Made by a program: the position numbers and the translations under genes
Assembly (NCBI RefSeq): GCF_036885605.1
Contig: NZ_CP142523.1
Location: 5,890,001-5,954,000, forward strand
DNA length: 64,000 bases
Reading direction: 5' to 3'
Source of the DNA: Janthinobacterium sp. TB1-E2
Lineage (GTDB): Bacteria > Pseudomonadota > Gammaproteobacteria > Burkholderiales > Burkholderiaceae_D
Shown here: positions 1-64,000 of the stretch, in pieces
How the letters are laid out: each line of letters opens with the position of its first letter
Numbering within the stretch: position 1 is the first letter of the stretch
Notes under the pieces: model-generated
The model's database searches: none
Told to the model about the DNA's origin: nothing
What the model saw: the letters and a program-made list of their open reading frames with translations, nothing else

Positions 1-994
1 CCGTGTGCACGCCCATGGCGTGGAAATCGAGCATCGCCTGCACGTGGGCGGCGCAGGAATCGGCGGCCGCCACCGTCAGGCGCGCATGGCGCTGCGGGTC
101 TTGCTGCGCCGCCTTCCAGTCCGACACGCTCCAGCCGCGCGGCAGATAGCCGTTGACCAGGTCATGCGCGGACGTCTGGTCCGTCACCAGGTCCGGTACC
201 AGGCCGCCCGCTTTCGCGCGGCGCACCAGTTCCGGCAGCACTTCGGCCGCGTTGCCCAAGAGGCCAATGGAGATCGCTTCCTTGCGTTCGGTGTGATATT
301 TGACCAGTTCCAGGGCTTCATCCAGGCTGGCCGCCTGCTTGTCCAGGTAGCGCGTGCGCAGACGGAAGTCGATGCTGCTTTGCTGACATTCGATATTAAG
401 CGAGACAGCGCCCGCCATCGTGGCGGCCAGCGGCTGCGCGCCGCCCATGCCGCCCAGGCCCGCCGTCAGAATCCAGCGCCCGCCCCAGTCGCCGCCGAAA
501 TGCTGGCGACCCGCTTCGGCAAAGGTTTCATACGTGCCTTGCACGATGCCTTGCGTGCCGATGTAGATCCAGCTGCCGGCCGTCATCTGGCCGTACATGA
601 ACAGGCCTTGCCGATCGAGTTCGTTGAAGTGTTCCCAGTTCGCCCATTTCGGCACCAAGTTGGAGTTCGCGATCAGCACGCGCGGCGCATCCGCGTGGGT
701 CTGGAACACGCCCACCGGTTTGCCGGACTGGATCAGCAAGGTCTGGTCGTCTTCCAGTTCGCGCAGCGAGGCGAGGATCTGGTCGAAACAGGCCCAGTTG
801 CGGGCGGCGCGGCCGATGCCGCCGTAGACGACCAGATGCTGCGGATTTTCCGCCACTTCCGGGTCCAGATTATTTTGCAACATGCGGTAGGCCGCCTCGG
901 CCTGCCAACTCTTGCAAGCCATGACCGTGCCGCGCGGGGCGCGGATGGTACGGCTGGCATCAAAGCGTGGATCGGTGTCCATTGTGCTGTTCAT
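1..994 (-). CDS. hutU: urocanate hydratase (urocanase), 3' end cut off by window edge
   Basis: Second step of histidine degradation: hydrates urocanate to imidazolone propionate, using tightly bound NAD, in the cytoplasm. The translated minus strand carries the urocanase N-terminal signatures [28 protein letters not shown], a glycine-rich [10 protein letters not shown] stretch and TDQTSAHDL. About 331 of the usual 555-560 residues are inside the window; the rest runs off at position 1. The ATG at 994 is preceded by a GAGGA ribosome site. A HutC-type operator lies about 60 bp upstream. Remaining hut genes are presumably beyond the left edge (inference). Confidence 0.96.
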
Positions 995-1053
995 GCTGTC
1001 TCCTCGTAGGGTGCGAGCGGACATGCGTGGTCCGCTCTGGTGCTCCCAGCATA

Positions 1054-1069
1054 GGTTGTCTATACAACC
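1054..1069. promoter_or_regulatory. HutC operator-like palindrome upstream of hutU
   Basis: GGTTGTCTATACAACC: two perfect 6-base arms around CTAT. It fits the TTGTCTATACAA-type sites recognised by HutC repressors of the GntR family. It lies 60 bp before the hutU start, and a HutC-like regulator is encoded in this window at 8182-8901. The match is seen directly; binding is inferred. Confidence 0.75.
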
Positions 1070-1087
1070 AAGTCAACAGGTTTTCTT

Positions 1088-1116
1088 TGGGGTCAGACCC
1101 GGCGGGTCTGACCCCA
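1088..1116. repeat. perfect palindrome between hutU and the amidohydrolase gene
   Basis: Perfect inverted repeat with 14-base arms (1088-1101 and 1103-1116, core TGGGGTCAGACCC) around a single G. It sits just past the stop of the amidohydrolase gene on the minus strand. No U-tract follows on that strand, so a classical terminator is not supported; it looks like a dispersed palindromic intergenic element. I found no second copy in this window. Confidence 0.7.
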
Positions 1117-1120
1117 GCCT

Positions 1121-2794
1121 TTATTTTTTCTCGAACACGCGCTTGCCCGCCACCCACGTCTGCAGCACCTGCGTCTTGCCAATCGCCGCTGGAACCACGT
1201 TGAACAGATCCTGGTCGACGACGATAAAGTCCGCCCATTTGCCCGTTTCCAGCGTGCCGATGACCTTTTCCTGGTGCGCCGCCCAGGCCGCGTCGAGGGT
1301 GAAACAGCGCAGCGCTTCCGTCACCGTCATCGCTTGCTGCGGGTACCAGCCGCCAGCCGGGAATCCTTTGCTGTTTTGCCGCGTGACGGCCGCGTGGATG
1401 CCCTCGAACGGGTTCGGCGACTCGATGGGGAAGTCCGATCCGCAGGCGATGCGCGAACCTTGCTTGAGGAAGGTTCGCCATGCATACGCGCCCTTGATGC
1501 GCTCGTGGCCCACGCGCTGCTCCGCCATGTTCTGGTCGGACGTGGCGTGCGTCGGCTGCATCGACGGCACGATGCCCAGCGCCTTGAAACGGGGGATGTC
1601 GCTCAATTGCACCACCTGCGCGTGCTCCATGCGGTGGCGCAGGCCCACGCTGCGGTATTGCGCGGTCAAGGCTGCATAGCCGTCGAGGATTTGATGGTTG
1701 CCCGCGTCGCCGATGGCATGCACGTTCACCTGGTAGCCGGCGCGCATGGCTTTTTCCATCTTCGCGCGCATGGCGGCGTCCGGGTAGAACAGCAGGCCGC
1801 TGGTAGAGGGATCGTCGCTGTACGGCGCCAGCAAGGCAGCGCCGCGGCTGCCCAGGGCGCCGTCGGACAGCAGTTTCACGGCGCGCAAGGCGTACATATC
1901 GCGCGCATAGCTGGTCAAGGGACCATTTTTCGCCAGCGCGTCGAAGTCTTCCGTCGTATCGGCAATCATGCCGTACACGCGCACCGTCAGCTTGCCGTGG
2001 TCCGCATAGTCGCGGAACAGCCGGTCCTGCATCTGGCCGATGCCCGCATCGTGCACGCTGGTCAGGCCCACCTGCGACAGCTGCGCCAGCGCGCCATCAA
2101 GGGCGGCGCGGTTTTCCACGTCGCCCGGCTTGGGCAGCACGGCATCCATCAAGTCCATGGCGCTGTCGACCAGCACACCGGTGGCGTTGCCCTGTGCATC
2201 GCGTTCAATCTTGCCGCCGGCAGGATCCGGCGTATCGCGCGTGATGCCGGCCAGCGCCAGCGCGCGGCTGTTGGCCCAGCCCGCGTGGCCATCGACCCTG
2301 CGCAGCCACACGGGCCGCGCGCTTTCCGCCGCATCGAGTTCCGCCGCCGTAGGGAAGCGCCCCAGCTTCCATATTTCCTGATTCCAGCCATTGCCGACGA
2401 CCCAGCTGCGTTCTGGATGCGCCTTGGCGAAGTCGCCCACCGCCTGCACGGCGGCCGGCAGCGAGGACGAACCGTACAGCATCACGCCGCTGGCAATCGT
2501 ACCCAGGCCAAACACGTGGCCATGCGCGTCGATCAGGCCCGGCAGCACGGTTTTTCCCTGCACGTCGACGTAGGTCGCGCCCTTGGCCGCCTTGCGTTTC
2601 ACCTGCGCGGCGCTGCCGACGGCGAGCAGCTTGCCCGCATCGTCAAAGGCCAGCGCCGTGAAGCGCACCACCTTGCCATGTGCATCGAGCGTGTAGCCGT
2701 TGGCATTGTCGATGACCGTGTCGGCGTGGGCATGACGCAAGGCGCCCAGGCAGGCGAGCGTGAGCAGGGTACGGCGCAAGGGCAGGTTCGGCAT
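1121..2794 (-). CDS. exported YtcJ-like amidohydrolase
   Basis: Metal-dependent amidohydrolase of the Amidohydro_3/YtcJ group; substrate unknown. After a signal peptide ending near AHA (about 22 residues), the protein shows the metal-binding motifs of the superfamily: DAHGH around residue 90, VHAIGDAG, HRMEHAQ and GSDFPIESPNP. Length (557) is normal for the family. I chose the second ATG (2794) because GGAG lies 6 bases upstream of it; the ATG at 2800 abuts the same GGAG. The leader suggests a periplasmic enzyme. It lies between hutU and hutC regions, but nothing in the sequence ties it to histidine breakdown. Confidence 0.9.
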   Translation of the reverse strand: MPNLPLRRTLLTLACLGALRHAHADTVIDNANGYTLDAHGKVVRFTALAFDDAGKLLAVGSAAQVKRKAAKGATYVDVQGKTVLPGLIDAHGHVFGLGTIASGVMLYGSSSLPAAVQAVGDFAKAHPERSWVVGNGWNQEIWKLGRFPTAAELDAAESARPVWLRRVDGHAGWANSRALALAGITRDTPDPAGGKIERDAQGNATGVLVDSAMDLMDAVLPKPGDVENRAALDGALAQLSQVGLTSVHDAGIGQMQDRLFRDYADHGKLTVRVYGMIADTTEDFDALAKNGPLTSYARDMYALRAVKLLSDGALGSRGAALLAPYSDDPSTSGLLFYPDAAMRAKMEKAMRAGYQVNVHAIGDAGNHQILDGYAALTAQYRSVGLRHRMEHAQVVQLSDIPRFKALGIVPSMQPTHATSDQNMAEQRVGHERIKGAYAWRTFLKQGSRIACGSDFPIESPNPFEGIHAAVTRQNSKGFPAGGWYPQQAMTVTEALRCFTLDAAWAAHQEKVIGTLETGKWADFIVVDQDLFNVVPAAIGKTQVLQTWVAGKRVFEKK

Positions 2795-2938
2795 TTCCAT
2801 CTCCAGGTCTTTAAAGTCAATGAATGAAAAGACGAGTGTATAGAAATTGGCAAAATGGTCAAAGCGCGCGCGCCTTGCGCCCAGTCAATATCTCTCCGCC
2901 GCCGCTAGTCTAGGCTGGCGTTTTGTCACGGAGTCTCC

Positions 2939-4009
2939 ATGGCCAGGCACCATGTCATCAGCACCACCGCGTGCGACGTGTTCTTCAACCTCGTGGCCCA
3001 CCAGAAGAAAAGCCTGGGCGCGCGCTTCGACAGCATGATCGTCACGTTCAGCGCCAACGGCCAGCCCGTGCTCGGCGCCACCCTGCGTAACGCGACAAGC
3101 GGCTGCGAACTGCACCGCCTGGCCGGCCAGCCCGACGAATGCTGGTGCTGCGGCTATGACGAGCAGCTGGAATTCGTCTCGCAAAACAGCGTTCCGCTAG
3201 CGCACGCCGATTACCGCCTCACCTTGAGCAATGGCGAAACGTGGACGGGGACGACGGATGCGAAGGGGCGCACGGGGCGAATTGCCAGCAAGCGCGAGGA
3301 ACAGATTACCCAGGCAGAGTTCCTGCCGCACGCGGATAAATCGCCATGCTGCGCCGCCGCGCCAAAACACGCGACGCCAGCCATCAAGGTCGTCCAGCTC
3401 GATGGCATCAAGACAACCGACAAAGATGTCGGCTCGTCCGTGAAACAGGTCAAAGTGAAGGACAAAGTTCGCCCGCTAACCAAGGGCGAGTTTGACATGG
3501 CGTGGATGCTGTTCCAGGATGCGATCGACTACGGCAAGGTCAAGGTGCATGGGGAGCCGTATCTATGGTTTGGCTTGCAGCCGAAGGATGTGGCCATGAC
3601 GCCGGATGGGGAGATTTATTTTCATCCATCGGACTACATGGAGGACTTTTCCCAAGAAAAAGATAGTCTGAAACACTGGTTTATGCACGAAATGGTTCAT
3701 GTTTGGCAGTATCAACTCGGATATCAAATAAAACTGCGGGGAGCCATTCGCTTGGGGCTGGACTACAAATACACCTTGCTCCCCAATCAGAAATTATCCA
3801 GCCATGACATGGAAGCGCAAGGTGATTTATTGGCGGACTACTTTGTGCTGAGGTTTTTAACTTCCACTCGCGCAATGCGCCAACAGCGCTATAAAAACTC
3901 CGGAGAACTGTTTAAAAAGGTACTCAATGATTTTTTTAACGACCGTAAGAGCCCGAAAAACTTGCCTGGCAACGATATTGACCATGAGCCTATATTCGAT
4001 ATTCCCTGA
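2939..4009 (+). CDS. HExxH metallopeptidase-domain protein, candidate type VI secretion effector
   Basis: 356 residues. The N-terminal ~145 residues contain a beta-rich segment (VPLAHADYRLTLSNG ... TDAKGRTGRI) of the kind found in VgrG/PAAR-linked cargo proteins. The C-terminal part carries HEMVHVWQYQ near residue 247, a gluzincin-type zinc motif, and a downstream EAQGDLLADYF that can supply the third ligand. This resembles proteins annotated as Vgr-related. No signal peptide is seen. From about 3600 onward the DNA is clearly richer in A/T than its surroundings, suggesting acquisition of the toxin half. The gene overlaps the next one, a possible immunity gene. No other secretion genes are in the window. 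Family placement is by motif; the effector role is inferred. Confidence 0.8.
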   Translation: MARHHVISTTACDVFFNLVAHQKKSLGARFDSMIVTFSANGQPVLGATLRNATSGCELHRLAGQPDECWCCGYDEQLEFVSQNSVPLAHADYRLTLSNGETWTGTTDAKGRTGRIASKREEQITQAEFLPHADKSPCCAAAPKHATPAIKVVQLDGIKTTDKDVGSSVKQVKVKDKVRPLTKGEFDMAWMLFQDAIDYGKVKVHGEPYLWFGLQPKDVAMTPDGEIYFHPSDYMEDFSQEKDSLKHWFMHEMVHVWQYQLGYQIKLRGAIRLGLDYKYTLLPNQKLSSHDMEAQGDLLADYFVLRFLTSTRAMRQQRYKNSGELFKKVLNDFFNDRKSPKNLPGNDIDHEPIFDIP

Positions 4010-4454
4010 CACATGTGCATATTCCCGTATGGCAGAAGCAGCTATCCAGTCGGCGCAGGGCATACCCTGCTTCTCGATTACAAAAAAGGAAGAGGCGCGC
4101 AATGGCCTGCCATTTCTTGGCGCACTCATGGTTTCAGACATGTCCGTGCAACCAGTAAAAGAAGTATGGGGATTCTCCATACCTCCAGACATGCCGCTAC
4201 CCATCCGCGCCAGCATATGTATCCGCTATGGAAAGGTGCCTACCGGCGCGACGGGTATACGCGCTGAAAAACTGATACCCGGGCATTTTTATCATGTGTT
4301 CCTGAATGGCAGCCCCAAAGATCCGTCCGATCCAACCTATGGTTATCAAGGAAAATTCTGCGTGAGAGCTACGGCGGATGGCGGCCAGCAAGTCATCCCC
4401 ATCAACAGCGACATGCAGGCCTGGATCGATGAAGTCTGCCCATCCAATCCCTAG
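3927..4454 (+). CDS. putative immunity protein paired with the metallopeptidase effector
   Basis: No family recognised. Read from the ATG at 3927 (AAAAGG upstream) it has a basic start, RARK, then a hydrophobic run around residues 12-25, which may be a signal peptide or anchor. An ATG at 3987 would remove it and shorten the overlap with the upstream gene from 83 to 23 bases. The mature part is soluble, with conserved-looking patches EVWGFSIPP, PGHFYHVFLNG and YGYQGKFCV. Position directly after a toxin-like gene, same strand, overlapping, and lower GC are typical of immunity genes. That role is inference only. Confidence 0.7.
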   Translation: MIFLTTVRARKTCLATILTMSLYSIFPDTCAYSRMAEAAIQSAQGIPCFSITKKEEARNGLPFLGALMVSDMSVQPVKEVWGFSIPPDMPLPIRASICIRYGKVPTGATGIRAEKLIPGHFYHVFLNGSPKDPSDPTYGYQGKFCVRATADGGQQVIPINSDMQAWIDEVCPSNP

Positions 4455-4459
4455 CAACT

Positions 4460-6172
4460 TCAGGGCTTGAGAGGCACCACTTGAGCCGCCTCTTCCTCCC
4501 CTCGCTTCGCCGGCGCCCTGAACCATTCCTCCGGCGGCACCACCTGCGATTCTTTCGGGTCATCGATGTAATGCGGCGACGTGATCTGCACGTCGAATTC
4601 GTTGAAGACGTCGATGATGTTCTGGTGCAAGCGGTTCAGCACTTCGGCGCGCTGGCGCGGGACTTCGGCACTGGCGTAGGCGACAAGGCGGTATTGCACA
4701 TAATAGTCTTGCAGGGCCAGCTGCATCACGTACGGTTTTGGCGAAGTGGACAGTTCCGGCGTGCGCGAGGCCGCCAGTTCCAGCATGGCGTGCACTTGCC
4801 GCCATGGCGTGGCGTAACCGATGGTGACGGTGGAGTCGAGCACGAAGCCGCCGCCGGGCTGGGCGCGCGAGTAATTCTTTGTCGTTTGCGACATCACCCA
4901 CGCGTTCGGCAAAGCGACCTCTTCGCCCAGGCCCGTGCGCAAGCGCGTCTCGAACATGCCCACGTCGACCACCGTGCCTTCGCTGTCGCCCACGCGTACA
5001 TATTCACCCTTACGCAGAGCGCGCGTGTACATCAGGATCAGGCCGCTGGCGCCCTGCCCCACGATGCTCGACGCGCCGATCGACACCATCAGGCCGACCA
5101 GCACGGACAGGCCCTGGAAGGCAGCCGTGTGCGAGCCGGGCAGATATGGATACGCCATGGCCAGCGCGAACAGCCAGATCACCACGCTAGCGATGCGGCG
5201 CGTCGGCAGGGCCGTGTCCTTGTCGAGCCAGCCGATTTGCAATTCTCCGCTTTCCACGCGCTTGAACAGCGAGGCAGCCGTGGCGGCGATCAGGCGCGCG
5301 ATGGCAAAGATCACGCACACCAGCACCAGCCCCGGCAAGGCGCCGATGATGGCGTGGAAGACGTCGGCCGCCACGTCGAACAGATAGCCGTTCAGGCTTT
5401 CGCCCCAGGAACGCGTGTAGGGCAAGCGGCCCAGCACGAAGGCGGCCCACAGGTACGTGGCCATCAGACGCAAGCCCCACAGCACGGCGCTCAGCAGTTG
5501 ATACGCAAAGGCGATGTAGTGTTCGGCATCGAGCACGCGCACATTCTTCAGGCGCACGTCGCGCAGGCGCGAGGCCAGCAGGATGCCGCTGCGGCGCTTG
5601 GCCCAGCGATAGAAGCGCGTCAAGCCCATCCATACCAGCCAGAACACAAGCGTGGCGGCCGCGCACACGGCGGCGGCGATGGCCAGGTAGCGCCAGCTGC
5701 TCTGCTCGCGATAGTCAAACACAGCCTTGCTCAGTTCGCCGGCCGCCGCTTTCGCCACGCTTTCCGTCGTGTCGCCCGCCAGCAGGTTGACGTCGCCGGG
5801 CACGACGACGAACAGCTGCACGCCATCGAGCAGCACCTGCGTACCTTCGGAAATCGTGCGCGTGCTCGCCTGCAAGGGGCCGTTTTTTGCCAGCACGCTT
5901 TCCAGGCGGCGCTGCGCTCCGATGGCCCGCTCATCGGGCGGATAGCCGGCCAGCGCGGCGCGGAAGACAAATACCTTGCGATTGGCGAACATCAACGGCG
6001 CCGTCCTGGCTGCGGCTTGCGACGGCGCCACGACGGTCCCGGCCTCCGCAACGAGCGCGGGCACGCCATCGTCCGCATGGGCTGAGGGCAGCAGGAAAAT
6101 GGTCAACAGGCACAACAGGCGGAGCAACGCGGACATGGCGGAAATGAAAGAGTGACAAGGAGTAGCCATCAT
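4460..6172 (-). CDS. MscS-family mechanosensitive ion channel
   Basis: Inner-membrane channel, likely opening under hypo-osmotic tension. The product has an N-terminal signal peptide ending at AHA, a periplasmic ~120-residue domain, several membrane segments (for example AIAAAVCAAATLVFWLVW), and the MscS core with GASSIVGQGASGLI and the cytoplasmic beta domain (EYVRVGDSEGTVVDVG, LPNAWVMSQTTKNYS). About 570 residues, a mid-size MscS homologue with extra N-terminal helices. Several starts are possible (6202, 6172/6169, 6136). I prefer the tandem ATGs at 6172/6169; 6136 would give a shorter, cleaner signal peptide. Confidence 0.92.
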   Translation of the reverse strand: MMATPCHSFISAMSALLRLLCLLTIFLLPSAHADDGVPALVAEAGTVVAPSQAAARTAPLMFANRKVFVFRAALAGYPPDERAIGAQRRLESVLAKNGPLQASTRTISEGTQVLLDGVQLFVVVPGDVNLLAGDTTESVAKAAAGELSKAVFDYREQSSWRYLAIAAAVCAAATLVFWLVWMGLTRFYRWAKRRSGILLASRLRDVRLKNVRVLDAEHYIAFAYQLLSAVLWGLRLMATYLWAAFVLGRLPYTRSWGESLNGYLFDVAADVFHAIIGALPGLVLVCVIFAIARLIAATAASLFKRVESGELQIGWLDKDTALPTRRIASVVIWLFALAMAYPYLPGSHTAAFQGLSVLVGLMVSIGASSIVGQGASGLILMYTRALRKGEYVRVGDSEGTVVDVGMFETRLRTGLGEEVALPNAWVMSQTTKNYSRAQPGGGFVLDSTVTIGYATPWRQVHAMLELAASRTPELSTSPKPYVMQLALQDYYVQYRLVAYASAEVPRQRAEVLNRLHQNIIDVFNEFDVQITSPHYIDDPKESQVVPPEEWFRAPAKRGEEEAAQVVPLKP

Positions 6173-6211
6173 GCCATGTAATCCTGGAAACTCAAGGATC
6201 ACACGTACTGC

Positions 6212-6897
6212 TCAGCTCGCATCATGGAAAATGATGCCCAGGGTGTGGCGCAAGCCCGAACGCAGGCGCGACACGCCATGGCGCATGTTCACGCGGTAAG
6301 TGCCGCGCGTGCCGTTCACGGGGCGCAGCGCGACGGGAAAGAGGACGGCGTCGCCCTGCGCCAGCGGCACCACTTCGGCGCGCGACTGCATGCGCGGGCG
6401 CTGCTCCGTCAGCACGAACTCGCCGCCCGTGAAATCGTCTTGCGGGCGCGACAGCAGCACGGCCAGTTGCAGCGGAAACACGTGCTCGCCATACAAGTCC
6501 TGGTGCAAACAGTTGTAATCGCCTTCGCGGTAGCGCAGCAGCAGAGGCGTGGGCCGGGTTTGCCCGGCCGCATGGCAGCGCGCGAGGAAATCGGCGTGGC
6601 TGGATGGAAAGCGCGTCTCGATGCCCAGGGCGGCGTGCCAGCGGTTGGCAATCGCCGCCAAGGGGGAATACAAGCTCGTGCGCAAGGCGGCCACCACGTC
6701 CGGCAATGGATGCGCCCAATACTGGTACTCGCCCTGCCCAAAACCGTGGCGCTGCATCACGACCTTGCTGCGAAAGCGCGACGCGTCGTCGTATTGCGCC
6801 GCTAGCGCCGCGCACTGCGCGGGATCGAGCAAGCCCGGCACGACGGCGCAGCCATGCGCATTCAGCTCATCCTCGATCCGCTGCCAATCGAGCGCCC

Positions 6898-6901
<4 letters not shown>
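6212..6901 (-). CDS. 2-oxoglutarate/Fe(II)-dependent oxygenase coupled to ada
   Basis: 229 residues. It shows the 2OG-Fe(II) dioxygenase facial triad: HQD (in CLHQDLYGEH) as first His and Asp, and a distal His in the NMRHGVSR / RHTLGIIFH segment, with an Arg nearby for 2-oxoglutarate. The start is GTG at 6901, overlapping the ada stop as GTGA, so the two are translationally coupled. Coupling to the methyl-transfer DNA repair gene suggests a role in alkylation damage, but it is not a typical AlkB by motif. Substrate unknown. Confidence 0.88.
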
Positions 6902-7953
<1,052 letters not shown>

Positions 7954-7984
7954 GGCGAACTCCGTGCAAGTCAATATTAAGAGC

Positions 7985-8021
7985 CTATCCCAGTAGATGA
8001 ATACATCCCCTGCTGGGATAG
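7985..8021. repeat. inverted repeat in the ada-hutC intergenic region
   Basis: CTATCCCAG (7985-7993) and CTGGGATAG (8013-8021), a perfect 9-base inverted repeat with a 19-base loop, about 30 bp upstream of the ada start. Could be an operator with widely spaced half-sites or an RNA hairpin in the ada leader. No known Ada box is recognised here. Confidence 0.45.
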
Positions 8022-8116
8022 TCTCCAAGTCACCAGCATAGCCAGCACGCGCGCGCACCACACTCCGGCGCTTGCTTTTGAATTCAAAAAAGGCTGGCGG
8101 CAGGCATCGTGCTCGG

Positions 8117-8125
8117 TGCTAAAAT
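8117..8125 (+). promoter_or_regulatory. probable extended -10 promoter of hutC
   Basis: TGCTAAAAT matches an extended -10 (TG-n-TAAAAT). No convincing -35 is seen 17 bases upstream, as is common with extended -10 promoters. Its position, overlapping the GTG at 8116, argues that translation of hutC begins at the downstream TTG (8182). Confidence 0.5.
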
Positions 8126-8181
8126 CGGCCATCGCGCCTCCAGCCGGCGGCGTGCCCTGCCCGCGCCTCGGAGAAACCGCA

Positions 8182-8901
8182 TTGGACGATCACAATACAC
8201 AAGAAAATACGCCCATTTTCCAGCGCATCAAGGATTTTCTGCTGGCCGGTATCGCCGCCGGACGCTGGAAGGAAGGCGACGTGATTCCATCCGAGCAAGC
8301 CCTCGTAAAACAATTCGGCGTCTCGCGCATGACGGTCAACCGCGCCGTGCGCGAACTGACGAGCGAACAGGTGCTGACCCGGCGCCAGGGTTCCGGCACG
8401 TATGTGGCGCAGCAAAAATACCAGGCGACACTGTTGGAAATCAAGAGTATCGCCGATGAAGTGCGGGCGCGCGGACATATCCACCGCAGCAGCTTGCAAT
8501 TGCTGGAACGCACCAAGGCGTCCGACTTGCTGGCCAAGCAATTCGGCCTGCCGCCGGAGCACCCGCTGTTCCATTCGCTGATCGTGCATTTTGAAAACGG
8601 CGTGCCGATCCAGGTGGAAGACCGCTGGGTCAATCCCGAGTGCGCGCCCGACTACATGACACAGGATTTTTCCAGCATCACGCCGAACGAATACCTGATG
8701 GCGGCCGCGCCCCTGCAAGGCGCGACCTACAGCATCGAAGCGCTGTCGGCGCCGCGCGACATCGCCGAAATGCTGGCCATCGACACGAAACAGCCATGCC
8801 TGGTGCTGCGCCGCCAGACCCGCTCAGGCGGCAAGATCGCCTCGATCGCCACCATGTGGCATCCCGGACACCGATATCAGTTCGCCGGCAGTTTTACCTG
8901 A
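8182..8901 (+). CDS. hutC: GntR-family histidine utilisation repressor HutC
   Basis: 239 residues. N-terminal winged helix of GntR type (IPSEQALVKQFGVSRMTVNR, then RRQGSGTYVA) and C-terminal UTRA effector domain with the HutC-typical runs VEDRWVNPECAPDY, TPNEYLM and HPGHRYQ. It should repress hut genes and be released by urocanate. I chose the TTG start at 8182 because GGAGAAA lies at the right distance and a promoter-like -10 covers the alternative GTG at 8116. It stands alone here, 7 kb from hutU, where a matching operator is found. Confidence 0.9.
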   Translation: MDDHNTQENTPIFQRIKDFLLAGIAAGRWKEGDVIPSEQALVKQFGVSRMTVNRAVRELTSEQVLTRRQGSGTYVAQQKYQATLLEIKSIADEVRARGHIHRSSLQLLERTKASDLLAKQFGLPPEHPLFHSLIVHFENGVPIQVEDRWVNPECAPDYMTQDFSSITPNEYLMAAAPLQGATYSIEALSAPRDIAEMLAIDTKQPCLVLRRQTRSGGKIASIATMWHPGHRYQFAGSFT

Positions 8902-9097
8902 GGTCATACAACGCCATTCCGTAGCACGATTTCGCGCCAACTTTCTCTCAGATTCTCACCAAACCGCAAAAAAAACAGCCATTCCGGGGCAAAAAAAATC
9001 CCGTTTTGGCCGTTTCTGAACTTAACTACTGCGAGCAAATATTCGATGCTATAGTTGCCGCCAGAAAGCGCCGCAGGCGTTTATTTGAGCGCGCATC

Positions 9098-12000
9098 ATG
9101 CACTGTCAGCCCAGTTCCATCATGCCCCAGAAAGGGATGCATTTGTCGTATTGCAGCCACACGAGTTTCAGCGCACCACGCCCTCGGCGCCCTGCGCTGC
9201 ACCGGCTCGCTCATACGATGCTGGCGGCAGGCATGGCGCTTTCGTTGCCGGTGCAGGCGGCGGTACACGGCATGGCTCCAACAGTGCTGTGGCCGTACGC
9301 TGCCGCCAGCGCCACCGCCCTGGCGGGAGTGGCTTGCTGGCAAGCATGGCGGCTGCGGCAACAGTTGCGCCGCCTGCTCCTGCCCGCGCACGCCCTGGCC
9401 GAACAGGATGCGGGGCAAGCCTTGCGCGGCGCGGCCTTGGCAGGCTGGACCTGGCGGCGCCAGTCCGGGCGGCTGCAGTTCGCGCCCCAGTACCAGGACG
9501 TGCTGGGCGACAAGAGCGCCAAGCTCGACCATACACTGGACGAGTGGCTGGCCGAAGTGCACCGCGACGACCGCGCGCGCCTGAGCCTGGCATTTCGCCA
9601 GCATCTGGACGGCCAGGCGCCCGGCACCTTCAATTGCGAATTCCGTTTGCGCCACAGCGACGGCCACTGGCGCTGGCTGCTGGCGCGCGGCGCTGTGCTG
9701 ACACGCGCTTCGGATGGCGCCGCCACGCAGGCCAGCGGCATCATCTGCGATATCAGCGAACGCAAGCAGGACGAGCAATCGCGCATGCGCTCGATGCTGG
9801 AAGCGGCGCCCGAAGCCATGCTGGTGGCCGACGTCGAGGGCAAGGTGCATTACGCCAACCAGATCGGCGCGCGCTGCTTCGGCTATCCGCTGGCCGAATT
9901 GACGGGTATGTCGCTGGAGCAATTGGTACCGGAAAGCACGGCCAGCCATTCCGTGGGCGACCCGCAAGCGCGGCACAGCCTGCCGGGCCGGGTAATGATG
10001 GCGCGCCGCCGCGACGGCACGCATTTTCCTGCCAAGGTCAGCCTGTCGCCGCTGCGCATGGCCGGCCAGGTGTTTTCCATCGTCTCGCTGCGCGACATGA
10101 CGCAGCGGCAACGCGCCGAGGAAGCGCTGCACGCCAGTTCGGAACGCTACCGCCTGATCGTGCAGACGGCCGCCGAAGGCATCTGGATGACGGGTGCGGA
10201 CGGCAAGACCACCTTCGTCAACCCGAAGATGGCGCACATGCTCGGCTACACGGTGCAGGAAATGCTGGGCCGTCCCCTGCTCGACTTCATGGACCGCGAC
10301 AGCCAGCTGCTGATGCAGCGCCGCCTGGCCAGCCACGGCAGCTTCGCCAGCCAGCCGGACCAGGTCGATTTCCGCTTCTTCCGCAAGGATCAGTCCAGCC
10401 TGTGGGGCTTGCTGTCGAGCACCAGCATCCAGTCGGACAACGGCGAGCCGGGCGGCACCCTGGCGATGATCACCGACATCACGGAACGGCGCCAGGCGTC
10501 GATCGCGCTGTCGAACTCGAGCCAGCGCATGGCGTCCGTGTTTGGCGCCGTGACGAATGGCCTGGTGGTGCAGGACAGCCACGGCCACATCCTGGAAAGC
10601 AACGCCGCCGCCGAGCGCATGCTGGCGGCTAGTCCTGCCGGCAACAGCCTGTGGCAAGCCATCCACGAGGACGGTTCCCCCTTCGACCAGCGCAGCCATC
10701 CCGTGCACATCACCCTGTCGACGGGTGTCGCCATGCGCGACGTGCTGATGGGCGTGCAGCAGCCCGACGGCAGCCTGTCGTGGCTGTCCGTAAATACCGA
10801 GGCCATCCGCGATGAATACGGCAAGGTGGGCATGGTGGTGGCCAGCCTGACGGACATCACGTATCACAAGCGCAGCGAAAGCGCCTTGCGCGAACTCAAT
10901 GAACATCTGGAAGAGCGCGTGGCGCAGCGTACCGAACAGCTCGACCAGGCCAAGCAGGTGGCCGAAGAAGCGAGCCTGGCAAAGGGGCAATTCCTGGCCA
11001 ACATGAGCCATGAAATCCGCACGCCAATGAATGGCGTGATCGGCATGGCGTATCTGGCCCTGAAAACGGATCTGGAACCGCGCCAGCGCGATTACCTGGA
11101 AAAAATCCGCTTTGCCGGAGAACACTTGCTGGGCATCATAGACGACATCCTCGACATCTCGAAAATCGAGGCGGGCAAGCTGGAGATCGAACGCGTCAAC
11201 TTCAGTTTCGACCATGTCGTACAAACCCTGATGACGGTGGTGGCGCCGCGCGCCGCCGGCAAGAATCTGGAATTGCTGTTTGAAATCGACCCGCAATTGC
11301 CAGCCGTGCTCGTGGGCGACCCGCTGCGCCTGGGGCAAGTGCTGATCAACTACGCCAATAACGCCATCAAGTTCAGCGAACAGGGCAGCATTACCGTGAA
11401 AGTGCGCAAGGTCGTGGCGGACGCCAAGCACTGCCTGGTGCGCTTTGAAGTGTGCGACCACGGCATCGGCCTGTCGCAAGATGAAATGAGCAAACTGTTC
11501 CAGTCCTTCCAGCAAGCCGACACCTCCACCACGCGCGAATATGGCGGCACGGGCCTGGGCCTGGCCATCTGCAAGCAGCTGGCGCAGCTGATGGGCGGCG
11601 ATGTCGGCGTCGACAGCCGCCCCGGCGCCGGCAGCACCTTCTGGTTCACGGCCAACCTGGGCATTTCCGACCAGGCGGCACCGGCCATGCTCGACAGCAT
11701 GGTGCAGACGGCGGCGGCCATGCGCGCCAGCGCCGACGCGGCCCTGGTGATGCGCACGCTCAAGCATGCGCGCATCCTGCTGGTGGAGGACAATACCTTC
11801 AACCAGCAAGTGGCGCTGGAATTGCTGGAAGAAGCGGGCGCCTCCGTCTGCCTGGCCAACAATGGCGAAGAAGCGCTCGATTTGCTGCGCCAGACCCAGT
11901 TCGACTGCGTGCTGATGGACGTGCAGATGCCGCTGATGGATGGCTTGCAAGCGACGCGCCACATCCGCGCCGACCCGCAGCTGGCGCATTTGCGCGTACT

Positions 12001-12556
12001 GGCCATGACGGCCACGGCCACGAGCGAAGACCGCGTGCGCTGCCTGGACGCGGGCATGGACGATTTCATTTCCAAGCCCATCCAGCCGGCCATGATGTAC
12101 CAGACCATCGCCAGCTGGCTGCCGGCGCGCGACACGCCGCCGCCACCGGCGCGCAGCCGCGCCGCGCCCGCCTTCAAGACCACCTTGGCCGGCGACCCGC
12201 AAGTGATCGACCTGTCCATCCTGGCCAAGTTGCTGGGCTACAACCCGGAAAAGGTGCGCAAGTTCGCCTTCAAGTTCCTGCAGACGACGCAGGATGGCTT
12301 TGGCGACATCGATGCGGCCCTGGCGCGCGGCGACGTGCACCAGGTGCGCGAACTGGGGCACCGCATCAAGTCGTCGGCGCGCACCGTGGGCGCCCTGGGA
12401 TTGGCAGAACTGTGCCACAACCTGGAAACCCTGGCACCGGGCGAACCGGCCGACGAGGCGGAGCGGGCACGGCGCATCGTCGCGCGCCTGTGGCCCCTGC
12501 TGGAACAGATTACCGAACAAATCATGAATAACACCAGCTTTGCCAATGACGATTAG
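9098..12556 (+). CDS. hybrid sensor histidine kinase with multiple PAS, receiver and HPt domains
   Basis: 1152 residues. Order: two short hydrophobic segments (about 38-55 and 62-78), four PAS/PAC units (about 105-600), coiled coil, phosphoacceptor H-box NMSHEIRTPMNG (His near 638), ATPase with NYANNAIKF, DHGIGLS and GGTGLGLAI (about 740-865), receiver with Asp near 938 (LLMDVQMPLMDG region), and a C-terminal HPt domain (ELGHRIKSSARTVG, His near 1088). A complete His-Asp-His relay in one chain; signal unknown. A separate receiver gene follows 70 bp later and may receive the phosphate. Start uncertain among ATGs at 9098, 9122 and 9137. Confidence 0.93.
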   Translation: MHCQPSSIMPQKGMHLSYCSHTSFSAPRPRRPALHRLAHTMLAAGMALSLPVQAAVHGMAPTVLWPYAAASATALAGVACWQAWRLRQQLRRLLLPAHALAEQDAGQALRGAALAGWTWRRQSGRLQFAPQYQDVLGDKSAKLDHTLDEWLAEVHRDDRARLSLAFRQHLDGQAPGTFNCEFRLRHSDGHWRWLLARGAVLTRASDGAATQASGIICDISERKQDEQSRMRSMLEAAPEAMLVADVEGKVHYANQIGARCFGYPLAELTGMSLEQLVPESTASHSVGDPQARHSLPGRVMMARRRDGTHFPAKVSLSPLRMAGQVFSIVSLRDMTQRQRAEEALHASSERYRLIVQTAAEGIWMTGADGKTTFVNPKMAHMLGYTVQEMLGRPLLDFMDRDSQLLMQRRLASHGSFASQPDQVDFRFFRKDQSSLWGLLSSTSIQSDNGEPGGTLAMITDITERRQASIALSNSSQRMASVFGAVTNGLVVQDSHGHILESNAAAERMLAASPAGNSLWQAIHEDGSPFDQRSHPVHITLSTGVAMRDVLMGVQQPDGSLSWLSVNTEAIRDEYGKVGMVVASLTDITYHKRSESALRELNEHLEERVAQRTEQLDQAKQVAEEASLAKGQFLANMSHEIRTPMNGVIGMAYLALKTDLEPRQRDYLEKIRFAGEHLLGIIDDILDISKIEAGKLEIERVNFSFDHVVQTLMTVVAPRAAGKNLELLFEIDPQLPAVLVGDPLRLGQVLINYANNAIKFSEQGSITVKVRKVVADAKHCLVRFEVCDHGIGLSQDEMSKLFQSFQQADTSTTREYGGTGLGLAICKQLAQLMGGDVGVDSRPGAGSTFWFTANLGISDQAAPAMLDSMVQTAAAMRASADAALVMRTLKHARILLVEDNTFNQQVALELLEEAGASVCLANNGEEALDLLRQTQFDCVLMDVQMPLMDGLQATRHIRADPQLAHLRVLAMTATATSEDRVRCLDAGMDDFISKPIQPAMMYQTIASWLPARDTPPPPARSRAAPAFKTTLAGDPQVIDLSILAKLLGYNPEKVRKFAFKFLQTTQDGFGDIDAALARGDVHQVRELGHRIKSSARTVGALGLAELCHNLETLAPGEPADEAERARRIVARLWPLLEQITEQIMNNTSFANDD

Positions 12557-12626
12557 CTACCGCCAAATTACGCTATGGCAAGGTATCGGCATCGACAGCG
12601 ATGCATATCAACAGAAAGACAGGACG

Positions 12627-13085
12627 ATGAACACTGTACCAAACCAAGCAAACGGGGAACACAATGAAGCAGGCCTGGCGCCGTTGCGCGTGCTGCTGCT
12701 GGACGACGACGTTTTCATGCTCGACGTGCTCAGCGACATGCTCGAGCAGATGGGCCCGTTCGACATCCGCTGCGAGTCGCACAGCGAACAGGCGCTGTCG
12801 ACCTTGAAGCAGCACCAGCCCGACCTGCTGATCTGCGACCTGTCCATGCCCGACATCGACGGCATCGAATTCTTGCGCATGGCGGCTGAAAACGGCTTCC
12901 GCGGCGGCGTGGTCCTGCTGTCGGGCCTGCATTCGGCCGTGCGCCTGGCGGCCGAGCGCCTGGCCATGGCCAACGGCCTGCATATATTGGGCACCTTCCG
13001 CAAGCCGATGGAAAGCGCGGAATTGCAGCTGATGGTGAACTTGCAATTGCAACACACGGCGCGTCAAGCCAACGCGCAAGCCTGA
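12627..13085 (+). CDS. stand-alone response regulator receiver protein
   Basis: 152 residues, a single receiver domain with no output domain. Acidic pocket LLLDDDVF (residues about 23-30), phosphoacceptor Asp in LLICDLSMPDIDG, Ser in LLSGLH at the Thr/Ser switch position, and Lys in FRKPM. Start at ATG 12627 behind AGACAGGA. Directly downstream of the hybrid kinase and on the same strand, so a phosphorelay partner is likely. Output mechanism unknown; perhaps by protein contact. Confidence 0.85.
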   Translation: MNTVPNQANGEHNEAGLAPLRVLLLDDDVFMLDVLSDMLEQMGPFDIRCESHSEQALSTLKQHQPDLLICDLSMPDIDGIEFLRMAAENGFRGGVVLLSGLHSAVRLAAERLAMANGLHILGTFRKPMESAELQLMVNLQLQHTARQANAQA

Positions 13086-13399
13086 TCTCAAGGCCAGGCC
13101 GGAGGGGCGGGCACGGCACCGCAGGCCAGCAGGCATGCGGCTTTGCCGCCCTGCAGGCACGCGCGGAAGCGATATGCTGGCGATATGCCTCAAGTTTTTC
13201 TGCAATAATCGCCACGCTTTGAAAAAATGGGTTATTATTTCAGCCATCCCCGCCTGCATACCTCTGGTCGCACCTTCCAAGAACATTGAATTCGTGCCCA
13301 TTGTCCCCATCTTCTCATTGCATTCCAGGAAGCATGGATGGCGAACCAGCGTATGGTTAATTCCAGGCATTATTGATCCCACCCTCATTTGAGGAAAAT
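13086..13399. other. 314-bp intergenic stretch before trxA
   Basis: No gene supported on either strand. It changes from GC-rich to A/T-rich near 13195. Two AT-rich hexamers (AATAAT at 13204-13209 and TATTAT at 13233-13238) could serve as -10 elements for trxA, but neither has a convincing -35 at the right distance. Confidence 0.4.
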
Positions 13400-13726
13400 A
13401 TGAGCGAAAATATCAAACACATTAGCGATGCATCTTTTGAAGCAGACGTCCTGCAATCCGAGTTGCCAGTACTGGTCGACTTCTGGGCAGAATGGTGCGG
13501 TCCCTGCAAGGCCATCGCTCCGATCCTGGAAGAAGTAGCCAAGGAATACGCCGGCCGCATCCAGATCGCCAAGATGGACGTGGACGCCAACCAGGCAGTG
13601 CCTGCCAAGTTCGGCATCCGCGGCATCCCGACCCTGATCCTGTTCAAGGATGGTGTTGCAGCTGCTCAAAAAGTAGGCGCCATGGCCAAGGGCCAGTTGA
13701 CCGCTTTCGTCGACAGCAACATTTAA
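13400..13726 (+). CDS. trxA: thioredoxin
   Basis: 108 residues, classic small thioredoxin: disulfide reductase with the WCGPC active site (residues about 32-36), the cis-Pro loop GIRGIPTL and the buried Asp in VDFWAEW. Start ATG 13400 follows GAGGAAAA. It precedes rho by 155 bp on the same strand, the usual trxA-rho arrangement in beta- and gammaproteobacteria. Confidence 0.97.
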   Translation: MSENIKHISDASFEADVLQSELPVLVDFWAEWCGPCKAIAPILEEVAKEYAGRIQIAKMDVDANQAVPAKFGIRGIPTLILFKDGVAAAQKVGAMAKGQLTAFVDSNI

Positions 13727-13881
13727 TGTATGATGGGCAGCGCTGCGCCCGCAGCGCCGCCTGACTGAACAACCGGGAAGCGGCTTTGCCCTCATTCGTG
13801 CACAGCCTTCCCCAATAATTAATCAACGCCACGCAGTCCCCTCCCCTACCTTTACATCCCGTCTCGGGACACTCAACACAT

Positions 13882-15144
13882 ATGCATTTATCCGAACTAA
13901 AGGCCCTACACGTATCCGCCCTGCTTGAGATGGCGATCGGTCTTGACATTGACAACGCAGCCCGCTTGCGCAAACAGGAGCTGATGTTCGCTATCCTGAA
14001 AAAACGCGCCAAGTCCGGCGAACAGATTTTTGGCGATGGCGCCCTGGAAGTGCTGCCTGACGGCTTCGGCTTCCTGCGCTCGCCCGACGCCAGCTACATG
14101 GCGTCCACCGACGACATTTACATCTCCCCTTCGCAAATCCGCCGCTTCAATCTGCACACCGGCGATTCGATCGAAGGCGAGGTACGGACCCCGAAAGATG
14201 GCGAACGCTATTTCGCATTGGTCAAAGTCGACAAGGTCAACGGCGAATCGCCGGAGATGTCGAAACACCGCATCCTGTTTGAAAACCTGACACCGCTGCA
14301 CCCGAACGAGCCGCTGCGCCTGGAACGTGAAATGAATGGCCAGGAAAACATCACCGGCCGCATCATCGACCTGATCGCCCCGATCGGCAAAGGCCAGCGC
14401 GGCTTGCTGGTGGCGTCGCCGAAATCCGGTAAATCCGTGATCCTGCAGCACATCGCGCATGCGATTACGGCAAATCACCCGGATATCACCCTGATCGTGC
14501 TGCTGATCGACGAACGTCCGGAAGAAGTGACCGAGATGCAACGCTCCGTGCGCGGCGAAGTCGTCGCCTCGACCTTCGACGAGCCGGCCACGCGCCACGT
14601 GCAAGTGGCCGAGATGGTGCTGGAAAAAGCCAAGCGCCTGGTCGAAATGAAAAAAGACGTGGTCATCCTGCTCGACTCGATCACCCGTCTGGCCCGCGCC
14701 TACAACACCGTTATCCCTGCCTCGGGCAAGGTCCTGACCGGCGGTGTCGACGCGAACGCGCTGCAACGTCCAAAACGCTTCTTCGGCGCCGCGCGCAATA
14801 TCGAAGAAGGCGGCTCGCTGACCATCATCGCCACGGCGCTGATCGAAACGGGTTCGCGCATGGATGACGTGATCTTTGAAGAATTCAAGGGTACCGGCAA
14901 CATGGAAGTGCATCTGGAACGCCGTCTGGCCGAAAAACGCGTCTATCCGGCAATCAACCTGAACAAATCGGGTACCCGCCGCGAAGAACTGCTGATCAAG
15001 CCGAACGAACTGCAAAAAATCTGGATCCTGCGCAAGTTGCTGTACTCGATGGACGAGATCGAGGCGATGGAGTTCATTCTCGACAAGATGAAAGCCACGA
15101 AGAATAACGCCGAGTTCTTCGACATGATGCGCCGGGGGGGATAA
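13882..15144 (+). CDS. rho: transcription termination factor Rho
   Basis: 420 residues, normal length. ATP-dependent RNA translocase that ends transcription. N-terminal helical and cold-shock-like RNA-binding region ([26 protein letters not shown]), Walker A SPKSGKS near residue 180, Walker [15 protein letters not shown]-loop and C-terminal R-loop segments all present. Ends in a basic MMRRGG. The 155-bp gap from trxA may carry an autoregulatory leader, as rho is commonly autogenously controlled, but I see no decisive structure. Confidence 0.98.
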
Positions 15145-15181
15145 ACCTACTGCGCGGCCACATTTGCGATCTCCGTTGCTC

Positions 15182-15199
15182 ACCGTACTTTTGTACGGT
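15182..15199. repeat. short hairpin downstream of rho
   Basis: ACCGTAC-TTTT-GTACGGT, perfect 7-base arms and a 4-base loop. It lies inside a larger imperfect dyad with GCGATC and GATCGC ends. No U-tract after the stem, so not a standard terminator. Confidence 0.5.
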
Positions 15200-15274
15200 T
15201 GCGCTACTCGATCGCAACTGCGGCCTGCTCGCTACGGTTTCTCCCTCCCCGGCGGCAACATGCTGCCACCAAAG

Positions 15275-15334
15275 ACGTAGGTCGGATTAGTGGTGTTGTC
15301 GGATTACGCGCTCGCGCGCTAATCCGACCTACGT
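15275..15334. repeat. REP-like inverted repeat
   Basis: Arms ACGTAGGTCGGATTAG (15275-15290) and CTAATCCGACCTACGT (15319-15334): a perfect 16-base inverted repeat. A second partial left arm (GTCGGATTA, 15298-15306) lies in the loop, so alternative hairpins can form. The GTAGGTCGGATTAG core is a widespread intergenic palindrome in proteobacteria (recollection). Single copy here. Confidence 0.75.
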
Positions 15335-15363
15335 TGCGCCACGCCGACCACACGCGATCATGT

Positions 15364-15390
15364 AAAGCCGCTCATTGAGCGGCTTTTTTA
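15364..15390 (+). terminator. Rho-independent terminator between rho and rpmE
   Basis: Stem AAAGCCGCTC / GAGCGGCTTT with an ATT loop, followed by a T-run. Strong GC stem with U-tract on the + strand, so it should stop transcripts leaving rho. Confidence 0.9.
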
Positions 15391-15419
15391 TTGCCGCCGG
15401 CCCGAAAGCGCTATATAAT
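15391..15419 (+). promoter_or_regulatory. sigma-70 promoter of rpmE
   Basis: TTGCCG (15391-15396), 17-base spacer, TATAAT (15414-15419). Near-consensus, immediately after a terminator and about 100 bp before the rpmE start, so rpmE is an independent transcription unit with a ~95-base leader. Confidence 0.8.
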
Positions 15420-15522
15420 CGACGGTTGCATTATTTTAAACCCTGGCAAGTGATCGGCAATCGGGTCAAGAAGCAAGACGACCGACGAAGTGCTGTTTGG
15501 CTACCTACTTAGAGAGAATCCC

Positions 15523-15792
15523 ATGAAAGTCGATACCCATCCAGAATACCGCGAAGTTGTTTTCCACGACCTGTCGTGCGATTTCAAATTCGTTACCCGC
15601 TCGACCATCCAAACCCGCGAAAAAATCACCCACGACGGTAAAGAATACCCACTGGTGAAGATCGAGGTTTCGGCTGAATCGCACCCATTCTTCACGGGCA
15701 AGCACAAAATCGTCGATACCGCTGGTCGCGTCGAGAAGTTCCGTCAGAAGTTCGGTTCGGTTGGTTCGAAAACCGCAGTCGCAGCAGGCTAA
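15523..15792 (+). CDS. rpmE2: ribosomal protein bL31, type B (zinc-independent)
   Basis: 89 residues; large-subunit protein bL31. It has the L31 fold sequence ([33 protein letters not shown]) but lacks the CxxC zinc knuckle of type A; only one Cys is present. Type B forms are used without zinc. Start at ATG 15523 behind AGAGAGAATC. It has its own promoter and terminator. Confidence 0.96.
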
Positions 15793-15837
15793 TTTTTGCC
15801 GCATTGCGGCAAAAAAGGGCAGCTTCGGCTACCAGAG

Positions 15838-15863
15838 AAAAGGCAGCCACGGCTGCCTTTTTT
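15838..15863 (+). terminator. rpmE terminator
   Basis: Stem AAAAGGCAGC / GCTGCCTTTT with a CACG loop and a six-T tract. A second hairpin (15793-15815, TTTTTGCCGC / GCGGCAAAAA) lies between the stop codon and this one but lacks a following T-run. Confidence 0.88.
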
Positions 15864-15943
15864 GTCTTTGGCCGCTTTACTTTATACTCGCGCATACCCG
15901 ACGCCATTCGTCGCGTCTTGCCACTATTCTGATACAACTATCG

Positions 15944-17668
15944 ATGAAGCCAGTCCGCCTTCCCGCCGCTGCCACACTCGCGCTGCCACGATGGGCCTTG
16001 TTTGCACTTGGCCTGCTGTACATCCTGCCTGGCCTGATCGGCCGCGAACCGTGGAAGAACGATGACGCCGCCAGTTTCGGCATCATGTGGACCATGGCGC
16101 ATGGCGGCCTGAACGACTGGCTGTGGCCCAACATCGCCGGCCTGTCGCTGCCCGATGAAGGCCCGCTGGCCTTCTGGCTGGGCGCCATCTTCATCAAGCT
16201 GTTCGGCTGGATCGACGGCGACGTCTTCGGCGCGCGCATGTCGACCATCGGCATCTTCGTCGTCAGCACCCTGTCCGTCTGGTACACGGCCTTCAACCTG
16301 GGCCGCCGCAACGACGCCCAGCCGCTGCGCCTGGCCTTCGGCGGCCAGCCCGAGCCGGACGACTTCGGCCGCACCCTGGCCGATGCCGCCGTCCTCATCT
16401 ACCTGGGCTGCCTGGGCTTGCTGCAGCACAGCCACGACATCACGGCCGAAGCGCTGTACGTATCGCTGATGGCCTATCTGCTGTACCGCGCCGTGCGCTA
16501 CGTGGAAGGCCCTTCCGTGCGCAATGCAGCCCTGCTGGGCCTGGCGCTGGGCGGCCTGACCCTCGCGCGCGGCTGGATCACGCCGGCGGCGCTGAGCATC
16601 GCTTTGCTGCTGTGCACCGTTTTCCTGCGCCTGCCGCTGCTGCGCAGCGTGCGCCACCTGGCGCTGGCCATCGTGATCGGCGCCGCGCTGACCCTCGTCT
16701 GGCTGCTGCCGGGCGAATGGCTGCGTCCGTACGGCCATTCGCCGCTGCAGGCATGGATGGAATGGAATTGCCGCCAGTTCAGCGCCCCGAGCCTGAAAAG
16801 CCTCCAGTATTTCTTGCGTGTCGGCATCTGGTTCTTCTGGCCCGCGTGGCCGTTCGCCGCCTGGGCCGTGTATGCCTGGCGCCGCCAGCATCACGTGCTG
16901 CACATCGTCGTGCCGCTGACCTTTGTCGCCATGCTGGCCATCCTGGGCCTGTGCCATCCCGATCCGGACCCGAGCCAGCTGCTGCCGCTGCTGCCGCCGC
17001 TGGCCGTGATGGCCGCGTTCGGCCTGCTGACCATGAAACGGGGCGCCATCAACGCCATCGACTGGTTCTCCGTGATGGTGCTGACCATCTGTGCCCTCGC
17101 GCTGTGGCTGTTCTGGTTCGCCATCCTGACGGGCTGGCCGCCGAAACTGTCGCATAACGCCCTGAAACTCATGCCAGGCTTCAAGCCCGAGCTGGACTTG
17201 CTGGCCTTCTTTGTCGCCGCCTGCGCCAGCGCGGGCTGGGTGGCGCTGGTGCACTGGCGCATCTCGCGCCAGCCGGCCGTGCTGTGGCGCGCCGTGGTGC
17301 TATCGTCCGGCGGCCTGATCCTGATCTGGGTGCTGATCATGACCTTGTTCCTGCCGCCGCTGAACTACAGCAAGAGCTACGCCAGCGTGGCGCACCAGAT
17401 TTCCGTCCACCTGCCGCCAGGCAGCAAGTGCATCAACAGCAACGTCGGCGCCGCCCAGCGCGCCTCGTTCGCCTATTTCGGCCACCTGCCGTTTGCCAGC
17501 GTAGGGCAGCAGGAATGCGATGTGTTCTTGTTGCAAGACAGCATCAAGGTTCCCGACAACAAGGAAAAGTTGCCCGAGCATCACGGCGCGGACTGGATCA
17601 AGCTATGGGAAGGGCGCCGCCCCACGGATGACGTGGAACGTTTCCGCCTGTACCAGCGCGTCAAGTAA
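15944..17668 (+). CDS. GT83-like (ArnT-type) integral-membrane glycosyltransferase
   Basis: 574 residues, about 11-12 hydrophobic segments and a soluble C-terminal ~100 residues. Early acidic motif WKNDDAAS after the first helix matches the catalytic-loop position of ArnT/PMT (GT83) enzymes, which move a sugar from a polyprenyl carrier to lipid A or protein. The acceptor cannot be told from sequence. The start is uncertain: ATG 15944 has a poor ribosome site but fits the family N-terminus. A TATACT (15883-15888) could be the -10, giving a short leader. Single-gene unit ending in a clear terminator. Confidence 0.9.
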   Translation: MKPVRLPAAATLALPRWALFALGLLYILPGLIGREPWKNDDAASFGIMWTMAHGGLNDWLWPNIAGLSLPDEGPLAFWLGAIFIKLFGWIDGDVFGARMSTIGIFVVSTLSVWYTAFNLGRRNDAQPLRLAFGGQPEPDDFGRTLADAAVLIYLGCLGLLQHSHDITAEALYVSLMAYLLYRAVRYVEGPSVRNAALLGLALGGLTLARGWITPAALSIALLLCTVFLRLPLLRSVRHLALAIVIGAALTLVWLLPGEWLRPYGHSPLQAWMEWNCRQFSAPSLKSLQYFLRVGIWFFWPAWPFAAWAVYAWRRQHHVLHIVVPLTFVAMLAILGLCHPDPDPSQLLPLLPPLAVMAAFGLLTMKRGAINAIDWFSVMVLTICALALWLFWFAILTGWPPKLSHNALKLMPGFKPELDLLAFFVAACASAGWVALVHWRISRQPAVLWRAVVLSSGGLILIWVLIMTLFLPPLNYSKSYASVAHQISVHLPPGSKCINSNVGAAQRASFAYFGHLPFASVGQQECDVFLLQDSIKVPDNKEKLPEHHGADWIKLWEGRRPTDDVERFRLYQRVK

Positions 17669-17678
17669 GCAGTAAAAA

Positions 17679-17704
17679 AAAACCGGGCCAGCCCGGTTTT
17701 TTTA
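17679..17704 (+). terminator. terminator after the glycosyltransferase gene
   Basis: AACCGGG / CCCGGTT stem with a four-base loop, flanked by A-run and T-run; works in both directions in principle. Confidence 0.88.
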
Positions 17705-17768
17705 TGCCCGCCAGACAATTGCTGCCCGTAGGAAAAGTGTTGCTTTAAAATATAGTTAATTACCTAAA

Positions 17769-17798
17769 TTGAACTAGAATTGCTTTTTATATTATAAT
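17769..17798 (+). promoter_or_regulatory. promoter of the PEP-CTERM gene
   Basis: TTGAAC (17769-17774), 18-base spacer, TATAAT (17793-17798), within a strikingly A/T-rich stretch (17735-17800) unlike the rest of the window. The A/T-rich upstream region could act as an UP element or a binding site for nucleoid proteins (inference). Confidence 0.75.
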
Positions 17799-17867
17799 AG
17801 CGGACTGCGCGATGGCGGTGTCTTGCTTTCCCGCCCTAATCGTCCCCAATTTACTATGAGATTGTCC

Positions 17868-18848
17868 ATGAAATTATTTGCTACCCGCACCTTGCCGCTC
17901 ATCAGCGCCGCCCTGTTCGCTTTCTCCTTCAGCGCGTCGGCCCAGGCCACCGTGGTTGACCTTGGCGTCGCCAATGGCTACTCGGCCTTCATCTTCGGCA
18001 ACATCGGCAGCAGCGGCGCCAGCGGCTTTACCAGCGTCGGTGGCAGCATTGCCGCTGGCGGCAATATCTACCTGGACAACTACAACGTTGGCACGAACAA
18101 AAAGCCAGGCAGCGCCGTCAATTCCGTCGTTGCTGGCGGCAACCTGAACACGGGCTGGGGCACGCTAGGCGGTTCGGCCGTGTACGGCGTCAGCAACCCC
18201 AACGCCACCCTGACGGCGCCACAATGGTTCCCAACCAACAACATCAGCAAAGGCAACGCGTCCACCCTGGACTTCGCGGGCGCCAAGCAGCAATTGACGA
18301 CCCTGTCGGGCGACGTGGCCAAGCTGCAGTCGAACGGCACCGTGATCTCGCAATACGGCAACATGACCCTGGTGGGCAACGTCAACGCCGACGTGAACAT
18401 TTTCAACATCGATGCGTCGAACCTGCATAACCTGACCCTGGACCTGTCCTCGCTGAAAAGCACGGCCAGCATCATCATCAACGGCACGGCCAGCAACATC
18501 ACCCTGAGCGGCGGCTTCGACAATTTCGCCAGCTTCGCCAACCGCACGCTGTTCAACTTCGCCAACGCCACCACCACCAACCTGCAGAACGTCGGCATCA
18601 ACGGCAGCATCCTGGCGCCGAACAGCGCGTTCTCGGGTTCGGGCGACATGAACGGCACCCTGATCGCCAATTCCGTCAGCTCGATCAATTATGGCCACGT
18701 GGCGATGAATGGCGCCGGCTTCAACACGGTCAACGTGTCGGCCGTGCCGGAACCAGGCACCTACGCCATGCTGCTGGCCGGACTGGGCTTGCTGGCCTTC
18801 ATGCGCCGCCGTACGCCAGCGCGCGCACCGCAAGCCGCGATGGCCTGA
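17868..18848 (+). CDS. choice-of-anchor A family protein with PEP-CTERM sorting signal
   Basis: 326 residues. A signal peptide (about 27 residues, ending in ASAQA) leads into a low-complexity, Gly/Ser/Asn-rich beta protein of the choice-of-anchor A type. The C-terminus has the PEP-CTERM tripartite signal: VPEPGTYA, a hydrophobic helix LLAGLGLLAF and MRRR. Such proteins are processed by an exosortase (EpsH/XrtA type) and often go to the surface or into exopolysaccharide matrix. No exosortase is in this window. ATGs at 17856 and 17868 are both possible; the second gives the cleaner leader. Monocistronic with own promoter and terminator. Confidence 0.92.
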   Translation: MKLFATRTLPLISAALFAFSFSASAQATVVDLGVANGYSAFIFGNIGSSGASGFTSVGGSIAAGGNIYLDNYNVGTNKKPGSAVNSVVAGGNLNTGWGTLGGSAVYGVSNPNATLTAPQWFPTNNISKGNASTLDFAGAKQQLTTLSGDVAKLQSNGTVISQYGNMTLVGNVNADVNIFNIDASNLHNLTLDLSSLKSTASIIINGTASNITLSGGFDNFASFANRTLFNFANATTTNLQNVGINGSILAPNSAFSGSGDMNGTLIANSVSSINYGHVAMNGAGFNTVNVSAVPEPGTYAMLLAGLGLLAFMRRRTPARAPQAAMA

Positions 18849-18868
18849 GCTTTACGCTGAATCAATGC

Positions 18869-18906
18869 AAAACACCGGGCCGCGCGAGCGTCCCGGTGTT
18901 TTTTTA
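18869..18906. terminator. bidirectional terminator between convergent genes
   Basis: AAAACACCGGG / CCCGGTGTTTT stem with a 12-base loop and T-runs on both strands. Serves the PEP-CTERM gene on + and the acyl-CoA synthetase on -. Confidence 0.88.
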
Positions 18907-18922
18907 TGGACTGGCGAAAACC

Positions 18923-20602
18923 CTATTCTGTGCTCAAGCCCAGATCCGTCGCCACTTGCTTGCGCAAGACATATTTCTGGATCTTGCCCGTCACCGTCAT
19001 GGGAAATTCCTCGACGAAACGCACGTAGCGGGGAATCTTGTAATAGGCGATCTGCCCATCGCAGAAGGCGCGGATATCGTCGCTGGTGGCCTGCGTGCCG
19101 GGCCGCAAGATGATGCAGGCACATAACTCTTCGCCATACTTGGCGTCCGGTACGCCCACGCATTGCACGTCGAGCACGCTCGGATGGCGGTACAGGAATT
19201 CCTCGACTTCGCGCGGGTAGATGTTTTCGCCGCCGCGTATCACCATATCCTTCGAGCGCCCGACGATGCTGCAAAAGCCGTTGTCATCGATCACGGCCAG
19301 GTCGCCCGTGTGCATCCAGCGCGCCGCGTCGATGGCTTCGCTGGTTTTTTCAGGGTCGCCCCAGTAGCCCTGCATCACTGAATAGCCGCGCGTGAGCAAT
19401 TCGCCCTTTTCGCCGCGCGGCACGATCCGGCCTTCCGCATCGATGATTTTCACTTCCAGGTGCGGGTGGACACGGCCGATGGACGACACGCGCATTTCGC
19501 GCGGGTCTTCGATCGATGTCTGGAAGCTGACGGGCGACGTTTCCGTCATGCCATAGGCAATCGTGATTTCCGCCATGTGCATCAATTCGATGACCCGCGT
19601 CATAACTTCCATCGGGCACGGCGAGCCGGCCATGATGCCGGTGCGCAAGTTCGACAGATCGTATTGCTTGAAGTCGGGATGGTCGAGGATGGCGATGAAC
19701 ATCGTCGGCACGCCGTGCAAGCCCGTGCAGCGCTCCGCTTGCACGGTTTCCAGCACGGCTTTCGGATCGAAGCCTTCGCCGGGAAACACCATGGCCGCGC
19801 CATGCGTGACGCAGGCCAAGTTGCCCAGCACCATGCCGAAGCAGTGGTACAGGGGCACGGGTATGCACAAGCGGTCCTGTTCGGTGAGGCGCATGGCTTC
19901 GCCGATGAAAAAGCCGTTGTTCAGGATATTGTGGTGCGTCAAGGTGGCGCCTTTCGGCGCGCCCGTCGTACCGGACGTGAACTGAATGTTGACGGCGTCG
20001 TCAAACTGCAAGCCAGCGCTCACTTCTTCCAGGTGCGCGAGGTCGGCATCCATAATGCCGTCCATCAGGGCGTCGAAGTTGTGCATGCCCGGCGTGGCGG
20101 CCGCACCCAGGCGGATGACGTGGCGCAACTGCGGCAGGCGCGGCGACTGCAGGGCGCCGGCGCGCGAACGGGCGATGTCCGGCACCACGTCTTGCACGAT
20201 GGCCAGATAGTCACTGGACTTGAAGCTGGGCGACAGGATCAGCGCGCTGCATTGCACCTTGTCGAGCACGTATTCGAGTTCCGAGCGCCGGTAGGCGGGG
20301 TTGATGTTGACCATAATCAAGCCGGCTTTCGCCGTGGCAAACTGGGTCAATACCCATTCGGCGCAGTTCTGCGACCAGATGCCGACCCGGTCACCCGGTT
20401 GCAAGCCCAGTTTCAGCAAGCCGGCGGCCAGCCGATGCACGCGCTGCTGGAACTCAAGATAGGTCCAGCGCACGTTCTGGTGCGCCACGATGAGGGCATC
20501 ATGCTGGCCGTAGCGGGCGGCAATGCCGTCCAGGTAGGCGCCGATGGTAGCACCGATCAACGGCGTCTCGTGGGCGCCGTGTACATAACTGATTGCTTGC
20601 AT
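18923..20602 (-). CDS. AMP-binding fatty acyl-CoA synthetase
   Basis: 559 residues. Activates a carboxylic acid to acyl-AMP and then acyl-CoA. ATP motif [10 protein letters not shown] near residue 213, AYGMTETSP, the hinge region [13 protein letters not shown] and the C-terminal catalytic Lys motif VTGKIQKY are all present. Closest to medium-chain/fatty-acyl-CoA synthetases of the PRK12583 type; exact substrate cannot be assigned. GGAGA precedes the ATG at 20602. Divergent from polB with about 130 bp between. Confidence 0.93.
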
Positions 20603-20735
20603 GCTGTCTCCGGGGTGGGTGGCGCGGCGCGCTCTTGTTATCGTCTTCGATGCAGAAAATTATAGCCGCAACCGCCCCCGCCCTGCGTCAGCTTGCTGTA
20701 ATGTGCAGGCCAGCACATCCGACACTCACGGCACC

Positions 20736-23093
20736 ATGACAGGCAACACCGAGCACACGCCCGAACAGGGCTTCATCCTGACCCGCCACTGGCGCGACAC
20801 GAGCGCCGGCACGGAAGTCGATTTCTGGCTGGCAACGGATGCCGGGCCCCGCCACGTGCGCCTGCCCGTGCAGACGGCCGTCGCCTTCCTTCCCATGGAG
20901 CAGCAGGAACAGGCGCAACAGCTGCTGCGCGGCGAGCGCCATGCGGAGCTGCGTCCCCTGTCGCTATGCGATTTTCACCACCGCCCCGTGCTGGGTCTGT
21001 ACTGCAAGCAATACCGGCATTTGCTGAAGCTGGAAAAGCAGCTGCGCGCGCAAGGCGTCGACGTGTACGAAGCCGACATCCGCCCGCCCGAGCGCTACCT
21101 GATGGAGCGTTTCATCACGGCACCGGTATCGTTCAGTGGAGAAACGGAAGTACAGCTGAAACCGGCGCCCGGCTACCGCCCCACATTAAAACTGGTGTCG
21201 CTCGATATCGAGACGACGGCGCATGGCGAGCTGTATTCGCTGGCCCTGGAAGGCTGCGGCCAGCGCCAGGTCTACATGCTGGGGCCGCCAAACGGCGGCG
21301 ATGACGCCTTGGACTTCGACCTCGAATACTGCGACACGCGCGCACAGATCCTCGAACGCCTGAACACGTGGATGGAGCGCCACGACCCGGACGCCATCAT
21401 CGGCTGGAACCTGGTGCAATTCGACTTGCGCGTGCTGCGCCAGCACGCCGAACGCTACCAGGTACCGTTGAAACTGGGACGCGGCGGCGCCGTCATGGAA
21501 TGGCGCGAACACGGCGGCAAGCAGGAACACTATTTTGCGGCCGCTGCGGGACGGTTGATCATTGACGGCATCGAAGCCTTGAAATCGGCGACATGGAATT
21601 TTTCCTCGTTCAGCCTGGAAAACGTGGCGCAGACGCTGCTGGGCGAAGGCAAGTCCATCGATAATCCCTATCAGCGCATGGCCGAGATCGACCGGCGTTT
21701 CCGCGAAGACAAGCCGGCGCTGGCCCGCTACAACCTCAAGGATTGCGAGCTGGTCACGCGCATCTTCGCCAAGACCGAGCTGCTGACCTTCTTGCTGGAA
21801 CGGGCCAGCGTGACGGGCCTGGCGGCCGACCGCAGCGGCGGCTCCGTGGCCGCCTTCGAACATCTGTACTTGCCGCTGATGCACCGGCAAGGTTACGTGG
21901 CGCCCAACATGGGCGACGTCTCCGGCGAAAACAGCCCCGGCGGCTTCGTCATGGACTCCCAGTCGGGCCTGTACGATTCCGTGCTCGTGCTCGACTACAA
22001 AAGCCTGTATCCGTCCATCATCCGCACCTTCCTCATCGATCCCGTGGGCCTGGTGGTGGGCACGAGCGGCGACGAGGCCGATACCGTGCCCGGCTACCGG
22101 GGCGCGCAGTTTTCACGCATAAAACATTGCCTGCCGGCCATCGTGAAGCAGGTGTGGCAGGGGCGCGAAACGGCCAAGCGCGAGCGCAACGCGCCGCTGT
22201 CGCAAGCCTTAAAAATCATCATGAACGCGTTCTATGGCGTGCTGGGATCGAGCGGCTGCCGCTTTTTCGACCCGCGCCTGGCGTCGTCGATCACCCTGCG
22301 CGGCCACGACATCATGCACCGCACGCGCGAACTGATCACCGAGCAGGGCTATCAAGTGATCTACGGCGACACGGATTCCACCTTCGTGTGGCTGAAAACG
22401 GCGCATACGGATGAAGAGGCGGGCAAGATCGGCCGCGCCCTGGTGGCGCACGTGAATGCCTGGTGGAATACCTATCTGCGCGAAGAGTTTGGCCTCGAGA
22501 ATGCGCTGGAACTTGAGTTCGAGACGCATTACCGGCGTTTCCTGATGCCCACCATACGCGGCTCGGAAGAAGGCAGCAAGAAGCGCTATGCGGGCCTGGT
22601 CGGCAAACCCGATGGCAGCGAGGACATGGTCTACAAGGGCCTGGAAACCGTGCGCAGCGACTGGACGCCGCTGGCGCAGCAATTCCAGCAGGACTTGTAC
22701 CGGCGCATCTTCCAGCGCGCCGCCTATCAGGACTATGTGCGCGACTACGTGGCGCGTACCGTACGCGGCGAGTTCGACGCCTTGCTGGTCTACCGCAAGC
22801 GATTGCGCCGTCCGCTCGACGATTACCAGCGCAACGTGCCGCCCCACGTGCGCGCGGCGCGCACGGCCGACGCCTATAACCTGGCGCAGGGCCGACCGCT
22901 GCAGTACCAGAACGGCGGCTGGATCAGCTATGTGATCACGGTGGCGGGGCCGGAACCGCTGGAAACGCAGCGCTCGCCCATCGACTACCACCATTACCTG
23001 ACGCGCCAGCTGCAACCGGTGGCCGACGCGATCCTGCCGTTCCTCGGCGACGATTTTTCGCGCCTCGTGTCGGGCCAGCAGGATTTGTTTTAG
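20736..23093 (+). CDS. polB: DNA polymerase II
   Basis: 785 residues, the size of E. coli Pol II (B family). Exonuclease motifs [21 protein letters not shown] and [10 protein letters not shown], then polymerase motifs [11 protein letters not shown] (motif A), [15 protein letters not shown] (motif B) and YGDTDSTF (motif C) are all intact, so both proofreading and synthesis should work. Ends in QQDLF, a good match to the beta-clamp-binding peptide. ATG 20736 is the first start consistent with homologues. I see no LexA box (CTGT-N8-ACAG) upstream, unlike E. coli. Confidence 0.97.
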
Positions 23094-23366
23094 ATCAATT
23101 TTGCTGACCTGGGCGGCCAAGCTGAGGTAATATCGGCGCCTTCCGGGCTTATCTGACCCTGTCCGCGGGCGCTGTGCGCCGTGGCAGCGTAAAATACGCC
23201 ATGGCGAAAGAATAAGAGCTGCATGCAGAAGAAGATGCCATTCCAGACGAGAATCGTTCGCAACAGAATTTTCCTCGCTGAAATGGCGCATAATTTACAA
23301 CTATGTTGAACCAGCGGGCAGTCGCACCAGCCATCTGCCCTGCTAATTTTAGAATGAATTGACACC

Positions 23367-24683
23367 ATGACCGAGATCACGTCCTTAAGAGACATCCCGC
23401 AAAAAAATATCTTCCGCAAGGGCGACACCTTTGTGCTGTTCGGCGAGCTGTTCGGCCGCGGCTATGTAAATGGCTTGCTGGACGAAGCGCGCAAGGTGGG
23501 CATGAATATCGTCGGCATGACGGTCGGCCGCCGCGATGAAAACATGGCGCTGCGCCCGCTGAACGCGGAAGAGCTGGCCGAAGCGGAAGCCAACCTGGGC
23601 GGCCGCATCATCAATGTGCCGCTGATGGCCGGTTTCGACCTCGACGCGCCAGCCGGCGAACCAACGCCGACGGCCCTGCTGGCCGACATGACCCTGAAGA
23701 GCTGGCAGGAAGACAAGCTGGACTGGGCGCAGATCGAACGCTGCCGCGAAGCCGGCGTCGCCCGTTTCAGCGCTTCCGTGGCCAAAGCGATGGCCGAGCT
23801 GGACAACCTGATTCCTGACGGCAGCAATGTGTATTTCGCCCACACCATGGCTGGCGGCATTCCGAAGGTCAAAGTCTTCCTGGCGATCGCCAACCGCATC
23901 TACAAAGGCCGCGGCGAGCGCTTCATGTCCTCGCGCGCCCTGCTCGACAGCGACCTGGGCAAGCTGATCCTGATGAATTTCGACGAAGTCACGGCCAACA
24001 CCCTGCAGCACCTGATCGACGGCAGCGCCGCCATCCGCGCCCGCATCGAGAAAACGGGCGGCCAGGTGCGCTACAGCGCCTACGGCTACCACGGCACCGA
24101 GATCCTGATCGACGGCAAGTACCAGTGGCAAACCTACAGCAACTACACGCAAGGCCTGGCGAAGATGCGCCTGGAAAACGTGGCCAAGGCCGCGTGGGAC
24201 AAAGGCATCAAGGCCACCGTCTTCAATTGCCCGGAAATCCGCACGAACTCGTCCGACATTTTCGTCGGCGTGGAACTGTCGCTGTTCCCCCTGCTCGACG
24301 CGCTGAAAAAAGAAGGCGGCAGCGCCTGGGCCGAAGAGCAATGGAAAATCTGCCAGGGCTTGCTGGAAGACGGCGTTTCGCTGCAAGACTTGCTCGACCG
24401 TATCGCCGCCTACAATGGCGACGCGACCAGCGTGCAATTCCGCAACTTCGCCGCCTGGCCGATGGACAACACGCCAGAACTGGCCGACGTCATGATCGGT
24501 ACCTCGGACGACATCACCAAGCTGCACAAGGACCGCAAGGAACTGATCACCGACCACCTGAGCTCGCTGGTACTGGAAGGCACGGGCCCGCTGATGTTCC
24601 ACACCATGTCGGAACCGCCGGCACCGGTCGTCTGGCTCAACCACGACATCATCGCGCGCCAGCTGAACTCGGCTCACAACTGA
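23367..24683 (+). CDS. conserved 438-residue protein, possibly FabMG-type enoyl-ACP reductase family
   Basis: Function not certain. Soluble, alpha/beta, no signal peptide. The N-terminal segment VLFGELFGRGYVNGLL has a glycine-rich nucleotide-binding look, followed by GMTVGRRDENMALRPL; a tyrosine-rich SAYGYHGTEIL segment lies mid-protein, then YSNYTQGLAKMRLENVA. I recall such proteins being named enoyl-ACP reductase FabMG family, but cannot verify this. Single gene in a 273-bp upstream gap containing A/T-rich promoter-like sequence; followed by a GC hairpin. The ORF itself is secure. Confidence 0.85.
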   Translation: MTEITSLRDIPQKNIFRKGDTFVLFGELFGRGYVNGLLDEARKVGMNIVGMTVGRRDENMALRPLNAEELAEAEANLGGRIINVPLMAGFDLDAPAGEPTPTALLADMTLKSWQEDKLDWAQIERCREAGVARFSASVAKAMAELDNLIPDGSNVYFAHTMAGGIPKVKVFLAIANRIYKGRGERFMSSRALLDSDLGKLILMNFDEVTANTLQHLIDGSAAIRARIEKTGGQVRYSAYGYHGTEILIDGKYQWQTYSNYTQGLAKMRLENVAKAAWDKGIKATVFNCPEIRTNSSDIFVGVELSLFPLLDALKKEGGSAWAEEQWKICQGLLEDGVSLQDLLDRIAAYNGDATSVQFRNFAAWPMDNTPELADVMIGTSDDITKLHKDRKELITDHLSSLVLEGTGPLMFHTMSEPPAPVVWLNHDIIARQLNSAHN

Positions 24684-24706
24684 GCTTGATCTAGCAGCAC
24701 ACCATC

Positions 24707-24733
24707 GACGGCCCGGCTCATCCCCGGGCCGTC
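24707..24733. terminator. GC-rich hairpin between convergent genes
   Basis: GACGGCCCGG / CCGGGCCGTC, perfect 10-base stem with a 7-base loop. Only short T-runs follow (GGCGTTT), so a weak or Rho-assisted terminator. Confidence 0.6.
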
Positions 24734-24749
24734 GGCGTTTCAAGGCGGC

Positions 24750-25514
24750 TTAGGTGCGTACGATGGATACGCCACCATCGGCCAGCAGCGCCGTACCAGT
24801 GGTAAAGCTTGATGCATCGGACGCCAGGTACAGCGCCGAGCGGGCGATCTCGTCCGGCGTGGCCAGGCGTTTCAATGCGTGCAGTCCCGCCACGAAGGCC
24901 TGCGCCTCGGGCGTACTGGCCACTTGCCGCCCCAACGGTGTATCGGTACCGCCCGGCAGCAGGGCATTCACGCGGATGCCCGCCGCGCCATACTCGGCCG
25001 CCAGAGCCTTCGTCAAGCCGATCACACCCGCCTTGCTGGCCGCATACGCCGCCATGCCGGGCATGCCCAAGGTATGGCCGACAAAGGTCGAGGTAAAAAT
25101 CAGCGAGCCGCCGCCGCGCGCCGCCATGGCAGGCAACTGGTACTTGGCCGCCAGGAAGGCGCTCGTGAGATTGGTATCAACCGTCGCCCGCCAGTCTTCC
25201 AGGGCAACTTCCTGCGTGGGCCCCATGGGCCCCAGGGTGCCCGCATTATTAAAAGCGATATCGAGGCCGCCAAAGCGTTGCAGCGCCAGCGCCACGGCCC
25301 CTTGCGCGCACGCGGCGTCGCCCACATCGCCGGCACAGGCCACGGCTTGCGCGCCACCGTCCTCCAGTTGCGCCACGAGCGCATCGAGTTCCGTCCGCCG
25401 CCGCGCCACCAGCACCAGCCGCGCGCCATGGCGGGCAAACAGCCGCGCCGCCGCATGGCCGATGCCCGAGCTGGCGCCCGTGATGATGGCGACCTTGTTG
25501 TCCAGTTGCTTCAT
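24750..25514 (-). CDS. short-chain dehydrogenase/reductase, classical SDR
   Basis: 254 residues. NAD(P)-dependent oxidoreductase with TGASSGIG cofactor motif (residues about 12-19), NNAG (about 89), catalytic Ser in TSTF, YAASK (Tyr/Lys) and GTALLADGG near the end. ARRR after beta-2 suggests NADP preference. Substrate unknown. ATG 25514 has GGAGGG upstream. Transcribed alone on the minus strand, convergent with the preceding gene. Confidence 0.93.
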   Translation of the reverse strand: MKQLDNKVAIITGASSGIGHAAARLFARHGARLVLVARRRTELDALVAQLEDGGAQAVACAGDVGDAACAQGAVALALQRFGGLDIAFNNAGTLGPMGPTQEVALEDWRATVDTNLTSAFLAAKYQLPAMAARGGGSLIFTSTFVGHTLGMPGMAAYAASKAGVIGLTKALAAEYGAAGIRVNALLPGGTDTPLGRQVASTPEAQAFVAGLHALKRLATPDEIARSALYLASDASSFTTGTALLADGGVSIVRT

Positions 25515-25686
25515 GGGATATCCCTCCAGGTGAATGAAGGGACACGATAGGACGGCAGGCCAGGCGCTGCACTCCGCTTCTTGCGCTGGAATCGGCGCGG
25601 TCAAAGACTTCAACGCTTGTGTAAAACACGCGCCAAGCATAAAACTTGCCAGATTGTGACAAATCAGTGATAATGCGTCTCGCGTT

Positions 25687-25773
25687 GCCGGGATGGCGGA
25701 ATAGGTAGACGCACGGGACTCAAAATCCCGCGCTGGAAACAGCGTGCCGGTTCGATTCCGGCTCCCGGCACCA
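25687..25773 (+). tRNA. tRNA-Leu (CAA)
   Basis: 87 bases including an encoded CCA. Acceptor GCCGGGA pairs with TCCCGGC; anticodon loop CTCAAAA gives CAA, reading UUG. The long variable arm (GCGCTGGAAACAGCGT) is typical of tRNA-Leu; T-loop TTCGATT is present. No duplicated 3' end is seen downstream, so it is not acting as an integration site here. Confidence 0.97.
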
Positions 25774-25797
25774 CAGAACACTTTAGTAGCACCTGAT

Positions 25798-25833
25798 CAA
25801 ACCCGCCCATCGCCAGATGCTGCGGGTTTTTTT
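25798..25833 (+). terminator. terminator after tRNA-Leu
   Basis: AAACCCGC / GCGGGTTT stem with a loop of about 15 bases and an eight-T tract. Confidence 0.8.
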
Positions 25834-25897
25834 ACGTCAGCGCCCGCATGGGCAGTGGGCAGCAAGCCGGCCAGCTGGCCGACACCTTCCCCGCAGA

Positions 25898-26290
25898 TCA
25901 GCGTTCCTCGCGATAATAATCGCAACCCTCGAACGTGGTGCGCAGCGCCTGCTGCAGCTGGGCGTAGCGCTCTGGCGTCAAATTGAAACGCACGTCGATC
26001 TGGCCATCGTCATCCATCTGCATGGCGGCCTCGGCATCCATCTGCACGGACAATCGGTTCGGATGCAAAATCACGGCGTGCATGTGGCCATACCAGGCGA
26101 ATTCCTGGCCGCAGTATTCGATGTAGGGCTCGTCCATGCCCATGGCCACGTCCTGCTCGTCATATTCTTCGGCGCGCTGCAGCATCAGGTAGACGGGTTC
26201 GCCTTTGCCGGCTGGCGCGGCCAGGGTGGTGATCAGGGCGTCGTCTTCATTAATGACGGACAACTCGGTGGCGGTAAATCCTGCGGACAT
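25898..26290 (-). CDS. Imm10-like immunity-family protein
   Basis: 130 residues, small, acidic and soluble. The pattern of an N-terminal FTATELSV strand, VYLMLQRA, DEPYIEYCGQ, then a VILHPNRLSVQMD strand and a C-terminal FNLTPERYAQLQQAL helix resembles the Imm10 family of polymorphic-toxin immunity proteins. No toxin gene is adjacent: neighbours are tRNA-Leu and a GNAT gene. It may be an orphan immunity gene or a domesticated member. Family assignment is by eye. Confidence 0.7.
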   Translation of the reverse strand: MSAGFTATELSVINEDDALITTLAAPAGKGEPVYLMLQRAEEYDEQDVAMGMDEPYIEYCGQEFAWYGHMHAVILHPNRLSVQMDAEAAMQMDDDGQIDVRFNLTPERYAQLQQALRTTFEGCDYYREER

Positions 26291-26418
26291 GGCGTGCTTT
26301 CAACAAATGGATGGATGACGCCACCATAGCGCAAAAGCGTCCCGGACAACATAGCGCGCGGCGAATAAAGCGTGCCGCCTATAATGGCCATTCCATCCAT
26401 ATTGCACAGGAGACCGCC

Positions 26419-26835
26419 TTGACCGCAGCATCGTCCTACACCACCCGCCTGGCCATCCCCTCCAGCGCCACCTACCAGCACCTGCGCGTCGCCGCCGGCA
26501 TGAGCGCGAAAAGCACGGCGGCGGCGGCCAAGGGCTTGCCGAACTCGCTGTTTGCCGTGCAAATCCTGCATGGCGACGAGGTGGTGGGTATCGGCCGCGT
26601 CATCGGCGATGGCGGCTGCTTCTTCCAGGTCACCGATATCGCCGTGCTGCCGGCCCACCAAGGCAAGGGCCTGGGCAAGCGCATCATGGGCGAGATCATG
26701 CAATTCATCGAGACGGAGGTACCGGAAAGCGCGTACGTCAGCCTGATCGCCGATGGCCAGGCGCAAGACTTGTATGCGCAATTCGGTTTCAAGCACACGG
26801 CGCCCGCCTCGGTCGGCATGGCGTTGACACGCTAG
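26419..26835 (+). CDS. GNAT-family N-acetyltransferase
   Basis: 138 residues. Acetyl-CoA motif VLPAHQGKGLGKRIM (Q/RxxGxG/A) preceded by the beta-4 strand VTDIAV, and a C-terminal LYAQFGFKHT as in small GNAT enzymes. Start is TTG at 26419 with AGGAGA at good spacing; no in-frame ATG fits as well. TATAAT at 26380-26385 is a likely -10. The stop codon overlaps the next start (TAGTG). Substrate unknown. Confidence 0.88.
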   Translation: MTAASSYTTRLAIPSSATYQHLRVAAGMSAKSTAAAAKGLPNSLFAVQILHGDEVVGIGRVIGDGGCFFQVTDIAVLPAHQGKGLGKRIMGEIMQFIETEVPESAYVSLIADGQAQDLYAQFGFKHTAPASVGMALTR

Positions 26836-27581
26836 TGCCAGTCTGGCTGGTTTGCAGCATGGCGCTGGCGCTGCTGTTGAGCGCTGCCGCCTGGGGCGCC
26901 GAGCGCCTGCTGCAGCGGCGCGGCCGCACGACGCGCTGGCTGTGGCTGGCGGCCATCGCCGCGTCCGTCCTCTTGCCCCTGGCATGGCTGCCCGGCGTGC
27001 TGGCGGCCATGCCGGCGGAACAGGCGCAGCTGAAGCTGGGCTGGTTTGTCTTGTCGACGGGCATGCTGTTGATATTGGCGCTGCGCAGCGTCTGGCTGCT
27101 GTCGCACCAGCGCCGCTGGCAAAAGAGCACCTTGCTGGGCACGCCCGTCTTCCTGAGCGGCGGCATCGGTCCCTGCGTGGCGGGACTGCTGCGGCCCCGC
27201 ATCGTGATGCCCGTCTGGCTGCGATTGATTCTGCCGCCGCAACAAGCGCTGCTGCTGGCGCACGAACAATGCCGGCTGGCCGCGCGCGATCCGCTGCTGC
27301 TGGCCGTGGCGTACGCATTGATTATTCTCATGCCGTGGAACCTGCCCCTGTGGTGGCAACTGCACCGGCTGCGCTTTGCCATCGAAGTGGATTGCGACGC
27401 GCGCATGCTGGCGCACGGCCACGCGCTGCGCGACTATGCCATCGTGCTGCGCCAGCACGGCCAGTATTATTCGGGCCTGACGGGCGCCTCGCCCATCGTG
27501 CTGAGCGACCCACTGGCACTGCGGCGCCGGCGGCAAATCATGGGCAGATTTACGCGGGACCAGGCGGCGAACTTGCTATAG
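26835..27581 (+). CDS. BlaR1/MecR1-like M56-family membrane protein with altered zinc motif
   Basis: 248 residues, GTG start overlapping the GNAT stop by one base (or ATG at 26859). Four hydrophobic segments: about 3-20, 36-60, 68-88 and 150-170. The sequence aligns with the M56 peptidase unit (GTPVFLSGGIGPCVAGLLRPRIVMP, then ALLLAHEQCRLAARDPLL, and EVDCDARML). The expected HExxH reads HEQCR, so the second zinc-binding His is replaced by Arg. There is no C-terminal sensor domain and no BlaI-type repressor nearby. Likely a non-peptidase relative; role unknown. Confidence 0.82.
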   Translation: MPVWLVCSMALALLLSAAAWGAERLLQRRGRTTRWLWLAAIAASVLLPLAWLPGVLAAMPAEQAQLKLGWFVLSTGMLLILALRSVWLLSHQRRWQKSTLLGTPVFLSGGIGPCVAGLLRPRIVMPVWLRLILPPQQALLLAHEQCRLAARDPLLLAVAYALIILMPWNLPLWWQLHRLRFAIEVDCDARMLAHGHALRDYAIVLRQHGQYYSGLTGASPIVLSDPLALRRRRQIMGRFTRDQAANLL

Positions 27582-27645
27582 TAGCGGCAACGCCGCGCGG
27601 CGCGCCCGCGATCCCGGCTTCCCCCTTCGAAATCAGAGAGATACC

Positions 27646-28146
27646 ATGCTTTACCTGCTTGCCATCGTGATCGTCATCGCCCTGCTGTACTACGTCTTCA
27701 GTGGCCGCACGCCCGTCAAACCGCTGCACAAGCCGCTCGTCTCGGTGCGCCAGTACGTGCCGGCGATTCCTCCCGGCACCCCCGCGCACCACTGGAGCGA
27801 TGAGGGCCGCTTTGCGTCGGAAGTGGAAAACGAGTCGATGTACCAGCCCGCCATCGCCAAGCTGGCCGGCGAGCACGGTCCCGGCAATGCGGAAGAAAAA
27901 TGCCTGGCCCTGCTCGTCTGCGACGATGCCAATCCTTTCCAGGACAAGGCCATCGCCGTCTTCATCGATGGCCTGCTGGTCGGCTACCTGTCGCACAACG
28001 ACGCCCTGCGCCTGCGCCGCAACCTCGGTCGCATGGACCTGGTGGGCCAGCTGACCTCGTGCGACGCCGTCATCCGTGGCGGCGGCCTGTGGAATGGCAA
28101 GCGCCTGTCGTACGCCGTGTGGCTCGATCTGCAGCCCTACAATTAA
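27646..28146 (+). CDS. membrane-anchored HIRAN-like domain protein
   Basis: 166 residues. One N-terminal membrane helix (residues about 2-18, very hydrophobic) and a soluble domain from about 60 with ENESMYQPAIAKLAG, DANPFQDKAIAVFIDG, VGYLSHNDALRLRRNL and a final strand VWLDLQPY. This order resembles HIRAN-type domains, which bind DNA ends in helicases; here it is tethered to the membrane. Good ribosome site (AGAGAGATACC). Function unknown. Follows the M56-like gene by 64 bp on the same strand. Confidence 0.8.
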   Translation: MLYLLAIVIVIALLYYVFSGRTPVKPLHKPLVSVRQYVPAIPPGTPAHHWSDEGRFASEVENESMYQPAIAKLAGEHGPGNAEEKCLALLVCDDANPFQDKAIAVFIDGLLVGYLSHNDALRLRRNLGRMDLVGQLTSCDAVIRGGGLWNGKRLSYAVWLDLQPYN

Positions 28147-28946
28147 GCTATCGCGCGCGCCAGCCTGACGGCGCGCGTGGCGATAAAGCTGGGCAGGTAT
28201 TTTTCAATTTCAAAGCGCGGGTGGGGATGCATTTCCTCGTGGTAGCCTGCCAGCACGAACCCCGCCGCCAGCTGGCCGCCGATCTGGCTGTCCAGGCCGT
28301 GGCCGAAGATCAGCGCCTCGCCCCTGTCCATGCGCGCCGCCAGCGCATCGGCGGGCATATCCTCCACATCCGAATACGGCAGCACAAAACGGGGACGTAT
28401 CAATCCCTGCTTTGCCCATTGCGGATCGCGGTCGCCGATGAACACGGCCGGATTGAAGAAACTGCTCAGCAGCACGCCGCCGTCCGCCAGCACGCGCGCG
28501 CATTCGCGCCACACGGGAGCAATGTCGGGCACGTACTGGTTCGACACGGGGTGCACGATGAGGTCGAAACTGGCGTCGGCAAAGCGGCGCAGGTCGCGCA
28601 TGTCTCCCTGTACGGTGGCCAGGTGCAAGCCGTCGCGTTCACCCACCATGCGGTCTTTCGCCAGTTGCTGCTCAGATAAATCGAAGACGGTCACGTGTGC
28701 GCCGGCCGCGGCCAACACGGGCGCCTGCTGCCCGCCGGCACCGGCCAGGCACAGGATACGCTTGCCTTGCACATCGCCAAGCCAGCCGGCCGGCAAGGAG
28801 CCGGGCGTCAAATGGATTTGCCACTGCCCGGCGCGCGCCGCGGCGATGGTGGCGCTGTCGACAGGCTGCGACCATGGGCTGTTCTGTACAGCCTGGGCAT
28901 CCCAGGCTTGCTGATTATGCCGCAAGAAGTTGTCACTTGAAGGCAT
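28143..28946 (-). CDS. class I SAM-dependent methyltransferase
   Basis: 267 residues. SAM-binding motif I ILCLAGAGGQQAPVL (near residue 65), acidic end of beta-2 VTVFDLSEQQL, motif II GDMRDLRRFADASFDLIV. Close to methyltransferases of the UbiE/COQ5-like Methyltransf_11 group; substrate not assigned. ATG 28946 is preferred because AAGGA lies 5 bases upstream. Convergent with the previous gene, overlapping its end by 4 bases. Confidence 0.9.
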   Translation of the reverse strand: MPSSDNFLRHNQQAWDAQAVQNSPWSQPVDSATIAAARAGQWQIHLTPGSLPAGWLGDVQGKRILCLAGAGGQQAPVLAAAGAHVTVFDLSEQQLAKDRMVGERDGLHLATVQGDMRDLRRFADASFDLIVHPVSNQYVPDIAPVWRECARVLADGGVLLSSFFNPAVFIGDRDPQWAKQGLIRPRFVLPYSDVEDMPADALAARMDRGEALIFGHGLDSQIGGQLAAGFVLAGYHEEMHPHPRFEIEKYLPSFIATRAVRLARAIA

Positions 28947-29241
28947 CGTCATCCTTTCAGAAAAAACAGGACGCGAATGTAGCATGACACCAGGCAAGGC
29001 GTCGCACCTTGTAAAAAAACCACACAATTCTTGATGGCAACTTCCTCGCCGGCATCGCCATTCCACGGGCACGACAAGTCCGCGACCCACCTATCCCGCT
29101 CGGGAATAGCTTGCACGACAGGGAAAATAATTACAATTAAGATATTTGTTTCCTGAAATCTGGTAAGGTAATTCGCATCGATCACCCGCAGTGGCGGCAG
29201 GCGCCCACGCCAGCGCCAAACGCGTCACCTGTTTGCCTACG
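28947..29241. other. intergenic region between divergent genes
   Basis: About 295 bp holding the promoters of the methyltransferase (-) and the MHYT kinase (+). A/T-rich around 29120-29160. No clear operator seen. A GTG at 29191 could extend the kinase by 17 residues. Confidence 0.4.
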
Positions 29242-32200
29242 ATGATACCTGCCAGCGTCCAGCATCTGTTCCACCTTCCCGCCGACCCGGCCCAGCTGCA
29301 CCACGGCCAACATGCGCCTGGCCTCGTGCTGCTGTCGCTCGTGATCGCCATTTTCACGTCGTGGATGGCTTTCCAGATGACGGCGTACAGCCGCGCGCAG
29401 GCGAGCATCAGCCGCCGCTTGCACTTGCTGTGCCTGCTGGCCGGCAGCCTGGCGCTGGGCTGCGGCGTGTGGGCCATGCATTTCATCGGCATGCTGGCCT
29501 TCGAGCTGGGCACCAGCATTGCCTACGATCCGGGCCTGACCTTGCTGTCCATCGTGCCCAGCGTGGCGGCCTCGTTCGTGGCCCTGGCCACCATCAGCCG
29601 GCGCGCCGTCACGGCGCCGCTGCTGCTGCGCAGCGGCTTGCTGGTGGGCTTGGGCATCGGCGCCATGCATTACACGGGCATGCAGGCCATGCGTGTGGGC
29701 CTGTCGCTGCGCTACGATCCGCTGCTGTTCGCGCTGTCGCTCGTCGTTGCCGTGGCGCTGGCCACCCTGGCCCTGTGGATACGTTTCGGCTTGCGCGGCT
29801 GGAGCAGCCGCGTGCCCTCGTCGCAGCGCACGCTGATCAGCGCCTGCGTCATGGGTTGCGCGATTACCGGGATGCATTACATGGGCATGCAGGCGGCGCG
29901 CTTCGTGGGTACGATCCCCCCGGGCAATGATGCCGATGCCAACCGGCCCATGCTGGTGATCAGCGTGACCCTGCTGACCATTGCCCTGACGATCCTGGTC
30001 GCCTCGGCCGTAGGCATCTTGCGCTACCGCGAACTGTTTCGTCACCTGAACCAGAGCGAACACTGGACCCGTTCGCTGCTGACGAGCACAGTCGACGGCG
30101 TCATCACGATCGACCGGCACGGCAGCATTATCGACTTCAACGGCGCGGCCGAGCGCATCCTCGGCTGGCGGTCGGCGGAAATTGTCGGCCGCCATGTCAG
30201 TGTGCTGGTCAGCGACGTGCGCCAGTCGGAACAGCACGGCCTGCTGCATTACCTGCGCACGGGCGAGGCTGGCGCTTTCCAGTCCAGCGAGGAAATCGTC
30301 TACCTGCGCAAGGATGGCGTGCCGGTCGCCGTGCAGCGTTCGGTGGCCAGCGCGCGTCTGGCCGACCAGGATTTATATGTGCTGTTCATTACGGACATCA
30401 GCGAACGGCGCGCCATGCTGGCCGCCCTGCGCGAAAGCGAGCAACAGCTGCGCTCGCTGATCGGCAATATTCCGGGCATCGCCTTTCGCTGCACCACGGC
30501 GGAAAACCAGCCCATGCTGTTCATCAGCGATGGCGTGGAAGCCGTCACCGGCTATCCGCCCGCCGACTTTCTCGGCGCCGCACCGCGCCGCAGCATCACG
30601 GGCCTGATCGCCAGCGAAGAGCGCGCCTACGTCGTCGACGTCTTCAACCGCAGCGTGGCCAGCGGCGAGCCCTACCTGCTGGAATACCGGCTGCTGCATG
30701 CCGACGGCACGGCGCGCTGGCTGTGGGAGCGTGGCACCGTCGTGCACGATGCGGCGGGCGCCGTACGCTGGGTCGACGGCGTCATCCTCGATATCAGCGA
30801 ACGGCGGCAGATGGAGGAAGACTTGCGCAAGGCCAAGGAAAAAGCGGAGCTGGCGGCCGCCACGCGGGCCAGCTTTGTCGCCAACATGAGCCATGAAATC
30901 CGCACGCCGATGAACTCCATCCTCGGCTTCACCGATGTGCTGCTCGACTCGCCGCTGGCGCCGGAGCAGCGGCGCCACCTCAACACCGTGCGCCAGTCCG
31001 GCCGCTCGCTGTTGCGCCTGCTCAACGAAGTGCTCGATACGGCCAAGCTGGACAAGGGCGCCGTGGCGCTGGAAATGCGCGACTACAGCCTGCTGGCGCT
31101 GGTCGATGAACTGGCGTCCACGTATGGCATCCATGCGCGCAACAAGGGTTTGCGCATGGAGGTGCAGTACGACCCGCAACTGCCGGCCGTGTTGCATGGC
31201 GACGAATTGCGCATGCGGCAAGTGCTGGGCAACCTGCTCGACAACGCCATCAAGTTCACGCCCAGCGGCGCTGTCAGCCTGACGGCGCGCCGCGACGACG
31301 GCCAGCTGCACCTGCTGGTGCGGGACAGCGGCATCGGCATCCCCGCGGAACGGCGCGACGCCATTTTTGATCCGTTCGTGCAGGCGGACGCTTCGACCAC
31401 GCGGCGCTTTGGCGGCACGGGCCTGGGCACCACCATCAGCAGGCAGTTGGTGACCCTGATGCAGGGGCGCATCTGGGCCGACGCCAGCGTGCCGCACGGC
31501 AGCGTATTCCACGTCATGCTGCCCTTGCTGCCGGCACGCCAGGCGGCGCTGCCCGCCAGCGAACGCCGCAGCGTGCGCCTGCCGCCCCTGCGCGTGCTGG
31601 CCGCCGACGACGTGCCGCAAAATCTGGAACTGCTGAGCCTGCTGCTGGGCAAACGCGGCCACACGGTGATCACGGCAGGCGATGGCGTGGAAGCCTTGCA
31701 GCTGACGCAGCAGGACGACTTCGACATTCTGCTGCTGGACTTGCAAATGCCGCGCATGGATGGCCTGGCCGCCACGCAAGCCATCCGCGCCGCCGCCCTG
31801 CGCGATGGCCGCCCGCGCGTGCCCGTGATCGCCATGACGGCCAGCGTGCTCGATGCGCACCGCAAGGCGGCGCGGGCGGCCGGCATGGACGGTTTCGCCA
31901 CCAAGCCCGTCGAATGGCAAGCGCTGTCGCAAGAAATCGCCCGCGTGCTGGGCCTGGCGGCGGAGCCGGCCGATGACAGCCCCGCGCCCGCTGGAGGAAG
32001 AGTGCTGCACCATGCGGGCGCCCTGCAGCGCTGGGCCGGCAACGACAGCGCCTACCGCGCGGCGCTGGCCCGTTTCGGACACGAGCATCCGCGCGTGCCG
32101 CCTGCCCTGCTGGCCGCCATCGAAGCACGCGACCACGCGGCGCTCCTGCCGCAAAGTCACCGGCTGCGCGGCGCGGCGGCCAACCTCGGCCTGGAACAGC

Positions 32201-32589
32201 TGGCCGCCAGCCTGGCGGCCCTGGAACAAGCGTGCGCCAGTCCCGCCCTCGCCACGGCGCCGCAGCTCGATGAGACGCTGGGCAAGCTGCTGACGCAATG
32301 GCCGGCGGCCCTGGCCGCCATCGCCCGGCTGGCACCGCCTGCATTGCCGGCGGCAACGACGACGAGCGCCATCGACGCGCCCGCCGCCCGGCAAGCGGCC
32401 AGCGCCCTGCTGCAGGCCTTGCAGCGCGGCGAACTCGATGACGCGGCGCAAGCCCAATTGCAGCACGCCATGGGCGCGCAAGCGGATGCGCTGGCGCCGC
32501 TGCTGCACGCCATCGACGACTTTGATTTTCCCCTGGCACAGTCGCTCCTGCACGGCCTGCTGCCCACCTTCGCCCCGGAGTCCCCATGA
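29242..32589 (+). CDS. MHYT-PAS hybrid histidine kinase with receiver and HPt
   Basis: 1115 residues. Seven-helix MHYT sensor at the N-terminus with three signature repeats (MHFIGML near 78, MHYTGMQ near 142, MHYMGMQ near 210), which may bind copper and sense oxygen, CO or NO. Then two PAS domains (about 273-386 and 396-520), H-box NMSHEIRTPMNS near 549, ATPase (NLLDNAIKF near 664, GGTGLGTTI near 724), receiver (Asp in LLDLQMPRMDG near 832) and HPt (SHRLRGAAANLG near 972). Overlaps the next gene by ATGA, so the HD-GYP regulator is its probable partner. Confidence 0.93.
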   Translation: MIPASVQHLFHLPADPAQLHHGQHAPGLVLLSLVIAIFTSWMAFQMTAYSRAQASISRRLHLLCLLAGSLALGCGVWAMHFIGMLAFELGTSIAYDPGLTLLSIVPSVAASFVALATISRRAVTAPLLLRSGLLVGLGIGAMHYTGMQAMRVGLSLRYDPLLFALSLVVAVALATLALWIRFGLRGWSSRVPSSQRTLISACVMGCAITGMHYMGMQAARFVGTIPPGNDADANRPMLVISVTLLTIALTILVASAVGILRYRELFRHLNQSEHWTRSLLTSTVDGVITIDRHGSIIDFNGAAERILGWRSAEIVGRHVSVLVSDVRQSEQHGLLHYLRTGEAGAFQSSEEIVYLRKDGVPVAVQRSVASARLADQDLYVLFITDISERRAMLAALRESEQQLRSLIGNIPGIAFRCTTAENQPMLFISDGVEAVTGYPPADFLGAAPRRSITGLIASEERAYVVDVFNRSVASGEPYLLEYRLLHADGTARWLWERGTVVHDAAGAVRWVDGVILDISERRQMEEDLRKAKEKAELAAATRASFVANMSHEIRTPMNSILGFTDVLLDSPLAPEQRRHLNTVRQSGRSLLRLLNEVLDTAKLDKGAVALEMRDYSLLALVDELASTYGIHARNKGLRMEVQYDPQLPAVLHGDELRMRQVLGNLLDNAIKFTPSGAVSLTARRDDGQLHLLVRDSGIGIPAERRDAIFDPFVQADASTTRRFGGTGLGTTISRQLVTLMQGRIWADASVPHGSVFHVMLPLLPARQAALPASERRSVRLPPLRVLAADDVPQNLELLSLLLGKRGHTVITAGDGVEALQLTQQDDFDILLLDLQMPRMDGLAATQAIRAAALRDGRPRVPVIAMTASVLDAHRKAARAAGMDGFATKPVEWQALSQEIARVLGLAAEPADDSPAPAGGRVLHHAGALQRWAGNDSAYRAALARFGHEHPRVPPALLAAIEARDHAALLPQSHRLRGAAANLGLEQLAASLAALEQACASPALATAPQLDETLGKLLTQWPAALAAIARLAPPALPAATTTSAIDAPAARQAASALLQALQRGELDDAAQAQLQHAMGAQADALAPLLHAIDDFDFPLAQSLLHGLLPTFAPESP

Positions 32590-33599
32590 ATGCACAAGCC
32601 AGGCCCGTGATTCTCGTCGTCGACGATGAAGCGGCCAATTTGCAATTGCTGCGCCAGATCTTGCAGAACGACTACGCGCTGCTGTTCGCCAAGGATGGCG
32701 CGCGGGCCCTGGAACTGGCGCAGCAGGAACGCCCGGCCCTGATCCTGCTCGACGTGATGATGCCGGGCATGAGCGGCCACGACACCTGCCGCCAGCTGAA
32801 AGCGGCGCCGCTGACGGCCGCCATCCCCGTCATTTTCGTCACCGCCCTGAACGACATGCGCGATGAACTGAGCGGTTTTGAAGCGGGCGCCGTCGATTAC
32901 ATCACCAAGCCGCTCAGCCCCGCCATCGTGCGGGCCCGTGTGCGCACGCATCTGTCGCTGGTGCGCATCGACGAACTGAAGGAAACGCGGCTGCAGATTG
33001 TCCAGCGCCTGGGCCTGGCGGCCGAGTACAAGGACAATGAAACGGGCTTGCACGTGATCCGCATGAGCCATTACGCGCGCCTGCTGGGCGTGGCCGCCGG
33101 CATGGACGAAGCTGCCGCGGACGACCTGCTGCACGCGGCGCCCATGCACGACGTGGGCAAGATCGGCATTCCCGACCGCATCCTGCAAAAGCCGGGCAAG
33201 CTCGACGCGGACGAATGGGCCGTCATGCAGACGCACGCGCGCATCGGCGCCGACATCATCGGCGAACATGCCGCAGGCGGCATGCTGGCGCTGGCGCGCG
33301 AAATCGCCCTGTCGCACCATGAAAAATGGGATGGCAGCGGCTACCCGAACGGCTTGGCGGGCGAGGCGATCCCGCTGGCGGGACGCATCATCGCCGTGGC
33401 CGACGTCTTCGACGCACTGACCTCGGTGCGCCCGTACAAGCGCGCGTGGTCGGTGACGGACGCCGTGGGCTATTTACAAGCGCAACAAGGCAGCCATTTC
33501 GATGCGCGGCTGGTCGAGCTGTTTGTCAAGGAACTGCCCGCCATCGACGCCATCCGGCTGCGCTGGGCAGAGAAAGAGGAAAGCCATGCGGCCGCTTGA
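32586..33599 (+). CDS. response regulator with HD-GYP domain (c-di-GMP phosphodiesterase)
   Basis: 337 residues, RpfG type. Receiver domain (residues 8-120; DD pair VVDDEAANL, phospho-Asp in LLDVMMPG near 56, Lys in ITKPL) followed by HD-GYP: HDVGKIGIPDRIL, HARIGADI, SHHEKWDGSGYP, VADVFDALTS. All metal-binding residues appear intact, so it should hydrolyse c-di-GMP. Start codon overlaps the upstream kinase stop (ATGA), indicating coupled synthesis and a shared pathway. Confidence 0.95.
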   Translation: MNAQARPVILVVDDEAANLQLLRQILQNDYALLFAKDGARALELAQQERPALILLDVMMPGMSGHDTCRQLKAAPLTAAIPVIFVTALNDMRDELSGFEAGAVDYITKPLSPAIVRARVRTHLSLVRIDELKETRLQIVQRLGLAAEYKDNETGLHVIRMSHYARLLGVAAGMDEAAADDLLHAAPMHDVGKIGIPDRILQKPGKLDADEWAVMQTHARIGADIIGEHAAGGMLALAREIALSHHEKWDGSGYPNGLAGEAIPLAGRIIAVADVFDALTSVRPYKRAWSVTDAVGYLQAQQGSHFDARLVELFVKELPAIDAIRLRWAEKEESHAAA

Positions 33600-33795
33600 A
33601 AAGTGAACTCCCGCCACGGCCAGCGTTGTTGCGTCACACAAAACAGTGCCGGACAGATGGCGCCGGCGCCGATGCAGACCACTGGAAGGGCAAGGAGCTC
33701 GATGCCATTATGGCCGGCAGCGGGCCAAGCATTTTGATGCACATCAAATAACTTGCACTTTCCTCGCGATGGCCTTGCCGATGGCGCACTGACGT

Positions 33796-33833
33796 AAAAA
33801 GCCGCGCCACCCTCGCGGATGACGCGGCTTTTA
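33796..33833. terminator. bidirectional terminator between convergent genes
   Basis: AAAAGCCGCG / CGCGGCTTTT stem with a 16-base loop; T-runs on both strands. Lies between the HD-GYP gene and maeB. The remainder of 33600-33795 shows no gene. Confidence 0.85.
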
Positions 33834-33849
33834 ACTGACAGCGACAGCC

Positions 33850-36168
33850 TTAGACTTTGCGCTGGGCGACGGCGTCAACAACACACAGCGCCGTCATGTT
33901 GACGATGCGGCGCACGGTGGCCGATGGCGTCAAGATGTGCACGGGCTTGGCGCAGCCGAGCAGGATCGGGCCCACGGCGATGCCGTTGCCGGCGGCCGTT
34001 TTCACCAGGTTGTAGGCGATGTTGGCCGACTCGATGTTCGGCATGACGAGCAGGTTGGCGTCGTTCTTCAGTGCCGAATTGGGCATCAGTTTTTGACGCA
34101 GCTTGCTGTCGAGGGCCGTATCGCCGTGCATTTCGCCGTCGATTTCCAGGTCCGGCGCGCGTTCCTTGACGATGGCCAGGGCGGCGCGCATCTTTTGCGC
34201 CGAGGCGCTGTCGCTGGAACCGAAGTTCGAGTGCGACAGCAGGGCCGCGCGCGGCGAAAGGCCGAAACGGGTCATCTCTTCGGCGGCCATGATGGTGATC
34301 TCGGCCAGCTGCTCGGCGTCCGGGTTTTCATTGACGTGCGTGTCGACCATCACCAGCTGGCGCTCCGGCATGATCAGGACATTCATGGCGGCGTAGACAT
34401 TGCTGCCGGCGCGCTTGCCCAGCACTTGGTCGATGTATTTCAGGTGCAGCTGGGTGGTGCCGAAGGTGCCGCAGATCATGCCGTCGGCGTCGCCCTTGTG
34501 GATCATCATCGAACCGATCAGGGTGTGGCGACGGCGCATTTCCAGCTTCGCGTATTCCTCGGTGACGCCCTTGCGGCTCGTCATCGCGTAATACGTGTTC
34601 CAGTAATCGCGATAGCGCTCGTCGAAGTCCGGGTTGATGACGTCGAAGTCGACGCCTTGCTTGAGGCGCAGGCCGAACTTCTGGATGCGCGCTTCGAGCA
34701 CCGGTGGACGGCCGACCAGGATAGGACGCGCCAGTTTTTCATCGACCACCACTTGCACGGCGCGCAGCACGCGCTCTTCTTCGCCTTCGGCGTAGACGAT
34801 GCGTTTGAGTTCGGCCGGCGTGGATTTGGCCATCAGGAACAGCGGCTTCATGAAGGTGCCGCTGCGGTAGACGAATTGCTGCAGACTGTCCGCGTACGCT
34901 TGCAAGTCCTTGATCGGACGCGTGGCGACGCCGGAATCCTCGGCCGCCTTGGCCACCGCTGGCGCGATCTTGATCAGCAGACGCGGATCGAACGGCATCG
35001 GGATCAGGTATTCAGGACCGAACGACAGGTTGCTGATGCCATACGTGGTGGCCACGATGTCGGACTGCTCGGCATGCGCCAGATCGGCGATCGCGTGCAC
35101 GACGGCGATTTCCATTTCGCGCGTGATCGTCGTCGCGCCGCAATCGAGGGCGCCGCGGAAGATGTACGGGAAGCACAGCACGTTGTTGACCTGGTTCGGA
35201 TAGTCCGAACGGCCCGTGGCGATGATGGCGTCGCTGCGCACGGCCTTGACTTCTTCCGGCAAGATTTCCGGATTCGGGTTGGCCAGCGCCAGGATCAGCG
35301 GGTTCGGCGCCATCTTGCGCACCATGTCTTGCTTCAGCACGCCGCCGGCGGAGACGCCGAGGAAAATGTCGGCGTCCGGGATGATCTCGGCCAGGGTGCG
35401 CAGCGGCGTGTCTTGCGCGAAGCGTTCCTTGTCCGGGTCCATCAGTTCCGTGCGGCCCTTGTAGACGACGCCGGCCAGGTCGGTGACGTAGATGTTTTTG
35501 AGCGGGAAGCCCAGGTCGACGATCAGGTCCAGGCAGGCCAGCGCCGCGGCGCCCGCGCCCGAGACGACCAGTTTGCAGTCCTCGATTTTCTTGCCGACGG
35601 CTTTCAGGCCGTTCAGGATGGCCGCGCCGACGATGATGGCGGTGCCGTGCTGGTCATCATGGAAGACGGGAATCTTCATGCGGTCGCGCAGCTGGCGCTC
35701 GATGTAGAAGCACTCGGGCGCCTTGATGTCTTCCAGGTTCACGCCGCCGAAGGTCGGTTCCAGCGAAGCGATGATGTCGACCAGTTTATCGGGATCCATC
35801 TCGTTGATCTCGATGTCGAAGACGTCGATGCCGGCGAATTTCTTGAACAGCACGCCCTTGCCTTCCATCACAGGCTTGGCGGCCAGCGGGCCGATATTAC
35901 CCAGTCCCAGCACGGCCGTGCCGTTGGTGATGACGGCCACCAGGTTGCCGCGCGCCGTGTATTTATAGGCATTCGCCGGATCGATGACGATTTCTTCGCA
36001 CGGTGCCGCCACGCCTGGCGAGTAGGCCAGTGCCAGGTCGCGCTGGTTGGTCAGTTGTTTGGTCGGCGTCACGCTGATTTTGCCGGGGCGCGGGCACTCG
36101 TGATACTCGAGTGCGGCCAAGCGCAATTGTTGACGCAATTCTTCTTTTTTATCAGATGACGAATCCAT
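33850..36168 (-). CDS. maeB: NADP-dependent malic enzyme with phosphotransacetylase-like C-terminal domain
   Basis: 772 residues. Oxidative decarboxylation of malate to pyruvate, making NADPH. Residues 1-430: malic enzyme ([51 protein letters not shown]). Residues 440-772: phosphate acetyl/butyryl-transferase-like domain ([21 protein letters not shown]), usually regulatory and binding acetyl-CoA. Typical MaeB length. GGAAGG precedes the ATG. The 200-bp upstream region contains GCTAGGT / ACCTAGC half-sites (36235-36288), a possible but weak regulatory dyad. Confidence 0.97.
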
Positions 36169-36366
36169 GCTGTGCTGCCTTCCTGTTTGGTCGATCGGGT
36201 GTTCCGGATTTTATCAGACCGATTCTTTCAATTAGCTAGGTATTTTCCGCTAGCCACAGTCTGATATCACGAAAACGCATAACCTAGCATTGTAAGGCCG
36301 TCCGGCGGCACAAACGTCCTCAACAGGAAAAACTATCAAATTTTAGATTTCAATTAGTTTTTGTGA

Positions 36367-36720
36367 TCACTGACCGGGGACACGCCACAGCGGCAGCGCG
36401 GCGACGGCGCGCTCGATATCGTCCATCTCGTCGTCCCCAAGAGTGGTGTCGAATTGGGCGGACAAAATGCGGCGCATCAGCGCCAGGCGCGTCGTCGCCT
36501 GCTGCGCGTCGATGAAGCGCGTCGTCTCCGCGCAATACTGCGCGCGCCGCTCTGCATCGGCGCCGTCATCGTCGCCATCGGGATAGTAATGGCGGCCGAT
36601 GTTATTGAGCGACATTAACAAAAATTCGATCTCGCGCAGGATGCGCAGCGCATCCTCGCCGGACAGCACGATGCGGCGGTTGGCGGGCAGCAGCGATGGC
36701 GGCGCGGCTGGATTATTCAA
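36367..36720 (-). CDS. small hypothetical protein, partner of the SUKH-like gene
   Basis: 117 residues, acidic, soluble, no recognised domain. Mostly helical by composition, with EDALRILREIEFLLMSL and DDEMDDIERAVAAL patches. Its start overlaps the end of the upstream SUKH-like gene by 8 bases, so the two are co-translated and probably work together. Confidence 0.7.
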   Translation of the reverse strand: MNNPAAPPSLLPANRRIVLSGEDALRILREIEFLLMSLNNIGRHYYPDGDDDGADAERRAQYCAETTRFIDAQQATTRLALMRRILSAQFDTTLGDDEMDDIERAVAALPLWRVPGQ

Positions 36721-37306
36721 AATTTTCCTCGATCAGGAATGCGTAGTCGTCATCGATCAGCATTTGCAGATAAGCGTCGAAGCTGTCGGCGATGACCTGG
36801 TAGTTGTCGGGGTCATGCAGGAAGCGCACGACCTGCCCGACCTTGCCCGACGCCGCGGGCGTGAAATCGATATACAGCCGAGAGGAGCCGCCATTGTTCA
36901 TGCAATGCGAAAAGCACAGGCGCCGGCCTTGTCGGATACCGGCGTCGATGCGGGCGTCGACGATACCGGGATCTTCCTCCAGGTAATGGCCATAGATATC
37001 GGCGATGCTGCGCTGGTTCGCCTGCCCGTCCTGCAGGATCTGCTCGACGGAATTCAGGTAATACGGATACTCGAACACGTCCGAGCCCAGCATGTACACC
37101 AGCACCATGCCGCCCGCATATTCCTGATAATAGGTGCCGTTGTACTGGCCCAGCAAGCGCAGCAGGCTGTCCGGGCACAGCGGATATGTCTGGCGCAAGC
37201 TGGCCAGTTGCGCCGCGCTGGCGCCGCTGGCCAGCGCCAGCTCCGCCAGCGGCTCTGGTGGCAAGGCCTGGCGCAATCCTGCCAAATAGTGGTCGACGAT
37301 GTGCAT
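36713..37306 (-). CDS. SMI1/KNR4 (SUKH) family protein
   Basis: 197 residues. SUKH features: N-terminal helices ending in YPLCPDSLLRLLGQYNG (the P-x-x-L/Y-x-x-L helix), strand GMVLVYMLGSDVFEY, then LYIDFTP, GQVVRFLHDPDNYQVIADSFDAYLQML. SUKH proteins are mostly immunity proteins in toxin systems. No toxin gene is in the vicinity; the only partner is the small overlapping downstream gene. An orphan immunity or regulatory role is possible. Confidence 0.82.
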   Translation of the reverse strand: MHIVDHYLAGLRQALPPEPLAELALASGASAAQLASLRQTYPLCPDSLLRLLGQYNGTYYQEYAGGMVLVYMLGSDVFEYPYYLNSVEQILQDGQANQRSIADIYGHYLEEDPGIVDARIDAGIRQGRRLCFSHCMNNGGSSRLYIDFTPAASGKVGQVVRFLHDPDNYQVIADSFDAYLQMLIDDDYAFLIEENFE

Positions 37307-37346
37307 GGGCGAAATATATCAGCTGCCGGCACACGGCACGCGCACC

Positions 37347-38540
37347 TTAGCGGGCATTGGCCAGCCGCGCCCCCGGCGCGAAGCGCACGCCGATCAGCAG
37401 CAGCACCACGACGCCGGCCGCCATCACCATCCACGCCTGGGCCAGGCTGGACGAATGCTGGCGTATCAGGCCGGCGATGAACGGCATGCTGCTGGCGATG
37501 ATGTAGCCGCCGCCCTGCACGAAACCGAGCAGTGCGCCGGCGCCGGCCGGCTCAACCACGTGGTCCATGCTGACGATCAGCGACAAGGGGAACAAAGCGC
37601 CGATGCCGCAGCCCAGCAATATCACGGCGGGCAACGCCAGTTGCGCGGGCGCCACAATCAGGCAGGCCAGGCCGCCCAGCACGGCCAGCAGGACGACCAG
37701 CAACAGGATGCGGCGGTCGGGGAAACGGTGGATGACGCTGGAAATCACCAGTCCCGCCAACACCTCCACGAGGGTCAGGCCACCGAGCAGCAAGCCACTG
37801 TCGGCCGCGCTCCAGCCCAGCTCCGTGTAAAACGGCGGCAGCCAGGCCAGCACCAAGGTGTACGCGCCCGTGCCGATGCCAAAGAACACCATCAGCAGCC
37901 AGGCGCGGCCACTGCCCACGGGCAGGCTGGCGCCCGCGCCGCTGGATACCTCCACGCGCGGAGCGGCTGCCCGGCGCCACAGCAGCGCGGCGGCAAAGGC
38001 CGGCAGCGCCCACAGGGCCAGCAGCGCCTGCCAGCCCAGCGATTGCGCCAGCGGTGAAGCGGACGCCGCGGCAATGGCGGCGCCGCCCATGATGCCCGTC
38101 GTATAAAAGCCCATCAACTGGCCTGCCCGCTCGGGGAAATGGCGCTTGATGAAGGCGGGCAGCAAGGCTTGCACCAGCGCGATGCCCAGGCCGCCCAGGG
38201 CCGCCGTGGCGATCAGGCCGCCGCTGCCATGCAGGGGCCAGCGCAGCGCGCAGGCGGCGGCGATGATGGCGATGCCCAGCGAGATGCCGCGCGCCACGCC
38301 CAGCCGGCGCTGCAGCTGCGCGCCCGCCAGCGCGCACACGCCCATGGCGAACACGGGCACGGTGGTCAGCAAGCCCGCATCGGCATTGCTGAGGCCCGTG
38401 CCGGCCTGGATGCTGTCGAGCAAGGGGCCGATGGCGGCCAGGATGGGTCGCAGGTTCAAGCCCAGCAGAATGATGGCGGCCACCAGCAGGGCCGAAGACG
38501 ATGAAGCAGAAAGGGATGCGGCAGGTCGGGCGGAAGGCAT
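37347..38540 (-). CDS. MFS transporter, CynX/NimT type
   Basis: 397 residues, about 12 membrane helices. Similar to the cyanate/nitroimidazole (COG2807) branch of the major facilitator superfamily: LLGLNLRPILAAIGPLLDSI at the start is characteristic, and HFPERAGQLMGFYTTG follows helix 4. Substrate unknown; may be efflux. Divergent from a MarR regulator with palindromic operators between them, so likely controlled by it. AAGGA before ATG 38540. Confidence 0.9.
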   Translation of the reverse strand: MPSARPAASLSASSSSALLVAAIILLGLNLRPILAAIGPLLDSIQAGTGLSNADAGLLTTVPVFAMGVCALAGAQLQRRLGVARGISLGIAIIAAACALRWPLHGSGGLIATAALGGLGIALVQALLPAFIKRHFPERAGQLMGFYTTGIMGGAAIAAASASPLAQSLGWQALLALWALPAFAAALLWRRAAAPRVEVSSGAGASLPVGSGRAWLLMVFFGIGTGAYTLVLAWLPPFYTELGWSAADSGLLLGGLTLVEVLAGLVISSVIHRFPDRRILLLVVLLAVLGGLACLIVAPAQLALPAVILLGCGIGALFPLSLIVSMDHVVEPAGAGALLGFVQGGGYIIASSMPFIAGLIRQHSSSLAQAWMVMAAGVVVLLLIGVRFAPGARLANAR

Positions 38541-38608
38541 GGGATAGTCCTTGCCTCGCTGGGAGGCACATGGTTTAATGCGTCATCAAATATGACTCGA
38601 TGAAAAGT

Positions 38609-38649
38609 ATCTTAACATAAAGATAGAAATCTATCTTGAGGTCAAGATA
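38609..38649. promoter_or_regulatory. MarR-type operator cluster in the MFS/marR divergent promoter
   Basis: Three nested dyads: ATCTT(38609-38613)/AAGAT(38620-38624); AAGATAG(38620-38626)/CTATCTT(38631-38637), perfect; TATCTTGA(38632-38639)/TCAAGATA(38642-38649), perfect with a 2-base spacer. TATCTTGA-TCAAGATA is a typical MarR-family site. They lie just before the marR-like start, fitting autorepression and control of the MFS gene. The region is strongly A/T-rich. Confidence 0.8.
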
Positions 38650-38654
38650 AATGG

Positions 38655-39182
38655 ATGCCCATGACAACTACCCCGCAAGAACACACGCGCGCGCAATTTG
38701 CCGCCGCACAATGGCAGCGCGAACTGCCGCAGATGGATACGCGCGCCATGCAGCTGGTGGGCCAGTTGGGCACGGTGGCGCAGCTGATGGCGCGCGACTG
38801 GCTCAATCCGCTGTTCGCGGAGCACGGCTTGCAGCCGGGCGAATTCGACGTGCTGGCGACCTTGCGCCGCTCGGGCGCGCCCTACAGCCTGACGCCGACG
38901 GCCCTGTACGAAGCGGCCATGCTGTCCTCGGGCGGCATGACCAACCGCATCGACCGGCTGGAAGCGGCCGGCTGGATCGAGCGACAGAAGCACCCGACGG
39001 ACCGGCGCGGCGTGCTGGTGGCCCTGACACAAAGGGGATTGGAATTGATAGAAAAGCTGGTGCTGCTGCACGTGGAGAACGAGCGCGCCATGCTGTCGGC
39101 GCTCAGCGCGGACGAGCAGCGCCAGCTCGACCAGTTGCTGGCCAAGCTGCTGCACGGCATGGCGCAGGCGAAGAAAGCTTAG
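38655..39182 (+). CDS. MarR-family transcriptional regulator
   Basis: 175 residues, slightly long for MarR. Winged helix at about residues 60-115: EFDVLATLRRSG, LYEAAMLSSGGMTNRIDRLEAAGWIER, and the wing KHPTDRRGVLVALTQRG. Dimerisation helices at both ends. Probable repressor of itself and of the divergent MFS transporter through the palindromes just upstream; ligand unknown. Start may also be ATG 38661. Confidence 0.92.
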   Translation: MPMTTTPQEHTRAQFAAAQWQRELPQMDTRAMQLVGQLGTVAQLMARDWLNPLFAEHGLQPGEFDVLATLRRSGAPYSLTPTALYEAAMLSSGGMTNRIDRLEAAGWIERQKHPTDRRGVLVALTQRGLELIEKLVLLHVENERAMLSALSADEQRQLDQLLAKLLHGMAQAKKA

Positions 39183-39784
39183 GCGAGCAGACTCGCCAGT
39201 TCGCGCAGCGCCGCATTGCCGCGCCGGGCCAGGCGCCGCAGTTCGGCAGGGTCGCGGCTGTCGTAGATGGCCTGGACATGGCGCGCGCTGGCCGCGCGCA
39301 AGTCGATATCGCTGTCGCGGTCCGGAAGCTGGGCATCGGCCACATGCCCCTCGACGAGGGTCAGGTAGTAATGGCGCGGCTTGCCACGCAAGTTGGCGCA
39401 AAACTGCAGCACCAGGCCGTTGTCGAACAGCAGGGCGCCGCTGCGGCCACCGTGTTCCAGCAGCACGCGACACGCCGGCAAGGGCTGCCGCGCCGCGCGC
39501 AGGAAACCGGCCAGGTGTACCTGATAGCCGAGTTCCAGGCCATTCGCGCCCAGCTGGCCGCGCTGCAGATACACCTTGAACGACGCCGGCACGGGCCGGC
39601 CGGCGCGGCGGAACAGGCGCGCATCTTCGTACAGGCACAGCTGGCCGCCGTCGCTGATGGCGTCGAAGCCGCGCTCCGCCAGCTCCTGCGCTTCGAAGGT
39701 GCGCAAGCCGACGGCTTGCGGGTCGCGCAGCCAGCCGTGGTCGAGCCAGGATTGCAGTAAGACGTGAATATCGAGGAGGGGCAT
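39179..39784 (-). CDS. hypothetical protein
   Basis: 201 residues, soluble, not recognised. Features: N-terminal LLDIHVLLQSWLDHGWLRDP, a middle with YQVHLAGFLRAARQPLPACRVLLEHGG and a strand HYYLTLVEG; C-terminal helical and Arg/Ala-rich. Codon use matches neighbours and the coding frame is clean. Its stop overlaps the convergent marR stop by 4 bases. A promoter for thiL lies beyond its start. Nothing links it to a pathway. Confidence 0.72.
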   Translation of the reverse strand: MPLLDIHVLLQSWLDHGWLRDPQAVGLRTFEAQELAERGFDAISDGGQLCLYEDARLFRRAGRPVPASFKVYLQRGQLGANGLELGYQVHLAGFLRAARQPLPACRVLLEHGGRSGALLFDNGLVLQFCANLRGKPRHYYLTLVEGHVADAQLPDRDSDIDLRAASARHVQAIYDSRDPAELRRLARRGNAALRELASLLA

Positions 39785-39873
39785 GGCAAGCGGATCGGCA
39801 GTGGCAAAGGCGCCTATTGTATGCCAGCCTATAATAGCCGGGCCACACCATCACTCAACGAACTGACCACGCC

Positions 39874-40854
39874 ATGGCCCCACACGACGCGCTTTCCGAA
39901 TTCGACCTGATCAAACAATATTTCGTGCGCCAGCGCCCCGGCCGCGCCACCCTGGGCATCGGCGACGATTGCGCGCTGATCACGCCCGGCGCCGGCAAGC
40001 AGATCGCCATCTCGTCGGACATGCTGGTCGAGGACCGGCACTTCTTTGCCGGCGCCGACGCCCGCATGCTCGGCCACAAGAGCCTGGCCGTGAATTTGTC
40101 CGACCTGGCCGCCATGGGCGCGCGTCCCGTGGCATTTACCCTGGCCCTGGCCCTGCCGCAAGCGGAGCGCGCCTGGCTGGCCGGCTTTGCCGACGGCCTG
40201 TTTGCGCTGGCCGACGCGTTTAATTGCGAACTCATCGGCGGCGACACCACCAAGGGCCCTTTGAATATCTGCATCACCGTGTTCGGCGAACTGGCGCCGG
40301 GCCAGGCCCTGCGCCGCAGCGCGGCCGTGGCGGGCGACGACATCTGGGTCAGCGGCACCTTGGGCGACGCGCGCCTGGCCTTGGCCGGCTACCGCAAGGA
40401 ACAGGCATTGCCGCCAGCCGACCTGGCCTTGGCAGGCGCGCGCATGCACACGCCGACGCCGCGCGTGGCGCTCGGCTGCGCGCTGGCCGAAGCGGGCCTC
40501 GCGCATGCGGCCATCGACATCTCGGACGGCCTGGTGGGAGACCTCGGTCACATCTTGAAAGCGTCGCAGGTGGGCGCCACCCTCGACGTCGACGCCCTGC
40601 CTGCCGGCCCAGTGCTGGCGCAGCAGGAGACAGGCTTGCGCCGCCGCTACACGGCCGCCGGCGGCGACGATTATGAATTGTGCTTCACGGCGCCCGCTGC
40701 CTCGCGCGACGCCATCGCCGCCCTGGCGGCCAGCTGCGCCACACCAGCCACGCGCGTTGGCAGCATCGAGGCCAAAGCGGGCTTGCGGCTGGTGGATGCG
40801 GCCGGGCAGCCGCTCGATCTGCAGCTGTCTTCCTTCGACCATTTCAGCGCATAA
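39874..40854 (+). CDS. thiL: thiamine-monophosphate kinase
   Basis: 326 residues. Phosphorylates thiamine monophosphate to the active cofactor thiamine diphosphate. Mg/ATP motifs GIGDDCALI (about 28), SSDMLVEDRHF (about 48), NLSDLAAMGARP, IGGDTTKG, WVSGTLGDA, DISDGLVGDLGHI and GGDDYELCF are all present. TATAAT at 39830-39835 is a likely -10. In many proteobacteria thiL lies with pgpA or nusB; here it is next to an unknown gene and a signalling operon. Confidence 0.96.
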   Translation: MAPHDALSEFDLIKQYFVRQRPGRATLGIGDDCALITPGAGKQIAISSDMLVEDRHFFAGADARMLGHKSLAVNLSDLAAMGARPVAFTLALALPQAERAWLAGFADGLFALADAFNCELIGGDTTKGPLNICITVFGELAPGQALRRSAAVAGDDIWVSGTLGDARLALAGYRKEQALPPADLALAGARMHTPTPRVALGCALAEAGLAHAAIDISDGLVGDLGHILKASQVGATLDVDALPAGPVLAQQETGLRRRYTAAGGDDYELCFTAPAASRDAIAALAASCATPATRVGSIEAKAGLRLVDAAGQPLDLQLSSFDHFSA

Positions 40855-40860
40855 GGACGG

Positions 40861-43449
40861 CTAGCGCACCGCCACCCGCGCCAGCCCCGGCTGGTTCACC
40901 ATCCAGTAGTGCTGGAAGGCCAGGCGGATGTTGTCGCGCAGCTGGGTGTCGTCCCACGGTTTCGTATAGAAACGGTAGATGGCGCCCCGGTTGATCGAGT
41001 CGAGCACGGCTTCGAGGCCCGTGTAGCCGGACAGGATGATGCGGATGGTTTCCGGGTACAGCTCTTTCACCTTGCTCAAAAACTCCGTGCCGCTCATGCT
41101 CGGCATGCGCTGGTCGCAGACGATCACGTGCACCCTGTGCAGGGCCAGCATTTCAAACCCTTCGGCCGGCGTGCTGGCCGTAAGAATCTGATAGCCCTCG
41201 GGACGGAACAGGCGGTGCAGCGACGACAGCACGTTGACGTCGTCGTCGACGATGAGCAGCGTCTGCGCGGGCTGCGCGGCCGGGTCGTGGCCGGGCGGCA
41301 GGCCGGCGCCGGCGACGATCATCTGCCCCAGTTCCAGCGCCGGCAGGGCGCGGCTGAAATAAAAGCCCTGGATCTCGTCGCAGCGGTTGCGCCGCAGGTA
41401 TTCGAGCTGCGGACGCGATTCCACGCCCTCGGCCACCACGCTCAGTTTCAGGCTGTGCGCCATGCTGACGATGGCCAGCGCGATGGCCGCGTCGTTCGGG
41501 TTGCTGGTGATGTTGCGCACAAAGGCGATGTCGATCTTCAGCTTGTCGATGGGGAAACGTTGCAGATACGCGAGGCTCGAATAACCGGTACCGAAATCGT
41601 CGATGGCCACCTTCACGCCGATTTTCTTCAGTTTGCCCAGCACGACGATGGTGCGCTCGGCGTTCGACATCAGCGCCGTTTCCGTCAATTCCAGTTCCAG
41701 CAATTCCGGCGCCACGTTGTGATGCGCCAGCGCGCGCGTCACTTCGCCTTCCAGGTCGCCTTCGGCAAACTGGCGGCTCGACACATTGACGGCCACGTGC
41801 ACGGGTCCCACTTCGCTGTCGCGCCAATCGGCGATCTGGCGGCAGGCGGCCTGGATCACCCAGGCACCCACGCGCACGATCAGCCCCGTGTCTTCCAGCA
41901 CGGGCACGAATTCGGCGGGCGCCACCAGGCCGTAGCCGGGACGGCGCCAGCGCAGCAGCGCTTCCACGCCGCTGATGCGGCCCGTGCGCAAATCCACTTT
42001 GGGCTGGTAGTACAGGATGAACTGGTCGTGTTCGAGCGCATGGCGCAGCGCCAGTTCCAGGTCCAGGCGCGCCAGCACCTGTACGTTCATGCCGGCCGTG
42101 AAAAAGCGGTAGCCGTCGCGGCCCGCCTGCTTGGCGCCGCCCATGGCCGTATTCGCATATTTGATCAGGGTTTCCGGGTCGGTGGCGTCGTCCGGATACA
42201 TGGCGATGCCGATGCTGGCCGTCAGGGTGGCCGCATGGCCGCGCAAGTCGAATGGCGCCCTCAATGCTTCGCGCACCTGGTTGGCCACGGCCACGGCTTC
42301 CTGCTGGTTGCGGCTCATCGTCAATATCAGCGCGAATTCGTCGTTGCCCAATCGCCCCACCGTGTCGCGCAGGCGCACGCATTCGACGAGGCGGTTGCTG
42401 AACTGGCGCAGCAGTTCGTCGCCCAGCGCCGCGCCCAGGGTGTCGTTGATGCTTTTAAAACGGTCGAGCGCGATGAACAGCACCACGATGCGCCAGCTTT
42501 TCTCTTGCGCCAGTTCGACGGCCTGGGCCAGGGTCTGGTAGAACAGGCTGCGGTTTGGCAGTCCCGTCAAGCCATCGTAATGGGCCAGGTGCTTGAGGCG
42601 CTCCTGCGCCTGGCGCCGCTCGCTGATGTCGCGCGCCACGGCGATCAGCAGCAGGCCGCCCGCGCCAGGGGTGCCAGAATAGCCGCCCGTCACGGGCGCT
42701 TGCGCATACCAGTGCCAGCCCAGTTCCACGGGGATCAGGCTCAGGTCGCGCCGCACCAGTTCGCACTCCGTCACTTCCGTGGCCAGATGGGCCGCGCCGC
42801 CCGGCAGCGCGGCCAGCGGCGGGGCCGGCGGCGATGGCAGCAAGGTGCCCGGCGCCAGCGCCAGCAGTTCGGTGCGCGCATAGCCAAGCAAACGGCAAGC
42901 GCCGTCGTTGACGTCGACCAGGGTCATGCCCAGCACGTCGACGAGGAAGATGGCGTCCGTGGTGGCGTCCATGGCGCCGCGAAAGCGCTGCAGTTCGGCC
43001 GTGCGCTGGCCCACCGTGCGTTCGAGCAGGGTGTTGTAGTGGCGCGCGGCGCGGTGCAGCAGCCGCACTTCGAGCATGTTGCGGATGCGCGTGAGCACCT
43101 CGAGCGCGTCGAAGGGCTTGCTGATGAAGTCGCGCGCGCCCGCTTCCAGCGCCGCCAGCTTGGCGTCCGGGTCGGCGGCGATCACCAGCACGGGCAGGTA
43201 GCCTTCCAGCTCCAGCGGACGCAGGGCATCCATCACCTCGTAGCCGCTCATGCCCGGCATCACCAGGTCGAGGATGATCAGGTCGAACTGGTGGCGCTGG
43301 TGCAGGCCGGCCACGGCGCGCGCGTCGAGGCTGCTGGTGATGGCCGTGTAGCCGCCGCTTTGCAGCAAATGCTCGAGCAGGCGCAGATTGACTTCCTGGT
43401 CGTCGACGAGGAGAATTTTCGCCGCATAGATATCGGCCTGGCTGATCAT
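40861..43449 (-). CDS. REC-PAS-GGDEF-EAL-REC response regulator (c-di-GMP)
   Basis: 862 residues. First receiver about 11-125 (ILLVDDQEVN, LDLVMPGMSG); PAS about 150-270; GGDEF-type domain about 290-455; EAL domain about 470-715; second receiver about 738-855 (LLIVDDDVNV, CDQRMPSMSG, YTKPWDD). The cyclase signature reads GNDEF, not GGDEF, so cyclase activity is doubtful, though the RxxD inhibitory site (RLRD) is kept. The EAL motif EALLRW and DDFGTGYSSL are intact, so phosphodiesterase activity is expected. Overlaps the upstream kinase by ATGA. Two receivers flanking the enzyme domains are uncommon. Confidence 0.94.
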   Translation of the reverse strand: MISQADIYAAKILLVDDQEVNLRLLEHLLQSGGYTAITSSLDARAVAGLHQRHQFDLIILDLVMPGMSGYEVMDALRPLELEGYLPVLVIAADPDAKLAALEAGARDFISKPFDALEVLTRIRNMLEVRLLHRAARHYNTLLERTVGQRTAELQRFRGAMDATTDAIFLVDVLGMTLVDVNDGACRLLGYARTELLALAPGTLLPSPPAPPLAALPGGAAHLATEVTECELVRRDLSLIPVELGWHWYAQAPVTGGYSGTPGAGGLLLIAVARDISERRQAQERLKHLAHYDGLTGLPNRSLFYQTLAQAVELAQEKSWRIVVLFIALDRFKSINDTLGAALGDELLRQFSNRLVECVRLRDTVGRLGNDEFALILTMSRNQQEAVAVANQVREALRAPFDLRGHAATLTASIGIAMYPDDATDPETLIKYANTAMGGAKQAGRDGYRFFTAGMNVQVLARLDLELALRHALEHDQFILYYQPKVDLRTGRISGVEALLRWRRPGYGLVAPAEFVPVLEDTGLIVRVGAWVIQAACRQIADWRDSEVGPVHVAVNVSSRQFAEGDLEGEVTRALAHHNVAPELLELELTETALMSNAERTIVVLGKLKKIGVKVAIDDFGTGYSSLAYLQRFPIDKLKIDIAFVRNITSNPNDAAIALAIVSMAHSLKLSVVAEGVESRPQLEYLRRNRCDEIQGFYFSRALPALELGQMIVAGAGLPPGHDPAAQPAQTLLIVDDDVNVLSSLHRLFRPEGYQILTASTPAEGFEMLALHRVHVIVCDQRMPSMSGTEFLSKVKELYPETIRIILSGYTGLEAVLDSINRGAIYRFYTKPWDDTQLRDNIRLAFQHYWMVNQPGLARVAVR

Positions 43450-45476
43450 GGCGCGCCTGTTCCCTTCTGCCGGCGCTGCTGCGCCACATAGGCCAGGGTG
43501 CTGTTGATCGCCTCGGTAAATTCATCGAGGTTGATCGGCTTGGTCAGGTAGCGGTAGAAGCCCAGCGCCATGCTGCGCTCGACGTCTCCCGGCATGGCGT
43601 TGGCCGTCAGGGCGATGACGGGGATGTGCGCCGTGCGCGGATCGGCGCGCAGCAGTTTCAGCGCGTCCGTGCCATTCACGTTCGGCAGATTGATGTCCAT
43701 CAGGATCAGCTGCGGCAGGTGCGTGCGCGCCATTTCCACGCCCAGGCGGCCATCGGTGGCCGTCAACAGCTGCAATTGCGGGCAGTAGCGCACGATTTCC
43801 TCGACCAGGGTCAGGTTGGCGGGATTATCTTCCACGTACAGCAATGTCACGGGGGCACTGTGATCGAGCAGCGCCCCGGCCAGGTCCGGCCGCGGCAAGG
43901 CGGGTGCCGCAGGCATGGGCAAGGCGTCGACCACGCGCAGCTCGATCCAGAAGGTGCTGCCCTCGCCGGGTGCGCTGGTCACGCCGATGCTGCCATCCAT
44001 CAGCTCCACCAGGCGCTTGGTGACCACCAGGCCGATGCCGCTGCCTTCTTCCGTGCCGCCCTCCTGTCCCAGCCGGTTGAACGGCTGGAACAGCAGCGCC
44101 ACCTGCTCGCCGTCGAGGCCCACGCCCGTATCGCGCACGCTGATGCGCACCCGGCCGGCCGCCTGCGGCGCGCAATCGATGGCCACCTGCCCCTGCTCGC
44201 GGTTGTACTTGAGCGCATTCGACAACAGGTTCAACAGGATTTGCTTGAGGCGCGTGCGGTCGGCCAGCACGTTCAGCGGACAGGCGTCGGGAAAGGTCAT
44301 GCCGATGCCGCGCTGGCTGGCCAGCGGCGCGATCATGTCGCGGCATTCCTGCAAGATAGCGTCCAGGCCCACCGGTTCGAGCGACAGGCTGACCGTGCCC
44401 GATTCCACCTTGGCCAGGTCGAGGATTTCATTGATCAGTGTCAGCAGGTGGCGCCCCGATTTCAGGATATGCCCGGCGAACTCCTTCTTTTGTTCCAGGG
44501 TCGACGGCAGGCGGTCGGAACTGAGGATTTGCGCGAAGCCCAGGATGGCGTTGAGCGGCGTGCGCAATTCATGGCTCATCGACGACAAAAACGCCGACTT
44601 GGCGTAGTTGGCGCTGCGCGCCTCTTCCATCGCCATGGCCAGTTCGCCATTCGTCATTTCCAGTTGCATCGTGCGCTCGTGCACGCGCACTTCCAGTTCC
44701 TGGTTCAGGCGCATGACTTCCTGCTGCGCCTCGGTGCGCTGCTCGCCTTCGCGCGCCAGCTCGCCGTTCGAGCGCTCCAGCGCCTGCGTGCGCAGCTCGA
44801 TCTCGGCCAGCATCTTGTTGAAGGAATCGACCAGCTGCGCCACTTCGTCGACGCTGAGCTTGCGCGCGCGGCGCGAATAATCGCCCGTCTCGATCACTTC
44901 GCGCGCCACGTCGGCGATGTCGAGGATCGGTTGCGTGATGACGAAATCGAGGCGGCGCAGCAGCAGCAAGGCCACCAGCAGCGCCAGCACCGTCACGCCC
45001 AGCGCGATGGCCAGGTAATCGGCCGTGCGGCCGGCCAGCTCGTAATCGGCGCGCAGATACACGGTGCCCAGCAGTTCGCCATTGTCGACGATGGGCTTGA
45101 ACAATTCGACGGATTTGCCCGCGATGCTGACGCCTTCCTGGCCCGCCTTCGCCGGCAGTTCGCCCACGTGCTGATGCGCGCGGTAGCTGGCAAACAGGCT
45201 GCCGTCGGCCTTGTACAGGGCGCCGGCCGTCACGCGCGGACGGATGCGCATCAAATTGAGGTTTTCCAGCGCCAGGCGTTCGTCGTCGAAGGCCAGCGCG
45301 GCCGAACTCATATGCCCGAGCAGCTCGGCCTGGGTACTGATGTCGGCCACCAGGTTGCGGTGGTAGGCGCGCAAGTCGTAGACGACGATGGTGCCCAGCG
45401 AAATGACGAGCGCCACCAGGGTGGTCAGCAAGACCACCGACATCAGCTTGTGGCGGATGGAACGCAGTCTGATCAT
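43446..45476 (-). CDS. membrane hybrid histidine kinase of the YfiR operon
   Basis: 676 residues. Membrane helix about 11-33, a periplasmic sensor about 34-150, second helix about 155-178, HAMP to about 230, coiled coil, H-box SMSHELRTPLNAILGF (His near 300), ATPase with NLLSNALKYN, DTGVGLD and GSGIGLVV, and a C-terminal receiver (LYVEDNPANL, LMDINLPNVNG). The periplasmic domain plus HAMP recalls YfiN-like sensors that pair with YfiR. ATG directly follows the yfiR-like stop (TAGATG), so tightly coupled. Confidence 0.94.
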   Translation of the reverse strand: MIRLRSIRHKLMSVVLLTTLVALVISLGTIVVYDLRAYHRNLVADISTQAELLGHMSSAALAFDDERLALENLNLMRIRPRVTAGALYKADGSLFASYRAHQHVGELPAKAGQEGVSIAGKSVELFKPIVDNGELLGTVYLRADYELAGRTADYLAIALGVTVLALLVALLLLRRLDFVITQPILDIADVAREVIETGDYSRRARKLSVDEVAQLVDSFNKMLAEIELRTQALERSNGELAREGEQRTEAQQEVMRLNQELEVRVHERTMQLEMTNGELAMAMEEARSANYAKSAFLSSMSHELRTPLNAILGFAQILSSDRLPSTLEQKKEFAGHILKSGRHLLTLINEILDLAKVESGTVSLSLEPVGLDAILQECRDMIAPLASQRGIGMTFPDACPLNVLADRTRLKQILLNLLSNALKYNREQGQVAIDCAPQAAGRVRISVRDTGVGLDGEQVALLFQPFNRLGQEGGTEEGSGIGLVVTKRLVELMDGSIGVTSAPGEGSTFWIELRVVDALPMPAAPALPRPDLAGALLDHSAPVTLLYVEDNPANLTLVEEIVRYCPQLQLLTATDGRLGVEMARTHLPQLILMDINLPNVNGTDALKLLRADPRTAHIPVIALTANAMPGDVERSMALGFYRYLTKPINLDEFTEAINSTLAYVAQQRRQKGTGAP

Positions 45477-46094
45477 CTAGGCGCCCCCAGTCTGCACGCG
45501 GTAGGCGGCCAGCAGCATGCGCGCGCTGATGCGGATATGCGCCTGCGCCACGGGTTTCAAGGCCACGTCGAAGCGGACCTTGTCTTCGGCCATCACAAAA
45601 TTGATCATGCTGCCCATCGCGTAGACCTCATCCGAATCGGACACCGTCAGCAACGCCAGGCCACGGCTGGCGGCCAGCATTTCCTGCAGCGCCGTTTTCT
45701 CCAGCGCGCCCAGGTACAGCACGTGCAGCCCGGCCAGCGCTTCGCCGCGGCGTACTTTCTTCACCTGCACGGCACGGCCGTTGACGCTATGCCCGGCCAC
45801 GCTCTGTTCGAGCTGCTCGGCCAGCGCATCGGCGCCCGCCACGCCGATCACCAGCGGCGAGTCGGGCCGGGCAAAGCTGCCGTCAGGCCATTCGACATAG
45901 CCGGCGAACTTGTACAGATACCCGGCCTTGACCTGGCGTTCCAGCTCCCCCGGCACCTGCGATCGCGCATCGGCGCACAGCACGCCCAAAAGCAGCAATA
46001 GCCAGCCCCAGCGCAGGGAACGGCAAGCGGCGCCGCGCGCGGGGCGGCGCAAGGGGCCAGGATGACGCCACCAGGTCCAGTTCAGAATTACCAT
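45477..46094 (-). CDS. YfiR-family periplasmic protein
   Basis: About 205 residues. A hydrophobic leader (WGWLLLLLGVLC) is followed by the YfiR (DUF4154) domain: VKAGYLYKFAGYVEWP, PLVIGVAG, LHVLYLG, LLTVSDSDEVYAMGSMINFV and a C-terminal ARMLLAAYRV. In Pseudomonas YfiR restrains a membrane cyclase from the periplasm; here it precedes a hybrid kinase and a GGDEF/EAL regulator, a plausible periplasm-to-c-di-GMP route. Start uncertain: ATG 46094, 46118 or 46136; the upstream ribosome sites are all weak. Confidence 0.88.
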   Translation of the reverse strand: MVILNWTWWRHPGPLRRPARGAACRSLRWGWLLLLLGVLCADARSQVPGELERQVKAGYLYKFAGYVEWPDGSFARPDSPLVIGVAGADALAEQLEQSVAGHSVNGRAVQVKKVRRGEALAGLHVLYLGALEKTALQEMLAASRGLALLTVSDSDEVYAMGSMINFVMAEDKVRFDVALKPVAQAHIRISARMLLAAYRVQTGGA

Positions 46095-46317
46095 GACAAC
46101 CGAGTAAAGATAATGCATACGAAGGCGCGGCACCATGCCGCTTGCCTGTTCGAGCGATGCGCACCTGGGTGGCGCAGCGACAGAGCGCCTGCCGGCCCGA
46201 AGTGGTAGCAAATGTATAAAAGAGTGTACGCATTTTCGCTGGTACCGGGGAAAGTTTCTTTTGCCGTCGGCCATGCTACAGTCTTGCCACCATTTTCACC
46301 GCATGCAGGAGTCATCC

Positions 46318-46800
46318 ATGAGCAACGAACTCGTCCCCCTCTCCACCGCAGTCGGCCTGGCCTTGCAGGCGAAAGGCCTGCTGCTGGCCACGGCCGAATC
46401 GTGCACGGGCGGCGGCGTGGCGCAGGCCGTCACCGATATCTCGGGCTCGAGCGCCTGGTTCGAACGGGGTTTCGTTACGTACTCCAACGGGGCCAAGAGC
46501 GGCATGCTGGGCGTGCCTGCCGAACTGATTGCCGCACACGGCGCCGTCAGCGAGGAAGTGGCCGCCGCCATGGCGCAAGGCAGCCTGGTCCACAGCGAAG
46601 CCCAGGTGGCCGTCTCGACCACGGGCATCGCCGGCCCCACGGGCGGCGTGCCGGGCAAGCCCGTCGGCACTGTCTGCTTCGGCTGGGCCATGGACGGGCG
46701 CGTGCAGACGCAGCGGCTGGTATTTTCGGGTGACCGCCAGGCCGTGCGCGAGCAGGCCGTGGCGCACGCGCTGCGCGAACTGCTGCGCTTTATCCAGTAG
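46318..46800 (+). CDS. pncC: nicotinamide-nucleotide amidohydrolase (CinA C-terminal domain)
   Basis: 160 residues, stand-alone CinA C-terminal domain. Converts NMN to nicotinate mononucleotide in pyridine-nucleotide salvage. Signature LLATAESCTGGGVAQAVTDI with the catalytic Ser, FVTYSNGAKSGMLGV, and STTGIAGPTGGVPGKPVGTV. AGGAG precedes ATG 46318. The end overlaps the convergent GGDEF gene by 11 bases. Confidence 0.95.
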   Translation: MSNELVPLSTAVGLALQAKGLLLATAESCTGGGVAQAVTDISGSSAWFERGFVTYSNGAKSGMLGVPAELIAAHGAVSEEVAAAMAQGSLVHSEAQVAVSTTGIAGPTGGVPGKPVGTVCFGWAMDGRVQTQRLVFSGDRQAVREQAVAHALRELLRFIQ

Positions 46801-48598
46801 CGTCGGCGATGCAGGCGCGGTCGCGGCCCGCCTGCTTGGCCGCATACAGCGCGCTATCGGCGCGCATCAGCAATTCGTGGCGGCCGGCGCCGTGGCGCGG
46901 ATATTCGGCGATGCCGGCCGAAAAGGTACAGCCCGTCAAGCTGTGCGGCGCCTGCTGGATCAGCAGCTGGCGGTAACGCGCGGCGATATCGTCGATCTTG
47001 TGCGCCGCGATGAGGCTGTCGGCTTCGCGCAACAGCAGGCAGAATTCCTCGCCGCCATAGCGGCAGACCATATCGGTGCCGCGCAGCTGGCCTTCCACCA
47101 GGCGCGCGAACTGGATCAGCACTTCGTCGCCAAAGTTGTGCCCGTAGGTATCGTTGACGCGCTTGAAAAAATCCAGGTCGATGATGGCGATGGCCACGGG
47201 CGCATCCGCATCGGCCTCGTGCAGGATAGCATTGAGGCAGGTTTCAAAATGGCGGCGGTTGTACAGGCCCGTCAGGTGGTCGCGCATGGCCTGCTCCTTC
47301 AGGCTATCCTGCAGGGAATTGACGTGCAGGATCTGGTGCGCCAGTTCGCGGTTCAGGTGTTCGAGCTTGACGTTTTCCGATTCGCGCGCGGCCTGCAGCT
47401 CCAGCGCCTTGTCGCGCTCGGCTTTCAGGCTGTGCATTTCCTTTTCCAGATTGCGCATCAGGCTGCGCGACGCGCGCGCCGACTTGCTGCTGGCCTCGTA
47501 CGCGGCCTGGTATTGCTGCAGGAAACCATACGCCGCCTGCCATTCGCCCAGCTGGGCATTGATGTCGGACAAGCCGCGCAGGATCTGCTGCTGGTGAAAC
47601 GGATTGCGCGTCCAGCTCAGCAGGCTGTGCGCCTGCGTCAGCGACGCCAGCGCCTGCGCCGTCTGGCCCGCGTGCAAGTCCAGCTTGCCGCGCACCAGCC
47701 ACGCATGCATCTGCTCTTCCAGGTCCTGACCCCGGCGCGCGTACTCTTCGGCCCGCAACAGCAATTGCAGGGCACTGTCGGGCTGGCGCAGCAGGATCGC
47801 GGCGTGGGCGGCGATGCAGAAAAGAAAGGCGCGCACGGCCAGGTCTTCTTCCGGCCACTCGTAAAACGGTTCCACCAGCGCCAGCGCCTCGGCCGGCTTG
47901 CCCGTGGCCAATAAACACATGGCCAGGTTGGCCGACACGATGGTTTGCTGGTATTTGAGCTTTTGCGTGCCGATGATTTCGAGCGCCTCGACCAGCAGGG
48001 GAATCGCGTCTTCATCGTTGCCCAGGTCATGCTGCGACGACGCCAGGTTCGACAGGCTGTTGACCCGGTGCGCGGGGCTGCCGAAGCGCTCGGCGATGTC
48101 GAGCGCCAGCAGGAAATTGCGCGGGCCGTCCTGCGTATCGCCACGGTTCAGGGCATCGACGCCCAGGCGCGCATACAGCATGAATTTGTGCAGCGAGTCG
48201 GGTATCTGCGCGGCCTGGCTGCGCGCCTGCAGGAAATGCTGCTCGGCATCGGCAAAATCGCCGCGCCGGCTCGCATACGCGCCCTGCAGGGCGGCCACTT
48301 CCATGCCCCCTTCCAGGTCGCCGCTGTGCTGGAAATACGCGCCCAGGCGCTCGCATGACGGTTCGGCCTCGCCCGCGTAATACGCGAGCCAGCAATGATT
48401 GAGTTCCGCATACGCGCCGCCGCGCGCATACTGTTGCCGTTGCGCGGCCGCCAGCGCCATCTGCGCCAGCCGGCGCGCCTGGCGGCGGTTGCCGACCAGG
48501 CAAGACAGGGCTTGCTGATTTAGACGGTCAATGTCGGCTTTATCGAGACTGGAGATCGGCACTGCGTCCTCGTTCACACTCTTGGGTGGATTTTTCAC
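46790..48598 (-). CDS. TPR-GGDEF diguanylate cyclase
   Basis: 602 residues. Helical TPR-like repeats from about 60 to 370, a coiled coil about 380-440 and a GGDEF domain to the end. The active-site motif is GGEEF (RYGGEEFCLLL), and an RxxD inhibitory site (RGTD) stands five residues before it, so an active, product-inhibited cyclase is expected. No membrane helix. GTG start at 48598 is tentative (GTG 48577 also possible). The 3' end overlaps pncC by 11 bases. Confidence 0.9.
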   Translation of the reverse strand: MKNPPKSVNEDAVPISSLDKADIDRLNQQALSCLVGNRRQARRLAQMALAAAQRQQYARGGAYAELNHCWLAYYAGEAEPSCERLGAYFQHSGDLEGGMEVAALQGAYASRRGDFADAEQHFLQARSQAAQIPDSLHKFMLYARLGVDALNRGDTQDGPRNFLLALDIAERFGSPAHRVNSLSNLASSQHDLGNDEDAIPLLVEALEIIGTQKLKYQQTIVSANLAMCLLATGKPAEALALVEPFYEWPEEDLAVRAFLFCIAAHAAILLRQPDSALQLLLRAEEYARRGQDLEEQMHAWLVRGKLDLHAGQTAQALASLTQAHSLLSWTRNPFHQQQILRGLSDINAQLGEWQAAYGFLQQYQAAYEASSKSARASRSLMRNLEKEMHSLKAERDKALELQAARESENVKLEHLNRELAHQILHVNSLQDSLKEQAMRDHLTGLYNRRHFETCLNAILHEADADAPVAIAIIDLDFFKRVNDTYGHNFGDEVLIQFARLVEGQLRGTDMVCRYGGEEFCLLLREADSLIAAHKIDDIAARYRQLLIQQAPHSLTGCTFSAGIAEYPRHGAGRHELLMRADSALYAAKQAGRDRACIADATG

Positions 48599-48753
48599 AC
48601 AAAACTTGCTCTACATCAATGGTATCCTGATTAACATCATAACCAGATTCGCTGTTCCGCATGGCATATTTGCAAAGGATTGTGGTAAAAATGCCAGTCG
48701 CCGCTGTCACGGATCTTTGATTGTCACTGACGCAACAACTTGGAGTAGTCGCA

Positions 48754-49482
48754 ATGCAAAACACGGTACATTTCATCCTGCAGGGCAAGGGCGGCATCGG
48801 CAAGACCCTCGTCTCGACCCTGCTGGCCCAGTGGATAGGCGGCAAGGACGACACGCCTTTGCGCTGCTATGACACCGATCAGGAAAACGCCACGTTCTCG
48901 CGCTACAAGGCGATGAACGTCAAGCACGTGCCCGTGATGACGGATGCGCGCAACATCGACCCGAAACGCTTCGACGCGCTGATGATCGACATTCTCGACA
49001 CGGACGGCAACTGCGTGATCGACAATGGCGCGAACACATTTTCGCCGCTGATGGGCTACTTGCTGGAGAACGACTGTTTTTCGCTGCTGGAAGAATCGGG
49101 CCGCAAGGTGTACATCCACACCATCGTCGGCGGCGGCGATACCTTGCACGACACGGCCACGGGCTTTGTCGCGACAGCCCAATCGACGAAGGTGCCGTTG
49201 GTGCTGTGGCAAAACGAACACTTCGGCCTGCTGCAATCGGCGTCCGGCAAGCAGTTCGTCGAATCGCAGTCGTACAGCGACAACCGCGCGCGCGTGAAAG
49301 GCAGCATCACCTTGAGCCAGCGCAATCCCGACACCTTTGGCGCGGACGTCAAGAAAATGAACACGGCGCGCCTGACGATGCAGGAAGTGCTGCAGAACGA
49401 CAAGTTCAACATCATGGAAAAGCAGCGCATCAAGGTCGTCTACCGCGACATCTTCGAACAGCTCGACAAGGTGCAGTGGTAG
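48754..49482 (+). CDS. TraL-like ParA-family ATPase
   Basis: 242 residues. Deviant Walker A GKGGIGKT near residue 11 (second Lys is the ParA/MinD signature), ALMIDILDTDG, and CVIDNGANTF. It matches TraL of IncP-type conjugation systems more than ParA partition proteins. Good ribosome site (GGAG). The stop is followed at once by the next ATG. No relaxase, pilus or origin gene is nearby, so this is not part of a plasmid transfer region here; role unknown. Confidence 0.85.
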   Translation: MQNTVHFILQGKGGIGKTLVSTLLAQWIGGKDDTPLRCYDTDQENATFSRYKAMNVKHVPVMTDARNIDPKRFDALMIDILDTDGNCVIDNGANTFSPLMGYLLENDCFSLLEESGRKVYIHTIVGGGDTLHDTATGFVATAQSTKVPLVLWQNEHFGLLQSASGKQFVESQSYSDNRARVKGSITLSQRNPDTFGADVKKMNTARLTMQEVLQNDKFNIMEKQRIKVVYRDIFEQLDKVQW

Positions 49483-49824
49483 ATGGACCAGCACAAACTG
49501 CGCAGCCACGTGTTCGACAAGACGGGCATCAAGGTCGACGTCGATGACCCGATATTCGCCCTCGTGGCGCTGAACGAAGCCGTGCTGGCGGAAACCGTCG
49601 AGCGCCAGCTGGCCCTGCTCGACGCCGCCACGCAGGCGCTGGCGGCCCAGGCGCGCGCGGCGGGCGGCTTGCCTGCGGCCGTGCCCCAGGCTGCGCCGCA
49701 AGCGCCCCTGTCCGCCGCTTGGCTTTCTCCGCGCGAATGGCGCTTGCTGGGCGCGGCTGCCATCGTCTCCATCGCCAGCGCGCTGCTGGTGCTCGGCGGT
49801 GCGGCCCTGCTGTATAAACTGTAG
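49483..49824 (+). CDS. TraM-like small membrane protein
   Basis: 113 residues. N-terminal VFDKTGIKVDVDDPIFALVALNE recalls IncP TraM; a middle Ala/Pro-rich linker (about 60-75) and one C-terminal membrane helix (about 88-110). It begins directly after the TraL-like stop with no gap. The pair could recruit the ATPase to the membrane (inference). Function unknown. Confidence 0.82.
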   Translation: MDQHKLRSHVFDKTGIKVDVDDPIFALVALNEAVLAETVERQLALLDAATQALAAQARAAGGLPAAVPQAAPQAPLSAAWLSPREWRLLGAAAIVSIASALLVLGGAALLYKL

Positions 49825-49914
49825 CACCGGCCGTAGTAACGACCGTAGCACCGTCGCGCTGCGCCAGCCACGAGCGAGCCGCAGCGTCTTCTCCACCCAT
49901 CCCTGGAAGCATGC

Positions 49915-52743
49915 ATGAAACCGATCAAACTGCTGGCCATTCCCGCCCTGCTGCTGTCGCTGTACGGCGCCCCGCTCACCCTCGCCCATGCTGCCGATGC
50001 GGCCGATGCGGCCGTCACGACAGGGGCGACGTCCGTGCCCCATATCGCCTACGAGAAATACACTTTGCCGAACGGCCTCGACGTGATTCTCGTGGAAGAC
50101 CATAAATTGCCCGTCACGGCCGTCAACATCTGGTACCACGTGGGACCGGCGAATGAAGCGCCGGGCCTGACGGGCTTTGCGCATTTGTTCGAGCACATGA
50201 TGTTTGCCGCCACCAAGCACGTGCCGCGCGGCATGGCCGACCAGTTGCTCGAAGGCGCGGGCGCCACCGATTCGAACGGCAGCACGGATTTCGACCGCAC
50301 CAATTATTTCGACACGGTGCCATCGAACCAGCTGGAACTGGCCCTGTGGACGCATTCCGACCGCATGGGCTATCTGCTCGACGTGCTCGACCAGACGGCG
50401 CTGACGAACCAGCAGGACGTCGTGCGCAACGAGCGCCGCCAGAGCGTGGAGAATGCGCCGTACGGCATCGTGCAGGAAGCCTTGTACCATCAGCTGTTTC
50501 CCAAGACCCACCCGTATTACGCCAGCGTCATCGGTTCGCATGCGGACATCCAGAACGCGAAACTGGCCGACATCAAGGATTTCTTCACCAAATACTATGG
50601 TCCCAACAACGCCAGCCTCGTGATTGCAGGCGACATCGACAAGGCGAAGACCAAGGAACTGGTCAACAAATACTTCGGCAGCTTCAAGAGCGGCCCGGCC
50701 GTGCCAAAACCGAATGTCGTGACGCCGCCCATCACGCAGGAACGCCGCATCGTGGTACAGGACCGGGTCGAGTTGCCGCGCGTCTTCATGGCCTGGCTGA
50801 CGCCGTCCGCCTACACCAGGGACGACGCGGAACTGTCGATGGCCGCGCACATCCTGGCCGGCGGCAAGTCCAGCCGTTTATATAAATCCCTCGTGTACGA
50901 CAAGCAGATCGCGCAGGACGTGGGCGCCAGCCAGGGCTCGAACGCCCTCACGTCGATTTTCACCATCGACGCGACGGCGCGCCCGGGCCGCAAGCCCGAG
51001 GAAATCGAGCAAGCCTTGCAGGCGGAGCTGGAACAATTGCGCGCCAAGGGCCCGACCGAGAAGGAACTGGAGCGCGCGCGCAACAGCATCGAGACGAGCA
51101 TGCTGAGCCAAGTGGAAAAAATGGGCGGCCACGGCGTGGCCAACTTGCTCAACGAATACAACCAGTACGTGGGCGACCCCGGTTACCTGGCCAAGGATAT
51201 CGAACGCTACCGCCAGGTGACGGTGGCCGGCGTGCAGCGCGCCGTCGACCAGTACCTGAAGAACCAGTCGCGCGTGGTGGTCTATGGCGTGCCCGGCACG
51301 CCGGACCTGGGCGCGGAAGTGCCGACGCCGGCGCCGGGCAAGGTCAAGCCTGCGCCTGGCACGGCCATCAATGCGGACGAACCATGGCGCAATGCCGTGC
51401 CGAAGGCCGATCCCGCACCGAAGATTGTTTTACCGCAAGGAAAATCGTTCACCCTGGCGAACGGCCTGACCGTGATCCACCACTACAACGGGGCCGTGCC
51501 GCTCGTGTCCAGCCAGCTTGTGGTGAAAAGCGGCTCGGGCGCCAATCCGCTGGCGCAGCCGGGCTTGTCGAGCTTTACGGCGCAATTGCTGCAGGAAGGC
51601 ACGGCCACGCGCAGCGCGCCGCAGATCGCCGACGACGTGGCGCAGCTGGGCGCCCTGCTCAATACCGGCTCCGGCGTGGACGCGTCGTTCGCCCAGCTGA
51701 CGTCGCTCAAAGCCACGTTCCCGCAAGCGCTCGACGTGCTGGCCGACGTGGTGCTGCACCCGCAATTCCCCCAGGAAGAAGTCGAGCGCCAGCGCGCCAG
51801 CCGCATCGGTGAACTGGCGCAGCAGCGCGAAAACGCGGGCGCCGTGGCGGCCAGAGTGGAAGCGGCAGCCCTGTATGGCCCGCAGCATCCATATGGCTAC
51901 ATCCAGCTGGGCACGGAAGCAGCCTTGAAAGCGGCCAGCCGCGCCGACCTGCAAGGTTTCTGGCAGCAGCATTACCTGCCGAACAATGCGGCGCTGATCG
52001 TTTCGGGCGATATCGGCGAGGCGGAATTGAAGGCGCTGGCCGAAGCGAAGTTTGGCAGCTGGAAGGCAGGCACGGTGGCGCCATCCGTGGCTGCGGCGCC
52101 GCAGACGACGAAGGCAAAATTGATTTTGGTCGACAAGCCGGGTGCGCCGCAAACGGCCGTGCGCCTGTCAACCATCGCCGTGCCGCGCGCCACGCCCGAT
52201 TACGCGCCGCTGCAAGTGATGAACGCAGCCTTGGGCGGTTTGTTTACCAGCCGCCTGAACACCAACTTGCGCGAAGAAAAGGGGTACACCTATGGCGTGC
52301 GTTCGCAATTCCAGTACCGCAATCAGCCTGGACCGTTCTCGATTGCCGCCAGCGTGCGCACCGATGTGACGGGCCCGGCCGTATCGGAAACCGTCAGGGA
52401 AATCCGCGCCATGATCGCAAAACCCTTGCCTCGCCAAGAACTGGCGAATGCGCGCAACTCGCAAGTGCTGTCCTTGCCCGGCCAGTTCGAGACGAATGCC
52501 AGCATCAGCGCCAGCATGGCCAACACGTATATCTACGGCCTGGGCCTCGACTACTACACGACCTTGCCGCAGCGCTTTGCCAGCGTGACGGACAAGCAGG
52601 TGCAGCAGGTGGCGAAGAAATACCTGCAGCCGGAAAAGCTGATCGTCATCGGCGTGGGCGACAAGGCGAAGATCGCTCCGCAATTGTCGAAGCTGAAGCT
52701 GGCGCCCGTCGAATTGCGCGACGCGGAAGGTAACGTCAAGTAA
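49915..52743 (+). CDS. M16-family zinc peptidase (two-domain, pitrilysin-like)
   Basis: 942 residues. Signal peptide (about 27 residues, ending AHA). The N-terminal half has the inverted zinc motif HLFEH (residue about 95, HxxEH) and the downstream Glu in ENAPYGIVQEA; the C-terminal half lacks the motif, as usual for the second, inactive half. Substrate capture element RLREEKGYTYG-like (NLREEKGYTYGVRS) is present. Periplasmic peptide degradation likely. An adjacent ATG (49911) is out of frame. Confidence 0.94.
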   Translation: MKPIKLLAIPALLLSLYGAPLTLAHAADAADAAVTTGATSVPHIAYEKYTLPNGLDVILVEDHKLPVTAVNIWYHVGPANEAPGLTGFAHLFEHMMFAATKHVPRGMADQLLEGAGATDSNGSTDFDRTNYFDTVPSNQLELALWTHSDRMGYLLDVLDQTALTNQQDVVRNERRQSVENAPYGIVQEALYHQLFPKTHPYYASVIGSHADIQNAKLADIKDFFTKYYGPNNASLVIAGDIDKAKTKELVNKYFGSFKSGPAVPKPNVVTPPITQERRIVVQDRVELPRVFMAWLTPSAYTRDDAELSMAAHILAGGKSSRLYKSLVYDKQIAQDVGASQGSNALTSIFTIDATARPGRKPEEIEQALQAELEQLRAKGPTEKELERARNSIETSMLSQVEKMGGHGVANLLNEYNQYVGDPGYLAKDIERYRQVTVAGVQRAVDQYLKNQSRVVVYGVPGTPDLGAEVPTPAPGKVKPAPGTAINADEPWRNAVPKADPAPKIVLPQGKSFTLANGLTVIHHYNGAVPLVSSQLVVKSGSGANPLAQPGLSSFTAQLLQEGTATRSAPQIADDVAQLGALLNTGSGVDASFAQLTSLKATFPQALDVLADVVLHPQFPQEEVERQRASRIGELAQQRENAGAVAARVEAAALYGPQHPYGYIQLGTEAALKAASRADLQGFWQQHYLPNNAALIVSGDIGEAELKALAEAKFGSWKAGTVAPSVAAAPQTTKAKLILVDKPGAPQTAVRLSTIAVPRATPDYAPLQVMNAALGGLFTSRLNTNLREEKGYTYGVRSQFQYRNQPGPFSIAASVRTDVTGPAVSETVREIRAMIAKPLPRQELANARNSQVLSLPGQFETNASISASMANTYIYGLGLDYYTTLPQRFASVTDKQVQQVAKKYLQPEKLIVIGVGDKAKIAPQLSKLKLAPVELRDAEGNVK

Positions 52744-52749
52744 TCAGGA

Positions 52750-53151
52750 TTAGCGGCGCTTGAACAGCGCCGCTTGATCCACCAGCGCCGCGATCGCCAC
52801 GCCCGCCGTGTAGGCGATCAGGTCGACCCAGCCGAAGGCGGAACCCAGCACCAGGTGTCCCAGCGGATGCGCGCGCAACGCGACGATCCACGGCGCCTGG
52901 TATAGCTGGCCGAATTCCACGGCAAAGCAGATCAGCAAGGCCGTCAGCGCCAGCTGCCACGTGCGCATGCGCGTGGCGACAATGCCCAGCGCAAAGACGA
53001 TCATCATGGCCCACAGGGCGTCGCCCGGATACTTGCCGAGCGCGGCAGGGACGAATTGGGGAAAGGCGCGCGAGGCCAGGCCCAGCGCGATGACAGCCAC
53101 GGTTGCGCCCACCTGCAGCAGGCGGCGGCGTTCAGGTTTTACCAGGAACAT
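52750..53151 (-). CDS. DUF2809 family membrane protein
   Basis: 133 residues, about 4 membrane helices. DUF2809 pattern: GLASRAFP, PGDALWAMMIVFALG, CFAVEFGQLYQAPW and GSAFGWVDLIAYTAGVA. Function unknown for the family. ATG 53151 is preferred; the alternative GTG at 53169 adds six residues. Convergent with the M16 gene, 6 bases apart. Confidence 0.85.
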   Translation of the reverse strand: MFLVKPERRRLLQVGATVAVIALGLASRAFPQFVPAALGKYPGDALWAMMIVFALGIVATRMRTWQLALTALLICFAVEFGQLYQAPWIVALRAHPLGHLVLGSAFGWVDLIAYTAGVAIAALVDQAALFKRR

Positions 53152-53251
53152 ATTTCCATTCAAAGGCACAATACGGGCCGAACCATTGCGGCCCGTCCGA
53201 TATTGTACTGCGCGGCCGTGTCTGCCTGTAGCCTAATGCGCTTGGACAACC

Positions 53252-54157
53252 TCAGCCAAGGTCGACGTGCTGCGCCAGGAAATCGAGAAACACGCGCACG
53301 CGCAGCGGCACATGCCCGCCTTGCCCCACGAACACGGCATGCACTTCCTCGCTGTCGCCGGGATTGCACTCTTCCAGCACGGCCTGCAGCCGGCCGGCCG
53401 CGATATCGGCGCGCACCTGGAAAGCGGCCAGGCGTGCCAGCCCCAGTCCCGCCAGCGCCAGTTGCCGCAAGGCTTCGCCATCGCTCGCTTGCGCATTGCC
53501 CGCGACGGGCACGACGATGTCGCCCTCGGGCAGGCGCAGCGGCCAGCCCGAGCGGGCGCGCACGTAATTGGCGTCGAGCAAGTTGTGCGATGCCAGGTCG
53601 GTGGCAGTCAACGGCGTGCCGCGCCGCGCCAGGTAGGCTGGCGATGCCACGATGGCCATGCGCGTCTGGCCGAGCTTGCGCGCCAGCAGGCTGGAACTTT
53701 TCAATGGCCCCGCCCGCACGGCCACGTCCGTGCGCTGCTCGAGGATATCGACCACGGCGTCCGTGAGCACGATGTCGAGCGTCACCTCGGGATAGCGTTC
53801 GAGAAACAACGGCGCCAGCGGCAACAAGAAATGCTGGCCGAAGGGCACGTTCGCATTGACCTTGATTCTGCCGCGCGGCACGTCCTGCACGCCCGCGCAG
53901 CGCTCGGCCTCGTCCAGCGCCGCCAGCACGTGCTGTCCCCGTTCGTACAGGCCGCAACCCTCGGCCGTCAGCTGCAGCTGGCGCGTGGAGCGGTTCAGCA
54001 GGCGCGCGCCCAGGCGCTCTTCGAGCCGCGAGACGAGCTTGCTGACGGCCGACGGCGTCATGCCGCAAGCGCGCGCGGCGGCGGAAAAGCCGCCCAGCTC
54101 GACCACGCGCACGAACACTTCCAGCTCGCCGGAGCGGTTCACTTCCAGTCTGGCCAT
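53252..54157 (-). CDS. LysR-family transcriptional regulator
   Basis: 301 residues. N-terminal winged helix (ELEVFVRVVELGGFSAAARACGMTPSAVSK) and LRLLNRSTRQLQLT dimer helix, then a periplasmic-binding-type effector domain. It belongs to the common CrgA-like subgroup by motif order (MTPSAVSKLVSRLEERLGARLL). Divergent from an SGNH hydrolase gene, which it may control. Ligand unknown. Confidence 0.94.
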   Translation of the reverse strand: MARLEVNRSGELEVFVRVVELGGFSAAARACGMTPSAVSKLVSRLEERLGARLLNRSTRQLQLTAEGCGLYERGQHVLAALDEAERCAGVQDVPRGRIKVNANVPFGQHFLLPLAPLFLERYPEVTLDIVLTDAVVDILEQRTDVAVRAGPLKSSSLLARKLGQTRMAIVASPAYLARRGTPLTATDLASHNLLDANYVRARSGWPLRLPEGDIVVPVAGNAQASDGEALRQLALAGLGLARLAAFQVRADIAAGRLQAVLEECNPGDSEEVHAVFVGQGGHVPLRVRVFLDFLAQHVDLG

Positions 54158-54241
54158 TGTGAATTCAACTCATAAATGTTCTTCGATGAGATAGTCTAGT
54201 ACATAAATGGCTTTGCTTTCATCATGCAGGCATTCCCCTTG

Positions 54242-55558
54242 ATGAAGCGAGCCGCCATGCAACGATTGTCCCTCTTCCCCGCCATCCTGCTGAGCCTGGC
54301 GCTGAGTGCTCCCGCCGCTCATGCGGTCGATCCCGCACCCTCCTGGCTGGCCAGCTGGACGGCCAGCCCCCACGCCGTGTGGAGCAGCGATTTCCTGTTC
54401 CCCAGCAATGTACCCGCCGTGCTGCACGGGCAAACCGTGCGCCAAGTGGCGCGCCTCAGCGTGGGCGGCCCGCGCGTGCGCATCGTGCTGTCGAATGCGT
54501 ATGGCAAGGTGCCGCTACGCATCGGCGCGGCCACCGTGGCGCTGGCCTCTTCCGGTTCGGCCATCGAAGCGGGCAGCCTGCGCACGCTCACATTTTCCGG
54601 CCAGCCGGCAGCCAGCGTGGCGCCGGGCGCGCCGCTCGTCAGCGACCCCGTTGACCTGTCCGTGCCGGACCTGGCTCGCCTGACGGTGAGCATCCACCTG
54701 CCGCAAGCCAGTCCCGTCTCCACGTTTCACTGGGATGGGCGCGAGACGGCGTGGATCGCCCCGCAGGACCAGACGCGGGCCGCGCGCATCGATGACGCGC
54801 CTGGCATGCAGACCACCACGGCGCGCCTTTTACTGAGTGCCATCCAGGTGGAAGCGGCGCCGGGGGCGCAGGGAGCGCAAACTGTGGCCATCCTCGGCGA
54901 TTCAATTACCGATGGCGCCACTGCCAGCCTGGGGATGGATGCGCGCTGGCCCGATTTCCTGGCCAAGCGTCTGGCGCCGCACGGCGTGGCCGTGATCAAT
55001 GCGGGCATTTCCGGCGCGCGGCTGTTGTCCGACGGCATGGGAGACAATGCCCAGGCCCGCTTCGAACGCGACGTGCTGGCGCAACCAGGCGTGCGCACGG
55101 TGATCGTCTTGTTGGGAATCAATGACATCAGCTGGCCCGGCACGGCGTTTGCGCCACGGTCAAAACGGCCGACGTTGGAGGAGTTAACAAACGGCTACAC
55201 CCAACTGATCGCCCAGGCGCACAGCCGTGGTGTGCGCGTGATCGCGGCCACCCTGACGCCATTCGAAGGCGCCCTGCCCGGCACGCCCTTGAGCAACTAT
55301 TACCAGCCAGAAAAAGATGCGCTGCGCCAGCAATTGAATGCGTGGATACGCGCCAGCGGCAGCTTTGATGCGGTGCTCGACTTCGACGCATTGGCGCGCG
55401 ATCCGGCGCACACGCTGCGCCTGCTGCCCGCCTACGACTCGGGCGACCACCGGCACCCGGGCGACGCAGGCAACCGGGCGCTGGCGGAAGGGACAGACCT
55501 GTCCCGACTATTTACAAATCAGTCGCCCAGGCCTGCGTACAAAGCCGTGCTCAGGTAG
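54242..55558 (+). CDS. exported SGNH/GDSL hydrolase
   Basis: 438 residues. Signal peptide ending AHA, an N-terminal beta domain ([12 protein letters not shown] ... [13 protein letters not shown]), then the SGNH core: block I GDSITDG (catalytic Ser), block [10 protein letters not shown], block III GINDI, block V DHRHPG (Asp and His). Esterase or lipase-like, periplasmic or secreted. Start may be ATG 54224, 54242 or 54257. Its last ~13 codons run into the 3' end of cysK on the other strand (40 bases overlap). Divergent from the LysR gene. Confidence 0.9.
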
Positions 55559-56451
55559 CGCTCGCCGAACGAGGGGATGATGGTGACGATGTGCTTGCCC
55601 GCGTTTTCCGGACGGCGTGCCACTTGCAGGGCAGCCCACAAGGCGGCGCCCGACGAGATGCCAACCAGCAAGCCTTCATCGCTCGCGGCCAGGCGCGCCG
55701 TGGCGAAGGCGTCGTCGTTCTTGACGCAAATGATTTCGTCGTAGATGGCCGTGTTCAAAATCTGCGGCACGAAACCGGCGCCGATGCCCTGGATCGGGTG
55801 CGGTCCCTTGGTGCCCTTCGACAGCATCGGCGACGCTTCCGGTTCCACGGCGATCACTTGCAGGCCGGGCTTGCGTTCCTTCAGCACTTCGCCGATGCCG
55901 GTAATCGTGCCGCCCGTGCCCACGCCGGCAACGACGATGTCCACTTGCCCATCCGTGTCGCGCCAGATTTCCTCGGCCGTCGTGGCGCGGTGGATGGCGG
56001 GATTGGCGGGATTGTTGAATTGCTGCAGCATCAGGTAGCGCGGGTCGGCCGCCACCAGTTCCTCGGCCTTGCGGATGGCACCCAGCATGCCTTCGCTGCC
56101 GGGCGTAAGCACCAGCTCGGCGCCATAGGCGCGCAGCAGGATGCGGCGTTCGCGGCTCATGGTGTCGGGCATGACGAGGGTGCAGCGGTAGCCGCGCGCG
56201 GCGCATACCATGGCCAGCGCGATGCCCGTGTTGCCGCTGGTGGGCTCGACGATGACGGTATCGGAATGGATCTTGCCTGCGGCTTCCGCGGCGACGATCA
56301 TGGCCAAGCCGATGCGGTCCTTGACGCTGTGCGCGGGATTGTAGAATTCGAGTTTGGCCAGGATGGTGGCCACACTGCCGGCGGCGATGCGGTTGATGCG
56401 CACCAGCGGGGTGTTGCCGATCAGTTCAGTGACGTCGTTGGCGATGTTCAT
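55519..56451 (-). CDS. cysK: cysteine synthase A (O-acetylserine sulfhydrylase)
   Basis: 310 residues. PLP enzyme joining O-acetylserine and sulfide to cysteine. PLP Lys in [11 protein letters not shown], substrate loop [11 protein letters not shown], phosphate-binding [10 protein letters not shown] and C-terminal GISSGAAL. Length and motifs fit CysK rather than CysM. ATG 56451 with GGAGA upstream. Confidence 0.96.
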
Positions 56452-56550
56452 GGGTGTGGTCTCCACAGCAATTTCAGGAGAACCCAGTCTACCGCGTTTC
56501 AGAGCGTAAATGGCGGCGGCGCGGGCATGCGCCGCCGCCAAACTGAACAA

Positions 56551-57015
56551 TTACTTCACGTCCAGCAATTCCACGTCGAAGATCAGTGCCGAGTTCGGCG
56601 GAATGTCGCCATTGCCGGCGCCGCGCGGACCGTAGGCCAGTTCGCCTGGAATGATCAGGGTGCGCTTGCCGCCCACTTTCATGCCGGCCACGCCCTGGTC
56701 CCAACCCTTGATGACCATGCCCTTGCCGAGCGGGAAGTCAAACGGGCCACGACCGACGGAGCTGTCGAACTTCTTGCCGCGCGAATCTTTCGCCAGCGGA
56801 CGGTAGAGCCAGCCCGTGTAGTGCACGGTGACGTTACTGCCGACGGACGCTTCCTTGCCCGTGCCGACCTTGTTGTCGATCAGGATCAATTTATCGGCGA
56901 CAGGGCCGGGGCTCAGCGAGACGGCCGAGGCGGGAACAGGCGCTGGCGCCTGTGCCTGCGCCAGCGACGCGGCGACGGAGCAGATCAGGGCAAACAAAAC
57001 GGAGCTACGCGTCAT
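56551..57015 (-). CDS. FKBP-type peptidyl-prolyl isomerase
   Basis: 154 residues. Signal peptide of about 21 residues ending in AQA, then one FKBP domain (VTVHYTGWLY, KFDSSVGRGPFDFPLG, VIKGWDQGVAGMKVGGKRTL, IPGELAYG, NSALIFDVELL). Periplasmic folding helper. ATG 57015 behind AAAGA. Divergent from thpR. Confidence 0.95.
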   Translation of the reverse strand: MTRSSVLFALICSVAASLAQAQAPAPVPASAVSLSPGPVADKLILIDNKVGTGKEASVGSNVTVHYTGWLYRPLAKDSRGKKFDSSVGRGPFDFPLGKGMVIKGWDQGVAGMKVGGKRTLIIPGELAYGPRGAGNGDIPPNSALIFDVELLDVK

Positions 57016-57110
57016 GATGTATTCTTTCAGTGAGTTTCGGTAAGATCCCTGCCAGTGCAAGTGGGCAGGGAACGCCAATAATAGCAAACCGCCGCAACGA
57101 TAGGAAAAAC

Positions 57111-57629
57111 TTGTCGCCCGATACACACTGCCCCCGCCTGTTTTACGCGCTGTGGCCTGATGCGGCCACGCGCGCGGCCCTGGCCGCCTGGCAGGCGCGC
57201 CTGGAAGGCAAACCCGTGCGTCCGGACAAGCTGCACCTGACCCTGGCCTTCCTGGGCCAGCGCCCGGCCAGCGACCTGCCGCCCCTGCTGGACATTCTGG
57301 CGCACACACCGGCGCATCCCATGCCCCTGCTGTTCGATCACGCCAGCCATTTTACGAAGCTGGCGCTGGCCTGGGCCGCCCTGGCGCAGCCGTCGCCCGC
57401 CCTGCTGGACTTGCGCGCGGCCTGCATGCGTAACTTGGCGGAACAGGGACTGGCGCCCCGCTTCGAGCACGACCGTTTTACGCCGCACGTGACCCTGGCG
57501 CGCCAAGCGCCGCCGCCGGCCATCGGGGACTTCGCGCCCATCGCCTGGCTGGCGGACGAGCTGGTGCTGGTGGAATCGCTCAAGAGCAGCGGCGACTACC
57601 GCATCCTGGCCAGCAGGAAATTAAGCTAG
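57111..57629 (+). CDS. thpR: RNA 2',3'-cyclic phosphodiesterase (2H family)
   Basis: 172 residues. Two HxTx motifs of the 2H phosphoesterase family: HLTL near residue 45 and HVTL near residue 125; RLFYALWP at the start is typical of ThpR/LigT. Start is TTG 57111, with AGGAAAAAC ahead; no good ATG exists in frame. Overlaps tcdA (convergent) by 4 bases. Confidence 0.92.
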   Translation: MSPDTHCPRLFYALWPDAATRAALAAWQARLEGKPVRPDKLHLTLAFLGQRPASDLPPLLDILAHTPAHPMPLLFDHASHFTKLALAWAALAQPSPALLDLRAACMRNLAEQGLAPRFEHDRFTPHVTLARQAPPPAIGDFAPIAWLADELVLVESLKSSGDYRILASRKLS

Positions 57630-58483
57630 GCGGCGTCCGGTATCGACACGGGCACCTCGGACAATTTGTCCTGGCGCAAGCTTTTCAGCGCATGCGCAGC
57701 CGCCACCATGCCGAAGCTGGCCGTCACCACCACGCTGGAACCGAAGCCGGCGCAGTTCAGGCCCGTCACGCCGGCGGGCGCGCCGCCATCGATGGCGCAC
57801 GCTTCGGCGCTCTCGGGCGTGCTCAACGGTTCCATGGAAAACACGGCGTCGACATTGAATTTGTTTTTCACGCCACGGGGAAAACCATATTCGGTACGCA
57901 ACAGTTTGCGTACTCGCTTGAGCAGCGGTTCCTGTTCCGTTTTCGACAGGTCGCGCACGGCGATCAGGGTCGGGTCCGTCTGCCCGCCCGCGCTGCCGAT
58001 GGTCAGCATGGGAATGTTGCGCGCGCGGCAATATGCGATCACGGCCGCTTTCGCCTTGGCATTGTCGATGGCATCAACGAGGTAGTCGAAATCGCGCCCG
58101 CCCAGCAGTTGGTCCAGATTATCGGGGGTAATAAAATCCTCGATCTGCGTGACCTGGCAAAACGGATTGATCAGCTCGATGCGTTCGGCCAGGGCCGTGA
58201 TCTTGGCCTGGCCAATGGTGTCGCTCATGGCCTGGATCTGGCGGTTGATGTTCGATTCGGCAACATTGTCGAGATCGATCAGGGTCAGGCGGCCGATGGC
58301 GCTGCGCGCCAGCGCTTCGACGATCCAGGAACCGACGCCGCCCACGCCGATCACACACACATGGGCGGCGCGGAAACGCTCCAGCGCGGGCGCGCCGTAC
58401 AGGCGGGCGATGCCGCCGAAACGCCGCTCAAAATCGATCTCGGTCAAGTCCATGGAAATTAGTTCATTGGTGGAGGTATGCAT
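57626..58483 (-). CDS. tcdA: tRNA threonylcarbamoyladenosine dehydratase
   Basis: 285 residues. E1-like ATP enzyme that cyclises t6A37 in tRNA to ct6A. Adenylate-binding GVGGVGSW near residue 48, DLDNVAESNINRQ, DAIDNAKAKAAVI, and the Cys-containing loop GLNCAGFGS. GGIARLYG at the start is the family mark. ATG 58483 or 58453; the ribosome site is weak for both. Confidence 0.95.
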   Translation of the reverse strand: MHTSTNELISMDLTEIDFERRFGGIARLYGAPALERFRAAHVCVIGVGGVGSWIVEALARSAIGRLTLIDLDNVAESNINRQIQAMSDTIGQAKITALAERIELINPFCQVTQIEDFITPDNLDQLLGGRDFDYLVDAIDNAKAKAAVIAYCRARNIPMLTIGSAGGQTDPTLIAVRDLSKTEQEPLLKRVRKLLRTEYGFPRGVKNKFNVDAVFSMEPLSTPESAEACAIDGGAPAGVTGLNCAGFGSSVVVTASFGMVAAAHALKSLRQDKLSEVPVSIPDAA

Positions 58484-58595
58484 GGCGCCATTTTAACGGA
58501 CACTGCGCTGACGGATATTCTAAAATAGCCGAATTGACACAGCGACAAGCCGCACTGTCGCCACGCCCCCACACCGCCCACCACGAGAACTCGCC

Positions 58596-59795
58596 ATGAC
58601 CTCTCCCCTGTTCGACTCCGTTCCCGGCTTTGACCAGCCCATCGCCGTGCTCAAGCATTGTCACGACAAGATCCGCAAGCAGCTGACGACCCTGCAAAAA
58701 CTGCTGGGCCATTTGGCGCAGCACGGCAACACGGCGGATGCGCAGCAGGCGGCCAAGGCGGTGTTGCAATATTTCAATAAAGCCGCCCATCTGCACCATG
58801 ACGATGAAGAGCAGGACTTGATGCCGATGCTGCAAGCGACCGCCACGGGCGACGATGCCGCCCTGCTGACGACCCTGGTGCCGGAAATCCTGGCCGACCA
58901 CCAGCGCATGGACCAGGCCTGGCTGACCCTGCGCCCGGAACTGGACGCGATCGCGGCCGGTACGGGCACGCAGCTGTCCGCCGATGGCGTGGCCGCCTAC
59001 GTTGCCGCCTACCATGCCCATATGAGCAAGGAAGAGGGCCAGCTGGCGCCCATGGCCAAGCGCCTGTTCAGCGCGCAGCAGATGGAGCAGCTGGGCACGG
59101 CCATGCAGCGCCGCCGCGGCATCGCGCCCGATCTGCCAGAAGTGGCGGACGCGGCCGCCGTGCTGGCCGCCATGCGCACCGATTACGTCCAGTCCAGCCT
59201 GAGCGAGACGGACGTGCTGGCCGATCCCATCGCCCAGTTCCAGAAATGGTTTGCCGAGGCCGTCAACGCGCAAGTGATGGAGCCGAACGCCATGGACTTG
59301 TCCACCGTCAGCCCTGATGGCAAGCCCAGCTCGCGCATCGTGCTGATCAAGCAGTTCGACGAGCGGGGCTTTACCTGGTACACGAATTACCACAGCGACA
59401 AGGGCCAGCATCTCGAACACAACCCGCACGCGGCGCTGCTGTTCTTCTGGCGCGAGCTGGAGCGGCAAGTGCGCATCGAGGGCACGGTGGTAAAAACCAC
59501 GGCGGCCGAGAGCGACGAGTATTTCAATGTGCGTCCCCTGCAAAGCCGGCTGTCGGCGATTGCCTCGCAGCAAAGCGCGCCCATCGACAGCCGTGCCGCG
59601 CTGGAAAGCAATTACGAAGCCGTGGCCGCCGCCGTTGGCGACGCGCAGCCGCCGCGCCCGGCCCACTGGGGCGGCTACCGCCTGCAGCCGGAGCGCATCG
59701 AATTCTGGCAGGGGCGCCGTTCGCGCTTCCACGACCGCATCGTGTTTACGCGCGGTGCCGACGGGCAATGGAGCATGCAGCGCTTGCAACCATAA
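58596..59795 (+). CDS. pdxH: hemerythrin-domain / pyridoxamine 5'-phosphate oxidase fusion
   Basis: 399 residues, two complete domains in one frame. Residues about 15-165: HHE hemerythrin domain with di-iron ligands (LKHCHDKI, HLHHDDEEQDL, LADHQRMD, YHAHMSKEEGQ). Residues about 190-399: PNPOx/PdxH, making pyridoxal phosphate with FMN and O2 (RIVLIKQFDERGFTWYTNYH, ALLFFW, LERQVRIEG, and FHDR near the end as in E. coli PdxH). The linker RRRGIAPDLPEVADAAAVL joins them; no stop or start-like break is seen. Normal PdxH is ~215 residues. ATG 58596 follows GAGAACTCGCC. Iron- or oxygen-linked control of PLP synthesis is conceivable (inference). Confidence 0.94.
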   Translation: MTSPLFDSVPGFDQPIAVLKHCHDKIRKQLTTLQKLLGHLAQHGNTADAQQAAKAVLQYFNKAAHLHHDDEEQDLMPMLQATATGDDAALLTTLVPEILADHQRMDQAWLTLRPELDAIAAGTGTQLSADGVAAYVAAYHAHMSKEEGQLAPMAKRLFSAQQMEQLGTAMQRRRGIAPDLPEVADAAAVLAAMRTDYVQSSLSETDVLADPIAQFQKWFAEAVNAQVMEPNAMDLSTVSPDGKPSSRIVLIKQFDERGFTWYTNYHSDKGQHLEHNPHAALLFFWRELERQVRIEGTVVKTTAAESDEYFNVRPLQSRLSAIASQQSAPIDSRAALESNYEAVAAAVGDAQPPRPAHWGGYRLQPERIEFWQGRRSRFHDRIVFTRGADGQWSMQRLQP

Positions 59796-59922
59796 GCAGG
59801 ATAGCCAAGGCGGCGCAAAGCAAGCTGGTCAATATCGGTGTAGGCTATGACGTTAGAAGTTACTAAATGACATTGTTTCTCAATTTGCGGCTCCAGCCGG
59901 GGCCGCTTCATTGGAGGCCATT

Positions 59923-61170
59923 TTGTTTGTACAAAACCAACTCAAGTCCTGGATCGCCAGCATCCGCAGCAAAACCGCCTTGCCGCTACGCATAGAATTG
60001 TGGAACGGCCAGCACGTCGACCTGTCCAGCGAAGCGCCCAGAGTCACCATCCGCCTGCCAACCGTCGCCTCGGCCCGCTATCTGCTGAACCCGTCGCTGG
60101 CGAATCTGGGTTCGGCCTATGTGGAAGGCAATATCGAAGTCAAGGGCACGGCCCAGGACATGATTTCCATCTGCAATGCCCTGGCACGCAATACCCTGAA
60201 GCCGGAAGGCAAGCTGGCCCGCATCGTGCGCAGCTTTACGCACGACAAGAGCAAGGATGCGGAAGCCATCCGCTATCACTACGATGTGTCGAATGCCTTC
60301 TATGAGCAGTTTCTCGACCCCGGCCTCGTGTATTCCTGCGCCTATTTCGAACAGGGCGATGAAACCCTGGCGCAGGCGCAAGTCAAGAAAATCGACCATA
60401 TCCTGAAAAAAATCCAGCTGCAGCCGGGTCAGACCCTGCTCGACATCGGCTGCGGCTGGGGCGCGCTCGTCATGCGTGCCGCGCAGCAATATGGCGCCCG
60501 TTGCGTGGGCGTGACCCTGTCGGAAAACCAGTACGCGCTGGCGCGCGAGCGCGTGGCGGCGGCCGGCCTGGCGCACCTGATCGATATCCGCCTGCAAGAT
60601 TACCGCGACGTGACGGGCCAGTTCGACCGCATCACCAGCGTGGGCATGTTCGAGCATGTGGGCCTGAAACATTTGCCCAACTACTTTTCCATCATCAACA
60701 AGCTGCTGGCGCCGGACGGCATGGCGATGAACCACGGCATCACCTCGACCGATCCGGACAATGGCGAAACGCCGTACGGCGGCGGCGAATTCATCGAAAA
60801 ATATGTGTTCCCGCATGGCGAGCTGGCCCACATCGGCAATGTCCTGAAAACCATGCAGCAGGGGGGACTGGAAGTGCTGGACGTGGAAAACCTGCGGCGC
60901 CACTATGCGCGCACCTGCGCCCTGTGGACGGAAAATTTCGAAGCCCATGCCGAGCAGATCCGTCCGCTGGCGGGCGAACGGCGCTTCCGCATCTGGCACG
61001 TCTACCTGGCTGGTTGCGCCTATGCCTTCGAGCAAGATTTGATCAGCCTGTACCAGATCGTCTGCGTGAAGGCGGGGCGGCGTTCGTCCACCTTGCCCTG
61101 GTCGCGCAACTACATGTATGCGCAGGAGAATACGCAGGAAACAAGGCCGGCGCCCGTGCTCACGCCCTGA
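59923..61170 (+). CDS. cfa: cyclopropane-fatty-acyl-phospholipid synthase family protein
   Basis: 415 residues. SAM-dependent transfer of a methylene group to unsaturated phospholipid acyl chains. Signatures YHYDVSNAFYEQFLDPGLVYSCAYF (in part), SAM motif LLDIGCGWGALVMRA near residue 173, GMFEHVG, GGEFIEKYVFP and FRIWHVYLAGCAYAF are present. Start is TTG 59923, with GGAGG 5 bases upstream; the TTG at 59911 lies inside that ribosome site. Monocistronic, convergent with msrA. Confidence 0.93.
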   Translation: MFVQNQLKSWIASIRSKTALPLRIELWNGQHVDLSSEAPRVTIRLPTVASARYLLNPSLANLGSAYVEGNIEVKGTAQDMISICNALARNTLKPEGKLARIVRSFTHDKSKDAEAIRYHYDVSNAFYEQFLDPGLVYSCAYFEQGDETLAQAQVKKIDHILKKIQLQPGQTLLDIGCGWGALVMRAAQQYGARCVGVTLSENQYALARERVAAAGLAHLIDIRLQDYRDVTGQFDRITSVGMFEHVGLKHLPNYFSIINKLLAPDGMAMNHGITSTDPDNGETPYGGGEFIEKYVFPHGELAHIGNVLKTMQQGGLEVLDVENLRRHYARTCALWTENFEAHAEQIRPLAGERRFRIWHVYLAGCAYAFEQDLISLYQIVCVKAGRRSSTLPWSRNYMYAQENTQETRPAPVLTP

Positions 61171-61192
61171 CAGACGGACGCGTGCGGGGCGC

Positions 61193-61726
61193 TTACTTCA
61201 GGCGCCCCGCGTACATGGCGCGGAATTTCTCCACCTTGGGCGCGACGACGAGCGCGCAATAGCCCTGCAAGGGATGCTGCTCGACATAATTCTGGTGGTA
61301 CTCCTCGGCCGGATAAAAGGTGGCTGCCGGCGCCAGCTGCGTGACGATGGGCGCATCCCACACGCCGGCCATCTCGGCGAGCACCTTGCGCGCCACCTTT
61401 TCCTGCTCCGCCGACTGGTAATGGATGACGGAGCGAAATTGCGTGCCGACATCGTTGCCTTGCCGGTTCATGGTGGTGGGGTCGTGCAAAGTAAAAAAGA
61501 TTTCCAGCAAGTCGTGATAACTGATGACGGCGGGATCGAATTCCAGGCGCACGACTTCCGCGTGGCCTGTCTCGCCCGTGCACACCTGTTCATATGTGGG
61601 GTTGGGCACGCTGCCGCCCGTATAGCCGGCCTCGACGCGCGTCACGCCGCGCACTTCCGCGTACACGGCATCGAGGCACCAGAAACAGCCACCGCCGAAT
61701 ACCGCCAATTCCGTCTGTTGATGCAT
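61193..61726 (-). CDS. msrA: peptide methionine-S-sulfoxide reductase
   Basis: 177 residues. Repairs oxidised methionine (S form). Active site GGGCFWC near residue 13, EAGYTGG, GHAEVVRLEFDP, and QGNDVGTQFRS. ATG 61726 chosen because GGGAGGA precedes it; ATG 61741 would add five residues. No MsrB domain or gene adjacent. Confidence 0.96.
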   Translation of the reverse strand: MHQQTELAVFGGGCFWCLDAVYAEVRGVTRVEAGYTGGSVPNPTYEQVCTGETGHAEVVRLEFDPAVISYHDLLEIFFTLHDPTTMNRQGNDVGTQFRSVIHYQSAEQEKVARKVLAEMAGVWDAPIVTQLAPAATFYPAEEYHQNYVEQHPLQGYCALVVAPKVEKFRAMYAGRLK

Positions 61727-61903
61727 GATGTCCTCCCGCAACGCCTCTGCGACGTATCATTTCATTACTGTAACGCAAAGCGCCATAGCCTGCAGTGCCG
61801 CTTGAAACGGTGCGTGGTGCACCGCACATAAGGGGCATGCCGGCCACGATTGCGCTGGCGTGGCCGATTTTTGGCATAATGTCAGCAAATAGACAGGTCA
61901 CCC

Positions 61904-62410
61904 ATGAACACACGCTCTCCCCGCGCGCCAGCGCAAGAATTCGATACGGCACATTTCCGCCAGGCACTGTCGCAGTTTGCCACCGGCGTGACGGTCATTA
62001 CGACGCGCCTGGCCGATGGCAGTTTCCGCGGCTTGACGGCCAGTTCCTTCAATTCCGTCTCGCTGTCGCCGCCGCTGGTGCTGTGGAGCCTCGGTTCCGT
62101 GGCGAACAGCATGCCCATCTTCAGCGGCAACTCGCATTACGTCATCAACGTGCTCGGTGCCGAGCAGGCGGAACTGGCCACGCGCTTTTCACGCCGCACC
62201 CCGAACCCGTTCGACGACGTCGAATACGAACTGTCGCGCACGGGCCAGCCCATCCTGAAAGGCGCGTCGGCCTGGTTTGAATGCCACAACCGCAGCCGCT
62301 ATCCGGAAGGCGACCACGTCATTTTCGTGGGCGAAGTGGAACAATGCGCGTTTGCCGCGCAACCGCCCTTGATCTTCCACAATGGGAAGTTCAATACACC
62401 GCCAGCCTGA
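61904..62410 (+). CDS. flavin reductase family protein
   Basis: 168 residues. FMN-binding split-barrel of the HpaC/DIM6-NTAB type: FATGVTVITT near residue 25, GLTASSFNSVSLSPPLVL, INVLGAEQAELA, and HVIFVGEVE. Probably supplies reduced flavin to a monooxygenase; no such partner is beside it. AGGTC precedes ATG. CATAAT at 61875-61880 may be its -10. Confidence 0.92.
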   Translation: MNTRSPRAPAQEFDTAHFRQALSQFATGVTVITTRLADGSFRGLTASSFNSVSLSPPLVLWSLGSVANSMPIFSGNSHYVINVLGAEQAELATRFSRRTPNPFDDVEYELSRTGQPILKGASAWFECHNRSRYPEGDHVIFVGEVEQCAFAAQPPLIFHNGKFNTPPA

Positions 62411-62420
62411 GCGGGACAAA

Positions 62421-62446
62421 AAAAATCCGCCGAGGCGGATTTTTTG
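62421..62446. terminator. bidirectional terminator between flavin reductase and ompW
   Basis: AAAAATCCGC / GCGGATTTTT stem with CGAG loop; T-runs on both strands. Confidence 0.9.
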
Positions 62447-62448
62447 TT

Positions 62449-63135
62449 TTACAGGGTAAAGTTATACCCGATGCTGACACTCACGGCGAGCGGGTCGAGC
62501 GTGATGCTCTGCGTCTGCCCCGTCGAGAATTTCGCCTTGGTTTTCAGGAAAGTCTTGACCACGGCCACGTCGGCAAACCAGCGCTCGTTGATCGCCAGGG
62601 TGCTGCCAACCACCAGGCTGCCTGCCAGCTTGTTGTCCAGGCGATAGGTGACCGGTTTTCCACCCGGATCGAGCAAGGCCGTCATCTGGCCCGAGCCTTT
62701 TTCTTTCTGGAAATAGGCATATGTCAAACCCGCGCCCACGTAAGGACGGATCATCGCATTGGGCTGGAAGAAACGGTACTGGATGAAGGCCGTCGGCGGC
62801 AAGGCTTCCGCCGTCCCCAGCTTGCCCGTACCCTTGATGGAACCATCGCCGACCAGCTCATGCTTGTACGGCACGCCCAGGATCATTTCAGCGGAAATAT
62901 TGTCCGTGATCATGTAGGCAAAGGTCAGGATGGGCTTGGTGTCCGCCTTGACGTCGGCCTTGGTGTTCGGCAATGCCGGCGCGGAAATGTCGCCACTGTC
63001 GACGTGCGGCGTGATCTTGTTGACGCCGGCCTTGACCATCCAGGTGCCTGCGCTTTGCGCCGAAGCGCCCGTCGCCATGGCCATCGCGGCGGCCGCGGCC
63101 AGCACGCGTACAGCGGTATTCAAACGATTCTTCAT
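62449..63135 (-). CDS. OmpW-family outer membrane protein
   Basis: 228 residues. Signal peptide ending ASAQ, then an 8-strand barrel of OmpW type: GTWMVKAGVNKITP, LTFAYMITDNISAEMILGVPY, IQYRFFQPNAMIRPYVGAGLTYAYF, and C-terminal VSIGYNFTL, with a terminal aliphatic residue close to the usual outer membrane beta signal. Passage of small hydrophobic molecules is known for the family. GGAGA before ATG 63135. Confidence 0.93.
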   Translation of the reverse strand: MKNRLNTAVRVLAAAAAMAMATGASAQSAGTWMVKAGVNKITPHVDSGDISAPALPNTKADVKADTKPILTFAYMITDNISAEMILGVPYKHELVGDGSIKGTGKLGTAEALPPTAFIQYRFFQPNAMIRPYVGAGLTYAYFQKEKGSGQMTALLDPGGKPVTYRLDNKLAGSLVVGSTLAINERWFADVAVVKTFLKTKAKFSTGQTQSITLDPLAVSVSIGYNFTL

Positions 63136-63233
63136 CTTGTCTCCTGATTCATTGTGTGCGGAGTGTTCCGCTATCGAGTCTTGTCGCTGCCAGCGCCAGC
63201 CGCGCCCCGGAGACGCAGCTGGCACGGCCATCC

Positions 63234-64000
63234 TTACAGCCAGCCGCGCACAACCATGTCCTTGGCCACATAACGTGCCAGCAGCAGGTTGTTGAACGGC
63301 GTAGGATGCACATCATCGGCATACGAGTAGTGGCTGACGTCGCCCGCTTTCAGGTTCGTGCCATTGCAGACCAGCGAGCTGCCCAGAATATTGCCTGGCG
63401 CGCTCAAGTCGCACGCCGTCTCGCTGACGTTGGTCAAGCCATACGGGCCAGGGTTGGTGGCCTGGTCATGGCTGACGGCAAACACGTCGACCAGCAAGAC
63501 TTTCGCGTTGCCGTTCAGGCCGCCACTGAGTTCGCCGTTGAAAGCGCTGACCATGGCGTTGATGAGCGCCTTGGTATTGGCATCCTTGCTCAGGCCCGAC
63601 GGCGTACCGGCCACGTCAGGCAGATTGTTGACGATGACATAGTTGGCGCCCTTGGCGATGATCTGGTCCTTGACCAGCGCCACCAGTTCGGTACCCGCTT
63701 GTTTCATGGCGGCAACCAGCGTCGGTCCCTGAGCCACGGCGTAATCGGCACCGGCCTTGGCGCCGGCAGCGTTACCCGTCACCGTCGCATCGGCTTGCGC
63801 CTTGGCGGCCAGGGCGGGGGCCAGGGTTGGGGCATTCGTATTGCCGGCAATCACGGCGGCTTGCACGGCGGCGCCGACGATGGTCGTCGACGTGGCGCCC
63901 GGCGCGGCGCTGGCCGTCTTGATGGCGGCGCCGATGGCAGCTGCTGCCGTCGCAGGGGTGGTGGCGCCAGCGGCCAGAGCCATGGCCAGGTTGGTGGCGA
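63234..64000 (-). CDS. SGNH/GDSL hydrolase family protein, 5' end beyond the window
   Basis: The frame stays open to position 64000, so the N-terminus with the GDS block is missing. Visible: an Ala-rich stretch (ATTPATAAAAIGAAIKTA), then VIVNNLPDVAGTPSG (block III-like), SAFNGELS, LLVDVFA, and block V DDVHPTPFNNLLLARYVA with the catalytic Asp and His. Likely an exported lipase/esterase. About 255 residues of it lie here. The long Ala-rich segment between blocks is unusual. Next to ompW with 98 bp between. Confidence 0.88.
   Translation of the reverse strand, partial: ATNLAMALAAGATTPATAAAAIGAAIKTASAAPGATSTTIVGAAVQAAVIAGNTNAPTLAPALAAKAQADATVTGNAAGAKAGADYAVAQGPTLVAAMKQAGTELVALVKDQIIAKGANYVIVNNLPDVAGTPSGLSKDANTKALINAMVSAFNGELSGGLNGNAKVLLVDVFAVSHDQATNPGPYGLTNVSETACDLSAPGNILGSSLVCNGTNLKAGDVSHYSYADDVHPTPFNNLLLARYVAKDMVVRGWL

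Follow-up and report, generated by a model that had tools for sequence, protein, structure and literature searches.

Why would a hemerythrin-type domain be joined to the enzyme of the last step in pyridoxal phosphate (PLP) synthesis? The question is raised by a gene at 58596..59795 on the plus strand of what we call the window, the whole 64,000-nucleotide stretch of the Janthinobacterium sp. TB1-E2 genome that was analysed. The gene is a single open reading frame, with an ATG at 58596, a stop at 59793-59795 and no internal stops, and it encodes 399 residues. A first-pass annotation had described it as an HHE hemerythrin domain in frame with a complete PdxH, and the reading frame and the profile searches both bear this out, showing a hemerythrin-type domain joined to a functional domain. 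Pfam Hemerythrin (PF01814) matches residues 15-154 with 55.9 bits, above its gathering cut-off of 25.3, over nearly the entire profile (positions 2-127 of 127). Pfam PNPOx_N and PNP_phzG_C match at 220-343 and 358-399, respectively, and the NCBIfam pdxH equivalog TIGR00558 scores 269.8 bits (cut-off 180) at residues 210-399, covering model positions 1-190 of 190. Full-length orthologues support the architecture as a whole, and three parts can be delimited, all on the plus strand: an HHE four-helix domain (residues 1-174, 58596..59117), identified from PF01814, conservation and a fold match to 2p0n; a variable linker of 18 residues (175-192, 59118..59171), defined from the alignment and from a structure model in which it has partly low confidence; and a complete PdxH (PNP/PMP oxidase; residues 193-399, 59172..59792), identified from TIGR00558 and a fold match to 1jnw. 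A divergent tcdA-like gene lies upstream (57626..58483, minus strand) and a cfa-like gene downstream (59911..61170, plus strand), and these neighbours, both named by eye, served as probes for comparing loci. An msrA-like gene (61193-61741, minus strand) and a flavin-reductase-like gene (61904-62410, plus strand), also named by eye, are found nearby.

A sequencing error that removes a stop would create the same frame, and the annotation, which had called the join uninterrupted, had itself flagged this possibility together with the existence of two separate genes in close relatives. Such two-gene relatives do exist, as described below, but conservation excludes the sequencing-error half of this doubt. 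A search for the full-length architecture found a full-length, stop-free match to the fused protein in 38 of 40 Janthinobacterium genomes, and, according to a hand count of the listed matches, 101 of the 294 family genomes sampled have one match that runs through both parts without a stop; in one additional genome (G056), the match comes in two pieces within one open frame. Because the same stop-free join recurs across the genus and the family, chance and error can both be set aside. The fusion is found in Janthinobacterium, in Massilia and in their relatives, and the named loci closest to the gene studied here are from Janthinobacterium. Within the genus, the fused gene is absent from G021 (locus L168) and G028 (L169), which carry a stand-alone PdxH of around 55% identity belonging to another clade; neither tcdA nor cfa was found near it in the fetched flank, and gene replacement, or assembly or naming trouble, is possible in these two genomes. 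Another genome of the genus (G022) has both the fused gene and a stand-alone PdxH, and in two more, a further weak match resembling PdxH turned up, at 36% identity in G020 and 33% in G034. A search of plasmid DNA returned ten records with partial matches, none of which covers 80% of the query.

The two-gene relatives point to where the fusion may have come from. For 76 genomes picked across 43 family genera, we tallied the state of HHE and pdxH and obtained 11 with the fusion (counting G246, which has a break in the HHE part), 28 with a pair of adjacent genes (counting G137, in which HHE is broken), 32 without an HHE match adjoining pdxH and 5 without PdxH. For five of the 32 (G043, G046, G087, G088 and G072), the call was made from the list of matches, and a few of the 32 carry weak or partial matches to HHE at other genomic positions (e.g., G054, G067 and G072). 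In a wider collection of 132 loci with PdxH, in which some genomes occur twice because two collections were used, a script labelled 70 as fused, 32 as pairs and 30 as PdxH alone, the pair label including one broken fused gene (L118) and one interrupted HHE gene (L138). The latter, in a genome of 1.7 Mb (G137), has stops within HHE and an intact PdxH next to it, as would be expected if a reduced genome could dispense with the partner. In the pairs, the HHE gene directly precedes pdxH at the same tcdA-side locus as the fused gene, and the distance from the HHE stop to the PdxH start is mostly below about 30 bases, with five 4-base ATGA overlaps and four loci at about 48-76 bases. The PdxH of the pairs mostly begins with M-S-I-A-D-L-R or a close variant, and the same segment follows the variable linker of the fused proteins, usually with its starting Met lost (A-V-A-D-L-R-K-D-Y in Massilia). 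The HHE-pdxH pair may thus be ancestral, with the fusion arising through loss of the intergenic stop and start. A divergent upstream tcdA accompanies 67 of 70 fused genes, 27 of 31 pairs and 21 of 30 stand-alone PdxH genes, and a downstream cfa accompanies 59, 17 and 7 of them, respectively, although a few loci do not extend far enough on one side to be judged. Since the tcdA neighbour is common to all three states, the gain or loss of HHE would have taken place at a single site, in the interval that separates tcdA from pdxH.

These observations bear on the simplest functional reading, in which a co-expressed neighbour was fused neutrally by stop loss and each domain keeps its own job, with no coupling between them. 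Two neighbours in the same frame need only lose the stop between them to become fused, and 20 of the listed family matches (hand count) span both parts with at least one in-frame stop; the tether is variable, and the 21 PdxH-alone loci that keep their tcdA neighbour also fit. Nevertheless, the pair has been held together across many genera (the 28 of 76 picked genomes), and the fusion has been kept through nearly all of its genus as well as in several further genera, so that we consider neutral fusion distinctly unlikely. Separate fusion events would also speak against it, and the phylogenies leave room for them. A PdxH tree was built from the 105 rows left of the 132 loci once duplicates, near-identical copies and L118 had been taken out. 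It unites 42 fused rows in a single clade with a support of 100/99, while four others (L113, L114, L115 and L116) fall outside it, most of them on long branches. In an HHE tree of 74 rows, L113, L114 and L116 group together (98/98) beside pairs from Herminiimonas and Glaciimonas (97/85), and the well-supported branches of this tree require two changes or more, compared with one in the PdxH tree. The HHE placement hints at a second fusion event, but the AU test does not reject a single fused clade (p 0.238 for PdxH, 0.278 for HHE and 0.31 for HHE without L115).

The association of the two domains is specific to the family when set against 49 other genomes of the order in which both matches were listed: compared by eye, none of the 49 has HHE adjacent to PdxH. 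In 17 of them, the two matches share a contig with the nearest more than 100 kb apart, and in 32, they lie on different contigs, where a break is possible. Likewise, the fetched flanks (no longer than 3 kb) of 20 HHE-only loci from other families contain no PdxH. In a sample of 398 genomes of the phylum, no non-family row among the matches listed spans residues 1-399, and the longest among them (G941) covers 108-399 with an in-frame stop.

Even with a genuine join, the gene could yield two products if ribosomes also started at the join and added a separate, normal PdxH. An in-frame ATG (M193) is indeed present there in the window and in most Janthinobacterium loci, at the Leu position of the MSIADLR motif, but J. 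fluminis and strain CG3 have no ATG at this position. Across the larger set, only 24 of the 70 fused loci have an in-frame ATG among the nine codons that span the join, compared with 25 of 31 pairs, and 13 of the 70 have no ATG, GTG or TTG there at all. The predicted Shine-Dalgarno pairing is also weaker at the internal candidates than at the pdxH of the pairs (medians of -2.5 and -5.5), even if the fused gene's own start pairs weakly too (median -1.9), a point in favour of internal initiation. Because the join has no conserved start codon, an internal start yielding a separate PdxH appears unlikely, if less clearly so in Janthinobacterium, and taking sequencing artefact and second product together, we regard this explanation as next to negligible given that the same join recurs in about a third of the family sample.

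The PdxH part retains what the enzyme family would lead one to expect. Its family residues, fold and lid pattern are all present, with a Foldseek match of the model to E. coli PdxH (1jnw) at a TM of 0.90 by target and an rmsd of 4.5. The residues that are invariant in the fused rows are mostly invariant in the pair and alone rows as well, positions 196 and 398 varying most. In E. coli PdxH, Arg14 and Tyr17 form a lid over the active site (PMC10969823), and judging by spacing, R194 and Y197 would be their equivalents, which places a putative lid (59175..59186, plus strand) right at the join, in a part of the model with low confidence. A motif script found the R..[Y/F] pattern in 70 of 70 fused loci and in 31 pairs. 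The E. coli Arg23-Arg24 positions, again located by spacing (residues 203-204), are occupied by S, N, D, M or T followed by E or D in the 70 fused loci, and Arg-Arg is found in none of the 125 loci that could be placed (70 fused, 31 pairs and 24 of 30 alone), three alone loci having S-R. As these are the positions of the feedback site, PLP feedback may work otherwise in this family.

In the genome, a single contig of 6.31 Mb, no second PdxH was detected, as both a whole-protein search and a TIGR00558 search return the fused gene only. PdxJ was found (309 bits; cut-off 192.75), and no PdxS was found above its cut-off of 438, the profile matching just two fragments at about 28 bits. Since the fused protein is the only PdxH found beside PdxJ, we infer that its PdxH part is a putative PNP/PMP oxidase, and by established pathway knowledge, PLP synthesis should run through it. 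Our analysis shows a genuine fusion that matches a two-gene unit of family relatives and supplies the only PdxH detected in the genome. Elsewhere in the family, a genus with genomes of 1.2-2.6 Mb (g6; G044, G086 and 11 others) has no match to the fused protein, and hence no PdxH was found, in 13 of 13 sampled genomes; we take this genus, as a guess, to be Oxalobacter, presumably an anaerobe with no use for an O2-dependent oxidase.

The N-terminal domain carries a putative di-iron site of a particular type. Its candidate ligands, H23, H68, E72, H102, H142 and E146, were assigned by pattern and do not vary in any of the 46 fused rows of the alignment; the same holds for H21, C22, Y59, H67, D70, E71, W109, Y139 and E147, among others. 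The 29 pair rows depart from this only in one row with a gap at 21-23 and another with K at 72. The exact ligand residue can only be proposed, because H67 and E71 would suit the same HxxxE step. By pattern, the arrangement is the H-HxxxE-H-HxxxE of RIC/YtfE, whose YtfE ligands are given as H84, H129, E133, H160, H204 and E208 (PMC9268430). It is not the H-HxxxE-HxxxH-HxxxxD motif used by canonical hemerythrins and by most characterised sensors (PMC9388753): position 106, in place of the fifth His, is D in 41 and E in 5 of the 46 fused rows, and H142 is followed by E146/E147, with no Asp at the proper distance. The O2-binding hemerythrin motif, which is also the iron-ligand motif of hemerythrin-domain sensors, is therefore absent from all 46 rows, and the earlier claim that all expected His/Glu ligands are visible holds for the six of the HHE/RIC pattern but not for the fifth His and the HxxxxD of O2 carriers. 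Membership in the RIC/YtfE family itself was considered and rejected, as TIGR03652 gives a partial match of 32.8 bits against a cut-off of 204.7, and ScdA_N is not among the Pfam matches; at least one RIC, that of N. gonorrhoeae, is also described without the ScdA_N domain (PMC9268430). The PA2171 persister protein family was likewise rejected (NF053874, 30.8 bits against an equivalog cut-off of 190).

The nature of this site weighs on the idea that the domain stores or delivers O2, raising its local concentration for the oxidase when oxygen is low, much as bacteriohemerythrin reportedly does for methane monooxygenase. PdxH requires O2, and bacteriohemerythrin has been reported to supply O2 to pMMO membranes in vitro (PMC12607906). 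However, neither the fifth His nor the HxxxxD of an O2-binding hemerythrin is present in the putative site, and the flux through PdxH is small, so that we think this role very improbable.

How the two domains are connected is informative as well. The linker is 11-49 residues long in the relatives, ignoring one value of -77 that was a motif misfire. Median dN/dS values were calculated by the Nei-Gojobori method after dropping pairs beyond preset divergence limits, and for the HHE domain, linker and PdxH, they are 0.158, 0.443 and 0.138 in 24 Janthinobacterium loci, 0.241, 0.478 and 0.145 in the Massilia group (25 loci, some of them under other names), and 0.348, 0.728 and 0.182 in the 70 fused loci. 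Both domains are under purifying selection, which is weaker on the linker, and HHE is less strictly constrained than PdxH in the wider set. An AlphaFold model built from a 54-row alignment has a mean pLDDT of 86.8 and a pTM of 0.51, and shows a helical bundle followed by a C-terminal part of mixed helix and strand; low-confidence stretches lie at 181-184 and 189-199, and at this pTM the relative placement of the two domains is not trustworthy. When the HHE domain was modelled by itself with no alignment, the prediction was poor (mean pLDDT 66) and was left unused. In the full model, the HHE part is of the NMB1532 type, with a Foldseek match to 2p0n at an rmsd of 1.4, a TM of 0.94 by target and 28% identity.

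These data allow us to weigh a sensor of redox state, O2 or NO, in which oxidation of the di-iron site or ligand binding would shift the lid residues R194 and Y197 and tune PLP synthesis, in the manner in which a hemerythrin domain acts on the diguanylate cyclase Bhr-DGC. Such a sensor is attractive because the lid pattern is kept at the join: the two parts meet next to the stretch that corresponds by spacing to the E. coli lid, and R..[Y/F] is universal among the fused loci. N-terminal hemerythrin sensors fused to enzymes are also known (PMC9388753), and the absence of Arg-Arg at the feedback positions of the 70 fused loci also counts in its favour. Nevertheless, the variable and low-pLDDT linker speaks against a transmitted conformational change, the ligand motif is unlike that of characterised sensors, many relatives have separate proteins, the lid pattern is shared by the 31 pairs, and Arg-Arg is also missing from PdxH without HHE. 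On balance, we find a sensor of this kind unlikely.

The best explanation overall, and a quite plausible one although we stop short of calling it probable, is a single polypeptide in which a putative di-iron centre acts by proximity, through local redox, peroxide or NO chemistry at PdxH. The putative di-iron four-helix domain would sit on a flexible tether extending from the N-terminal lid side of PdxH, and its centre would most likely act by being close rather than by passing on a rigid conformational signal. A RIC/HHE-type site could handle or report the small reactive species involved in the half-reaction of FMN with O2, such as the H2O2 from each turnover or the NO or O2 that reaches the reduced flavin, and the outcome might be protection of PdxH and of freshly made PLP, with the fusion setting a 1:1 stoichiometry. 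We favour proximity over a rigid sensor because linker length varies, because the linkers have low model confidence and because many relatives have separate proteins or no HHE at all. Local redox, peroxide or NO chemistry is ranked first because PNPOx reduces O2 to H2O2 (PMC10969823) and because a mycobacterial hemerythrin-like protein is reported to have weak catalase and NO peroxidase activity (PMC8913304). Several observations nonetheless count against this explanation. PdxH is described as a slow enzyme (PMC10969823), and its H2O2 output should therefore be small; the partner also seems dispensable, given the 32 of 76 genomes without HHE adjoining pdxH, and these two points together argue against a large protective role. 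The HHE domain is less constrained than PdxH over the 70 fused loci (0.348 against 0.182), and in L138, HHE is broken while its neighbour PdxH is intact. By inference from all this evidence, local chemistry ranks ahead of a sensor, a sensor ahead of neutral co-expression, and neutral co-expression ahead of O2 delivery. We know of no activity or metal content for either the fused protein or NMB1532.

A broader proposal is that a putative redox-, peroxide- or NO-responsive di-iron domain directly controls or protects the final step in making PLP throughout this clade, and does so as a separate HHE partner in the relatives; we advance it tentatively, as a serious possibility. If it were true, the supply of vitamin B6 would be set by iron together with oxygen or NO status through one bifunctional protein. 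More generally, vitamin B6 may be linked to the chemistry of iron or oxygen, and the fusion suggests a connection between di-iron chemistry and vitamin B6 synthesis that can be tested. By the gene-fusion argument, it also gives the NMB1532-type HHE group its first partner. Since no second PdxH was detected in the genome, a practical consequence is that the effect of disabling the iron site could be followed through a vitamin B6 phenotype.

In the literature searched, which took in few subscription papers, we found no description of an HHE-PdxH fusion, in agreement with the annotation's remark that no characterised protein is known to have this architecture. One survey counted 56 architectures with O2-binding hemerythrin, and its main text has no word starting with "pyridox" (PMC4919030). 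A Janthinobacterium "hemerythrin-like metal-binding domain protein", JAB4_23200, is given among quorum-sensing-regulated genes (PMC5080296), and this may be the fused gene or another one. No paper on NMB1532 by name was found in the same searches.

Several known systems resemble parts of the fused protein. Like the PdxH/PNPO enzymes (TIGR00558; E. coli 1jnw and human 1nrg), it has a complete catalytic domain with the conserved residues and the lid R..Y, but it differs from them in its N-terminal HHE domain and in the replacement, by spacing, of the E. coli Arg23-Arg24. With NMB1532 of Neisseria meningitidis (PDB 2p0n), it shares the HHE fold and conserved blocks, whereas NMB1532 is a stand-alone protein whose solved structure has no assigned function. 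RIC/YtfE proteins have the same six-residue pattern at nearly the same spacing, and the fused HHE is set apart from them by its missing ScdA_N match and its TIGR03652 score below the cut-off. The mycobacterial Rv2633c and Mka HLP are hemerythrin-like di-iron proteins, a likeness in which the di-iron site on our side is putative, and catalase activity is reported for both and NO peroxidase activity for Mka HLP (PMC8913304); they have no PdxH part and a coordination variant of their own. The chimeric sensors DcrH, Bhr-DGC and Bhr-HD-GYP also join a hemerythrin-type domain to another domain, but they use another ligand motif, and their partner is a signalling domain, while here it is a biosynthetic flavin oxidase. 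Both domains and the existence of hemerythrin-domain chimeras were already known, and what appears to be new is an HHE domain joined to PdxH.
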